A stretch of 42,037 nucleotides of DNA from the IMG/VR virus record IMGVR_UViG_3300021135_000019, positions 1 through 42,037 of that record; one strand, written 5' to 3'. Position 1 is the stretch's first letter. Every line of letters starts with the position of its first letter. Shown here piece by piece: positions 1 to 42,037 of the stretch. The translations under genes were made by a program, and so were the position numbers. The notes beneath the pieces were generated by a model, which searched no databases, had not been told where the DNA came from, and saw nothing but the letters and a program-made list of their open reading frames with translations. The DNA is from a virus.

Positions 1-425
1 TCGCTACGTAGAGGCACTTCCATGTAGGTAGGGATCTCTTCCCAACCTAAGTCAGTAAAGCTAGATGATGATGACCAGAAAGGTGCTAGCTTTGGCGTAG
101 ACCACTTACCATAGAGAACGCCCATCTCTCTAAACCAGTTCTGCCACTTAGCATGGATGACGTGTCCTTCTGCAAAGATGGAAGCTAACCTAGCGGTAGG
201 CTTATCACGGGTCTCAACATAGTTACCCTTGATAGCGTGGTACTGTGCTAATGCACACCAATCGTCCTTGATGATATCTGAGGGATGAATGTAACTCATA
301 TCACGATCATCGAAAGGACGTGACAATACATGGCGCTCTACTGCGCCCATGAGTCTAGTCTCCCGCTTGTTAGCTGTAAGAAATGCTTTTAAATCTTTAC
401 TGGCAATAGTCTTAGGTTTGCCCAT
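1..425 (-). CDS. Cas4/RecB-like PD-(D/E)XK nuclease, N-terminal part
   Basis: This frame opens with ATG at 425 and stays open to the left edge, so only the first 141 residues are present. The visible part has an 'HPSDI' segment followed by a cysteine near residue 57 and then an 'AEGHVIHAKWQNW' block. That G-x-x-x-H-x-x-x-Q pattern is typical of the N-terminal half of phage Cas4-like and RecB-like nucleases of the PD-(D/E)XK superfamily. The catalytic Asp, Glu and Lys would lie beyond the window. Its start overlaps the end of the upstream whiB-like gene by 14 bases. It follows recA and a resolvase-like gene, which fits a role in processing DNA ends. The family call is recognition by eye, and the missing C-terminus prevents confirmation. 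Confidence 0.6.
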   Translation of the reverse strand, partial: MGKPKTIASKDLKAFLTANKRETRLMGAVERHVLSRPFDDRDMSYIHPSDIIKDDWCALAQYHAIKGNYVETRDKPTARLASIFAEGHVIHAKWQNWFREMGVLYGKWSTPKLAPFWSSSSSFTDLGWEEIPTYMEVPLRS

Positions 426-750
426 ACTTTCTGCCCTCTTTCTCAAACCACTCTTCTAGAGTGATCCCCAGTTTTTTAATCCTGCGCTCTACAGCATTTC
501 GCTCTCGGTGAGACATGCCACCAAATATTCCATGCTGTTCCGATTTTAGTATAGCCTCTTTTAGGCACTCTTGTCTAACCGGGCATGGAGGCTGACCGTC
601 TTTACCCCAGCATATTGCTTTCGCTTTGTCTGCGATAGGTTTGTATAGCGCCTTATCACGTGGAGGAAAGAAAATTTCTGTGTCTTCTCCTTGACACTTT
701 GCGTCGTAACGCCATGTCCATGAGGGGTCGTCAGAGTAACGTAAAACCAA
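412..750 (-). CDS. WhiB-family Fe-S transcription factor with widened Cys spacing
   Basis: This 112-residue protein is a WhiB-like regulator, a 4Fe-4S protein that normally binds the host sigma factor and controls transcription. Four cysteines sit at residues 19, 47, 56 and 62, followed by the family turn 'GIFGG' at 74-78 and a basic C-terminal segment. In canonical members the second and third cysteines are separated by two residues. Here they are separated by eight, because about six residues (WGKDGQ) are inserted. Translation starts at a TTG directly after the stop of the resolvase-like gene (TAATTG), preceded by an AGGTG ribosome-binding sequence. It is the second WhiB gene of the window and lies at the end of the recombination cluster. 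Its target promoters are unknown. Confidence 0.85.
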   Translation of the reverse strand: MVLRYSDDPSWTWRYDAKCQGEDTEIFFPPRDKALYKPIADKAKAICWGKDGQPPCPVRQECLKEAILKSEQHGIFGGMSHRERNAVERRIKKLGITLEEWFEKEGRKYGQT

Positions 751-1098
751 TTATTCACCTTGTTCATCGTGGCCCCCCACTCCCTTATTGTACATTGCAT
801 CAGTCAATTCATGAAAATGGTGCTCAAGGATGATGACATAGTCTTCCCCGTCTAAGTGGAAAGCTAGCACCGGTTCACGGCTATCTAGGATCGCCTCTGT
901 GGTGATCTTATCTAGGATAGTTGACTGGATGCTGAAAGATTTCTTGCTAGTCCACTTGTGCTCAAAGAGATAGTGGTCATTCCGCACATCGCCCTTCCGG
1001 GACCAGAAGGCCCCAGAAGCAGCGCTGCGTGCCCCGTCAGTTAACTTAGCCAGCCTCTTCTCATGCTTGAGAGACTGCTTTTGACCCTCACTCTTCAT
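751..1098 (-). CDS. Holliday-junction-resolvase-like PD-(D/E)XK nuclease
   Basis: The 115-residue protein carries 'ASGAFWSRKGDV' (about residues 27-38) followed by 'LFEHKW' (44-49). The Asp and the E-x-K that follow are the catalytic pattern of small PD-(D/E)XK nucleases, and this compact arrangement is common in actinophage proteins labelled Holliday junction resolvases. It would cut branched recombination intermediates or help process concatemeric DNA. Its start (ATG at 1098) overlaps the end of recA by 11 bases and has a GGAAG ribosome-binding sequence six bases upstream, so the two are probably translated together. A VRR-NUC-type endonuclease with another substrate is the main alternative. 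No residue expected for catalysis is obviously missing. Confidence 0.6.
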   Translation of the reverse strand: MKSEGQKQSLKHEKRLAKLTDGARSAASGAFWSRKGDVRNDHYLFEHKWTSKKSFSIQSTILDKITTEAILDSREPVLAFHLDGEDYVIILEHHFHELTDAMYNKGVGGHDEQGE

Positions 1099-2149
1099 CT
1101 GGGGCTTCCAGCATTAATGCCGGACTATTCTTAAGAGTATCCATAACAGCTGCACTGATCTCATCCCTGAGGTCAATCTCTTCTCTTAGAGAATCAATAA
1201 GAGCCTGAGAGCCCTGCCACTTACGGTCTTTGTAATACATCCAGCCGCCACGACGGTCTACGATACCATTGAGGATAGCCAGAGCAATGATCTCTTTGCC
1301 GGTGTCATAGCCTCCGCCGTTAACCGGACCACCCTCTGCAAAGTAGAAGTCTAGGTAAGCAGTCTGCTGTGGGGGATAGGTCTTGTTCTTAATAGTACGG
1401 ACACGGATGGTCTGCCCCACACGCCTCTTCTCCTGTCCGGTGCCTACCTCAAGCCAATCGTCACGCTTTACTTCGCAACGAACGCTGTAGGCGTAGTCTT
1501 TGCCAAGACCTCCAGGCGTAGTACGAGGATCGCCGTGCATGACGCCAATCTTCATACGGTATTGGTTGATCATGATGCCCAAGACTGGGCGCTCTGATTC
1601 AATCAAATCACGCTTTGTAGCTGATGAAACTTTACGGAAGAACTTGTTGGTGATTAATGCTCCTCGCCCCACAGTAAATTCTTCCATGTGCTTCTCATCT
1701 TCCGCACTAGGAACCAAAGCAGGAAGGGAATCAATAACAACCATATCCACCGCTTTGCTTTCCATGAACTGAATAACTGCGTCAAATGCATCCTCCATAC
1801 CATTAGTCTCTACAATGATTACACGCTCAGTATCAACCCCGCATAGTTCTGCGTACTCAGGGTCAAAGTCCTCGGCAGCAATCCAGACAGCTGTGAACTC
1901 TGGGTTCTTAGCCTGGTTGGCTGCGATTGTCTTAAGTGCTAGAGCTGTCTTGCCGTGAGATGCCTCACCTACAAGCTCAACCCATCGGTTCATAGGCCAA
2001 CCCCCACCAAGAACTACGTCTAGGGTGAGTGAGCCTGTTGGGATACGGTTAGGAAGATTGACTTCGCTAGCACGTACGACTGTGCCAGCACCAAGCTTCT
2101 TGTTGATATTAGCTACTACCTTTAATGCTTCTGCATTTAGAACTGCCAT
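1088..2149 (-). CDS. recA: RecA-like recombinase
   Basis: This 353-residue protein has the RecA core: Walker A 'GEASHGKT' at residues 61-68, a catalytic-type Glu near residue 93 in 'AAEDFDPEYA', Walker B 'MVVID' at 136-140, and a 'TPGG' DNA-binding loop further on. It would form ATP-dependent filaments on single-stranded DNA and drive strand exchange during phage recombination and repair. Its length equals that of a typical bacterial RecA, but the divergent Walker A and C-terminal region suggest a phage version rather than a recent host gene. The ATG at 2149 overlaps the stop of the zinc-ribbon gene by one base, and the 3' end overlaps the resolvase-like gene. Family assignment is firm. Confidence 0.93.
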   Translation of the reverse strand: MAVLNAEALKVVANINKKLGAGTVVRASEVNLPNRIPTGSLTLDVVLGGGWPMNRWVELVGEASHGKTALALKTIAANQAKNPEFTAVWIAAEDFDPEYAELCGVDTERVIIVETNGMEDAFDAVIQFMESKAVDMVVIDSLPALVPSAEDEKHMEEFTVGRGALITNKFFRKVSSATKRDLIESERPVLGIMINQYRMKIGVMHGDPRTTPGGLGKDYAYSVRCEVKRDDWLEVGTGQEKRRVGQTIRVRTIKNKTYPPQQTAYLDFYFAEGGPVNGGGYDTGKEIIALAILNGIVDRRGGWMYYKDRKWQGSQALIDSLREEIDLRDEISAAVMDTLKNSPALMLEAPDEE

Positions 2150-2535
2150 TAACCGATCCTATCTACGATAATATTTGGATTAAATCCTGCACCTTGACCT
2201 ACTTGTTTAGCCGGAGTAGCATTACCTCCACCACTTCCTCCCGGCATTCCTGCACCGGAACCTTGCTGCAACAACGGGTAACCACAGTCGTAGCATCTAG
2301 CACGCTGTGAACCTTGTGGGGCAAAGTAATTGCCTGAATAACAATTAGGACAGTTATCAGCTTGCCTCTGGCTCTGAGCCTTAGTCAAGGTCTGATCTGT
2401 CTTAGGATCATAGGTAACTGGTGCATTGCCTTGTGAAGGCCTGTATACAGTTCCAGGATTAGGAGTTACTGGAGGAGTACTGCTGGGAGCAGGTGCTCCG
2501 CCTCCAAGCTTACTTGCCTACCAATCATTCGCCAC
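2149..2535 (-). CDS. Zinc-ribbon protein, frame interrupted by an amber codon at codon 6
   Basis: The conserved part has two CxxC pairs ('CPNC' and 'CYDC') forming a zinc ribbon, followed by a Gly/Gln-rich tail; its role is unknown. The only well-placed start is GTG at 2535, with an AAAGGA ribosome-binding sequence seven bases upstream and an 11-base overlap with the previous gene. From it the frame reads MANDW, then TAG at 2518-2520, then an uninterrupted proline-rich segment of about 43 codons into the zinc ribbon. There is no ATG, GTG or TTG between the TAG and a TTG at 2388, which would give a 79-residue protein lacking the linker. TGG to TAG is a one-base change, so this may be a nonsense mutation, a read-through site or a sequence error. 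TAG is an ordinary stop for other genes here. Confidence 0.6.
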
Positions 2536-2965
2536 GTTTTGTTCCTTTCTCCTCTATGAGACCTAAGTTAAATAATGTAGAGACGCAAGATAATGTTGAG
2601 GATAGAGCTACTAACCTAAAGAGCTTAGTTAGGTTCTCTAAATCTTCTAGCCCAAACTTCTCTAGCTCGTAGTCATCTTCTAATGCGTATGCTGATACAG
2701 CAATCTTTGATGAGATCTCTGCATGTGAATCTATAAACGGAATAAGTTGAGAGAACCTTTCCAACCTATCCTGGCTGGCACGCTCCTCCATCTCAGCTAC
2801 TTCGTCTGAGATAGGTGGAAGTCCCATAGCCTCTGCAATCTCTTCTGCAGGCATAAGCATAGAGTCATAGATGACCTGCCTAATGAGTACAGGAAGAGGA
2901 GTATGTGTTACCCGGTTGTCCTCAAAGACAACCCTCTTCTGCTTCTTCTTGAAACGATCAAACAT
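2525..2965 (-). CDS. Hypothetical protein next to DNA polymerase
   Basis: I do not recognise this 146-residue protein. It starts with a basic segment (MFDRFKKKQKR), is then rich in acidic and helical sequence, and contains 'GLPPISDEVAEMEERASQD', which suggests a mostly alpha-helical soluble protein. A more hydrophobic stretch near residues 113-133 (LFRLVALSSTLSCVSTLFNL) is short for a membrane span and looks more like a buried helix. Its start overlaps the polymerase stop by one base (TAATG), and its end overlaps the zinc-ribbon gene, so it is part of the replication operon. A polymerase accessory role is possible but is only inferred from position. Confidence 0.7.
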   Translation of the reverse strand: MFDRFKKKQKRVVFEDNRVTHTPLPVLIRQVIYDSMLMPAEEIAEAMGLPPISDEVAEMEERASQDRLERFSQLIPFIDSHAEISSKIAVSAYALEDDYELEKFGLEDLENLTKLFRLVALSSTLSCVSTLFNLGLIEEKGTKRGE

Positions 2966-4941
2966 TACTTGGCCTCTCCCCAGCGCTGTACAGTCTTCAC
3001 ATCTGCAATCATAGGGATGTCAAGAGCTTTAATACCTTCCATAGCCTCACGAATTGCTGCCTCTGTTTCCTCTGCCAAACTATCAGGAGTAACAGTAACT
3101 AGTTCATCATGGATAGTAAGAATTAAGCTAGCCTCATCCGGAATCATCTTGTGAGCTCTGATCATAGCAAGCTTAATCAAGTCTGCTGAAGAGCCCTGGA
3201 TAACTGTGTTAAACGCCTGACGTTCTGCTCTAGAGCGTTCCCATTGAACACCAGAGCGTAGATCAGGAAGGTAGCGGCGACGTCCCATGTAGGTAATTGC
3301 ATAAGGAACCGGACCACGGTTACGGCTTTCAGTGATGATCTGCTTCTTGTACCTAGATACTGATGGGAACTTCTTCATAAAGGAGTCCAGCAGATCTCTA
3401 GCTTCGTTAACAGATACGCCAATGGATGTGGCGATCTTGTCAGGTCCCACACCGTACATCATGGCTAGGACTAAAGTTTTGGCAGCAGATCGGTCTACCC
3501 CTACGGTGCTGCCGATGGTGGTATAAATGTCCACACCATCCATATATGAGCCACACAAGATTCTGTCTTTACTGAACGACGCAAGTACACGTGGTTCAAT
3601 CTGAGAGTAGTCAGCTACCACTAGCTTGTAGCCCTCAGGTGCAATAAACAAGTTACGGATAGCCTTACCGTTCTTAGTACGTGGGTTAGGCACGTTTTGA
3701 AGATTAGGGTTACGACTTGAGAAACGACCGGTCTCTGCACCATACTGAATGAAGTCAGTGTGGATACGGTTCTTGATCATAATAGACTTCTTAGCAACGG
3801 TCTTAGACTTACCCGCAGTTGTGCGTGTAATGTCTCCACCCAAGTAAGGAATCACATAAGTGGTTAGAAGTTTATTAAGATCTGAATACTGTAAGAGAGC
3901 ATCTACCAAAGCATCCTTGCCCTCAAACATCTTGATAGCAGGCTCAGCTACGGAGTATTCATTGACCGTAGGGTTCTTACCCTCATCCACCCGCTTCTGT
4001 CCTGCAGGAGTTAGGAGCTTAGGACGTAGACCACGCCCACCCTCTGCCTTCTTAGAAAAGAGAATAGACTGTTTCTCAGGCACGCTATTAATGTTAAAAG
4101 CTTTGCCAGCAAACTTATAGATGTTTGCCTTACAGACCTCAAGCTGAAGTTCTAGATCTGCTTTGAGGGTAGCCAAGGAATCCACGTCAATATCTGCGCC
4201 ACGTAGTTCCATGTTACAGATAACCTCAAGTACATCCATCTCAAGATGGAAGATACCGGAGAGCTTGTCGTTGCCTAGGTCTTGCTCGTACTTCTTGTAG
4301 AGCTTCCAAGTCCACTCAGCATCTAGGCCGGCATACGTAGCCACCTCATCAAAGGAATACTTCTCTACCTCTTTACCAACGCCCTTAACCATTTCATATC
4401 CAAGCTCACGCTTCAAGCAGTCAGCAAGACCTAGGTGTAGGCTGTTACGGGTATTGAGAACAAACGCAGCATTGAGCGTACAGAAGTATGGCTGTGCTGG
4501 CAGCTCCTTAAGATACTTTGTAACGCTCTGTAAATCAAACTTTAGGTTGTGGCCGATCTTAAGCTTATCGCCTGTGAACAAAGGCTTAAGTTTTTTAAAT
4601 ACCTCTGCAGGAGTTAGCTGATCAGGAGCCTCTGTAAAAATCTTTGTAGCCTTACGCTCATCCTTACTATAATCAGAAGGACGGATAGGCAACCCCTTTA
4701 GAATACGCTCTTTAACTGAGGGAAGCAATGGAAATTCAGTGCGTACGTAATCACCGTTTGGATGTCCCATAGGGATAACATCTACACGGCCTTCTGTAGC
4801 CATGGCGATCCATGTAACAATATTAAGACGTGGATCTCCACGGTGATCGCCTACTGTTTCAACGTCAAATACAAAAGAGTCTTGTGCCATATAGGCATCA
4901 AATACCTCGTTGAGTTGTTCAGTGGTTGTAACTATATTCAT
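2965..4941 (-). CDS. polA: Family A DNA polymerase with 3'-5' exonuclease domain
   Basis: This 658-residue enzyme is the phage replicative DNA polymerase, Pol I type without the 5' nuclease domain. The proofreading domain shows FDVE (Asp26/Glu28), 'HNLKFD' (Asp136) and 'YAGLD' (Asp207). The polymerase domain shows motif A 'DYSQIEPR' at 444-451, motif B with Arg484, Lys488 and Tyr496, and motif C 'HDE' at 611-613. At the position equivalent to Phe762 of E. coli Pol I the residue is Leu492. ATG at 4941 is preceded by GAGGGAGAG. About 76 bases separate it from the ssDNA-binding candidate upstream, one of the longer gaps of the region. All catalytic residues appear present. Confidence 0.96.
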   Translation of the reverse strand: MNIVTTTEQLNEVFDAYMAQDSFVFDVETVGDHRGDPRLNIVTWIAMATEGRVDVIPMGHPNGDYVRTEFPLLPSVKERILKGLPIRPSDYSKDERKATKIFTEAPDQLTPAEVFKKLKPLFTGDKLKIGHNLKFDLQSVTKYLKELPAQPYFCTLNAAFVLNTRNSLHLGLADCLKRELGYEMVKGVGKEVEKYSFDEVATYAGLDAEWTWKLYKKYEQDLGNDKLSGIFHLEMDVLEVICNMELRGADIDVDSLATLKADLELQLEVCKANIYKFAGKAFNINSVPEKQSILFSKKAEGGRGLRPKLLTPAGQKRVDEGKNPTVNEYSVAEPAIKMFEGKDALVDALLQYSDLNKLLTTYVIPYLGGDITRTTAGKSKTVAKKSIMIKNRIHTDFIQYGAETGRFSSRNPNLQNVPNPRTKNGKAIRNLFIAPEGYKLVVADYSQIEPRVLASFSKDRILCGSYMDGVDIYTTIGSTVGVDRSAAKTLVLAMMYGVGPDKIATSIGVSVNEARDLLDSFMKKFPSVSRYKKQIITESRNRGPVPYAITYMGRRRYLPDLRSGVQWERSRAERQAFNTVIQGSSADLIKLAMIRAHKMIPDEASLILTIHDELVTVTPDSLAEETEAAIREAMEGIKALDIPMIADVKTVQRWGEAK

Positions 4942-5017
4942 TGCTCTCCCTCAGTTGTGTTAAGGGCCCGGAAAGAAAGGAGGTAAAAACCAGGCCCTCA
5001 ACATTTAATGGACTAGA

Positions 5018-5716
5018 TTAGTTAGCTGATGCAATCTCACGAGCGATCTCAGCCAATTCAGCCTTAGTGGACGTGTGGAGAGCTTCAGGTCCAAGAGGTT
5101 TCATTGTCTTAATCAACTCAGCACAAGCGACTGGGTCTAGTTGCCATTCCTCAGCAAGGTCACGTTCCTTCACAGGAACAACCGAATAAGTAGTCTTCTG
5201 ACCTGTGCCAGACTTGCTTACAGCCCAGTAAAGATCTGGACGGTTAAGTGGGCCTGTCTTAGGATTAGAAGCAAGCTTCTCAAGTTGACCACAAAGACGA
5301 ACACCAATGGTCATAAGTTGGACCTGTGGATCTTCATCTGAGAGGTTGAGAACAGTGAATGCAAACTTTTGATCTGGCTTACTGCCAACTGCAATTAGTG
5401 GATCATCTTCACCGATGCTGATAAATGACTTCTTACCAGGACGGTTGATCCAGTGCTGCATGAAGACCATAGGTTCGTCTGAGATAAACTTAATTAGTTG
5501 TACATCTTCATCAAAACGGAAGTCTGTAGCAAATGTACGAGTAGGCTTAGCTGCCGCCTTTTTAGCTGCTTCCCAACCTGTTTGAATAACAGATGAGTGT
5601 GCAGGTACTTCGTTTTCGTCTTCTTCAATAAACAATTCAGCAACTTCTTCAGCTGTCTCGGTTGCGTATTGATCAACGTTTGGAACGTCTGACTTGATTT
5701 TAAGTGAGCTGGTCAT
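5018..5716 (-). CDS. Putative single-stranded DNA-binding protein (gp32-like)
   Basis: The 232-residue protein has an acidic N-terminus. A beta-rich core from about residue 60 to 180 includes 'FMQHWINR', 'FAFTVLNLSD' and 'LYWAVSKSGTG..TTYSVVPV'. This order of a fold with a central 'NRPDLYW..SKSG' block recalls phage gp32-type ssDNA-binding proteins in which an OB fold is followed by a ligand-binding strand pair. It would coat single-stranded DNA at the fork and during recombination. Its position directly upstream of the polymerase supports this. A GGG-containing ribosome-binding sequence lies upstream of ATG 5716. I see no clear zinc-binding cysteine set, so it would differ from T4 gp32. The call rests on pattern and context. 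Confidence 0.55.
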   Translation of the reverse strand: MTSSLKIKSDVPNVDQYATETAEEVAELFIEEDENEVPAHSSVIQTGWEAAKKAAAKPTRTFATDFRFDEDVQLIKFISDEPMVFMQHWINRPGKKSFISIGEDDPLIAVGSKPDQKFAFTVLNLSDEDPQVQLMTIGVRLCGQLEKLASNPKTGPLNRPDLYWAVSKSGTGQKTTYSVVPVKERDLAEEWQLDPVACAELIKTMKPLGPEALHTSTKAELAEIAREIASAN

Positions 5717-5747
5717 GTTGACCCTTTCGGTAGTTGGTTGATATCTG

Positions 5748-5759
5748 GGACTATAGTCC
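5748..5759. promoter_or_regulatory. 12-bp perfect palindrome upstream of the ssDNA-binding candidate
   Basis: GGACTATAGTCC reads identically on both strands. It sits in the 56-base gap between the MerR-like gene and the ssDNA-binding candidate, 32 bases before its ATG. The centre contains TATAGT, which resembles an actinobacterial -10 element, but no matching -35 is obvious. Candidate operator or promoter element; the MerR-like protein encoded just upstream is one possible ligand. Inference only. Confidence 0.35.
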
Positions 5760-5772
5760 GTACGATAGGTTG

Positions 5773-6240
5773 TTAGTTTGTTTCTTGATCATGAATCTTC
5801 TTCCAGGTTTCTGCTAACTCAATAGACAGATCTGGGTGACGATTCCAATCAACTCTCGGAGACCCAATGAGACCCCGATCTTGGAAGCTTTTAATAGTTG
5901 CCTCAATCATTACTTTGGAATACATACGCCAACCTGGCTTCTTTACTCCATCAACGATCATAGACTTAAGACGATAGGGTGCACGTGGAATGTATCCTTT
6001 GCGTTCCCAAAGTCTTACTGTAACTACTGGCCTTCCCAGTGCTTGGCACAATGACCCTACACTGTAAAGTTCTACCGACTTTCCATTCGGTAATGTTTTT
6101 ACCTGTGGATTTGCATCCCAGGAATCTAGTATTGCCGGCTTCTTTGCTGCCACACCTGGCTCTAAAGGACGGCGTTTCCTTTTAGACCCTGGATAAAACT
6201 CTTCTAAGTCCTCAAAGAACTTATCAACATTGTCTTCCAT
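5773..6240 (-). CDS. MerR-like helix-turn-helix DNA-binding protein
   Basis: This 155-residue protein has a winged helix-turn-helix of the MerR type at about residues 59-90: 'YSVGSLCQALGRPVVTVRLWERKGYIPRAP' in outline, including the typical R-x-W-E-R-x-G-x-I-P signature. The N-terminus is acidic then strongly basic (KRKRR). There is no C-terminal effector domain or long dimerisation coil, so it resembles the small MerR-like proteins common in phage replication regions. It would bind DNA, perhaps as a local regulator. Its ATG lies one base after the upstream gene's TAG stop. A 12-bp palindrome lies in the gap just downstream and is a candidate target. Confidence 0.7.
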   Translation of the reverse strand: MEDNVDKFFEDLEEFYPGSKRKRRPLEPGVAAKKPAILDSWDANPQVKTLPNGKSVELYSVGSLCQALGRPVVTVRLWERKGYIPRAPYRLKSMIVDGVKKPGWRMYSKVMIEATIKSFQDRGLIGSPRVDWNRHPDLSIELAETWKKIHDQETN

Positions 6241-6241
6241 G

Positions 6242-6679
6242 CTATTCCTCTACGATATAAAAAGCATATGAGACACTCTTAGGGAACATCTCATCAATCT
6301 CCTCTTCTGTGAGAAGACCATCGTAGAGACAAGCCATTACTTCTGACTCATCTAGTACTGGAATCATCTTAAAGCAGCGGTCATAGATATCCTTTTTCTT
6401 TAGGATATCTTCTGCTACGGCTTGGTTTAAGGATTGCGATACACGGCGCTGACGTTTAAGAGCTGTTACGCCTGCAACATTCTCAGGCAGCTCATAGATA
6501 AGGTGTCCCTTTTCATCAGGCTCTCCATCAGTGTCTACGATATCAGACAGTTCTGACTTGAGTTTGCCCACATCTTTAGACATATCGTCAATACGACGCT
6601 TAATAGTAATATACTCAGCAACCTTAGCTAACAAGGGGTTGGCTGGCTTTGGACTTTCTTTTTCAATAACCTTTGGCAT
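6242..6679 (-). CDS. Hypothetical phage protein with N-terminal coiled coil
   Basis: I do not recognise this 145-residue protein. Residues about 20-50 (AEYITIKRRIDDMSKDVGKLKSEL in outline) look like a coiled coil or helical hairpin, and the middle has a charged beta-like stretch ending in 'ALKRQRRVSQ'. The C-terminus is acidic and aromatic. It lies between the ribbon-helix-helix gene and the MerR-like gene and starts at ATG 6679 behind a strong GGAGGAGAG ribosome-binding sequence. It ends in TAG, one of the genes that shows TAG is a working stop in this genome. Position suggests a nucleic-acid-related role, which I cannot support further. Confidence 0.7.
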   Translation of the reverse strand: MPKVIEKESPKPANPLLAKVAEYITIKRRIDDMSKDVGKLKSELSDIVDTDGEPDEKGHLIYELPENVAGVTALKRQRRVSQSLNQAVAEDILKKKDIYDRCFKMIPVLDESEVMACLYDGLLTEEEIDEMFPKSVSYAFYIVEE

Positions 6680-6710
6680 GAGTCTCTCCTCCTGCCTTTA
6701 GGATACCCGA

Positions 6711-6872
6711 TTATTTTAGGGATTGCAAATCGGTATCTAAATAGGCTCTAAGAGCCTCAATAATTACGTCCGTAACGGTACGCTTGTCTTCGGCTGCCTT
6801 GGTCTTGACAGCAGACCAGAGCTCATCTGATACCCGGATGGTGCGGGTTGGGGTCTTCGGTGCGTTCGGCAT
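6711..6872 (-). CDS. Ribbon-helix-helix (CopG/Arc-type) regulator
   Basis: This 53-residue gene starts MPNAPKTPTRTIRVSDELW and ends at TAA 6711. The basic strand 'TRTIRVSDELW', then a first helix 'AVKTKAAEDK' and a second 'TVTDVIIEALRAYLD', follow the ribbon-helix-helix pattern of CopG/Arc-type repressors, which dimerise and insert a beta ribbon into the DNA major groove. It begins 12 bases after the helicase TAG stop. No good ribosome-binding sequence is visible, so translation probably depends on termination of the upstream gene. Small regulators of this kind often control their own operon; the target here is unknown. Confidence 0.75.
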   Translation of the reverse strand: MPNAPKTPTRTIRVSDELWSAVKTKAAEDKRTVTDVIIEALRAYLDTDLQSLK

Positions 6873-6884
6873 AGTGGTACAAGT

Positions 6885-8435
6885 CTAAACCGAAATGTTC
6901 TCCAAAAAAGCCCTAAGTGTTCCCACAGTTAAGTTCACCCCACCGGCCTCATTGATACCCTCACCATCAATAATGGCATTGGCTACAGACATCTTCTGTA
7001 CTAACATAGAATGCTGCCGTTCTTCAATAGAACCTTCCATAAGAAAGTCCTGAATAACTATTGACGGCCATGTACTAGACGCTCTACGAATGCGCCCATT
7101 ACGCTGGAGTGCGAGGCCCGCATTCCACGGGAGATCATAGTTAATGAGTAGATTAGCCTGAGGAAGATCCACGCCATAGCCACCGGCATCACTAGACACA
7201 AGAATACGACAATCTGGATCAGTTTGAAACCAGACCTTAGATTCTTCTTTTTGTTTTGCATCCATCTCTCCAGTATATTTTGCTGACATATATCCTAAGT
7301 GCTCCATGATAAGCCAGACCATATGTACATAGCTTGTAAAGATGACAACTTTGTTATCATCATTTTGATTTAAGAAGTCATCTACATATTGTTTGAGTGC
7401 AGCTAGCTTAGGAAACTTTGTAACCTTATCTAACAATCCGGCTTCCTTCAGCTGTCCTACATAACCGGATGTAGTGCTGGACTCCATTAGGAGATCAGGG
7501 TGATCGCACAACATTCTAAGTGCTGTTAGCTTAGACATGACCTTACCTTTTAGAGCATCCATAACATCGTTAGTCTTCTCACCGGTGTAATGAGAGAACA
7601 GATCAAAAGATGTGCCAAAAGAATCTACGGCCTCATCCAAATCGTTAAGAAGTTCCCTGGCGATATGCTTATACAGTTTAGCTCCGGCGCTATCAAAACC
7701 TACAAGAACAGGCTCAGCAAAGATGGTATCCGGTAGATATGGGGCTACATCAGGGTCTTGTTGACGCTTTCGTACTGACGCTGTGGCCATAGTCTTGCTG
7801 AGGGTTGCTAGGTTCCGGTAACGCTCTACTCCACCAAATTGGTTGCGAACAATAAAGGTCTTATCAAATAGATCAAAGCGACCAAGAACCTTGCTATCTA
7901 CAAACTGCATGATGCTATAGAGCTCTTCCGGCTTACCGTTTTCAATAGGGGTTCCGGTAAGGGCAAACTTAACTGGGCTCTTTATATCCTTTACGTGCTT
8001 GGAACGCTTAGACTTAAAAGACTTAATAGCTGTTGCCTCATCGCAGATAACAAATCCACGGGATAGTAAGGAGACATAGTCCCAGTCATTTACAATCTGT
8101 TCGTAGTTTAGGATAACGTAATCAACGCCAATGCCACTAATAGCTTCAGCGTATTGCTTTGCTCTTTGTGACCTACTTCCATCAATAACTAAAGGGATAG
8201 CAGCTCCACCGGTAAACTTTTTAATCTGCTCAGCCCACTGATACTTCAATGAAGATAAGCAGATTACTATCCCTGCGTCCTGGATCTCTCCCAGATCTTT
8301 AAGCTTTTCAATGGCAGCAATTGTCAGGACAGTTTTACCCAGGCCAAGGTCGTAGGCCACAAGCATCTTCTTGCGATCTACCATGGCCTCTACGGCCTCA
8401 ACCTGATACGGTAAAAGTGTTCCTGTAAAACTCAT
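6885..8435 (-). CDS. SNF2-family DNA helicase/translocase
   Basis: This 516-residue superfamily 2 ATPase shows Walker A 'DLGLGKT' at residues 29-35, the DEAH-type box 'DEAT' at 132-135, 'GTPIENG' at 161-167, a C-terminal helicase half with 'VVIFTSY' near 363-369, and motif VI 'QRNGRIRR' at 444-451. It would translocate along double-stranded DNA using ATP. In phages such enzymes serve in replication restart, recombination or removal of bound proteins. The ATG at 8435 overlaps the HNH gene stop (ATGA). It ends in TAG, only 12 bases before the ribbon-helix-helix gene. All main motifs are intact. No accessory nuclease domain is seen. Confidence 0.93.
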   Translation of the reverse strand: MSFTGTLLPYQVEAVEAMVDRKKMLVAYDLGLGKTVLTIAAIEKLKDLGEIQDAGIVICLSSLKYQWAEQIKKFTGGAAIPLVIDGSRSQRAKQYAEAISGIGVDYVILNYEQIVNDWDYVSLLSRGFVICDEATAIKSFKSKRSKHVKDIKSPVKFALTGTPIENGKPEELYSIMQFVDSKVLGRFDLFDKTFIVRNQFGGVERYRNLATLSKTMATASVRKRQQDPDVAPYLPDTIFAEPVLVGFDSAGAKLYKHIARELLNDLDEAVDSFGTSFDLFSHYTGEKTNDVMDALKGKVMSKLTALRMLCDHPDLLMESSTTSGYVGQLKEAGLLDKVTKFPKLAALKQYVDDFLNQNDDNKVVIFTSYVHMVWLIMEHLGYMSAKYTGEMDAKQKEESKVWFQTDPDCRILVSSDAGGYGVDLPQANLLINYDLPWNAGLALQRNGRIRRASSTWPSIVIQDFLMEGSIEERQHSMLVQKMSVANAIIDGEGINEAGGVNLTVGTLRAFLENISV

Positions 8436-8881
8436 ACCAATTGCTCAGATTTCTTTTGTTTTCTTTCTAGATACTTTTCTTTACGACAAGTAGTACAGTA
8501 CTTTATTAATGTTCCTGCCTTAGAAGGTTTTTCTACATCGTACTCATGCCCTCTAGGACAAAGAGAAAGGTCTGTGTTGTATACCCTTGAAATACCTCTA
8601 CGAATATTTTCTTTCTTAGAGACTTCTTCAAGGTGATCTGGATTAACACAGGTCTTTACTCTACACAGATGATCTATTTGAGTGTTATCACCAAGCTTTT
8701 GTTTAAGTACTGCATAGGCCATACGGTGTACTAGATACAACTTGCGATTGATAGCATACCTACCATAACCATCCCAAAGAGACCCTTTCCATAACCAGCA
8801 AGAGTCCGTCTTCTCAATCTTATTCCAAAATCTATCTGGAAGTTCTTCAATTGAGTTATAGTCTAAAGAGTTATCAGCCAT
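8432..8881 (-). CDS. HNH homing-type endonuclease
   Basis: This 149-residue protein has a 'GYGRY' start, 'VHRMAYAV' near 51-58 and the HNH core with Asp70-His71, Cys73, Cys78, Asn80 and His83 ('HLCRVKTCVNPDHLEEV' in outline). A second Cys-rich part follows (CPRGHEY, CTTCRKEK), probably a structural zinc site. It would nick or cut DNA; free-standing phage HNH proteins of this kind often act as homing endonucleases that spread their own gene. It sits between dNMP kinase and the SNF2 helicase and overlaps both neighbours by 1-4 bases. Its DNA looks more A/T-rich than its flanks, consistent with later insertion. Confidence 0.88.
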   Translation of the reverse strand: MADNSLDYNSIEELPDRFWNKIEKTDSCWLWKGSLWDGYGRYAINRKLYLVHRMAYAVLKQKLGDNTQIDHLCRVKTCVNPDHLEEVSKKENIRRGISRVYNTDLSLCPRGHEYDVEKPSKAGTLIKYCTTCRKEKYLERKQKKSEQLV

Positions 8882-9435
8882 TAGATCCTCGCCATCAAAG
8901 TAGTCTTTACTGCAAACTCCAGATCTTCAATAGAAGAATTGTTATGCACATAGGCATCAAACTCCCAAGCATCTAGATCATGCTCTGAGACGTGATCATT
9001 GACTGCCTTTACCCCATTACGCTCTACACGCCATATCTGTGCGTTGCCTTCTCTAAAAGGGGACTTAAGTACTACAGCCTCATTTTGAAAGCGCACATCA
9101 GTTACAACGTAGTTACCGTCTCCTGACATAGTACGAATGGCTTTAATAATCCAAATATCTTCATCAATAATAGTTCTAGCACCTACTCCCAATGCCTGGA
9201 GTAAACGACGGACTTCAGGTTCTTGTTTAGCAACATCCCAACCATCTCGGTCTACAACAGTTTTTAAATCCCATCCCCCACCGTCAAACTCAAACCCAAC
9301 TATGGGATTCATTTTGTATAGAAGTTCACGAATAGGGTCAGCAAAAGCTACACGCTCAAACCCATGGTTCTCTACTAGATACTTAGCTACAGTGTCTTTA
9401 CCTGACTGGGCGTACCCAGATAGTCCAATGATCAT
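8881..9435 (-). CDS. Deoxynucleoside monophosphate kinase
   Basis: The 184-residue protein begins 'MIIGLSGYAQSGKDTVA', a P-loop with Gly12-Lys13 of the kind found in phage deoxynucleotide monophosphate kinases (T4 gene 1 type) and related AAA-type kinases. Downstream features are 'ADPIRELL', 'RRLLQALG' (about residues 81-88) and 'VVTDVRFQNEA', a common order in this family. It would phosphorylate dNMPs to dNDPs to supply replication. Start ATG 9435 overlaps the primase stop by four bases (ATGA). It is the only nucleotide-metabolism gene I recognise in the window. Confidence 0.85.
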   Translation of the reverse strand: MIIGLSGYAQSGKDTVAKYLVENHGFERVAFADPIRELLYKMNPIVGFEFDGGGWDLKTVVDRDGWDVAKQEPEVRRLLQALGVGARTIIDEDIWIIKAIRTMSGDGNYVVTDVRFQNEAVVLKSPFREGNAQIWRVERNGVKAVNDHVSEHDLDAWEFDAYVHNNSSIEDLEFAVKTTLMARI

Positions 9436-10400
9436 ACAAATGCCCTTTCTCCAAATACTGAATGTTTAGCCTTATCCACTCCTAGTATAACCTCATCTAC
9501 CCCCATATCGCCAATATCTTTGGCATCTGTGGTGTAGTTAAAGAACTTACACTCCAACCCATTTTCTTTTAGCTTTGCTAGCATCTCTTTAGATGCCTTC
9601 AATCCAGCTGCGTCTACCTTTGGATTATCAAAGGCAACGATTAAACTATCAGCAGACCTCATAAGGTTTAACTGATCCTTGCTGAAGGATGCGCCGTAAG
9701 TTGCAACCCCTCCTTGTATTCCCAATGACCATAGCTTTACGCAATCAAGCGGAGACTCAACTATGATCATAGGGCCGCCCTTATATTGACCAAAGCCAAA
9801 AAGAGTTTGAGACTTCTTAACTCCTGTAGGACGGTTACGAAACAGCCGGGTCTTCTGACCCTTCTCCTGCCAACCCATAAGCTTTCCTGAATACGGGTCA
9901 CGTATAGGAAGAACCCAGGCGTCCTGTCTTGTATCCCAAACTACTCCGTAGGCATCAACGGCCTCCGTAGACAATCCTCGGGCTTCTAAAGCCCATTGTG
10001 GAGGAGATGTGTAGACTGCTAAACGGGCTTCTGACATCTCAAGTACACGGGGAATTGGGACATAAGAGTTCTTAGCCTCCTCAAGCTGCTTTACCAACAG
10101 CTCAAAGTTGACCTCAATATTTTGTCGTAGCCAATCCTTAGCAGCGTCAAAATCAAGACGGCCCCACTGAGTCTCAAACTCATTGATCTCAGCTACAAGC
10201 GTAAAGAGGTTGCCCTTATACCCGCAAGAAAAGCAGTGGTGCACACCGGTCTCTACATTAACAGACCAAGACGGATTAGAGTCTTGACGACCGGTACGCT
10301 CCAAGTGCATTGGGCATAGGCCGATAAGCTCATCGCCTCGCTGGGATACCTCAATACCCATACGAAGCAAAGCTGTTTCTACATCGCCCTCACGATACAT
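9432..10400 (-). CDS. DNA primase (CHC2 zinc finger plus TOPRIM)
   Basis: The 322-residue protein has a CHC2-type zinc motif (Cys29, His32, Cys56, Cys59) that would contact template DNA. A TOPRIM domain follows, with Glu215 in 'IIVESPLD' and the acidic pair region 'FDNPKVDAAG' starting at Asp258. It would lay down RNA primers for DNA synthesis. There is no helicase domain; the DnaB-like helicase is separate, four genes upstream. The spacing between Asp258 and the 'DAAG' group is longer than the usual DxDxAG, a small family variation. Start ATG 10400 lies after a short gap behind the TM/zinc protein gene. Confidence 0.87.
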   Translation of the reverse strand: MYREGDVETALLRMGIEVSQRGDELIGLCPMHLERTGRQDSNPSWSVNVETGVHHCFSCGYKGNLFTLVAEINEFETQWGRLDFDAAKDWLRQNIEVNFELLVKQLEEAKNSYVPIPRVLEMSEARLAVYTSPPQWALEARGLSTEAVDAYGVVWDTRQDAWVLPIRDPYSGKLMGWQEKGQKTRLFRNRPTGVKKSQTLFGFGQYKGGPMIIVESPLDCVKLWSLGIQGGVATYGASFSKDQLNLMRSADSLIVAFDNPKVDAAGLKASKEMLAKLKENGLECKFFNYTTDAKDIGDMGVDEVILGVDKAKHSVFGERAFV

Positions 10401-10406
10401 ACTTAC

Positions 10407-10604
10407 CTACTTACATTCGTTACAATAGTTAGCGGTCCTTACATTGCCATACGCTGTTCTATACATACGGCCACAATGAGAGCAAAGTACGTCTACTCCA
10501 GCTTTTTTGTTTTCCTTACGGGCATAAGGTGAGCCTTGAGTTAACCAAATCCACATTATAAACATGCCCGAAAAGAAACCTAGGTATCCTACAAACATAA
10601 CCAT
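10407..10604 (-). CDS. Small membrane-anchored zinc-ribbon protein
   Basis: This 65-residue protein has one hydrophobic membrane segment at about residues 3-22 followed by a basic stretch and a four-cysteine zinc ribbon (Cys41, Cys44, Cys61, Cys64). The ribbon would face the cytoplasm if the N-terminus is outside. I do not recognise a specific function. The ATG at 10604 overlaps the upstream stop by one base (TAATG), and it ends in TAG six bases before the primase start. A membrane tether for replication or a host-directed factor are both possible; neither is supported directly. Confidence 0.6.
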   Translation of the reverse strand: MVMFVGYLGFFSGMFIMWIWLTQGSPYARKENKKAGVDVLCSHCGRMYRTAYGNVRTANYCNECK

Positions 10605-10912
10605 TAGTCATCCAATCCGATATTTACTCCAGGCATTGGGGCGGTAGCTAATGTGCCACACTCAATGCATTCCATAGCTTCAAAGTACGCTGCGACGTAT
10701 CCTTCCTCATCCCAGCTAACCTTTAAGTTCCATACATAACATCCACAGGGACAGACCATTGTTGGAAAGTCCCCACGAATATCCATAGCCTGCGTGTAGT
10801 CAGGCTTTACATCAATGATGTTTTTAATTTCTTTAACCTCTTCCGGTCCCTCGGAGTTGTTCCTCCCCATATACCGTCTAAGTTTGAGGATTGCATTGCG
10901 TAGTCTAAACAT
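10604..10912 (-). CDS. Zinc-ribbon-like protein overlapping whiB
   Basis: The 102-residue reading has a basic N-terminal helix (MFRLRNAILKLRRYMGR) and a C-terminal metal-type domain with 'CPCGC' (Cys54, 56, 58) and 'CIEC' (Cys82, 85) around a 'WNLKVSWDEEGY' strand pair. Similar short proteins occur in actinophages; the function is unknown. ATG 10912 has an AGGGA ribosome-binding sequence five bases upstream, which is why I prefer it, although it makes the gene overlap whiB by 106 bases in another frame. Starts at 10870 or 10786 would shorten the overlap or remove it but have poorer ribosome-binding sequences. Confidence 0.65.
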   Translation of the reverse strand: MFRLRNAILKLRRYMGRNNSEGPEEVKEIKNIIDVKPDYTQAMDIRGDFPTMVCPCGCYVWNLKVSWDEEGYVAAYFEAMECIECGTLATAPMPGVNIGLDD

Positions 10913-11082
10913 TTTTCCCTAATCCAACAATCGTTACAAATTGCTTTGGCCTTGTTGACCGCTTCTAGATCTGTATAGAATTCTGGAAAGAATAGATTTG
11001 GATCTTCCTCTACGCAGAGTTGTGTGCCGTTAAAGATACTAGATTTGCTGCCCAAAACTTCCGTACTCCTCAAATCGTCCAC
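10807..11082 (-). CDS. WhiB-family Fe-S transcription factor, canonical spacing
   Basis: This WhiB-like protein of up to 91 residues has cysteines at 23, 49, 52 and 58 (the usual C-x2-C-x5-C end), the turn 'GIWGG' at 70-74 and a basic C-terminus (RDRKRLKK). It would hold a 4Fe-4S cluster and bind the host principal sigma factor or DNA to alter transcription. The start shown is GTG 11082, overlapping the helicase gene by 44 bases. A GGGAGG sequence sits almost on top of it, so a downstream TTG could be the true start. Together with the divergent copy near 412-750, this phage carries two WhiB proteins. Confidence 0.87.
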   Translation of the reverse strand: MDDLRSTEVLGSKSSIFNGTQLCVEEDPNLFFPEFYTDLEAVNKAKAICNDCWIREKCLDYAMQSSNLDGIWGGTTPRDRKRLKKLKTSLM

Positions 11083-12274
11083 CCTCCCAATCCCAAAGTA
11101 GGTCGCTGCTTGCTGGGCCAGAGTTACGGCTAGCTACAATACGAAGTTCACGGGATGAGTCATCATCTTCATCTTGCTTCTGTAGACCCAAAATAACATC
11201 TGAGTCCTGGAAGAATGAGGATGAGTAACCAATAGAGTCGGCACTGACTTGGCGCTTCTTCATCTTCCAAAGAAGTACCTGAGTAGATACAACCAACGGA
11301 ATCTCATAGCGCTGCGCTAGACGCTTTAAGTCACGAGTAATGGATGTCAAAGCCTGTGGAGTACCAGCCTCACCAGACCTCTCATCAATCATAAGATAGA
11401 CACCATCTACAAAAACAATCTCCGGCCTGATCTTCTCAATCTTTGCCTGAAGACCTGAGACTGTCATAGCAGAAGCAGAATCTGTTAGATAGAACTTTTG
11501 CATGTTTTCCATGCGCTTCAAAGATTCTTTATAACGCTTCTCTTCATCAAGGTTAAGCTTTCCACGTGTGAGACGTGAGTGTGCAATGTTGGCACGCATA
11601 GCATCATGACGATGTTGCTGCTCAACGTTAGTCATTTCAAATGACTGGAACATAGGAACATGCCCACGCTCATGAACGTTTACAGCAATCTGCATAGCAA
11701 GAACAGACTTACCTGTCTTAGGTGGGGCAATGATCGTGATCAACTGACCGGCCTGTAGCCCAGCAGTCGCCTCATCAATAGTGCGGAAGCCTGTTGGGTA
11801 TCCAAGTAGACCACCATCACGTGTCTTAACATCAAGGTACTCTTGATAACGCTGTTCAGGATTATCAGTCAGATCAAGATCAGAGCTTTGAGAGACGCCC
11901 TCTTCGTATAGCTGAGCAACACCCTTAGACATCTCAACGATAGCAGCGCTGTGATCGCCTGCAGCAATATAATCTGCAGCGTTCTGAACAATCTCAATAG
12001 CATGCTGACGCTTGCGGTAATCAATAAGCTGGTCTACTAGGTACTCTAATGAGTCCTCAACAGCAAGTAGGCGGTAAGTAGGAAAGTTATCCTTTACCGT
12101 TACTGCAGTAGGAACCTCTTCGTACTTAGTCCAGTGCTGACGGATAAACTTCCACACAGCCTTGTTCTCTGCAACAAAGAACCAATCATCTTCAATACCA
12201 GCTTCCATAGCCGGTACGATCTCCCTAGAGTAAACTACTTTAGAGATCAGCCTCTCTTCATTATCTGCCGCCAT
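11039..12274 (-). CDS. dnaB: DnaB-like replicative helicase
   Basis: The protein is about 411 residues if begun at ATG 12274 (MAADNEERLIS), which I prefer. The longer frame up to 12334 begins inside the previous gene with an unlikely sequence. A small N-terminal DnaB-like domain is followed by the RecA-type motor: Walker A 'APPKTGKS' at 183-190, 'FQSFEMT' near 209-215, Walker B 'VFVD' at 287-290, and a late 'ASRNSGP' arginine-finger region. It would unwind the phage replication fork as a hexamer. The DnaC-like loader and initiator are encoded just upstream and the primase downstream. It ends in TAG. Confidence 0.9.
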   Translation of the reverse strand: MAADNEERLISKVVYSREIVPAMEAGIEDDWFFVAENKAVWKFIRQHWTKYEEVPTAVTVKDNFPTYRLLAVEDSLEYLVDQLIDYRKRQHAIEIVQNAADYIAAGDHSAAIVEMSKGVAQLYEEGVSQSSDLDLTDNPEQRYQEYLDVKTRDGGLLGYPTGFRTIDEATAGLQAGQLITIIAPPKTGKSVLAMQIAVNVHERGHVPMFQSFEMTNVEQQHRHDAMRANIAHSRLTRGKLNLDEEKRYKESLKRMENMQKFYLTDSASAMTVSGLQAKIEKIRPEIVFVDGVYLMIDERSGEAGTPQALTSITRDLKRLAQRYEIPLVVSTQVLLWKMKKRQVSADSIGYSSSFFQDSDVILGLQKQDEDDDSSRELRIVASRNSGPASSDLLWDWEGGRFEEYGSFGQQI

Positions 12275-12677
12275 TGTCTTGCCCCAAATCCATATACCAA
12301 TGCCCATAACGCAAACCACGTTCGGGTATATCAATTACATGCTTAACCTCTGGCCTATAAGGTAGTTCTGCCACGAGGTCTGCCACAACGTAATACGCTG
12401 TCGCATAGTTAAATGGATTAGTCCCTAGATTATCTAGGTCCTCAAGTACCTCATCCATCTCTTGCTGTGTGTAATCAAAACCTACAAGCTCTAACGAGTA
12501 CTCATAGGTATCCCTAAATCTCCAAAAGGTTGCTAGCGCTAACCGATTGTAGGAAACTTCTTCTTCGGGTATCGTAATCCCGAATACTTTTTTAAGAGAC
12601 GGGCGACGATCTATAATGCAGTCAAGAGTTACGATAACTCTTTTGGGAACTTCATTTGAAATATCGCCCCCACGCAT
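12261..12677 (-). CDS. Hypothetical phage replication-region protein
   Basis: I do not recognise this 138-residue protein. It has a 'VIVTLDCIIDRRPSLKKVFG' beginning, an aromatic middle (FWRFRDTYEYSLELVGF) and an acidic helix 'QQEMDEVLEDLDNLG', and it looks like a small soluble alpha/beta protein. It is encoded between the SWIM-finger protein and the DnaB-like helicase and overlaps the chosen helicase start by 14 bases, so the pair are probably coupled. The C-terminal residues (LGQDNGGR) have no obvious motif. A helicase accessory role is possible from context only. Confidence 0.7.
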   Translation of the reverse strand: MRGGDISNEVPKRVIVTLDCIIDRRPSLKKVFGITIPEEEVSYNRLALATFWRFRDTYEYSLELVGFDYTQQEMDEVLEDLDNLGTNPFNYATAYYVVADLVAELPYRPEVKHVIDIPERGLRYGHWYMDLGQDNGGR

Positions 12678-12679
12678 AG

Positions 12680-12976
12680 TTAAAGTACTTCTACTCTGCC
12701 ATACTTACAAAGAAACTTTCTGAACTCTGATGGATCTGTTCTAGCTACTTCACTCTCTTCGGGTGTTGCAGCTTTAGAAACTTCTACTGGATACACCCCA
12801 TCGTTATCCATCATGCGACTCTGTACAAACTTTGTGTGTTTGCACATAGACCTAGAAGAATAACCGAGACAGTTGCAACGCAACCTTGCGCTCTGTAGAT
12901 TGATCTCTACCTCGTGTACTCCAGTATCAGATAGGAAGATCTGGGTTGCTTGCCATTCGCTCAATGTCTTATCCAT
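12680..12976 (-). CDS. SWIM-type zinc-finger protein
   Basis: The 98-residue protein contains C-x-C-x8-C-x-H at Cys34, Cys36, Cys45 and His47 within 'RLRCNCLGYSSRSMCKH', the SWIM zinc-finger pattern known from bacterial and eukaryotic DNA- or protein-binding proteins. A beta strand pair precedes it ('HEVEINLQSARL'). It would bind nucleic acid or a partner protein. Start ATG 12976 overlaps the DnaC-like gene by eight bases. It lies inside the helicase-loader group, suggesting a role in replication initiation, but no phage homologue with a tested function comes to mind. Confidence 0.72.
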   Translation of the reverse strand: MDKTLSEWQATQIFLSDTGVHEVEINLQSARLRCNCLGYSSRSMCKHTKFVQSRMMDNDGVYPVEVSKAATPEESEVARTDPSEFRKFLCKYGRVEVL

Positions 12977-13631
12977 TCTTTCTGCGATCCCCTCCAGGTG
13001 CTTTAACTAAGACCAATCCAAAAGCTTCGTTGATGAAGCTCTCCATCGGATCACCGTATTTGTTCCACTCTTCTATCGCAGTGTTTGATGTAACTAGCGT
13101 AGGTAGTCCTCGGTTGAACCTTGCACGAAGCAACTCGTCCAGAACATTTTCAGCCCACTGGCTCTGTGTTCGGTACTCCTTGCCCACATCATCCAATACA
13201 AGTACATCCAAATTCAGTGTACCCGCATTGCCATAGATCCTGTCAAGTTTGAGTTGGTTCTCCATCTTGTCATCGTCATCTGACCAGCTAGCCTTCTTGA
13301 GCCTTAGGAAGCTTGGGTAGTCTATAAACTCCCCCACCGGTTTTCTTAGATCTCCCGGCATAGTCTTAATTAGCTCTTGAAGGGCTACAGAGGCCAATGT
13401 GGTCTTGCCATGACCTGGAGACCCTATGTATAGGAGTCCGAGGCCTGAGAGGCGGCTTCCAGGGCTTCTAATGACCCCTCCAGCTTGGACTGTACTGACC
13501 CACTCCATAGTTGCCTTTTTAGCCGGGGTATCCTCAAGGTCTGAGAACTCCATCCCCATTGACTTGAATGGTACTCCTGAGTTCATGATCTGTTTACGGA
13601 TACTCGGACCTAACGTATCAAGCTTGATCAT
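12969..13631 (-). CDS. DnaC-like helicase loader ATPase
   Basis: This 220-residue AAA+ protein has Walker A 'GSPGHGKT' at 70-77, Walker B 'LVLDD' at 144-148, and sensor-like 'LVTSN' near residue 180, as in DnaC/IstB/DnaI-type ATPases. It would load the DnaB-like helicase encoded two genes downstream onto origin DNA opened by the initiator encoded immediately upstream. Its start directly abuts the initiator stop (ATG 13631 after TAA 13632-13634). The N-terminal part before residue 60 is short and may carry the helicase contact. An IstB-type transposition ATPase is unlikely, as no transposase is nearby. Confidence 0.87.
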   Translation of the reverse strand: MIKLDTLGPSIRKQIMNSGVPFKSMGMEFSDLEDTPAKKATMEWVSTVQAGGVIRSPGSRLSGLGLLYIGSPGHGKTTLASVALQELIKTMPGDLRKPVGEFIDYPSFLRLKKASWSDDDDKMENQLKLDRIYGNAGTLNLDVLVLDDVGKEYRTQSQWAENVLDELLRARFNRGLPTLVTSNTAIEEWNKYGDPMESFINEAFGLVLVKAPGGDRRKNG

Positions 13632-14561
13632 TTACTCTCCTCCAAGTAGCCTTAGTAACTTCTCCTGTTGTGCAAGTGCTTCTGGTGTTTCATAATCCAC
13701 CGACTTCTTTGCAACGATTCCGTGAACCGATGGGTAGAACGCAAAGAAGCGTTGGTAGAGCGGCTTACCGATTCCAGCATCTCGGATGAGACGGCTATCG
13801 TTAAAGAACATTCTGATAGCTTTTAGAATCTGTACACGCTGTACGCCTTCGCCTACCTGCTTGTTAATCCAGCCTGCAAGACGTACGTTGTTAACTTGGC
13901 TCGGTACATTGGGAACCTTCTCGTGACAGAGCTGGTAGAACTCTGCAACCAAATCGCCTGTACTCCAGAGTTCCTCTGGTGAATCGTGGCGGTTACGTCC
14001 AGCCTTCTCAGTCTTAGTAAGCTTGTACTTGGCGTTTAGGCGAGTCTGACGGTCATCAACCTGACCTACTGCTCCTGGGGCTGCCTCAATTTCTTCTGCT
14101 GCTCTAACACGAGCGGGCTTTACCTGAGGTTCTTCCCCATCAAGATTCCAAGGCATCTTCTCTCCCTCCCGAGCTTGCTCGGGTATAGATAATAATCCGT
14201 TAGGATTATTATCTATATTAGTACTAGTAGTGTTATCACTAATAGATATATAGTTATCAATATATAGATGCCCTGACTTTCCCTGACCTGAAAACCCGTT
14301 GTCGGTAGGAATAAGCTTTAAGGCCTCTTCTGTAAATTTAAGCTGGGATACCCACTGGCCGTTGTTCTGCATACGGACAGAGCGGATGTATTTTGCTTCC
14401 TTCAACTCGTTAATGGCAGTCTGAAGAGCGTCACGGCCCTCCATGACTTCATTGGATGCTTTTAGCTCATCTGCGGAGATCACACGACCCTTTGCCTCAA
14501 AAACGGTAAAGAGTGCACGAGCTCTCAAAGAAAGCTTTGAATTTAAACTTGGATGAATCAT
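13632..14561 (-). CDS. Replication initiator-like protein with N-terminal winged helix
   Basis: The 309-residue protein has an N-terminal winged-helix region at about residues 10-80 ('ARALFTVFEAKGRVISADEL', then 'ALQTAINELKEAKYIRSVRM' in outline). A long polar linker spans about 88-192. A C-terminal helical domain at about 195-280 includes 'EELWSTGDLVAEFYQLCHEK' and 'GWINKQVGEG', reminiscent of DnaD-like or phage-replication-protein C-termini that contact the helicase loader. It would bind the origin and recruit the DnaC-like ATPase encoded next. The linker DNA is an A/T-rich block full of dyads and repeats, like lambda O, whose gene contains the origin. The initiator role is inferred from domains and order. 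Confidence 0.65.
   Translation of the reverse strand: MIHPSLNSKLSLRARALFTVFEAKGRVISADELKASNEVMEGRDALQTAINELKEAKYIRSVRMQNNGQWVSQLKFTEEALKLIPTDNGFSGQGKSGHLYIDNYISISDNTTSTNIDNNPNGLLSIPEQAREGEKMPWNLDGEEPQVKPARVRAAEEIEAAPGAVGQVDDRQTRLNAKYKLTKTEKAGRNRHDSPEELWSTGDLVAEFYQLCHEKVPNVPSQVNNVRLAGWINKQVGEGVQRVQILKAIRMFFNDSRLIRDAGIGKPLYQRFFAFYPSVHGIVAKKSVDYETPEALAQQEKLLRLLGGE
14168..14269. repeat. Candidate replication origin: dyads and iteron-like repeats inside the initiator gene
   Basis: A GC-rich dyad (CCCGAGC-tt-GCTCGGG, 14168-14183) abuts a perfect 15-base inverted repeat: TATAGATAATAATCC (14184-14198), a 4-base spacer, then its complement (14203-14217). Two imperfect direct repeats follow, GTTATCACTAATAGAT (14232-14247) and GTTATCAATATATAGAT (14253-14269), 21 bases apart. 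The whole block is very A/T-rich compared with its surroundings and encodes only a polar linker of the initiator-like protein. This combination is what an origin with initiator sites and an unwinding element would look like. Confidence 0.5.
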
Positions 14562-14581
14562 ATTACCCTCCTGCTTTTAGT

Positions 14582-14857
14582 TTAGCGCCTAGGGATACGG
14601 TTTGGCAAACCACGGGCAGTTCTTGGGTTTACCCCGGTGAAAAGCTGCTCAACTAGGTATGACAAAGTTAGCCCCACAAAAGTGGCAGCCAATGTGTAAA
14701 CAGTTAGATACTTAAGTCGGGTATCCAGGTTTAGACAGAATAGAGTAGAAAGTACAAGGGATGCAAGTCCCCTCCACTTTCCTAGATTAAAGATTAGACC
14801 TTCTACCGCCGTTAAAATACAAGCGGTAGCAAGTCCGGCAATTAATATTGTGGTCAT
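14582..14857 (-). CDS. Small membrane protein, possible holin
   Basis: The 91-residue protein has hydrophobic segments at about residues 3-25, 30-45 and 50-70 and a basic C-terminal tail (RTARGLPNRIPRR), so it probably spans the inner membrane two or three times. It lies exactly between the tail module and the replication module. Small membrane proteins with basic tails after the tail genes are often holins, but no endolysin gene is seen in the window and no specific holin family is recognisable. Alternatives are a superinfection-exclusion or other membrane factor. Confidence 0.6.
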   Translation of the reverse strand: MTTILIAGLATACILTAVEGLIFNLGKWRGLASLVLSTLFCLNLDTRLKYLTVYTLAATFVGLTLSYLVEQLFTGVNPRTARGLPNRIPRR

Positions 14858-14866
14858 GCCATCAGT

Positions 14867-17800
14867 TTACTGGCGGAAAACACACCTGTCAACTCCGAAG
14901 CTTTGACCGATGCTTGGAGTAGTCGGTGCACAGGTTACTGTGTACACAGCGTAAGATGCATTAAGTGTTGTGGCAGATGAGAATGTGTTGCCAAGATATG
15001 CCCAACGATTAGTCTGTGTAACCGATGCGCTAACAGTTCTTGTTCCTGTTGTTGCAGGGATTAAGTTGTTGTTAGCGTCATAGAAGTTAACAGTCAATGT
15101 GTATGTTCCAACCGATGCTGCTGTAGGAAGGATCGCTACAGACGCATAGTAACCTTGACCTGGAACTACAGGCACATTAGCTGATGTGATTCCGTATGTT
15201 CCTGAAGCAGTAGAAGTAACCGCACAATATGCTGACCCGTGACTTACGTTATCACCGAACAACGCTCCACGAGAAACTTTACGGGCAAGTGTTGCAGATG
15301 TTCCCGACCATGTTCCTAAGTTAACTTCAAAGGATGCTGCTGGCAACAATGAGGTTGTTAGCTCTGGAATAGGGTCTGTTGGGTAACCAAGCTTAATAGC
15401 CCATGTACTTCCTTGAGGCATATAGGTTCCCAAAGTATTTGTAAGACGAGACTGCTTTACAAATAGGTTATTAAACCAGCTGCTCTTACCACCATAGATA
15501 GAGGGGACTTGTCCTACCCACATATTGGTCGCATTGTTTCCTGGATTAGGCATTGAAGTTACAACATAGTTAGAGTTGTTTGCATCTAAGAACCCACTAG
15601 GAGTATTTCCATACTCTGCTTGAATACCGTCAATGTTAAAGAACTGAGTTGTGGCAATTGTATAACCAGGACCCCCAGTTGGGTAGAGCTGTGGAGGAAG
15701 CGCAATAGAGATCGTAACTGTAAAGGATGTTTCACCAGGTTGCAGTTGACGCAAGTTCCAGATACGAATCCACTGATACTGATCGTGTTGGTAAACTTCC
15801 ATATTATTACTTGTAGTTAATCCATTACCGGAAGTACCAATAGTATATGTTCCTTCAGCTGCACGAACATCTGCAGATACTACAAAATCCTCACCACCAA
15901 CAGCCGGAGCTGAAAGGTATACGGTGGTGCTTATGGACGCCCCGTTAATCTGTGCTTGACCAAATGTTGTGGCTGTACCTGTAGCAGTACTTGCAATAGT
16001 AAATGAGTAGACAGATCCAGAGGTAACTGTAGCAACAGAAGTAATTGTTGCTCCGGTCCAACCAGTAGGAGTAGTTGTATTAAAGGTAGGAGTAGATCCA
16101 ACCATGTTGCCCCAAATAGCAACTGACTGACCTACAGCAAATACTTGCAAGGTTCCAGAATAACGGTAGGTTACAGCTGATCCAGTAGAGCTAATTGCCG
16201 TAATAGTTACGGCAGGATATGAGACCTTACCCATATATGTTCCATAGGCTGGGCCATATGTTGTAGGAACAATTCCTGTTGGAGGGTTTTGATAAGTTCC
16301 ATCAGGATTAGTAAGACGAATAGCTGCTGGTTCTGGACCAGCATCTTGAGTAATAGTTGTTCCTGTAGCCGGTGTCCAAGTAGAAGTTCCCGACTCAAAT
16401 GATGGGTTTTGAATATAATTAACTAGGTCTTTATATTCCCAAGTCGTATCTTGGCTGCTAATAAAATAGTTATTAATTGGATCAGCAGGAGCAGGAGCAC
16501 CAGAACCAGAGAAGTATGTATTGAGAAATGGAGAGCTTTCAAACATCAAACCATCCATCCAAACAGTAGTTCCATTTCCTGTAAGGTCTGGAAATACAAT
16601 AGAAACTTTAGCTAGAGGTTGCCCAGAATCTTTTTGTTGGTCTGGAGCAATAGCTGAAACAGATAGACGAGAAAGAGTAGGAACATACTGGATTGGGTAG
16701 CCATTATATGTTCCAGGACCAGTACCTTGAGAGTACTGTGGTACGGCGGTATCCACAATAGGATTGCCGCTTGTATCTAGTCGGTCAGTAGCTACAAGAG
16801 TTGTAGTAGCAGACTGAACGCTATAGATTGTTGGATCGTAATACTGTCCGTTTGAATCTGAAAGGATCTTTGTCTGAAGGGCATCTGTCTCACGATTTGA
16901 ATACTCAATCTGAAGATAAGCACGGCCAGCATTAGGATACTCAGAGCTTACATATGCACTAAAGGTATAGTTTTGTCCAGGTGTTACTGCAAACCATGTA
17001 GAAGATACCCATACCCCAGTACCAGACTGAACAGTCAATTCACCCAAAGAATTTCCGTCCCAAAGACCGGAGTTGTATACAGTAGGGTCTTGGGCAAAAG
17101 ATGCATTAGGAGAGGCAATCCATCCACCTACACCATTTTCAAAGCTTGGGTTAGGAAGAAGATTTTCACGCTGTCCCTTTAGATAAAGGCGAATACGACG
17201 TGCGTCTTCAAATTCAAGACTGTTTTGATACTCAGCAAGCTGACACATATCAATAGCGTAGCCGCATGTCTGTCCTGTATATGAACCTATATAAGAACCA
17301 CTTATAGCAATTCCTGCATAGGCAGCATTAGATGGGGATAGTCTTCCATTTCTTCCTGAATCAGATTGACTAGTTGTTTCTAACCAAGAAGTACTATTTG
17401 CATAAACATATGTGGTTCCGCTTGTAGTACCGTATGAAATAAATTTACCGTTTTGATCATACCAAATAATATTTATTGATACTGCTGATGGAGAAACAAA
17501 CCCATTTAAACCCCGTACCCAAGCAGAAAAAAGATATCTAGTATTAGGTTTAATAGGTATTCCATATTTAATTACATCTGTAGGATCAGAATATCCTGTA
17601 GGAGAGCTTAAAGCTTTAGGTAAAAATATTGTGTCAGCGCCACCAGTAAACACGTGATAACCAAACCCTAATGAACGAGGTTTAAATAATGGGTCTGTAA
17701 TCCAAGGAGTTGGTGGTGTAATACTAAAACCAAATTCAGTTACAGCATTAGCATAAAGATGCTGAGTTATGCTAGATGCCCCACCATTTTGTGAAGTCCA

Positions 17801-18613
17801 ACGACCAATACCTTCTTCAAATGAAGAGTCGTTATAATCAAGCATAAGGTTAGTTCCAATAACAACTTTGCTTGTGAGGTGAGTTAGGGCACCCGTATAG
17901 ATTGTAAGGCCTGATGGAGTACCTTTATACTTTTGAACTAAAAATCCTGCGGCTGAAAGGGAGCGATGGTATGTGTCGCCTAGAGCAGGCTCATAGTCAA
18001 AGCTATAGTCTCCCATCCTAGCCTTTGTAATTTGGTTAGGGGTTAAGGAGTGATTAAATACGTTTCCAAGAAGCTGCGTCTCGCTTCTAAACAAGTCGTA
18101 CTGAAATGATAATGCTGACAACATATTAACAAAGTCATTGGTGTCTACTTCACCAGTAGCATCGCCTACACCATTTTGTGGATTAGTCCATGCCCTAGGA
18201 ATCCAACGACTTACTGTAGTAAGGGTATCTTTATCTCCAACAATCATTGCATAGTCAGAGCCACAAAAGATCCAGTTACTTCCATTATAAAGCCAGATAG
18301 AGTAGGCAGCTTCTACATCAGAAGTACCTAGATTAATATCCGTATAGGCGGTAGTAAATCCAACGCTATATTTTTGCCCAGCTAGAATAATACCGTCGTA
18401 AGGATTATCTACAACACCCTTGTAGCTTTTTACAAGCATCCAAGCAATAGGCAATGGGTCCGTAGGGGTAGGGGTAATCTGTCCCCAAGTTAACTGAACA
18501 GTTCCGTAAGCAGAAGACTGAGCCTTTAATTGGGCATTGTAATAGACAGCGTTAGGTGAAGCCTCACCATATTTAAATCCATTGTCATATAAACTTTGGC
18601 CATATGTTGCCAT
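14867..18613 (-). CDS. gpI-like baseplate protein with four carbohydrate-binding-type modules
   Basis: This 1248-residue protein has a P2 gpI-like tail domain at about residues 130-240 ('YDLFRSETQLLGN', 'YEPALGDTYHRSL', 'KGTPSGL'), which follows the baseplate J-like gene as in many contractile phages. Beta-sandwich modules of the carbohydrate-binding type begin near residues 255, 484, 732 and 1089; the last three carry an 'NPSFE' or 'AASFE' signature followed by G-x-W. The third is interrupted at about 800-895 by an extra beta-rich insert also found in the sheath and the J-like protein. It would sit at the baseplate rim, attach fibres or bind cell-surface glycans. Many Ser/Thr/Gly residues and few charges fit an exposed phage surface protein. 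Confidence 0.75.
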   Translation of the reverse strand: MATYGQSLYDNGFKYGEASPNAVYYNAQLKAQSSAYGTVQLTWGQITPTPTDPLPIAWMLVKSYKGVVDNPYDGIILAGQKYSVGFTTAYTDINLGTSDVEAAYSIWLYNGSNWIFCGSDYAMIVGDKDTLTTVSRWIPRAWTNPQNGVGDATGEVDTNDFVNMLSALSFQYDLFRSETQLLGNVFNHSLTPNQITKARMGDYSFDYEPALGDTYHRSLSAAGFLVQKYKGTPSGLTIYTGALTHLTSKVVIGTNLMLDYNDSSFEEGIGRWTSQNGGASSITQHLYANAVTEFGFSITPPTPWITDPLFKPRSLGFGYHVFTGGADTIFLPKALSSPTGYSDPTDVIKYGIPIKPNTRYLFSAWVRGLNGFVSPSAVSINIIWYDQNGKFISYGTTSGTTYVYANSTSWLETTSQSDSGRNGRLSPSNAAYAGIAISGSYIGSYTGQTCGYAIDMCQLAEYQNSLEFEDARRIRLYLKGQRENLLPNPSFENGVGGWIASPNASFAQDPTVYNSGLWDGNSLGELTVQSGTGVWVSSTWFAVTPGQNYTFSAYVSSEYPNAGRAYLQIEYSNRETDALQTKILSDSNGQYYDPTIYSVQSATTTLVATDRLDTSGNPIVDTAVPQYSQGTGPGTYNGYPIQYVPTLSRLSVSAIAPDQQKDSGQPLAKVSIVFPDLTGNGTTVWMDGLMFESSPFLNTYFSGSGAPAPADPINNYFISSQDTTWEYKDLVNYIQNPSFESGTSTWTPATGTTITQDAGPEPAAIRLTNPDGTYQNPPTGIVPTTYGPAYGTYMGKVSYPAVTITAISSTGSAVTYRYSGTLQVFAVGQSVAIWGNMVGSTPTFNTTTPTGWTGATITSVATVTSGSVYSFTIASTATGTATTFGQAQINGASISTTVYLSAPAVGGEDFVVSADVRAAEGTYTIGTSGNGLTTSNNMEVYQHDQYQWIRIWNLRQLQPGETSFTVTISIALPPQLYPTGGPGYTIATTQFFNIDGIQAEYGNTPSGFLDANNSNYVVTSMPNPGNNATNMWVGQVPSIYGGKSSWFNNLFVKQSRLTNTLGTYMPQGSTWAIKLGYPTDPIPELTTSLLPAASFEVNLGTWSGTSATLARKVSRGALFGDNVSHGSAYCAVTSTASGTYGITSANVPVVPGQGYYASVAILPTAASVGTYTLTVNFYDANNNLIPATTGTRTVSASVTQTNRWAYLGNTFSSATTLNASYAVYTVTCAPTTPSIGQSFGVDRCVFRQ

Positions 18614-18623
18614 TTATTATCCC

Positions 18624-20378
18624 TTACATTCCGCCTGATACTGTTACGTTTAGGTTAGCCGCTGTTAAGTATGCAATTTGATTTGCACTTAGTAAGATAG
18701 TTGCAGCACTTGCTGCACCTGTAGTGTTAAGCACGGTTACGTTAGCTGAGATAACTCCGTTAATTCCCTGCAGTGCTGAGGTTACTGCAGACAAAGCAAT
18801 AGTCTCACCAAAAGTATTGTTGTCATAGCTAAACATGCCGCCCGTACCTAGCATAGCCTCATAGGCTGCTAGCTTTACATCTGAATTCTTATAGGCAGAT
18901 GATACGTTTAGGGTTGCTGAGATATACACAGGGACATACTGTGGAGGCAAGATAGTAGTTGTTGATCCTACTAAAGTATTGTTAGCTAAAGCATTTGCAA
19001 CATTTGTCTGTAGCGTTGTCCAAGCAGGGGTAACTGTTTGGTCAATGGCGTATCCTCCAGCAATAAGAGATGCTGTAGTGGTGTTAGCAATGGTAAAGCT
19101 AAATGGTGCTGTAGTAGTTACCCCAGTAATTACTGAGCCTGTGGTGTTATATCCAGAAGGATTCATGCCCGTAATAACTACAGTATCTCCAGTTGAGAAC
19201 TGATGTGCGTACAAGGTGTAGTAAGTTACCGCAGAACCAGTAGTAGCAACTGAGACAATAGTGGCTTGTGGGAATCCAGGGGCAGCGCTATTATCATTCA
19301 TAGGTTGAATGTAAAGACGAACAGAAGAATAGACGCTTGCCATAGCGCTAGCTTTTCCTACACCAGGGACAGTCAATGCAAGGTTTGCATAGTCAGCCAG
19401 TGTAACGGCTCTTCCTTGAGCCGCTAGTGCTGCTTTAATCTTTTTCTTAATCTGAGTAGAATCATCACCATCAGTTCCGCCAGTTGCTGGACCAGAATTG
19501 ATTACTGTGAAGTATGTTGTAACTTGTGGGTCCAAGTTTCCAGGTACAAAGGTTAATGCATTGATTGCGCCGGAGTTAATATTTCCTGCAGCTCCTACGC
19601 TTGACTTGTAGAGGCAGCTTACAATCTGTCCGGCAGGAGGAATATAACCATTAACGTTATCTCCAAAGACAATGTCTACAGACCCATCTGCATTTCTTGC
19701 TGTAGTAAATACTGTGTCTGTTGGGCCCCACTCAAGAAGGTTATCTACATATGTCCACGTGGTAAACGCAACACCTTGTCCAACGTATACGTTAATAGAG
19801 GAGTCAACTACTCCCAGATCAATAATAGAAAACAGTTGGTTCTCTAAACCAGACGAGGTTCCTAGATTTGCAGGCAGAGGCTTGTTGTATGTTGGATCAA
19901 TAAGGTCAGGACGATCTGTATTAACCGTCTTTCCTTCTTGAGCTGGAAGAGTAATACTGGCTCCGCCAGAAACTGCAGTTGCTCCAGTAGTTACTTCAAA
20001 GTAAACCTGTGAGTATGGCCCAAATGATAGGGGAGCCATAACCTGCGTGCCTACGGGAATATCTATGGCATTAGAGGTGTTGTTAGTAAAGGTTACGTTA
20101 ACTACTGCAGGCGTTGGTCCAGAGACGTGGTAGTCATATAGGCCAGCTAGGCTAAGAAGGGTAGAGGACTGGACTGCGGTATCAATGCTTGCCTCATTAG
20201 CAATGCGGTCTAGATAGTGAGACATGACATCGCCCATATACGCAAAAGCTTCAATAAGCACGTTGCCTAGGTCTGAATAATCTGTAGGATCCCAAGAGGT
20301 GTTAGTCCTCTGACCAATCAAAGTAATTAGGTCATTCTTTAGAGAAGCAAAGTCCCTAGAGGTATAGTCAATTTGCAT
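18624..20378 (-). CDS. Baseplate J-like wedge protein
   Basis: The 584-residue protein begins 'MQIDYTSRDFASLKNDL' and contains the J-type signatures 'LGNVLIEAFAYMGDVMSHYLDRIANEA' in outline (37-63), 'FGDNVNGYIPPAG' (238-250) and a 'LADYANLALTVPGVGKA' region (327-343). J-like proteins (P2 gpJ, T4 gp6 class) build the baseplate wedges that trigger sheath contraction. Residues about 372-445 are an extra module with 'TGSAVTY' and 'FSTGDTVVITG', inserted in a variable loop. It lies between the gp25-like gene and the gpI-like gene, the standard order. The ATG at 20378 lies just downstream of the gp25-like stop. Confidence 0.92.
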   Translation of the reverse strand: MQIDYTSRDFASLKNDLITLIGQRTNTSWDPTDYSDLGNVLIEAFAYMGDVMSHYLDRIANEASIDTAVQSSTLLSLAGLYDYHVSGPTPAVVNVTFTNNTSNAIDIPVGTQVMAPLSFGPYSQVYFEVTTGATAVSGGASITLPAQEGKTVNTDRPDLIDPTYNKPLPANLGTSSGLENQLFSIIDLGVVDSSINVYVGQGVAFTTWTYVDNLLEWGPTDTVFTTARNADGSVDIVFGDNVNGYIPPAGQIVSCLYKSSVGAAGNINSGAINALTFVPGNLDPQVTTYFTVINSGPATGGTDGDDSTQIKKKIKAALAAQGRAVTLADYANLALTVPGVGKASAMASVYSSVRLYIQPMNDNSAAPGFPQATIVSVATTGSAVTYYTLYAHQFSTGDTVVITGMNPSGYNTTGSVITGVTTTAPFSFTIANTTTASLIAGGYAIDQTVTPAWTTLQTNVANALANNTLVGSTTTILPPQYVPVYISATLNVSSAYKNSDVKLAAYEAMLGTGGMFSYDNNTFGETIALSAVTSALQGINGVISANVTVLNTTGAASAATILLSANQIAYLTAANLNVTVSGGM

Positions 20379-20380
20379 CG

Positions 20381-20770
20381 TTATCCCGCAATCGTTCCGT
20401 TGTAGTTAAGTAGATTACTGTTAACAGTAACATTGGTAGTGGTATCGTCTGGCAAAGTAAGTTCTAAAGTTACGTATTCAATACCTTGTCCAGAACCTAT
20501 GCCAAACAGAACATTGTTAACCTTGACCTCTGGAATCCAGGTAGCGATTGCTGACCGGATAGCTGCAGAGATTGCTGGCTGTGCCTGATTGTCATTTTCA
20601 AAGAGTGATGTACTCCAGTCTACGCCATAGGTAGGAAGCATAGGGCGCTGTCCAACACTAGTTGATAGAAGGGTCAAAACTCTATCCAAGTATATCTTAG
20701 GCGCATTACTTGTAGACCCTACAACCCCAGAGGTGTCTAGGGTATATGGGTAGTTAATACTAACACTCAT
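20381..20770 (-). CDS. gp25/W-like baseplate wedge protein
   Basis: The 129-residue protein shows 'LDRVLTLLSTSVGQRPMLPTYGVDWSTSLFE' in outline and 'AAIRSAIATWIPEVKV', the pattern of the GPW/gp25 family, a small lysozyme-like-fold wedge component of contractile tails. I start it at ATG 20770, which overlaps the upstream stop as ATGA and has GGAG seven bases before it. An earlier ATG at 20788 would add six residues with no ribosome-binding sequence. Together with the J-like and gpI-like proteins it forms the wedge. Confidence 0.87.
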   Translation of the reverse strand: MSVSINYPYTLDTSGVVGSTSNAPKIYLDRVLTLLSTSVGQRPMLPTYGVDWSTSLFENDNQAQPAISAAIRSAIATWIPEVKVNNVLFGIGSGQGIEYVTLELTLPDDTTTNVTVNSNLLNYNGTIAG

Positions 20771-21162
20771 GGTTGTACTCCGATCCATACAGGGTATTCA
20801 GGATCCCCAGCTTGAAACATTACCCAAACGTTTTGTCCAACTTTAGGTAGTACTGGAAGAACCGGCGTGCTCTTAGGAACAATAGTTAGGGCAGGAATAG
20901 ATACTGAACCGCCTTGTGGATCTGCTGCAGTAGTGGCTGTAGTTGTTAGGGAAGCAGCTACTTGCGAAGCTAGATGTGTCATTGGTATACAGGCCGGAAT
21001 CCAGTTTGTAATCTGTGTGCCATGAATCTGTGGGATCTGGACCTGAATCCTATATTTATTAATAGGGTCTGAAATGCTAGTTACAACAGCTGAGTATATT
21101 CCGTAGAATCGGTGGCGGCCCTGAGCATCAAGACCGTACTCTGTATCTTTTGGCAAAGTCAT
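20767..21162 (-). CDS. OB-fold baseplate spike/hub protein (gpV/gp5-like)
   Basis: The 131-residue protein contains 'YGIYSAVVTSISDPINKYRIQVQIP' in outline, then 'WIPACIPM' and 'LPKVGQNVWVMFQAGDPEYPVWIG'. This is the OB-fold of the gpV/T4 gp5 N-terminal type that connects the hub to the membrane-piercing spike. There is no beta-helix spike after it, so the needle itself may be another protein. A low-complexity Thr/Ala loop lies in the middle (about 70-85). Both ends overlap neighbours by four bases. It is encoded immediately after the two-part hub gene. Confidence 0.78.
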   Translation of the reverse strand: MTLPKDTEYGLDAQGRHRFYGIYSAVVTSISDPINKYRIQVQIPQIHGTQITNWIPACIPMTHLASQVAASLTTTATTAADPQGGSVSIPALTIVPKSTPVLPVLPKVGQNVWVMFQAGDPEYPVWIGVQP

Positions 21163-21767
21163 CGCAGAACCTTTCCATTGCTCTTAGAGACCCATTGTAC
21201 AGTTCTTTTCACGTTCTTTAGATTAGGTGCCTTACCTTTGCTAGTTCCTGAGACAGCAGGCACGGCAACCGGAGAAGTTGAGACTATAGCAGTAGGCTCA
21301 CTAGCACTGCTTACTGGATCTAAGCTATTAGCATTGGGAGACAAAGAGTACTGAGAAAGCTGAGCACCGGAAGAGGTTAAGGACTGTCCAGCTAGGTCGC
21401 TTTGAATATCCCGAACCTGAGAATTCTTTGCTGCATTCGGGTTAGTATCTCCTATAACATCTGTGCCTACTTCAACCTTCATGGTGTACTTGGCTGGGGC
21501 ACCACCAAAAATATGTCGAACAGATAGAACAGTCCAATAACCTGACATACCATTTGGTAGACCATCTAAATAGATAGGGTCATATGGGCGAAGGTCTGCG
21601 TTACCTACAAGGATTACTTCCGCCCTATGCTGGTAACGATGAGCCTCAGAATAATTCTCAGCAATTAACTTAGACTCAGTAAGGCTAGTAGATACCTCAT
21701 AAACATGGTGCTTTTGATAGCTAGCTTTTGGGGTTGAATTAGGAGTGTTGTTTGAAAAGTTGCTCAT
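21159..21767 (-). CDS. Baseplate hub protein, C-terminal part of a split gpD-like protein
   Basis: The 202-residue protein has a hub-type region at about residues 40-105 ('AEVILVGNADLRPYDPIYLDGL', 'GYWTVLSVRHIF', 'YTMKVEVGTD'), the kind of ending seen in gpD/T4 gp27-like hub proteins. A Ser/Pro-rich tail of unknown role follows, ending basic. The preceding gene encodes the N-terminal hub half, and the two overlap by four bases (ATGA), so the hub seems to be made as two coupled polypeptides. I see no sign that this results from a frameshift in the assembly. Confidence 0.65.
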   Translation of the reverse strand: MSNFSNNTPNSTPKASYQKHHVYEVSTSLTESKLIAENYSEAHRYQHRAEVILVGNADLRPYDPIYLDGLPNGMSGYWTVLSVRHIFGGAPAKYTMKVEVGTDVIGDTNPNAAKNSQVRDIQSDLAGQSLTSSGAQLSQYSLSPNANSLDPVSSASEPTAIVSTSPVAVPAVSGTSKGKAPNLKNVKRTVQWVSKSNGKVLR

Positions 21768-22627
21768 TTTTTAAAGTAACTTTCATTAGGAATAACAATG
21801 CCTGGGTTAGTAGGAAGAGGTCCTTTATGAGGATGCTTAGACTTAATAAGCTTACCACTTTGCTTATCTGTTCCCGCAATAACTCTATCAACACGTATTC
21901 CCATCTCAGGGGATTGATCAGAAATTATAGGCTGGAATGCTAGGACTGTTCCAGTCATACGAAGTTCTCTTGGGGTTACACCAGTAGTCTCACTATCAAC
22001 ATATTTAAAGTAAGGTGCGCTGTTCTTTTTATTCTGAAAGATTTTATCTTTAGATACAAAAAAGATTGTGGTATTTTCAACTAAGAAAGCAAACCCACTG
22101 ACCTTAGCTAAACGAATAAACCATTGCCAGTAGCTCTCACCGGTATGGGCAATGCTGTCTTTTACACGGCCATGCTTTTGAGTAATTACCTCAAAGCCTT
22201 TTGACTTTCCTGCTGCAGTAACTGCCTGGTCAAAGGTCATGTTCTTATAGATCTTTTGATCAGTGTCTTTAAGAATAGCCGATGCCCCAACGCACACAAT
22301 GTCTGTATTACCACCCTGGTGTGTATTATCCTGGCTTACGTGATTTACATACCCATGCCAAGTAGATGTTAACTTACCTGAACTAAAAGAAAAAATAACA
22401 GGGTCGTTAGAAACAATCGCCCCTCTTTTAAGCAAAGGCTTACCCTTAAAGTGCAGGACAAGACGATCATGTTGTTCAATATCTTGATGTAATTCTGCAC
22501 CAATAAGTAAAAGATCCATATCAGGTGCTTTAGGAAAGTTAACAAAGAATGAACTATCGGCAGCATTAGAATGCCAAACAAAGTTTTGCTGTGCAGAAGT
22601 GTCTTGAGTAAAATTATTAGTTGCCAT
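21764..22627 (-). CDS. Baseplate hub protein, N-terminal part (gpD/gp27-like)
   Basis: The 287-residue protein has an alternating beta-rich layout with 'DRLVLHFKGKPLLKRG' near 60, 'WHGYVNHVSQD' near 93, 'MTFDQAVTAAGKSKGFEV' near 129 and 'SYWQWFIRLAKVSGFAFLVENTTIFFV' in outline near 165. The sequence 'SYWQWFIRLAKVSGF' is characteristic of gpD-like hub proteins (late control D family), which form the trimeric hub under the tube. It lacks the usual C-terminal part, which is encoded by the next gene. The start overlaps the LysM-like gene by 11 bases. Confidence 0.7.
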   Translation of the reverse strand: MATNNFTQDTSAQQNFVWHSNAADSSFFVNFPKAPDMDLLLIGAELHQDIEQHDRLVLHFKGKPLLKRGAIVSNDPVIFSFSSGKLTSTWHGYVNHVSQDNTHQGGNTDIVCVGASAILKDTDQKIYKNMTFDQAVTAAGKSKGFEVITQKHGRVKDSIAHTGESYWQWFIRLAKVSGFAFLVENTTIFFVSKDKIFQNKKNSAPYFKYVDSETTGVTPRELRMTGTVLAFQPIISDQSPEMGIRVDRVIAGTDKQSGKLIKSKHPHKGPLPTNPGIVIPNESYFKK

Positions 22628-22898
22628 ATGGAACCCTTATAACTGTTCCCGGCAATATAGAGAATGGATCAGAGATCTCCGGATTGATGTCCATAATCTC
22701 CCACCAGTATTTAGATCCACCACAATAGACAGCCGCTAAGTTTGCAAGACTATCCCCATCTTTCCAGGAGTATGTAAGATAGTTAACTGCTTTAGAACTT
22801 GGAAAAGCCCTGTATACAGAGATCTCATAAACCCCTGTGTACTTATTAGGGGTTTGTCCAAGAGGACCATCATAGTATCTAGATACACGCTCAATCAT
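22617..22898 (-). CDS. LysM-like baseplate/tail protein (gp53/gpX type)
   Basis: The 93-residue protein ends in a LysM-like module: 'WKDGDSLANLAAVYCGGSKYWWEIMDINPEI' in outline, then 'ILPGTVIRVP'. Contractile phages and related injection systems encode such small LysM proteins (T4 gp53, P2 gpX class) in the baseplate, where they link hub, wedges and tube. In baseplates the fold acts as a clamp rather than a peptidoglycan binder. The ATG at 22898 overlaps the upstream stop by four bases (ATGA). Confidence 0.77.
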   Translation of the reverse strand: MIERVSRYYDGPLGQTPNKYTGVYEISVYRAFPSSKAVNYLTYSWKDGDSLANLAAVYCGGSKYWWEIMDINPEISDPFSILPGTVIRVPYGN

Positions 22899-24793
22899 GG
22901 CTTTGTTCCTGTCGAAGAAGTTGCGCTTGTAACAGCATTGATAAACGCTGTTTCAGATACAGTCTTAACACTTCCAGTAGTATTAGTGCTATTCCAAATA
23001 GCAGGGTACCTACTAAAGGTAATGTTTACTACGCTCAATACAGGAACCATACGTAGATCAAAGATCATATGGTTTACTGTAAGGTTAGCTACAGATCCAA
23101 AGTACCTTAGGTTATCGTTAAGCTGAAGCCAGCAAGGCATACCAGTAGTATATCCAAAATCTGCTGTAACTCCAGAACCACGATAGCTTTCGTCAAGCAG
23201 TAGGGCATTCTTACGTGGGTCGCCATTTAATACCCGGTACAAAAACTCAACGTCATATTCAGTACCACGGTTTAAAATACCTTGAACATGCTCTTCTGAA
23301 AGTCCCCCGGTATTTGGATATGCTCCAGCAAGATCACTTCCGCCTTGTGGATAGTCTCTTAAGTAGGACATATCAATAATGCGGTTTAAATAAAGCTCAA
23401 AGGTTACTGACTGATTGCCCTGTAGAAGAACAGACGGATCAGAAGAACCAAGGGTCCAATCTACGTTATTGCTTGCAGCAGTGCTATAAGAAAAGGTAGT
23501 GGGGTTATACATAAATCTAAATCCCCATTGAGGAGCGGTCTCACCTTTTCCAACAGCCAGGTTTTTAATATTATCTGGGTTGGTATTCAAAGCAGCGGCA
23601 CCCTTAGGATCTTGAAATATCTTTCCCTGATTCCCTGCAGTATATTTAGAAACTACATCTCTAGCAGTAACTGCATCAAGCTGCGAACCATTATATGCAT
23701 AGCCTGTAATTAGGTTAGAAATATAAGGTTGATTTCTACTAAAAATGTGAGGATATGGATTAAACCTAGCAGAAGGAAGATTGGAAGTATTAGTGTTTGT
23801 AGGTATGTTTGCATTTGATGGCTTTGTAGGTGCGGGGACTCTACCCGTAGTTTGGCCTTGACAGTCTGCAAGAATAATGTCGTGTATCTTTGTCTTAGCA
23901 TCCGTAATGCCTTTAGTGTCTGTCTGCTTGACATTAAGATATGGGCCACTGAAGTACCTATATGTTGAGGAGTCGCCGCTCACGCCTGCAGTATACGTAG
24001 CCCAGTTATATGTTCCTGCGCCAGTCTTTTGATCATAGGTAGTTGATCCAATAAACAAAGCAAACCATTGTTTTTGACACTTGTCAAATACTACGCTTAG
24101 AGATCCACCGCCCCCACCATTTCCAGCAGTAGTCCATTCTTTCTTGCTTTCAATAAAGGTAGTAAAACCATTAGGGTAGGTAGGAATAGGTACGGCAGTG
24201 CCTACGGTTACAGTAGGTATTTGATTAAGAGCAGTAAGAGAAGTAATGTTTCCTACGCTGGTGTCCCCACCGTAAGTTCCTTGAAAGTTGTTTGGACTGA
24301 AGCTACAGTATAAGTTTACATAGTTAGTAATAGCCGTATTAGGTTGAAGAAGGCGGGTGCTAAACCAGTAGACTGCCCCACTAGATGGGCTACTTACAAT
24401 ATTGCTTGACCCACTATTTGTGTGAGCACCAATGTATGTTCCGCTTCCACCCGTATCAAAATACTTACTATCGGAACCAAAATCCATATGCAAACCGGTA
24501 CCGACATCATTTCCTGTTAACCAGTAGTAGGTTTTGACGCCGCTTACATTTTTAATTTGATATACACGAACTAAATAATGAACAGTAAACCCTACCTGAA
24601 CCTCAAACTTTGTTACAGTAGGGGTAGCTAGCTGAGAAACTGTTGGCTCAGCTTGAATCTGAATAAGGTTAGGATAAATTGATGGATCAAAAGTAGCACC
24701 ACCTAGACTTACAGCCAAAGGTTCAGTGGTAGCAGATTGCTTCCAATCAACATAGGTCTGTACTGTATACCCATAAGAATATGTGGTTGCCAT
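22895..24793 (-). CDS. Putative tube-end/baseplate protein
   Basis: The 632-residue protein has a variable, Gly/Ser/Thr-rich N-terminal half and a more conserved C-terminal part. Around residues 425-480 'FRFMYNPTTFSY' followed by 'SVTFELYLNRIID' resembles the tube-cap or 'CIS tube' proteins that join the tail tube to the baseplate. It is encoded between the tape measure and the LysM-like gene, exactly where a tube-initiator or gp48/gp54-like protein belongs. The N-terminal half has no motif I recognise. The start overlaps the tape measure stop by one base. Confidence 0.6.
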   Translation of the reverse strand: MATTYSYGYTVQTYVDWKQSATTEPLAVSLGGATFDPSIYPNLIQIQAEPTVSQLATPTVTKFEVQVGFTVHYLVRVYQIKNVSGVKTYYWLTGNDVGTGLHMDFGSDSKYFDTGGSGTYIGAHTNSGSSNIVSSPSSGAVYWFSTRLLQPNTAITNYVNLYCSFSPNNFQGTYGGDTSVGNITSLTALNQIPTVTVGTAVPIPTYPNGFTTFIESKKEWTTAGNGGGGGSLSVVFDKCQKQWFALFIGSTTYDQKTGAGTYNWATYTAGVSGDSSTYRYFSGPYLNVKQTDTKGITDAKTKIHDIILADCQGQTTGRVPAPTKPSNANIPTNTNTSNLPSARFNPYPHIFSRNQPYISNLITGYAYNGSQLDAVTARDVVSKYTAGNQGKIFQDPKGAAALNTNPDNIKNLAVGKGETAPQWGFRFMYNPTTFSYSTAASNNVDWTLGSSDPSVLLQGNQSVTFELYLNRIIDMSYLRDYPQGGSDLAGAYPNTGGLSEEHVQGILNRGTEYDVEFLYRVLNGDPRKNALLLDESYRGSGVTADFGYTTGMPCWLQLNDNLRYFGSVANLTVNHMIFDLRMVPVLSVVNITFSRYPAIWNSTNTTGSVKTVSETAFINAVTSATSSTGTKP

Positions 24794-27465
24794 TAGATAG
24801 CTCCTCCAAGGCTCTTAAGCACTGCGCTGTTCTTCAATTCTTGACCCACCATACTTACTAGCCGCTTAGCTTCAGCTACGCTTGATTGAGCAATCTGTAC
24901 CTTCATATTTAGGTTTACAACTACTGCCCCACCATGAGCAGAAGAGGTTACCACAGAAGGACCACCTACACCAGTAGGCAGTCTAGAAGCAATAGAGGCT
25001 GTTCCTAGATCTCCAGTAGGTCCACCGTAACCTGGGATGTGTGTTCCCCAAGGCGATTGGTCTACCGCAGTAAGAACTGCTGCCGTATTGTTACCTGCAG
25101 TAAGCGCAGAAAGAATGCTCTTATAGAGCCCATTATTTAAAGTCTGGATAGTTGCTTGGTAGCCTTGATCCCAGCTGGTGTAGGACTTAACACCTTCGGA
25201 GTTCATGTTAGTTGCGCCCTTTTCACCCTGGGTAGTATTAAGTGGGTTGTAGTGTGCAGAGTTATGCCACTGGCCACCTTCCCAAGCAGACCAAGTTGTA
25301 AGGGCTGTAATATTATCTTTTGTTACAGGCTTTCCTAGCTTTGTGAGAAGAGTCTTAGCCCAATCTTGTTGGCTACCTGTTCCCAAAATAGTTCCCGCAG
25401 TAACAGAAGTCTTTCCCTTAATAAAGGATAGTGACCTTCCATCACCCAAGTTGTGTCCGGCATTCTGTCCAAACATATTATCCAAAGCTGTGCTTCCTGG
25501 TGTAGAGGCAAGGCTGCTAATGAGAGAGTTTATATCTTGGCTAGATAAACCAGATCCTGTAGGAGTTGTTGTCTTTGAACCAGGTGTGCCCGATGTAGCC
25601 CCCTGTAGATATGGGGCTGGGTTAACCTTCTTGCCATTAACAAGAACTTCAAAGTGAAGGTGTGGGCCAGTTGAGTTACCTGTGTTACCGGATAGACCAA
25701 TAACTGTTCCACCAGAAACTTTTTGACCTCTTGATACTGAGATCTGCTTTAAGTGTGCATAGCGGGTTCTGTATGAGCCATGGTCAATTTCAATATAGTT
25801 ACCGTAACCTCCGCCGTTACCAACAATGGTTACAACACCATCATCGTGAGCGTAAACCTTAGTACCCAACTTAGCGCCAAAGTCAAGACCTGCGTGGAAT
25901 CCTTTAGTCTTTGCTCCACCACCACGTTGTCCGTAAGGAGATGTTACAGGTGTTCCTCTAGGAACAGGGGTGACATTTTGGTGTCCTCCGCTTATTGGCC
26001 CACCAATACCTGTATGACCCATGTTACCGTGGTCATAAGCTCCTCCTGCAGCAGCAGCTACTGCAGCTGTTTCACCAACAGCTAAAGCGTCTTCTGCACC
26101 CAAAGCAAGATCTTCTAAAATACTGCTACCCTTAAATGGGTTATGGAACTGGCCTTTAACAAAGTTAAATGCTTTTCCTAAGAAAGACTCACCCTTTTTT
26201 ACAAACTTTCCGTTTGACATTACTGGGCCAATTGCTTTTTCTGCTGGTTTACCAAGCACACCTTTTAACGCACGCTTAGTAGCATATGCATTAATGCCTG
26301 CAGAGGCCGCTGCGCTTCCAATACCTGAAAGAGTACCTCCAACGTTACCTGCTCCTGGGAACGTGTCTAAGATTCCTTTGAGGCCCATTAAAGCACTAGT
26401 GACGCCTTTAGCAGCATTAGCTACGCTAGTAAAATCATTGGTTAAAGCGGCATTGGTATTTAAGGCAGTGTTGTATCCGCCAACTAATCCCTGCTCTGTT
26501 GCGGCAAGGGCTCCAGCTTGAGCAGTGTTGTTTGTGAAGTTGGAGTACATAGGGCTTGACTTATCAACATTCATAGCTCCAAGCATGGTCTTAGCATTGC
26601 CCATTTGAGAGGAAGTAATGTCGCTTCCAATTTGAGCACGGGCCATGATGCCCGACTGAAGAGTCTGCATCAAGGCCTGGTTGCCGCCAGCTACTTGCTG
26701 AAGTACTTGATAACCTTTACCGCCAGGATTAAGAACTGCTGTTGAAGCCTGCTGTGCAGAAATCTTTTGTCCACGGAAGAGGGCGTTGTAGACAGAGTTA
26801 ACAATCTGATTAGGTGGGAGCAAGTTACCTTGACTATCACGAACACGGATACCAAGACGCAGAAAGTTCATTCCATTAACGCCACCCATAGCACCGGCAA
26901 CTTGTTCGTTGCTCATGCCAGTCATGGCACTCAAGCCTGCAATCTGAGTCATGACATTCTGAGAGCTCATTGAGTTAGCTGTGTAACCCATGTTAGATAA
27001 AGTCATAGCAGCCATGGTTGGACCCATAGCGCTTGTGGCACCCATACCAACTTGAGAGTTGGCCATTCGGGTTGCCTGCATATTTGACATGCCAGCAAAA
27101 CCGGCATAAGTTGATGCACCCATAGCTTGAGTTACTGCAGCCATGGTGCTTGGTGCCATTGACATAGCTGTGGCACCTACAGCTACAACGCCTAGTCCTA
27201 GACCGGTTGCAGCTTGAGCTGGGCTAAATGAACCTAGCCCTAGTCTTCCTGAACCCACATTCTGTGAGCCAACAAGACCGGAAGTCTTTTTAATATCGGC
27301 AGATGTGCTCTTCCAGTCGTCACTGATTCGCTTGACAACTTTTTCTACTTCTGTAAAGAGCTTAAGAAGTTCTTTAGGCATGTCGTCAAAAGATGTACTG
27401 CCAACAGTACCTAGACCCTCAGGTGTATCTGAGGCTCCGACCATATTGCCAAAAGCATCTGCCAT
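24793..27465 (-). CDS. Tape measure protein with M23 peptidase and lysozyme-like domains
   Basis: This 890-residue protein determines tail length and carries cell-wall-degrading domains. The N-terminal half is Ala/Gly/Met-rich and helical, with a hydrophobic patch near 86-112. An M23 (LytM-type) metallopeptidase occupies about 505-620, with His524 and Asp528 in 'HAGLD', His571, and His602/His604 in 'PHLHFE', so the zinc ligands appear intact. A second domain at about 700-800 ('WSAWEGGQWHNS', 'NPLNTT', 'GYQATIQTLNNG') resembles lysozyme-like domains of phage lysins; Glu729 is a candidate catalytic residue. The protein follows the chaperone-like gene and the tube gene, as expected. These domains would open the thick actinobacterial wall during DNA entry. 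Confidence 0.88.
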   Translation of the reverse strand: MADAFGNMVGASDTPEGLGTVGSTSFDDMPKELLKLFTEVEKVVKRISDDWKSTSADIKKTSGLVGSQNVGSGRLGLGSFSPAQAATGLGLGVVAVGATAMSMAPSTMAAVTQAMGASTYAGFAGMSNMQATRMANSQVGMGATSAMGPTMAAMTLSNMGYTANSMSSQNVMTQIAGLSAMTGMSNEQVAGAMGGVNGMNFLRLGIRVRDSQGNLLPPNQIVNSVYNALFRGQKISAQQASTAVLNPGGKGYQVLQQVAGGNQALMQTLQSGIMARAQIGSDITSSQMGNAKTMLGAMNVDKSSPMYSNFTNNTAQAGALAATEQGLVGGYNTALNTNAALTNDFTSVANAAKGVTSALMGLKGILDTFPGAGNVGGTLSGIGSAAASAGINAYATKRALKGVLGKPAEKAIGPVMSNGKFVKKGESFLGKAFNFVKGQFHNPFKGSSILEDLALGAEDALAVGETAAVAAAAGGAYDHGNMGHTGIGGPISGGHQNVTPVPRGTPVTSPYGQRGGGAKTKGFHAGLDFGAKLGTKVYAHDDGVVTIVGNGGGYGNYIEIDHGSYRTRYAHLKQISVSRGQKVSGGTVIGLSGNTGNSTGPHLHFEVLVNGKKVNPAPYLQGATSGTPGSKTTTPTGSGLSSQDINSLISSLASTPGSTALDNMFGQNAGHNLGDGRSLSFIKGKTSVTAGTILGTGSQQDWAKTLLTKLGKPVTKDNITALTTWSAWEGGQWHNSAHYNPLNTTQGEKGATNMNSEGVKSYTSWDQGYQATIQTLNNGLYKSILSALTAGNNTAAVLTAVDQSPWGTHIPGYGGPTGDLGTASIASRLPTGVGGPSVVTSSAHGGAVVVNLNMKVQIAQSSVAEAKRLVSMVGQELKNSAVLKSLGGAI

Positions 27466-27470
27466 TTAAA

Positions 27471-27620
27471 TCACCGCCTTCTTCCTGTAGCTCTATTCAA
27501 CCAGTTAAGACGTTCCCTTAAACTTAGAGAACGTAGTTCCGTAAGAGACCATCCAGGATAGTATTGACTTATTAAGTCATACATCTCTATGAGAGTCTCA
27601 TAGTTTATTTCGTTAGCGAA
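27471..27620 (-). CDS. Candidate +1 frameshift extension of the gp26-like tail protein
   Basis: Downstream of the gp26-like gene's stop, the +1 frame is open for 49 codons to TGA 27471, ending five bases before the tape measure start. It encodes a helical, phage-like sequence beginning FANEINYETLIEMYDLISQY and continuing through 'YPGWSLTELRSLSLRERLNW'. It has no convincing start of its own; an ATG at 27584 lacks a ribosome-binding sequence and would give 37 residues. The 0 frame ends GAG TTG TTT CGC TAA, and a Phe-tRNA on TTT could re-pair with the +1 codon TTC. A fused product is typical of tail assembly chaperones encoded just before the tape measure. Confidence 0.55.
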   Translation of the reverse strand, partial: FANEINYETLIEMYDLISQYYPGWSLTELRSLSLRERLNWLNRATGRRR

Positions 27621-28428
27621 ACAACTCCGCCAAGGTTAGCGGAAGCGGTACCTCCGTGCCGCAGGCACTGCAAGGTACTTTAATTTCACTGAGTTGTGGG
27701 CCAGGGTTGCGGTTTGTAATCTCTTCTAAAATATCTCTGCGATCCTTAATGCTTAGGTTTCTAACCACGCTAGGATCAATCACAGGAGCATCATTGATAG
27801 ATACTACACAGTGACTTAAGATAATTGTATCTAATTCTGCAGTAGTTTTGTTGTTTGAAGCTACGATTGCTTTCTGAGCTGAGCCCTTTGGCAGTGTAAC
27901 TACAACCTTTCCTACCTTACAATCTAGTACAAATTCTCCAGGACCTTCTAGGGTCTTTACTGGAACATCTTTGTCTAGATCAATATCAAAGACCTGCTCT
28001 TCACCACAGTGTGGGCAGTTAGCAGGGCCAAGCTTTACATCTGACCCAAAGGTTACCTTCCTAATAGCTAGGAGAATAGCCTCACGGTCTCCTGCATATA
28101 GGGAGTCAAGAAGACCTTCAGTAGATGCTTCTTCACCGATCTTTACAGTTCCCCGGCTTAAAATAGTAAGAAGAGCCTTACCTGTGTCTGTGATTTTAGA
28201 GATTGCCTCTTCATCAATACCGGTAAGCTCCCTTACTTCTGCTGCGGTAATCAATCCGGTAAACGGATCAAGTAGTCCAGCAGGCAATGTAACATCTGTT
28301 GCAGGAGGCAACTTGGTTTCAGGCTTTAGTGCCTTTACGGTTGCCTCCTGAGCAGACATTGCATCTGCAGCAAGTTTATTTGCTACTTGTGGATCTTGTG
28401 CCGCATTAATAGTCTTATTAGTAGTCAT
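27613..28428 (-). CDS. T4 gp26-like baseplate/tail assembly protein
   Basis: The 271-residue protein has a low-complexity N-terminus, a helical middle with 'TEGLLDSLYAGDREAILLAIRKVTFG' in outline (103-128), and two CxxC pairs (Cys138/Cys141 and Cys253/Cys256) that probably share one zinc. This layout matches the T4 gp26-like baseplate family found in many myoviruses. It lies between tube and tape measure, the usual place of tail assembly chaperones. Its 3' end carries a candidate +1 slip site (TTT C) leading into a downstream open frame, so two products may be made. Start ATG 28428. Confidence 0.65.
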   Translation of the reverse strand: MTTNKTINAAQDPQVANKLAADAMSAQEATVKALKPETKLPPATDVTLPAGLLDPFTGLITAAEVRELTGIDEEAISKITDTGKALLTILSRGTVKIGEEASTEGLLDSLYAGDREAILLAIRKVTFGSDVKLGPANCPHCGEEQVFDIDLDKDVPVKTLEGPGEFVLDCKVGKVVVTLPKGSAQKAIVASNNKTTAELDTIILSHCVVSINDAPVIDPSVVRNLSIKDRRDILEEITNRNPGPQLSEIKVPCSACGTEVPLPLTLAELFR

Positions 28429-28452
28429 TTTATATACCTTTAGTTAGTTTGA

Positions 28453-29115
28453 TTACTGGCCGGTAACAGCTGGTGCAGTTCCTGCCTTTGTGTATCCTGT
28501 TGCGTATGTTACGTCAAAGCCTTCATGTACAAGCTGAATCTCTTCAACCATGAGGGTATTAGCTCCTGCATCCAAGTTGCTATATGACAAGGAAGTAATC
28601 CAGGCATTGTAGACCTTGAAACGCATTGAGGTATGTTGTCCATAAGGTGTTGAAGCTGCGACTGTATCGTCGCTTCCTGCTGAACCTGTTGGGTTAGGAT
28701 GTGTAAGAACCTGGATATCCAAGTTAACACGGAATTGAGAACCTGCTGCGGTTGTCACACCTGGTGTAACAACTGTAAACAAGCGCTTCATCCAATCAGC
28801 ATTTCCCATCTGTCCCAACATAACACCCTTAGAAAGAGTGATAGGTGTGAACGAAGATTGTCCAGGAATCTGGTGGACGTTGGTGTTGTATCCGCCTTCA
28901 CGGTAAGCAATTGACTCTGTCGCTACGCTTAGACCTGAAAGAGATACGAAGCCCATAGTACCAAATGCATTTGATCCACCTTGAGCAGCACTGGTTCCCC
29001 AGTATGTGTCAGGTGTAGCACCATCTGGAGCTACAGGTGTAAATTGCACAAGGAACTTAAAATTACGGACTGGATCCGTAAGTAAGGTACTTAGAACATT
29101 TAGGTTAGTTGCCAT
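28453..29115 (-). CDS. Tail tube protein (T4 gp19-like)
   Basis: The 220-residue protein shows the gp19-type tube signatures 'DPVRNFKFLVQF' (14-25), 'VSLSGLSVATESIAYREGGYN' in outline (about 57-77), then 'IPGQSSFTPITLSKG'. These strands form the stacked hexameric rings of the inner tail tube. The C-terminal part has a loop 'GSAGSDDTVAASTPYG' and a final strand pair. It is encoded directly after the sheath gene with a 14-base gap, the standard order in contractile tails. No odd features. Confidence 0.92.
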   Translation of the reverse strand: MATNLNVLSTLLTDPVRNFKFLVQFTPVAPDGATPDTYWGTSAAQGGSNAFGTMGFVSLSGLSVATESIAYREGGYNTNVHQIPGQSSFTPITLSKGVMLGQMGNADWMKRLFTVVTPGVTTAAGSQFRVNLDIQVLTHPNPTGSAGSDDTVAASTPYGQHTSMRFKVYNAWITSLSYSNLDAGANTLMVEEIQLVHEGFDVTYATGYTKAGTAPAVTGQ

Positions 29116-29129
29116 TTGTCATTATCTCC

Positions 29130-30896
29130 TTACGCCGTAGCGTTTCCTGTTAGTTGTCCGATCTGAATGACAACGAACTCTGCTGGATATTCTAGTGCGA
29201 CGCCAACTGTGATATTTACCTTACCGTTTTGGATATCAGTAAATGAGTTGTTACGTCCGTCACAGATTACGTAGTAAGCCTGAGCGGAAGTATTTCCACG
29301 CAAGTTTCCAGTATTCCAATATGAGAATAGGAAGCTGCTTACTGCTGTATTGATTTGATTCCATAGACGCTCGTCATTGTTCTCAAATAGAGCGAACGAT
29401 GTTAGATCAGTAAGGCGCTTTTCGATGTAAATCAAAGAACGGCGGATATTGATATAACGGTTGTTAGGAGTGTTATCAAGAGTACGAGCACCCATAACTA
29501 CAATACCTGCGCCAGGTACCTGACGGATAGTGTTGATTGGGTCTGATGATGTGTTGAGTGTATCAAGCTCAGCATTTGTGAAGTTGTGTTCAGTAGATAC
29601 TGCAAGAGCAATACGGTTCTGAAGACCTGCTGGAGCTTTTGCTGGACCACGGTTTGCATCTGTAAATGTGTACTGTCCAACTACTGCAGCACCTGGAGCC
29701 TGTAGACGAACTGCTCCTGGGATCTTTGTTGGATCTGGGATGTTAACCCAAGGCCAGTAAGCAGCTGCAATTCCGCCTGAAGTTGCTGCGGCAAAGATTG
29801 CAGATGTTGCTGTGACCTGCTGTTGTGCAGCAGCGGCATTTGCTAGTCCTGATGGAGTATCAATAACTGCAAAGCAGTCTGTACGAGTAGCTGCATAAGC
29901 TACTGCGTCTCCATGGATCTGTGCGGTCAATGTAGCTGTAGAAGCATATGGAGCATCAGCTGCATAGATAACCAAGCTTGTAGCAACTGCATCGTATGTT
30001 GTCCATCCAGCTGCATAATCTGTACGTGCTGGGGCGGCTCCGTCAACACCTGAAGTTAGGCTAACGTTTGAGCTAGTAACTCCTGGGAACTTAGCAGAGT
30101 TGATTGTTCCAACGCTTACTAGGTTAGATTGAGCAGCAATAACTGCGCCAATGTAGTTAGAGTCTGTTGAGGACATGCTCAAATCTGAGTAGGATTCAAC
30201 CAAAGTAGATGATGTGATTCCGTTTACGATTGAAGATGCGTAGATGTTTAGACCAAAGCGGTTAGAAACACCTGCTGAAGTTACCTGTACTGCATAGTTA
30301 TTTCCCCATGAACCTGGGTTAAGAGCAGTCAAAGTAAAGACGTTTGATGGTGTCAAAGTTACTGTAGCTGTAGCTGAAGCACCTGTTACTGCTGTGCCTG
30401 TAGCTGCATTTGTTACAGTGAACTGTGAGCTTGTAGCTGATGCGATTGTTACACCGCTCAAGTTAAAAGCTGAGGTAGAGAGGCCAGTAATTGTTACTGT
30501 CTGACCTGCTGAGAATGTATTGTTAGCTGTATATGTGACAGTACCTGTTGCGGCGCTAGCTGCTGTTACTGTAGCTGTAAGTGTTCCTGACAAGCCATCA
30601 GTAATAGCTGTTGACGCTGAGGTTGATCCTGATCCTACTACACGCTTTACATACAAACCACGACCGCCATTAGAAAAATAGTTATAGGCAGCCCAAGTGG
30701 TTGGGTAAGAGTCTGATAGTCCACCGAATGTGTTCTTGAAGTCGTTCCAGGTACTTACGTATGCTGGAGCGGCTGTTGGACCTTGAGCAAGAGCACCAAC
30801 AAATGCAGCAACTGCTGTTGAAGTATTTGCAGGTGTAATCGCCTGAGGTAGAGCCACTTCTTGGATATAGACTCCGGGGCGGGCAAATGTTGCCAT
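29130..30896 (-). CDS. Tail sheath protein
   Basis: The 588-residue protein begins 'MATFARPGVYIQEV' and ends with a long conserved C-terminal region containing 'RYINIRRSLIYIEKRL' and 'ALEYPAEFVVIQIGQ' in outline, both hallmarks of contractile sheath subunits. It would polymerise around the tube and contract to inject DNA. Residues about 105-180 form an inserted beta-rich module ('GTVTYTANNTFSAGQTVTITG' in outline is spread over 118-138) that is also found in the J-like and gpI-like proteins and probably projects from the sheath surface. DNA of this insert is 30357-30584. Confidence 0.95.
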   Translation of the reverse strand: MATFARPGVYIQEVALPQAITPANTSTAVAAFVGALAQGPTAAPAYVSTWNDFKNTFGGLSDSYPTTWAAYNYFSNGGRGLYVKRVVGSGSTSASTAITDGLSGTLTATVTAASAATGTVTYTANNTFSAGQTVTITGLSTSAFNLSGVTIASATSSQFTVTNAATGTAVTGASATATVTLTPSNVFTLTALNPGSWGNNYAVQVTSAGVSNRFGLNIYASSIVNGITSSTLVESYSDLSMSSTDSNYIGAVIAAQSNLVSVGTINSAKFPGVTSSNVSLTSGVDGAAPARTDYAAGWTTYDAVATSLVIYAADAPYASTATLTAQIHGDAVAYAATRTDCFAVIDTPSGLANAAAAQQQVTATSAIFAAATSGGIAAAYWPWVNIPDPTKIPGAVRLQAPGAAVVGQYTFTDANRGPAKAPAGLQNRIALAVSTEHNFTNAELDTLNTSSDPINTIRQVPGAGIVVMGARTLDNTPNNRYINIRRSLIYIEKRLTDLTSFALFENNDERLWNQINTAVSSFLFSYWNTGNLRGNTSAQAYYVICDGRNNSFTDIQNGKVNITVGVALEYPAEFVVIQIGQLTGNATA

Positions 30897-30940
30897 TCCG
30901 GTTACTCCTTAGGGTTAGGTTGTTATCTTAAATATACGAT

Positions 30941-31546
30941 TTATAGCGGGGCGGTAAAGGATACCGTTTGGTTTGTGAACGTGATTGTAGGATTTTGTGT
31001 TACTTCGTACAACTGAACAAGTACATCTTCAAAGATTTCTGCACTTATCCGGATGTTATAGACGTTACTGAATAGACGCTTTTCGCCCTCAGTAGTATCT
31101 CTTTTTGAGAATCCCAACATATCCAAACGGCGTCTTGTTCCGTCTTGAGGTATGTTGAGATACCCAAATCTAAATGGTAGTCTACCAGAAGAAAGCAGCT
31201 GTGCGATGATCTGGCGATCATGGCGAGGCTGACGAGACCACGTAGTTACTTGATAAAGAAGCTGAACAGGGATAGGGTAGTTAACCACGGTATTAGAGCT
31301 GGTAACACCTTCTGGGGTATACATAGTATCTGTTGGGATAACTACAGCGCCACGGTGTGCACGGTCAACCTCTTCAGAGATTCCTACAAGATCAATAGTG
31401 ATGTAGGGATAAGACTGCTGACGGATTTCCTTATCAGGCTGTCCATAGAATACACCTACAGGGCGAGCAGAGTTTCCACCATCCGATACTGTCATGCCAG
31501 AGAGCAGGGTCTTTAGGGCAGCTTCTTCATTAAGAATGAAAGGCAT
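30941..31546 (-). CDS. Putative tail terminator/neck protein
   Basis: The 201-residue protein lies immediately upstream of the sheath gene. It contains 'YPYITIDLVGISEEVDRAHRG', in outline near residues 46-66, and 'YNIRISAEIFEDVLVQL' near the C-terminus. The position between neck genes and sheath, the size and the alternating strand/helix pattern fit a tail terminator or tail completion protein (gp15-like class) that caps the tube and joins the head. I do not see a family-defining motif, so this is a context-led call. It starts at ATG 31546, overlapping the upstream stop by one base. Confidence 0.5.
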   Translation of the reverse strand: MPFILNEEAALKTLLSGMTVSDGGNSARPVGVFYGQPDKEIRQQSYPYITIDLVGISEEVDRAHRGAVVIPTDTMYTPEGVTSSNTVVNYPIPVQLLYQVTTWSRQPRHDRQIIAQLLSSGRLPFRFGYLNIPQDGTRRRLDMLGFSKRDTTEGEKRLFSNVYNIRISAEIFEDVLVQLYEVTQNPTITFTNQTVSFTAPL

Positions 31547-31815
31547 TACATTCCCCCGATCATAAATGTGCGAAGGGCAGGAGAAGCAGGGGTTTCTTGG
31601 GTGCCATACTCAAGAGTCATGATCTGATCTTCAAGATGCTCAGGGTATGTGATGTGGTGGTTATCACCATCATGTCCCATAGAAAGTTTAGAGACAATGT
31701 GCTCAGGCCAGCCATAAGTTGCGGCATGTTCACGAAGCTTAGAGGTGTAGCCAACTGTGGCTGCCTTCTCCGCACGCTTGATTGCTAGGTTAAATACTGA
31801 TGAGATACTAGCCAT
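31546..31815 (-). CDS. Small hypothetical neck-region protein
   Basis: I do not recognise this 89-residue protein. It begins with a helix (SISSVFNLAIKRAEKAATVG) and has a His-rich centre 'MGHDGDNHHITYPEHLEDQIMTLEYG' in outline, with a helical C-terminus. It could be a head-tail joining or tail-completion factor given its place just before the terminator-like gene. The ATG at 31815 overlaps the preceding small gene's end by eight bases. The cluster of histidines (about residues 48-60) might bind metal, but this is speculation. Confidence 0.65.
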   Translation of the reverse strand: MASISSVFNLAIKRAEKAATVGYTSKLREHAATYGWPEHIVSKLSMGHDGDNHHITYPEHLEDQIMTLEYGTQETPASPALRTFMIGGM

Positions 31816-31972
31816 TCTTCTTGAGAACTTTCGCTAGCAGAAGACCTGTGATCGCACCGAAGACAATTTTCTTATCGGCGGATTTAGCATTAAGGTTTGC
31901 TGCTCCACGAATGAACTCAATACGATCGGCATCAGTCTCCTGATTTGCCAATCGTTGGGCAAGGTTTATCAT
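31808..31972 (-). CDS. Small hypothetical protein with C-terminal hydrophobic helix
   Basis: This 54-residue protein starts at ATG 31972 (MINLAQRLANQETDADRIEF), which has GGAGG five bases upstream. The frame is open further up to 32125, but that stretch runs through the terminator hairpin and an unrelated small gene, so the longer reading is rejected. The N-terminal half is a charged helix. The C-terminal half 'IVFGAITGLLLAKVLKKNG' is a short hydrophobic segment with basic end, possibly a membrane anchor. Function unknown. It is the first gene after the terminator. Confidence 0.65.
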   Translation of the reverse strand: MINLAQRLANQETDADRIEFIRGAANLNAKSADKKIVFGAITGLLLAKVLKKNG

Positions 31973-32048
31973 AGTATCCTCCATAGGAAGGCGCAGGGGG
32001 TAAAGCAGCAGGGTTCCAGATTTCTCTGGCGTCAGGGTAATCATAAAT

Positions 32049-32070
32049 GAAAACCCCCTCGAAAGGGGGT
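32049..32070 (-). terminator. Rho-independent terminator with UUCG loop
   Basis: On the minus strand ACCCCCT-TTCG-AGGGGGT forms a 7-bp stem with a stable UUCG tetraloop (32053-32070), followed by TTTTC. It lies just after the stop of the lysine-rich 48-residue gene and before the 54-residue gene. It is the only strong terminator I found, so it probably separates a structural accessory transcript from the tail transcript or attenuates read-through. Confidence 0.85.
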
Positions 32071-32078
32071 CTAAGTCA

Positions 32079-32225
32079 TTACTTCTTTTTAGCTGCCTTC
32101 TTCTTGGCTGTCTTTTTCTTAACATCCTTGGCTAGCTTGGCATCATTCTTTTCATCCTGAGCCTCAAACTTTTTCTTTTGAGCTGGGGTCATACCCTTCT
32201 CAAACTTACTGTCCTTATGAGCCAT
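32079..32225 (-). CDS. Lysine-rich 48-residue protein
   Basis: The frame encodes MAHKDSKFEKGMTPAQKKKF and continues to a C-terminal tail of alternating Lys and Ala ending AKKKAAKKK. More than a third of residues are Lys. Such a sequence would be unfolded or helical and bind nucleic acid or other acidic polymers; its function is unknown. The ATG abuts the stop of the Cys-rich 31-residue gene (TAAATG), and the terminator follows its own stop. Short basic proteins between head and tail genes may be packaged in the head, which is only a guess here. Confidence 0.7.
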   Translation of the reverse strand: MAHKDSKFEKGMTPAQKKKFEAQDEKNDAKLAKDVKKKTAKKKAAKKK

Positions 32226-32321
32226 TTACTTGCCCTTCTTTGTTGTTGGTTTGCTAGCCTTTTTCTTGCAGGCGCCTTTGCAGTTTGGCTTAGAGCAGCC
32301 ACATCCACATGCTTTGCACAT
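32226..32321 (-). CDS. Metallothionein-like 31-residue Cys-rich protein
   Basis: The gene encodes MCKACGCGCSKPNCKGACKK and a short basic tail ending KKGK. Six cysteines fall within the first 18 residues as C-x2-C-x-C-x-C-x4-C-x3-C, which resembles a metal-thiolate cluster rather than a classical zinc ribbon. The start at 32321 follows the upstream stop region with only a one-base gap and the stop directly abuts the next ATG, so translation is probably coupled. Function is unknown; metal binding is inferred from cysteine density. Confidence 0.65.
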   Translation of the reverse strand: MCKACGCGCSKPNCKGACKKKASKPTTKKGK

Positions 32322-32322
32322 A

Positions 32323-32514
32323 TTACTTTCCCTTCTTATGAGTCTTATGCCATTGTTGGCCAGCAGCTATTCCGTCTGCCACGGTCTTAATCTTAGCATC
32401 TTTTTTGGTCAGGTCCATTGTCGGACCTCCTCCATTGGGGTGACTCACGATAACATCGCCCTTTTTGTTCTTAACAAACTTGTGGACTTTACCGTCAATC
32501 TTTACCTTAGCCAT
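32323..32514 (-). CDS. Small basic hypothetical protein
   Basis: The 63-residue protein reads MAKVKIDGKVHKFVKNKKGD at its start, a two- or three-strand beta pattern. A 'VSHPNGGGPTMDLTKKD' turn and a C-terminal helix ending in HKKGK follow. I do not recognise it. Its ATG overlaps the stop of the upstream 58-residue gene by one base (TAATG). It is part of a run of six very short, mostly basic genes between the decoration-like gene and the terminator. Confidence 0.7.
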   Translation of the reverse strand: MAKVKIDGKVHKFVKNKKGDVIVSHPNGGGPTMDLTKKDAKIKTVADGIAAGQQWHKTHKKGK

Positions 32515-32690
32515 TAGCCCTTAACTTTCTTAAGTTTAGGGTTAGCCTTCTTAGCGCCTTTAGATGCCCCACGAGAAGATGCGGCTAGGATACGGTCAGC
32601 TGCCTCCTGAGAGACGCCTTCCTTCTTAGCAATCTTAGATGAGGCTTTGTCAAAGCCTGGGTGTTTCTTACTTGCCTTTTTTGCTGCCAT
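32514..32690 (-). CDS. Small basic conserved phage protein (HPGF...ASSRGAS type)
   Basis: The 58-residue protein has a Lys/Ala-rich N-terminus, then 'HPGFDKASSKIAKKEGVSQE', 'AADRILAASSRGAS' and 'ANPKLKKVKG'. Short proteins with this pattern are widespread in tailed phages of several hosts; they look like helix-hairpin DNA-binding proteins, but I know of no demonstrated role. The gene starts at ATG 32690, within the 3' end of the previous small gene (23-base overlap), and ends TAATG into the next one. Confidence 0.72.
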   Translation of the reverse strand: MAAKKASKKHPGFDKASSKIAKKEGVSQEAADRILAASSRGASKGAKKANPKLKKVKG

Positions 32691-32808
32691 GTTGTGTTAC
32701 CTTTTCTGGTAGTTTCTTATCTTTTGGTGTCTCTTCTTCCCACCTTTTAGCTATATCGGGATGGGTAGCGTACAAGAATTCCCGTTGACGCTGAGATTCA
32801 AAAGGCAT
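32668..32808 (-). CDS. Small conserved phage protein (46 residues)
   Basis: The protein starts MPFESQRQREFLYATHPDIA and continues 'KRWEEETPKDKK'. This 'S-x-x-Q-R-x-F-L-(Y/F)-A-x-H-P-x-I-A-x-R-W' pattern is a familiar tiny phage protein found near head or neck genes; its function is not known to me. The C-terminus is basic (SKKGK) and overlaps the next gene by 23 bases in another frame. It starts two bases after the stop of the 31-residue Ser-rich gene. Confidence 0.7.
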   Translation of the reverse strand: MPFESQRQREFLYATHPDIAKRWEEETPKDKKLPEKVTQHGSKKGK

Positions 32809-32810
32809 TA

Positions 32811-32906
32811 TTACTTCTTAACTACAATAGTAGAGGCTTTCTTTGAAGAAGACGCTGAACTAGAGATGGTAATGTTCTGACCGTTCTTACGAATGCGGAT
32901 GGTCAT
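32811..32906 (-). CDS. 31-residue basic micro-protein
   Basis: The gene encodes MTIRIRKNGQNITISSSASS followed by a basic tail ending IVVKK, a beta-rich micro-protein. Its ATG overlaps the stop of the upstream decoration-like gene as ATGA, and its TAA is followed two bases later by the next ATG. The tight coupling supports that it is real despite its size. No function can be suggested. Confidence 0.5.
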   Translation of the reverse strand: MTIRIRKNGQNITISSSASSSKKASTIVVKK

Positions 32907-33214
32907 GCTGAAGTGACCTTGAGGATTGCAATGTTGGTGCTACCTGTAGAGATTGCGTAAACGTTCTCTTCATTGGTAAGCCCGTCAATTGTTGCCGAGG
33001 CACCAGGTGCCAAAGAGATCCCATAAGAAGAAGAGGTTACGGTTGATCCGCCGACATAGACGGTAGCAGAGCCATCAATGTTTTGGATAGAAAGCGTAGT
33101 AAATGTGTAGGTAGGGTATGTCTCGCCTGTAACAGAGTTTGTGATACTTGCGTCTGTATTTAGCGCAACAGCTGTTGAGCTGTTAAGAGCAACGATTGCG
33201 TGAGATAGTGCCAT
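32903..33214 (-). CDS. Putative small structural/decoration protein
   Basis: The 103-residue protein is almost all beta-strand type, with alternating Ser/Thr/Val residues and few charges ('TYTFTTLSIQNIDGSATVYVGG', 'LAPGASATIDGL' and 'VYAISTGSTNIAILKV' in outline). The pattern resembles small head-decoration or capsid-fibre domains of phages. It is encoded between the neck candidate and the micro-gene cluster. No catalytic or metal site is seen. Position and composition suggest a virion protein, but family membership is not clear. Confidence 0.55.
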   Translation of the reverse strand: MALSHAIVALNSSTAVALNTDASITNSVTGETYPTYTFTTLSIQNIDGSATVYVGGSTVTSSSYGISLAPGASATIDGLTNEENVYAISTGSTNIAILKVTSA

Positions 33215-33223
33215 TATGTTTCC

Positions 33224-33802
33224 TTAGTAGGTCGTAGGGTCAAACGCAGAGTAGTTTGCGTAGTGCTGGAACTGTGAGTCATTCACCATTTCTTCTGCGT
33301 TTACCTGGTTGCAGGTAACCTGAAGCAATGTGTACTTGTCCCCAATAATACCTTGAGGGGAGACTCGGATAGGGGTAAAAACTTCATCCCGAAATACGAT
33401 GCGGTCACGCATGTACTCAATAGGGTTCTTTTCTACAAGGGAAAGCTCTGGAACATTGTTGGCATTAGCCCCATAGAAATTGAGGTTGTCCTCCACAATG
33501 TCCACATTAAGGGTGATTGTGAGCTGGTTGGTGTTGTAGAAACCACGGTCAGATTGGGTAGTAACACCACGTTCTACGTGGGCATTGACCACAGGAATAA
33601 TAAGGGGAGTCTTCCACATACGACCTGTGCCAGTGCTGGCGCCTGTATCGTAGATAGGGTCTACGACAGTATTGACTTGGTCAAAGAGCCACCAAGCCAC
33701 AGTTGTACCCACAGTGTTAACAAGCTCAGTCGTAGTTCCAGATACAAAAGAGGAACGTTCGAACTGTATGTCAAACCGGCCTTGTCTATTTTCTCCACGC
33801 AT
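33224..33802 (-). CDS. Putative neck/head-completion protein
   Basis: The 192-residue protein contains 'VAWWLFDQVNTVVDPIYDTG' (35-54 in outline), followed by 'WKTPLIIPVVNAHVERG' and, later, 'YMRDRIVFRDEVFTPIRVSPQG'. The motif 'VDPIYD...' followed by strand-rich sequence is common in head-closure or neck proteins upstream of sheath genes. It lies between the Cys-rich small gene and the decoration-like gene. The neck role is inferred; no definitive signature is visible. Confidence 0.5.
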   Translation of the reverse strand: MRGENRQGRFDIQFERSSFVSGTTTELVNTVGTTVAWWLFDQVNTVVDPIYDTGASTGTGRMWKTPLIIPVVNAHVERGVTTQSDRGFYNTNQLTITLNVDIVEDNLNFYGANANNVPELSLVEKNPIEYMRDRIVFRDEVFTPIRVSPQGIIGDKYTLLQVTCNQVNAEEMVNDSQFQHYANYSAFDPTTY

Positions 33803-33827
33803 GGGGCAAGTGTATCCTAACTAGGTC

Positions 33828-34082
33828 TTATTGTTCTTCTGTAAAGCTTACCTTTGAGGTGTCAATCTGCCCCCACTTACCCAAAGGACATTCAGCATTA
33901 GGTAGCTTTGTCTTAGCAGCCATAAAGCACCCGCACTTTTTACACTGTTGGGTTATCTTAATAAGCTCTGGACAAGCCTTGCAAATCTTCATACGCTCTT
34001 CATACTGAAGGCCTGCAACCTTCTCAAGGTTCTTATTGAATAGATCCCAAGGCCTAGCTGGGCGATCAAATGGATCTGTCAT
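33828..34082 (-). CDS. Small Cys-rich phage protein
   Basis: The 84-residue protein carries 'KICKACPELIKITQQCKKCG' (33-52) followed by 'CFMAAKTKLPNAECPLGKWG'. Six cysteines in this arrangement form a zinc-binding unit frequently encoded near structural genes of myoviruses, including T4-like phages of marine bacteria; its function is unresolved. The N-terminus is acidic-aromatic and the C-terminus is acidic. The start overlaps the His-rich gene's stop (ATGA). Confidence 0.68.
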   Translation of the reverse strand: MTDPFDRPARPWDLFNKNLEKVAGLQYEERMKICKACPELIKITQQCKKCGCFMAAKTKLPNAECPLGKWGQIDTSKVSFTEEQ

Positions 34083-34420
34083 TTAGACTCCTCAGGAGCG
34101 ATAAACTTTTCATCAACATATGTCCAACCAATAGTTGGGCGGGTAGGGTATTCGCTCTCATTAATGAGAACCATCTTAGGCTGTTCTAATAGGATGTCTT
34201 TTAGAATGCCGCCGACATTTACTACTTCTTTTACCTCATTACCTATGATCATAGCAATGTAGGAATGGTTATGCTCATGGTCATGCTCGTGATCATGGTT
34301 ATGGCCGTTAACGCCAGGCTTATCTTTATTGCCAAAGGTAACTAGCTTATGACCAATAAACTCTAGTAGACCAGGTGTCTTAGGAGAGTTAAGCTTTTCT
34401 TTCTTCTTTTTCTTACTCAT
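34079..34420 (-). CDS. His-rich phage protein with alternating-His segment
   Basis: The 113-residue protein starts with a Lys-rich segment. Residues 40-52 read HNHDHEHDHEHNH, seven histidines at every second position, and then a short beta-type domain follows: 'YIAMIIGNEVKEVVNVGG', 'EQPKMVLIN', 'GWTYVDEKF'. That domain resembles the 77-residue protein at 35138-35371 ('YFIAIVIDDVAQQVMNIDG'), so the two look like distant paralogues. The alternating His segment would bind divalent metals such as Zn or Ni. Function unknown. The start overlaps the gene above by eight bases. Confidence 0.65.
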   Translation of the reverse strand: MSKKKKKEKLNSPKTPGLLEFIGHKLVTFGNKDKPGVNGHNHDHEHDHEHNHSYIAMIIGNEVKEVVNVGGILKDILLEQPKMVLINESEYPTRPTIGWTYVDEKFIAPEESK

Positions 34421-35102
34421 AGATCTTCCTCACCCAATACTTCTTTTTATATCCGTGGTCATTTGCTCTGACTTTTGCGCCCATGTATAAGCCAAGCTTA
34501 GTAAGACTGTAGGCAAAGTTGTGGGTCCATGATGCCCGCTTAATAGGAATTACTTGGGCGAAAGGAGTGCCCGCAGGGATAACGCCCTCAAATCCTTCTC
34601 TAAGAAAGAAAGGGATGTTCCCGTTAGAAAAGTACTTATCACTCTCTACAAATGCGGAGAGCGTAGTGAATGGGAGATCATGCCTGTTATATGGGTGGGT
34701 GACTATTGAGCTCCATCCACGAGGGGTTTTCCAACCCCACTTAGAAGACCAGACTAATCCATTTGGTGAATGCCCTGCAGGCCTAGGAATAGTTTCACCT
34801 AGAGCCTTAGGGCGTTCCCCGATTAAATCTTTATAGTGCTCGTTCTCTGTAGCCCAGGTTACGTGCTGCTTATCTCCCTCTAAAGTTACCGTAATATCTA
34901 CCGGTGTAACTAGCATGTAGCCTGAAATCATTACATCTAAGAATGGGATGCATGCTTTCATTGCAGCGTGTTGAACGCCGTTAGCATCTTTAAAGTATGC
35001 CTCACCCTTTTTGTACCATTCAGGTACAGCAGTCTTTGCAGGCTGTGGGTGCCCTAGGGCATACTCCTCAGGAGAATCAGGAACAAATTGTATGGTCTTC
35101 AT
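34413..35102 (-). CDS. Conserved phage protein of unknown function (marine-phage-like family)
   Basis: The 229-residue protein shows 'PAKTAVPEWYKKG' (21-33), 'MKACIPFLDVMISGYML' (48-64), 'WKTPRGWSSIVTHPYNRHD' (123-141 in outline), 'PFFLREGFEGVIPAGTPFAQVIPIKR' (163-188 in outline). This order of motifs is familiar from a protein family widespread in T4-like phages of marine bacteria; I know of no experimentally defined role. It lies next to structural accessory genes. A catalytic site is not evident. It starts at ATG 35102. Confidence 0.68.
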   Translation of the reverse strand: MKTIQFVPDSPEEYALGHPQPAKTAVPEWYKKGEAYFKDANGVQHAAMKACIPFLDVMISGYMLVTPVDITVTLEGDKQHVTWATENEHYKDLIGERPKALGETIPRPAGHSPNGLVWSSKWGWKTPRGWSSIVTHPYNRHDLPFTTLSAFVESDKYFSNGNIPFFLREGFEGVIPAGTPFAQVIPIKRASWTHNFAYSLTKLGLYMGAKVRANDHGYKKKYWVRKIYE

Positions 35103-35137
35103 TTAGTAGTCCTAGTTAGTAGTCGGAAAGGTAAAGC

Positions 35138-35371
35138 TTATTTAGTTGGAAGACTCCATGTGCCGGCATTTTGGTTATAGACCATGCCTGCAGATACTGT
35201 TCCGTCGCATTGGATAAACTTAGGATTAGACAAGAACATTGCGGCAGTCTGGCCATCAATATTCATGACTTGCTGTGCTACATCGTCAATGACAATAGCA
35301 ATGAAATAAGGCTGTACAGGGTTTACGCCAGAGATAGGTTGTAGAGGCGGTACTGAAGGTAGTGAGCTCAT
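35138..35371 (-). CDS. Small phage protein related to the His-rich neighbour
   Basis: The 77-residue protein has a Pro-rich N-terminus and a beta-type domain 'YFIAIVIDDVAQQVMNIDG', then 'MFLSNPKFIQC' and 'GMVYNQNAGTWSLP'. The domain corresponds, strand for strand by eye, to the C-terminal half of the His-rich protein at 34079-34420. Similar short domains occur beside tail-fibre genes in other myoviruses. Its function is unknown. It directly follows the Cys/Tyr-rich structural protein gene in transcription order. Confidence 0.63.
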   Translation of the reverse strand: MSSLPSVPPLQPISGVNPVQPYFIAIVIDDVAQQVMNIDGQTAAMFLSNPKFIQCDGTVSAGMVYNQNAGTWSLPTK

Positions 35372-35385
35372 GAGGTTCCTTAGGG

Positions 35386-36405
35386 CTAGTTGTTCTGGGA
35401 CTGGTAGTTATCTAGAGTACTACCTTGGTTGTACTGAGAAGGTGAAAGAAGTATACCAAACTGTGTGGCAGTCTGGGTACTGGAGGCTGTATAGGTAATT
35501 GGGCTTCCTATAGGGGTTGTAAGGGAGTCAGAGTACGGGGTGACCGTAATTGTATTCCCGCCCGATGTAACGACCTTTAAGCTGGCAGCAACGGCTGATA
35601 TGGCGGTACGTAGTACCGTTGTTACGGCATTTGCTACAGACTGATAAACATAGACAAAGGCTGGGTAGCTGACGCTACCTCCCTGGCATGTTGAACAGCC
35701 ACAGGTATGGGTATATGAGGAAGTACACTGCGTGTAATAGTAATAGTACGCACAGGAATAAGAGCATGGGGTGTAGGTAGAGCATACCCCATAATGGTTG
35801 TAGCAATATGCGACGTAGTATAGGTAAGAACCTCCGCCGTATGTAGCGTAATAGTTACATATGGTACCTGTAATACATACGTAATATGAGGTTCCTCCAC
35901 CCGTACATCCACAGCCAGCACCTACAGGTCCAACTGTCTGAGATGAAGCACAGGCGCTACATGTTTGACATCCACAGGTGTAGTAGTAGACCGTGTTAAC
36001 TACCTCTTGGCCAGCTGCTACGCCAAACCAGTTACCGCTATCGGTAATCCACTGAGCAGCTCCAGTGCCGTTAGTTGTGGCACCAACAGTCTGGATATTG
36101 CTAGCGCTACCAGTATCAATAGCGGCAATAGAGTAGTTAGAGGCAGAGTCATTGGATTGAGCCTGGGATCCATTGGCAAACCAAGTACCTCGGGTAGCAC
36201 TCCAAGCTTGCCCGCTATCGGCTGTGCCTAGATTGCCTGAGGTTGTACGGTTAAAGGAGTCAATGACAGAGGCCTTAAACCATTGCTTCCATTGACCGCC
36301 AACTTTAATAAAGGCTGAAGTAGCCCCATGCCATGCTCCGCTTACCTTTACAAGGATACCAATGCTTGTACCCTGTCCGCCATTTACATTAACTTTACCT
36401 GGCAT
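35386..36405 (-). CDS. Structural protein with Cys/Tyr-rich inserted domain
   Basis: Started at ATG 36405 (MPGKVNVNGGQG), which overlaps the upstream stop by one base, the protein has 339 residues; the frame extends to 36558 but that part lies inside the fibre gene. Residues about 49-130 ('DSFNRTTSGNLGTADSG', 'WFGVAAGQ') look like a concanavalin-A-like tail domain, which resumes after residue about 245. Between them, residues 140-240 hold 16 Cys and 22 Tyr in about 100 residues, opened by 'YTCGCQTC' and closed by 'HTCGCSTC'. It is probably a fibre or adhesin. The Cys/Tyr part has no family I can name; disulfide cross-linking or metal binding is inferred. Confidence 0.7.
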   Translation of the reverse strand: MPGKVNVNGGQGTSIGILVKVSGAWHGATSAFIKVGGQWKQWFKASVIDSFNRTTSGNLGTADSGQAWSATRGTWFANGSQAQSNDSASNYSIAAIDTGSASNIQTVGATTNGTGAAQWITDSGNWFGVAAGQEVVNTVYYYTCGCQTCSACASSQTVGPVGAGCGCTGGGTSYYVCITGTICNYYATYGGGSYLYYVAYCYNHYGVCSTYTPCSYSCAYYYYYTQCTSSYTHTCGCSTCQGGSVSYPAFVYVYQSVANAVTTVLRTAISAVAASLKVVTSGGNTITVTPYSDSLTTPIGSPITYTASSTQTATQFGILLSPSQYNQGSTLDNYQSQNN

Positions 36406-37337
36406 TACTGATACACAATCCAGATGTCTCCATCGTTGCCCTGGCCTGTTGTTGGTGCTGTTGTAGAGACCCATGTATTGCGGACAACGCCTAGAGAAGT
36501 TGAGGCGGCTGTTACTGAAGCATTTGCTGTTGCAAGATAAACTGTTGGGGTCTGCCATGAAAGGGCAGAACCATTGCTGCTAAGAACTGTACCAGCTCCA
36601 CCAATACCCAAGCGACCTACAGCTGAGGCGCCCGTTCCCACCACAAGATCACCAGCAGCACTAACTGTGCTTAGTGGAATCTTTGTAGTATCTGTTGGGG
36701 TACCCCAAGCAACTGAGGTGCCGTTCATAATAAGAGACTGACCGGCAGCCCCTTTAGCAAGGTTAGTTACGGTGGCATTACCTGAACCAATAAGAAGATC
36801 TCCCGCAGCTGTTACAGTTGAAAGAGGGATCTTGGTATTGGCGTTATTATTGGCGGCAGTCGTAGCAGCCGTAAGGGTATTGTAGTCAGTGCTATTAACA
36901 TAGAGAACGTTACTAGAACCCACAGCTGGAATACCAGAGGAGTTAACATTGAATCCCAATACAGAGCCAGAGGTGTAGGTCTCAATAAGGTTAGCTGTTC
37001 CTGAGCCTACCTTTAATACAAGGCCTTTTGTAGAGCTAGTGGTAATAGTGCTTCCACCGGTAATGCTGACATATGGACTATTAGCCACACCATTTACCAA
37101 GCCATACTCAATGTTATTGAGGCGATCGCCCAAGGTAGACCAACCGGTAGTCTTAGCAAAAGTTCCTGAGTAGGTAGAAATCAGGGGGCTTTGATTGGTC
37201 AGGGCAGAACCAAGGGTTGTCTCAATAGCAGTAATCTCAACCTGTAGTGAGTTTACGTTATCAGCCAAAACGGTGCTGACAAGGTCAACCTCTGGTTGGT
37301 AGGTTTTAACCTGATTTGGATATGAAGCTGTTGCCAT
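36405..37337 (-). CDS. Tail fibre-like protein with repeated shaft motifs
   Basis: The 310-residue protein has an N-terminal attachment-type segment ('PEVDLVSTVLADNVNSLQVEI' in outline) and a Gly/Ser/Thr-rich body containing two copies of 'KIPLSTV(T/S)AAGDL(L/V)(I/V)G(S/T)G' at about residues 169-186 and 219-236. It ends 'TTGQGNDGDIWIVYQ', a trimeric-fibre style ending. It would form part of the receptor-binding apparatus. ATG 37337 has GGAG upstream. Unlike the three larger fibre genes upstream, it lacks the C-terminal 'TLQGEL..CQRY' module. Confidence 0.75.
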   Translation of the reverse strand: MATASYPNQVKTYQPEVDLVSTVLADNVNSLQVEITAIETTLGSALTNQSPLISTYSGTFAKTTGWSTLGDRLNNIEYGLVNGVANSPYVSITGGSTITTSSTKGLVLKVGSGTANLIETYTSGSVLGFNVNSSGIPAVGSSNVLYVNSTDYNTLTAATTAANNNANTKIPLSTVTAAGDLLIGSGNATVTNLAKGAAGQSLIMNGTSVAWGTPTDTTKIPLSTVSAAGDLVVGTGASAVGRLGIGGAGTVLSSNGSALSWQTPTVYLATANASVTAASTSLGVVRNTWVSTTAPTTGQGNDGDIWIVYQ

Positions 37338-37368
37338 GGGACTCCTTCGTTATGGCCCTAACTATAGC

Positions 37369-37530
37369 CTAAGCTGTGGGGGTTTGTGGGGCTGAGTTGG
37401 CTGCAAGTAAGGCTTCGTAATCAGCCTTGAGCATGGAGGTATATTCCCCGTTGCCTCGGTCAATAATCGCGTAAGTTATTGCTACATTAGTCAAAGGGTC
37501 GGTTATATCTTGAAAGGTTACATTGTCCAT
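37369..37530 (-). CDS. Tail-fibre companion protein, copy A
   Basis: The 53-residue gene encodes MDNVTFQDITDPLTNVAITY and ends 'YEALLAANSAPQTPTA'. It is the most divergent of four small paralogues that each directly follow a fibre gene. Their shared pattern is an N-terminal strand, 'DP-x-T/L', and a C-terminal Y-x-(A)-(L/Y)-L...(A/S)NS. Small proteins ending this way resemble the C-terminal part of tail-fibre assembly (Tfa-like) proteins, so a chaperone or capping role is plausible. It ends in TAG. Confidence 0.65.
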   Translation of the reverse strand: MDNVTFQDITDPLTNVAITYAIIDRGNGEYTSMLKADYEALLAANSAPQTPTA

Positions 37531-37531
37531 A

Positions 37532-38737
37532 TTACAACTCCGCACTAAATGCTAGGTATCCGCCAGCAACATTGTTATTTAGCAATGTATAAGGGCGATA
37601 CTGGGTCAAACCGCTGGCAACTGGTGCGTATAATCTTGCACCGTCTATACCGCTTCCACCGCCAGGAATGGTCGGAGCAGCGTTGAGTGCAGTAAGCGTT
37701 ACACCATCCCATAAAGCAAGATATGAAACTGTTGTTGGTGATTCAACCGCTGTTGGGCCTACACGCATTGGAACTGGGAAGAATATAGTTACTTCTGCCT
37801 GAGTTGTTGAATAAGCACTTCCTTGAGCCAAAGGTGGGTATAGGCCATTCAAAGAAGTTCCATTGCGCTTGTAGTAGTACCTCTGACAGGCATTTAACTC
37901 CCCCTGAAGTGTTCCGCCAGCGCGGGAGAAGGCAGTTGCTACTGAGCCTAATTCCAACTGAACCTGAGCAACCGTCAATGTTGCACTAGCCGACATTGCA
38001 GCCGTTGTTGTGAAATAAACACGAACTGTTTTGGCATTTGAAGGAATAGTTGTTGTCGCGGTTTTTTTCACAAGCGAGGATGTTGTTGATACTGTTTGTG
38101 TAAGCCCACTATAAGTTCCAGCATTCCAAGCAGCATCAACTGTTGTTGAATATTCAATGTGAATATCTACGCTTTGAGCAGCCGATGTAGCCAAATATGC
38201 GGAAACTGTAACTGTTTGACCAGCCAAGTAAATTGAGTTGAGCGTTTCAATTGCTTGTAAGATGATTGGGTTTCCGCTTGTTGCGCAAGTATAAGTTATT
38301 GAGTTTTGCGCGTTGCTAGGAACAAGGGAAGTATTTTGAGAAAATGTGCCGCCGCCAGAAAATGTGGCTACAACCCATCGGTCAGCCAAATAAACTCCAA
38401 GGCTTGAGGTAGAAGTTCCTCGTTGCCAAATGTCAAAGTTTCCGTTGATGAGCCAGTTCTTGCCACCAGCCAAAGAAGGCCCTGCCCAAGCAACGCCTGT
38501 GCTGGCAGAAGAGTTTGCAACGAGTGTTGTGCCGTCAGCGCCTACGTTTAAAGTGCCTACGGTGCTAGCACCAGTGCCTAGAGCTAGATCGCCTTTGGCG
38601 GTATAGGTAGTTACTGTTGCAGCGTTAGCTACATCGGCTACTGAGTGGGTATGTGGGCCTACGCCAACAGGTACCCATTGGTTATTGACCCCATCCCAAA
38701 CGTAAGCGGGACGACTGGTATTACTAAAATTTGCCAT
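37532..38737 (-). CDS. Tail fibre paralogue 3 with glycan-binding-type C-terminal module
   Basis: The 401-residue protein has an N-terminal part 'WVPVGVGPHTHSVADVANAATV' in outline, a short shaft, a 'GKNWLINGNFDIWQRGT' block (about 97-113), a beta-sandwich, then 'LELGSVATAFSRAGGTLQGE' and 'LNACQRYYY', ending 'AFSAEL'. This combination is common in phage fibres that bind surface polysaccharide. It is one of three paralogous fibres that alternate with small companion genes. ATG 38737 overlaps the companion stop by one base. Confidence 0.8.
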   Translation of the reverse strand: MANFSNTSRPAYVWDGVNNQWVPVGVGPHTHSVADVANAATVTTYTAKGDLALGTGASTVGTLNVGADGTTLVANSSASTGVAWAGPSLAGGKNWLINGNFDIWQRGTSTSSLGVYLADRWVVATFSGGGTFSQNTSLVPSNAQNSITYTCATSGNPIILQAIETLNSIYLAGQTVTVSAYLATSAAQSVDIHIEYSTTVDAAWNAGTYSGLTQTVSTTSSLVKKTATTTIPSNAKTVRVYFTTTAAMSASATLTVAQVQLELGSVATAFSRAGGTLQGELNACQRYYYKRNGTSLNGLYPPLAQGSAYSTTQAEVTIFFPVPMRVGPTAVESPTTVSYLALWDGVTLTALNAAPTIPGGGSGIDGARLYAPVASGLTQYRPYTLLNNNVAGGYLAFSAEL

Positions 38738-38910
38738 TATTCACCTGCCTGTGGTGTAGAAGAGTTGGCTGCAAGTGTGGCTAGATAAGCTTGATACATA
38801 GAATTAGAAGGGTCGGTGGGAATTTGCCAACCATCTGAGCGAATGATTAACGATGTTGATGGCTGACCTGTCATTGGGTCAGTTGGGATTGTGTATGTGT
38901 ATTCGTTCAT
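38737..38910 (-). CDS. Tail-fibre companion protein, copy B
   Basis: The 57-residue gene starts MNEYTYTIPTDPMTGQPSTS and ends with 'YQAYLATLAANSSTPQAGE'. It shares with copy C nearly identical DNA at both ends and most of its sequence, and its C-terminal 'IPTDPSNSMYQAYL' block matches the small Tfa-like endings used by tail-fibre assembly proteins. It overlaps both neighbouring fibre genes by one base (TAATG on each side), so it is translated as part of one coupled cassette. Function inferred only from this pairing. Confidence 0.72.
   Translation of the reverse strand: MNEYTYTIPTDPMTGQPSTSLIIRSDGWQIPTDPSNSMYQAYLATLAANSSTPQAGE
38742..38768. repeat. 27-bp direct repeat, cassette B copy
   Basis: Identical to 39995-40021. 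It covers the 3' end of the small companion gene, next to the start of the following fibre gene. It is long enough to support homologous exchange between cassettes. Confidence 0.85.
38876..38901. repeat. 26-bp direct repeat, cassette B copy
   Basis: Identical to 40135-40160. It covers the 5' end of the companion gene (residues YTYTIPTDP in outline). Together with the 27-bp repeat it brackets each companion gene with conserved ends and more divergent middles. Confidence 0.85.
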
Positions 38911-39989
38911 TATAACTCCGCACTAAACTCTAAGTATGCTGATGTTGAGTTTTCGGTTCGCAGATAGCAACCATAAGCAACTGTTGCTCCCGATACTCCC
39001 GCAATTAAACCTGCTGAATCAGCAGTTGTTCCATCACCTTGTAAAATTGGAGCAGAAGTACCGATTGCAGAATCTCCTTGGCGAACTGTAAATGAACCAG
39101 AAGCGTTGTAAGCAGGTACGCCTCTCATCGTTGTTCTCAAGGGAAACACAAATTGACTTTGAGTTGTATTCAAATTTTGCCCAATAGCAATACGCCAGTA
39201 TGCAGCCGCACTTCCAGCGGTAAAGCGTTGATAGTACCTCTGGCAGAGGCTTAACTCTCCTTGGAGTGTGCCTGATGCTGTGGTGAAAGGTGTGGCTACC
39301 GAACCTGCTTCTAACTGCACGCCCCAAAAATCTACATTTACGCCAGTTGTAGGCGTGTACAAGAGTAAACCTATTGAACTTCCTGCGCCAATAGTTTTTC
39401 CAACTACAGATGGCAAAGTTGTTGTATAAGTAATTCTTTGCCAAGAAGTTGTCAGGTTGTAATTTATATTTGTTGCCAAGACATTTGCGGACCCGCCTGA
39501 ACCAAAGTATTGGTAAATCTGTGCTTGCGCTCCTGAAACTGCACTTGCGGCTTTAGCCCAAAATGAATAAGTAACCGTTTGCCCCGAAAATGTGCGCACA
39601 TCCTCAACTGGTTGTTCAAAATATGTAGCAGATGTTGTGGCATTTACTCTTGCAAAATATGGAGCGGAGTATCCTGTGATTGGTGCTTGAGCGGCAGAGG
39701 GGGATGATGAGTAATCAAAGGCAATTTGTGTAACAGTCGTTGATGCTGAACCATAGTTATACACACGCCAGCGGTCTAATGTGTAATTCAAGCCCGTTCC
39801 ACTTGGATTGACTGTTCCCCCACGTTGCGCCAAAGCAAAATCGCCATTGATGATCTTATTCTTGCCAGCAGCATACTGAGCGGGGTTCTCAAAAGCATAA
39901 CCGTTACTTTGGTTGGTATCAACAGTAAGTACTTGACCATTAGTACCTGAAGTACCTAAGATATTTGAGTTGTCTCTAGCTCTAGTCAT
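38910..39989 (-). CDS. Tail fibre paralogue 2 with glycan-binding-type C-terminal module
   Basis: The 359-residue protein starts MTRARDNSNILGTSGTNGQV and has 'AAGKNKIINGDFALAQRGGT' near 40-59, then a beta-sandwich, then 'QLEAGSVATPFTTASGTLQG' and 'ELSLCQRYYQRF', ending 'LEFSAEL'. It has a shorter N-terminal shaft than its neighbours, so it may attach through another fibre. It would bind a cell-surface glycan. Cassette position: between companion copies B and C. Confidence 0.8.
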   Translation of the reverse strand: MTRARDNSNILGTSGTNGQVLTVDTNQSNGYAFENPAQYAAGKNKIINGDFALAQRGGTVNPSGTGLNYTLDRWRVYNYGSASTTVTQIAFDYSSSPSAAQAPITGYSAPYFARVNATTSATYFEQPVEDVRTFSGQTVTYSFWAKAASAVSGAQAQIYQYFGSGGSANVLATNINYNLTTSWQRITYTTTLPSVVGKTIGAGSSIGLLLYTPTTGVNVDFWGVQLEAGSVATPFTTASGTLQGELSLCQRYYQRFTAGSAAAYWRIAIGQNLNTTQSQFVFPLRTTMRGVPAYNASGSFTVRQGDSAIGTSAPILQGDGTTADSAGLIAGVSGATVAYGCYLRTENSTSAYLEFSAEL

Positions 39990-40169
39990 TTATGCACCTG
40001 CCTGTGGTGTAGAAGAGTTGGATACGAGTGTGTCTTTATTGAGGTATGCCTGATAATCGGCATTTGATGGGTCGGTTGGTATCCAAGCACCATCTGAGCG
40101 AACAATAACTTCCGTAGAAGGCTGACCAGTAAAAGGGTCAGTTGGGATTGTGTATGTGTAAGTTTCCAT
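39990..40169 (-). CDS. Tail-fibre companion protein, copy C
   Basis: The 59-residue gene starts METYTYTIPTDPFTGQPSTE and ends 'SNSSTPQAGA'. It is the closest paralogue of copy B, with identical DNA over 26-27 bases at each end. It overlaps the upstream fibre gene stop by one base (TAATG) and its own stop is shared with the downstream fibre start (GCATAAATG). Like the other copies it is probably a fibre assembly or capping factor; this is inference from gene pairing. Confidence 0.72.
   Translation of the reverse strand: METYTYTIPTDPFTGQPSTEVIVRSDGAWIPTDPSNADYQAYLNKDTLVSNSSTPQAGA
39995..40021. repeat. 27-bp direct repeat, cassette C copy
   Basis: Identical to 38742-38768 at the 3' end of the companion gene in the neighbouring cassette. 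Confidence 0.85.
40135..40160. repeat. 26-bp direct repeat, cassette C copy
   Basis: Identical to 38876-38901 at the 5' end of the companion gene in the neighbouring cassette. Confidence 0.85.
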
Positions 40170-41896
40170 TACAACTCCGCACTTGCAACAAAGGATGCTT
40201 GAATGTTATATCCTGGGGTAGACCAGTTGCCAGAAGCATTGTAAAAATTATAACTTCCCGTACTAATGATAGAAGCACCAAAGGTTCCATTGCTTCCTGA
40301 CGATGCAGTAAATGAACCGTTAGTAAATGTTGGCGCAGTTCGCATTGTTACAGGAAAATAAAACGCTCCGCCAGTAATACCAGCAGTGATTGTGTTTCCT
40401 GCCATCTGGTTTGTTGCTACATAGCAATACCTCTGACAAGCGGCTAACTCTCCTTGGAGTGTGCCACCTGCTCGGCTGAATGGGGTGGCTACTGAGCCAG
40501 CCTCAAGTTGCAATCCCCAAAGTTGAATTGTTACCGCAGCCGATGTTCCGCAGTATCCATAAATTTGAACTTTGCTGCTAGGGCCGAGTGTCTTACCTGA
40601 AATAGATGGCATCGCTCCTGTGTAGGTAAAACGCTGCCAAGTGGTAGTCAAGTTAAATGCTGGTTGTGGGCCAGCAACTTGAGTTGAGCCACCTGTTCCA
40701 AAGTTTTGATTGAAACCAAAGCCGTAACCAATAGTTCCAGAAGTTACTCTTCCCCAGAATGAGAAAGTAAAAGTTTGTCCAGCGAGTGTACGCACATCTT
40801 CTATGGAGTGTGCCATATCGGTATATGAACCGCCTGAGCTTTTGGCAATCTGCAAATAGTAAGCAGGTTCATATCCAGAAATCGGATTGCCAGGAGTAAA
40901 TGCTTGCTGGCTTATCGTCATTGTTGAATCAGTACCGTTGAAGAATCTATCTGCTACCGCACCATAAGTTCCTGTGTAGGTAGTTCCACGCTGCCAAATA
41001 TCCATACCACCGTTGATGACAAAGTTCTTTCCAGCCGCTACTGAAGGCCCTGCCCAAGATAAACCTGTGCTGGCAGAAGAGTTTGCCACGAGTGTTGAAC
41101 CGTCAGCTCCGACATTGAGTGCTGTTTCACTTCCGGATCCGGTTCCAACCAGGATGTCGCCCTTGGCTGTGAACTGAGAAAGCGGGATATATCTAGCATC
41201 AGATTGGGATTGGGTATATGTATTAGTAACGCCCATAGTGATGGTGTTAAATACTTCTACGGTATCTCCAGTTACTGTGGCTTGAGTTAATGTGATTGAG
41301 GTACCGTTAGTGGCGGTGTAGTCAACACCCTTAACAATCAAGATACCATTGACATAGACTTCTTCATAACCCGCTGTATAGGCAAGAGTAGTTGTGCCAT
41401 CATCTGCTAGGCCTGAGAGAACGGTAGTTCCTCCTGTAGGAGTTTTCTTCCAGCGTACTAGCTGTAGACCTTGAGTGTTTCCCGCCGTATTAACCCAGAC
41501 CATACCAGGGGTATAGGTTGTTGGTTCTGTAGTCTGAGCAATGTTATTGCTAGACATCTGAACAGCTGGATAAGAGACCACTGTGAGGATATCTGAAACG
41601 GCAAGTGGGTTAGCTAAAACAATGGTAGAGCCGGTAGTGGCTGTATAGTCAGATCCACGTACTAGTAGAACACCATTGAGGTAGACATTCTCCCCGCCTA
41701 GTGGATAGGTAAGGGTAGTTCCATTATCGGAAGCTCCAGAGAGGGTAGTCTCCCCACCTGTCCCTGTGTGGGTCCAGTAGAGTTCATAGGCTCCGCCCAA
41801 TACTAAGTTCCAAGTAGTACCGTCATAGGTCCATTGCCTACCGCCCTGGTAGATGGACGTGCCAGCTACTGGGGACGAGGGGAACGAAATGGCCAC
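40169..41896 (-). CDS. Tail fibre paralogue 1, largest copy
   Basis: The 575-residue protein uses GTG 41896 with GGAG six bases upstream. Residues about 37-110 and 141-216 are tandem beta modules of the 'VYLNGVLLVRGSDYTATTG' type, known from fibres of many environmental phages. A shaft ('AKGDILVGTGSGS') leads to 'AAGKNFVINGGMDIWQRGTT' (about 287-306), a beta-sandwich, and then 'LEAGSVATPFSRAGGTLQGE' with 'LAACQRYCY', ending 'VASAEL'. It is the longest of three paralogues and the only one with the two N-terminal modules, so it may be the fibre that attaches to the baseplate. Confidence 0.82.
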   Translation of the reverse strand: MAISFPSSPVAGTSIYQGGRQWTYDGTTWNLVLGGAYELYWTHTGTGGETTLSGASDNGTTLTYPLGGENVYLNGVLLVRGSDYTATTGSTIVLANPLAVSDILTVVSYPAVQMSSNNIAQTTEPTTYTPGMVWVNTAGNTQGLQLVRWKKTPTGGTTVLSGLADDGTTTLAYTAGYEEVYVNGILIVKGVDYTATNGTSITLTQATVTGDTVEVFNTITMGVTNTYTQSQSDARYIPLSQFTAKGDILVGTGSGSETALNVGADGSTLVANSSASTGLSWAGPSVAAGKNFVINGGMDIWQRGTTYTGTYGAVADRFFNGTDSTMTISQQAFTPGNPISGYEPAYYLQIAKSSGGSYTDMAHSIEDVRTLAGQTFTFSFWGRVTSGTIGYGFGFNQNFGTGGSTQVAGPQPAFNLTTTWQRFTYTGAMPSISGKTLGPSSKVQIYGYCGTSAAVTIQLWGLQLEAGSVATPFSRAGGTLQGELAACQRYCYVATNQMAGNTITAGITGGAFYFPVTMRTAPTFTNGSFTASSGSNGTFGASIISTGSYNFYNASGNWSTPGYNIQASFVASAEL

Positions 41897-41952
41897 GGTT
41901 TACTCCTTCGGGAACTGCCTAATAATATCAGAAAGTAGGTGTATTACAGGTC

Positions 41953-42037
41953 TTAAGCTTGTGGCTGTGGGGCTGAGTTGGCTGCAAGTGTGGCTAGATA
42001 GGCTTGGTAGTCTGAGTTGGCAGGGTCGGAAGGAATG
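41953..42037 (-). CDS. Tail-fibre companion protein, copy D, C-terminal part
   Basis: Only the last 27 or so residues are in the window: '..IPSDPANSDYQAYLATLA' and then 'ANSAPQPQA' before TAA 41953. The ending aligns with copies B and C and shares runs of identical DNA with copies A and B. Its presence shows that the cassette array continues beyond the right edge, with at least one more fibre gene likely upstream. Confidence 0.75.
   Translation of the reverse strand, partial: IPSDPANSDYQAYLATLAANSAPQPQA

Follow-up and report, generated by a model that had tools for sequence, protein, structure and literature searches.

Does the middle of a phage initiator gene also serve as the origin at which the phage begins replication? 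The question is raised by a gene for an initiator-like protein in the virus record IMGVR_UViG_3300021135_000019, the whole of which (42,037 nt, the window) was analysed and for which a lambda-O-like origin inside this gene had been predicted. The part of the gene that encodes a disordered linker does contain a conserved DNA element of the non-coding type, and we lean towards reading positions 14165-14245 as the core of an origin that lies within the initiator gene. The features on which this reading draws are collected in Table 1.

Table 1. Features of the initiator-like gene and of the neighbouring replication genes (window coordinates)
Feature	Position	Strand	Basis or remark
Initiator-like gene, 309 aa: winged helix (wHTH), disordered linker, helical C-terminal domain	13632..14561	-	ORF; AlphaFold2 (AF2) model; weak PHROG matches; HTH_36 in 6/32 homologs
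DNA for N-terminal winged helix, residues 12-82	14316..14528	-	AF2 pLDDT mostly 76-89; best structural matches are to wHTH regulators
Iteron-like tract of ACTAGT/ACTAAT-type hexamers, encoding TTSTN	14218..14245	-	Ser/Thr codon bias
P1, perfect 15-bp palindrome, coding-strand spacer TAAC	14184..14217		stays perfect with other sequence in relatives
P2, GC-rich palindrome adjoining P1, arms CCCGAGC and GCTCGGG, spacer AA	14168..14183		sequence
Shine-Dalgarno-like GGAGG, 8 nt before internal ATG	14165..14169	-	most relatives have AAGGAG, 5-8 nt before the start
Nested in-frame ORF, start codon 136, 174 aa, MPWNLDGEE...	13632..14156	-	ATG/GTG conservation; AF2 fold
DnaC-like AAA+ helicase loader	12969..13631	-	phrog_50 6.9e-27; IstB 4.6e-06
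DnaB-like replicative helicase	11039..12334	-	PF03796 8.2e-31
DnaG-like primase	9432..10400	-	Toprim, Zn_ribbon_DnaG

Every gene examined in the window lies on the minus strand. The replication module comprises PolA, SSB, an SNF2 helicase, primase, DnaB and a DnaC-like loader, and tail genes are present, including one for the sheath. The initiator-like gene is followed by the DnaC-like gene, two small ORFs and the DnaB gene, in agreement with the loader and helicase genes named in the original prediction. A WhiB-like Cys-rich protein can be read from the sequence at 412-750, and the closest cultured relatives of DnaB belong to Streptomyces phages (e.g. BRock, 34%); these two observations suggest an actinobacterial host for the window phage, and the hosts of the whole uncultured phage group are probably also actinobacteria. 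Elsewhere in the window, a 390-aa ORF (35386-36558) with an odd Tyr/Cys-rich stretch (YCYNHYGVCSTYTPCSYSCAYYYYYTQC) overlaps a same-strand ORF at 36405-37337, and three adjacent genes (37532-41896) match the C-terminal part of one tail-fibre family, phrog_4492, and are perhaps duplicated receptor-binding proteins.

An AlphaFold model built with 32 relatives gave a winged helix at residues 12-82, disorder at 87-147 and a helical C-terminal domain, which is the domain order that had been predicted. The initiator-like proteins have weak PHROG matches to replication initiation proteins: phrog_678 (“O-like”) was matched weakly by 6 of the 32 homologs (best value 1.4e-4) and not by the window protein itself, and phrog_186 (DnaD-type) was matched weakly by nine. 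The HTH_36 domain was found in six of the homologs and the RepA_N Pfam domain in none. A PDB search with the sequence profile of the protein yielded nothing credible, and comparison of the C-terminal domain model with PDB folds, including DnaD and RepA_N, gave no credible match. No binding site for the winged helix was identified.

Full-length relatives were absent from the collections searched, with no whole-protein relative found in cultured phages, none among plasmids and none in a protein search of bacterial genomes; an exact P1-arm pattern matched five bacterial contigs, and these matches were taken as chance. One divergent homolog matches only the N-terminus of proteins from Arthrobacter, Microbacterium, Rhodococcus and Staphylococcus phages, and the genes for five such N-terminus-related cultured-phage proteins that were examined carry no long linker hairpin. 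HTH genes with repeat-like linkers occur in the Microbacterium phages Kozie and MO526 (L373 and L374; e.g. CCTACGTTGGGTA in Kozie) and in the Arthrobacter phage Rizwana (L370; e.g. TTAATAACACT), and these genes may possibly contain classical intragenic origins. Split genes with hairpins lying between two ORFs were considered, and none was noticed; short partial matches begin at contig ends, with one frameshift-like exception. In L069 (4732-5620), an initiator homolog is broken by an apparent frameshift into ORFs of 231 and 77 aa.

Both palindromes lie in the DNA encoding the disordered linker of the winged-helix protein. P1, TATAGATAATAATCC-GTTA-GGATTATTATCTATA, is paired at 15/15 positions around a 4-nt spacer, exactly as predicted, and the predicted GC-rich dyad, P2 (CCCGAGCTTGCTCGGG), adjoins it with no gap. 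The 42-kb window contains no other perfect inverted repeat of at least 11 bp with a spacer of 2-8 nt, and none above 11 bp arose in 300 synonymous-codon shuffles of the gene. The A/T-rich block of the original prediction was also recovered: no 90 nt of the contig are richer in A/T than a stretch within the linker DNA (76%, against a mean of 55%). An intrinsic terminator was considered and rejected: no T run follows P2 on either strand, and the terminator scan lists no site there.

We compared the element among 132 distinct genes from viral contigs, collected by scans in which DnaB, the primase and the initiator served as seeds. P1 was detected in all but about six of these genes, and the second hairpin nearly always follows. 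The only clear losses are those of L149 and L089, which lack both P1 and P2; the other four P1-less calls are best explained by truncation of the gene (L035 and L154) or by short ORFs with P1 outside the scanned stretch (L070 and L051), and a separate scan showed that L070, L051 and L052 do carry P1. The P1 loop differs in L361, and 3 nt separate P2 from P1 in the group L324/L326/L359. Loss of the dyads from close relatives, named beforehand as the observation that would count against an origin, was looked for and did not occur. The position of P1 is constant, with arms mostly of 13-15 bp, even where protein identity falls to about 40%. Of 14 related contigs that were examined, 12 have a single long P1 each, the exceptions (G012 and G017) having shorter P1 stems, and the other long inverted repeats were mostly terminator-like.

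The best-scoring P1 stems comprised 34 versions among the 132 genes. Stems of at least 9 bp contained 423 Watson-Crick, 4 G-T and 12 mismatched pairs in total. Departures from Watson-Crick pairing were found mainly near the outer ends of the stem or in P1-less genes. In the 14 P1 alleles with a tetraloop, two-sided changes had occurred at 10 of the 15 pairs and one-sided changes at none, and the covariation score was 0.667, against 0.141 for shuffled alignments and at most 0.099 for slid partners. The percentage of pairing in this 14-allele alignment is inflated, its rows having been picked as distinct alleles with a palindromic stem; what is informative in it is the variety of pairs and the absence of one-sided changes. 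The 29 distinct best versions of P2 in relatives gave 172 Watson-Crick pairs, five G-T pairs and one mismatch. In relatives with 75-84% protein identity, the P1 arms TATAGATAATAATCC, TATAGATATAGATAC and TATAGATAAAGATAC are each accompanied by an exact complement, and synonymous positions are better conserved in the linker than elsewhere in the gene (p 4e-6 to 7e-4 per pair). Conservation at the DNA level beyond the codons, proposed as a check, was thus observed in both the compensatory changes and the synonymous sites. Since changes are two-sided, with no one-sided change and almost no G-T pairs, it is the pairing rather than the sequence that appears to be conserved, and conservation of the hairpins at the DNA level is very likely on these alignments. 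With G-T pairs almost absent, DNA is a better candidate than RNA for the structured molecule. A caveat is that template switching from one arm to the other can restore perfect pairing whatever the function (PMC8604942).

The repeats flanking P1 differ from those initially described. Within the 66 nt before P1, 175 of 291 Ser codons are AGT, against 119 of 1109 elsewhere, and 238 of 279 Thr codons are ACT, against 373 of 964 elsewhere. This codon bias forms ACTAGT/ACTAAT hexamers; these are the conserved direct repeats, and they lie upstream of P1 in the gene. The P1/P2-less homologs L149 and L089 contain long ACTAGT/ACTAAT arrays that form imperfect palindromes. The two iteron-like repeats of 16-17 bases reported previously (at 14232 and 14253, 21 apart) were reduced to a 10-bp ungapped match that decays in relatives, and the linker contains no lambda-type iterons of 18-19 bp. 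Nor did the suggested check by GC skew prove informative. The cumulative skew of the window has its minimum at about 14.2-14.5 kb, but this minimum vanishes at fourfold-degenerate sites, where C exceeds G on both sides of the element with no lasting switch; the skew is thus no evidence either for or against an origin. Such a minimum coincides with the element in only some relatives, and we set GC skew aside as origin evidence, as it reflects gene content.

The lambda-O-like layout thus holds for the placing of the dyads, between the winged helix and the helical C-terminal domain and ahead of the loader and helicase genes, but not for the iterons or the skew. As in lambda, where the iterons are located in the middle of the O gene and are themselves imperfect inverted repeats (PMC7466680), the candidate origin lies in the DNA for the middle of an initiator with an N-terminal DNA-binding part, together with an A/T-rich tract. 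Lambda has four iterons of about 19 bp (six in Stx phages), whereas the window has a long perfect palindrome and a GC-rich one, of variable sequence, with a hexamer tract in place of iterons and a conserved internal start; the loader is P in lambda, but a DnaC-like AAA+ protein encoded beside the initiator in the window. SPP1 provides a second parallel, as oriL lies within gene 38 and the genes for the initiator, the loader (39) and the DnaB-type helicase (40) are consecutive; the available part of that account describes an origin of direct repeats and an A/T-rich unwinding element, with no covarying hairpin pair (PMC6316719). The RepA_N plasmid pSK41 also has its origin inside rep, in the DNA for a linker of dispensable protein sequence that joins a wHTH N-terminal domain to a helical, replisome-contacting C-terminal domain (PMC5703833), but it uses four Rep boxes, and the window family has no RepA_N Pfam match. 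The window gene is placed outside the lambda O type by iterons and loader, and outside RepA_N by domain. In the open-licence literature searched, we did not find covarying abutting DNA hairpins, hexamers and an internal start combined in one linker.

This internal start, directly after the dyads, was no part of the original prediction. In the 70 genes scored, the codon two positions ahead of a conserved TGG was ATG in 59 and GTG in 11, with a Shine-Dalgarno-like site (at least 5 nt of AAGGAGGT) in 66 of the 70, usually at a spacing of 5-8 nt. Val at this codon is always encoded by GTG, which accounts for 121 of the 1349 Val codons in these genes. In a wider gene set, the codon was ATG in 89 genes and GTG in 17, and the pattern used did not locate it in 26; L149 and L089 keep the start while lacking the hairpins. 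Judging from this conservation, the start is likely to be used for a C-terminal protein, which in the window would have 174 aa. In-frame short forms are known for other initiators, including RK2 TrfA and phiX174 A*. In pIGRK (RepR/RepR'), an in-frame internal start likewise gives an N-terminally truncated initiator (PMC6854812), but the start in the window follows a pair of DNA hairpins and the putative short form is the C-terminal domain. Streptomyces phage BRock encodes a stand-alone 153-aa protein, gp115 (L014 763-1224; probably A0A1J0GW17), which is encoded two genes upstream of dnaC and resembles the C-terminal half of the initiator, if weakly (Foldseek probability 0.92 but E 0.43; 5.4 bits by sequence). 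Unlike the window protein, it has no fused winged helix, and there is no inverted repeat of at least 8 bp around its gene. This likeness fits an internal-start product that is a protein in its own right, but is suggestive only.

The position of the hairpins just upstream of a conserved Shine-Dalgarno site and start codon means that a role in RNA also fits. P1 and P2 might be mRNA hairpins that control the internal start or mRNA processing, with no part in replication; the predicted fold in the window clade sequesters both the Shine-Dalgarno site and the ATG, and UAAC loops are also known in RNA. However, an RNA stem should show some one-sided G-U changes, and there were none at the 15 P1 pairs of the 14 alleles, although this argument is weakened in that G-U pairs could likewise be lost when the arms are repaired by template switching. 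The start-sequestering outer stem is not kept in other clades, and a closed multi-branch RNA built on it was rejected, the stem being unchanged throughout the window clade and missing from the other clades. Furthermore, L149 and L089 retain the start but not the hairpins, and no Rfam family was matched at the gathering score (RsaA came closest, with 25 of the 50 bits required), although the element may still be an RNA of a new, unlisted kind. We consider a purely RNA-level function unlikely, but it is the main rival to the origin.

The same DNA-level evidence, the single copy of P1 in most genomes examined and the primase gene within the module would also suit a DNA hairpin site with a purpose other than origin firing, such as single-strand priming, recombination or resolution, or a hairpin promoter. 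This seems decidedly improbable, as an origin accords better with a place within the initiator gene, of the kind seen in lambda, SPP1 and pSK41, and neither a recombinase nor a virion RNA polymerase was seen beside it.

P1 could instead be an operator, bound in double-stranded form by a symmetric dimer such as the initiator itself or a repressor of the downstream genes, since the outer arm bases TATAG.TA are nearly constant and the winged helix structurally matches dimeric regulators. Arm distance and wHTH distance are correlated overall (0.72), as expected from shared descent, but the arms differ symmetrically at several positions between proteins with 96-99% identical winged helices: those of L235 and L074 are 99% identical and accompany the arms TATAGTTAAAGATAC and TATAGTTAATAATCC, respectively, both perfect. 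Identical arms also occur with wHTH domains only 41% identical. A dimer site would tolerate asymmetric change, of which there was none at the 15 aligned pairs, apart from a few outer mismatches. Because near-identical domains carry different perfect arms, it is the pairing itself that is favoured, and an operator is very unlikely. Least probable of all, and scarcely credible, is a functionless palindrome kept perfect by template switching alone, a process reported to homogenise the arms of inverted repeats (PMC8604942): P1 keeps one position, with arms mostly of 13-15 bp, in widely diverged proteins, a second hairpin of independent sequence adjoins it, and the related genomes examined have hardly any other long inverted repeat that is not terminator-like.

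The nested origin is supported by the conserved pairing, the presence of one P1 in most genomes examined, the hexamers, the start signals and the setting of initiator, loader, helicase and primase genes. It is weakened by the losses in L149 and L089, the loop of L361, the spacing in L324/L326/L359, the lack of an identified wHTH site and the hairpin-less cultured actinophages. The layout is best read as one resembling lambda O, SPP1 and pSK41, to which it adds a second, nested start and DNA hairpins conserved in structure. More tentatively, and at somewhat less than even chances, we propose an origin recognised by shape, through abutting hairpins conserved in their pairing and flanked by hexamers and by an internal start from which the helicase-recruiting half is produced separately. 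On the nested-origin reading in general, the target of the N-terminal winged helix would be the hexamer tract, the constant outer parts of P1 or both, and melting of the A/T-rich tract would allow P1 and P2 to fold as DNA hairpins or a cruciform. The hairpins would then keep the strands apart, or mark the place of assembly for the C-terminal domain, the DnaC-like loader and DnaB. The internal Shine-Dalgarno site and the in-frame ATG or GTG right after the hairpins would yield a C-terminal protein without the DNA-binding domain, which may act as a helicase-recruiting partner or as a regulator.

The origins of metagenomic phages are rarely recognisable from sequence. Here, the initiator genes of more than 100 related phages contain a DNA element conserved in structure, and its proposed roles as an origin, in hairpin-based helicase loading and in the production of a short initiator are therefore directly testable. 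Covariation without G-U pairs indicates, in addition and with unusual clarity, that DNA secondary structure is under selection within a coding region.
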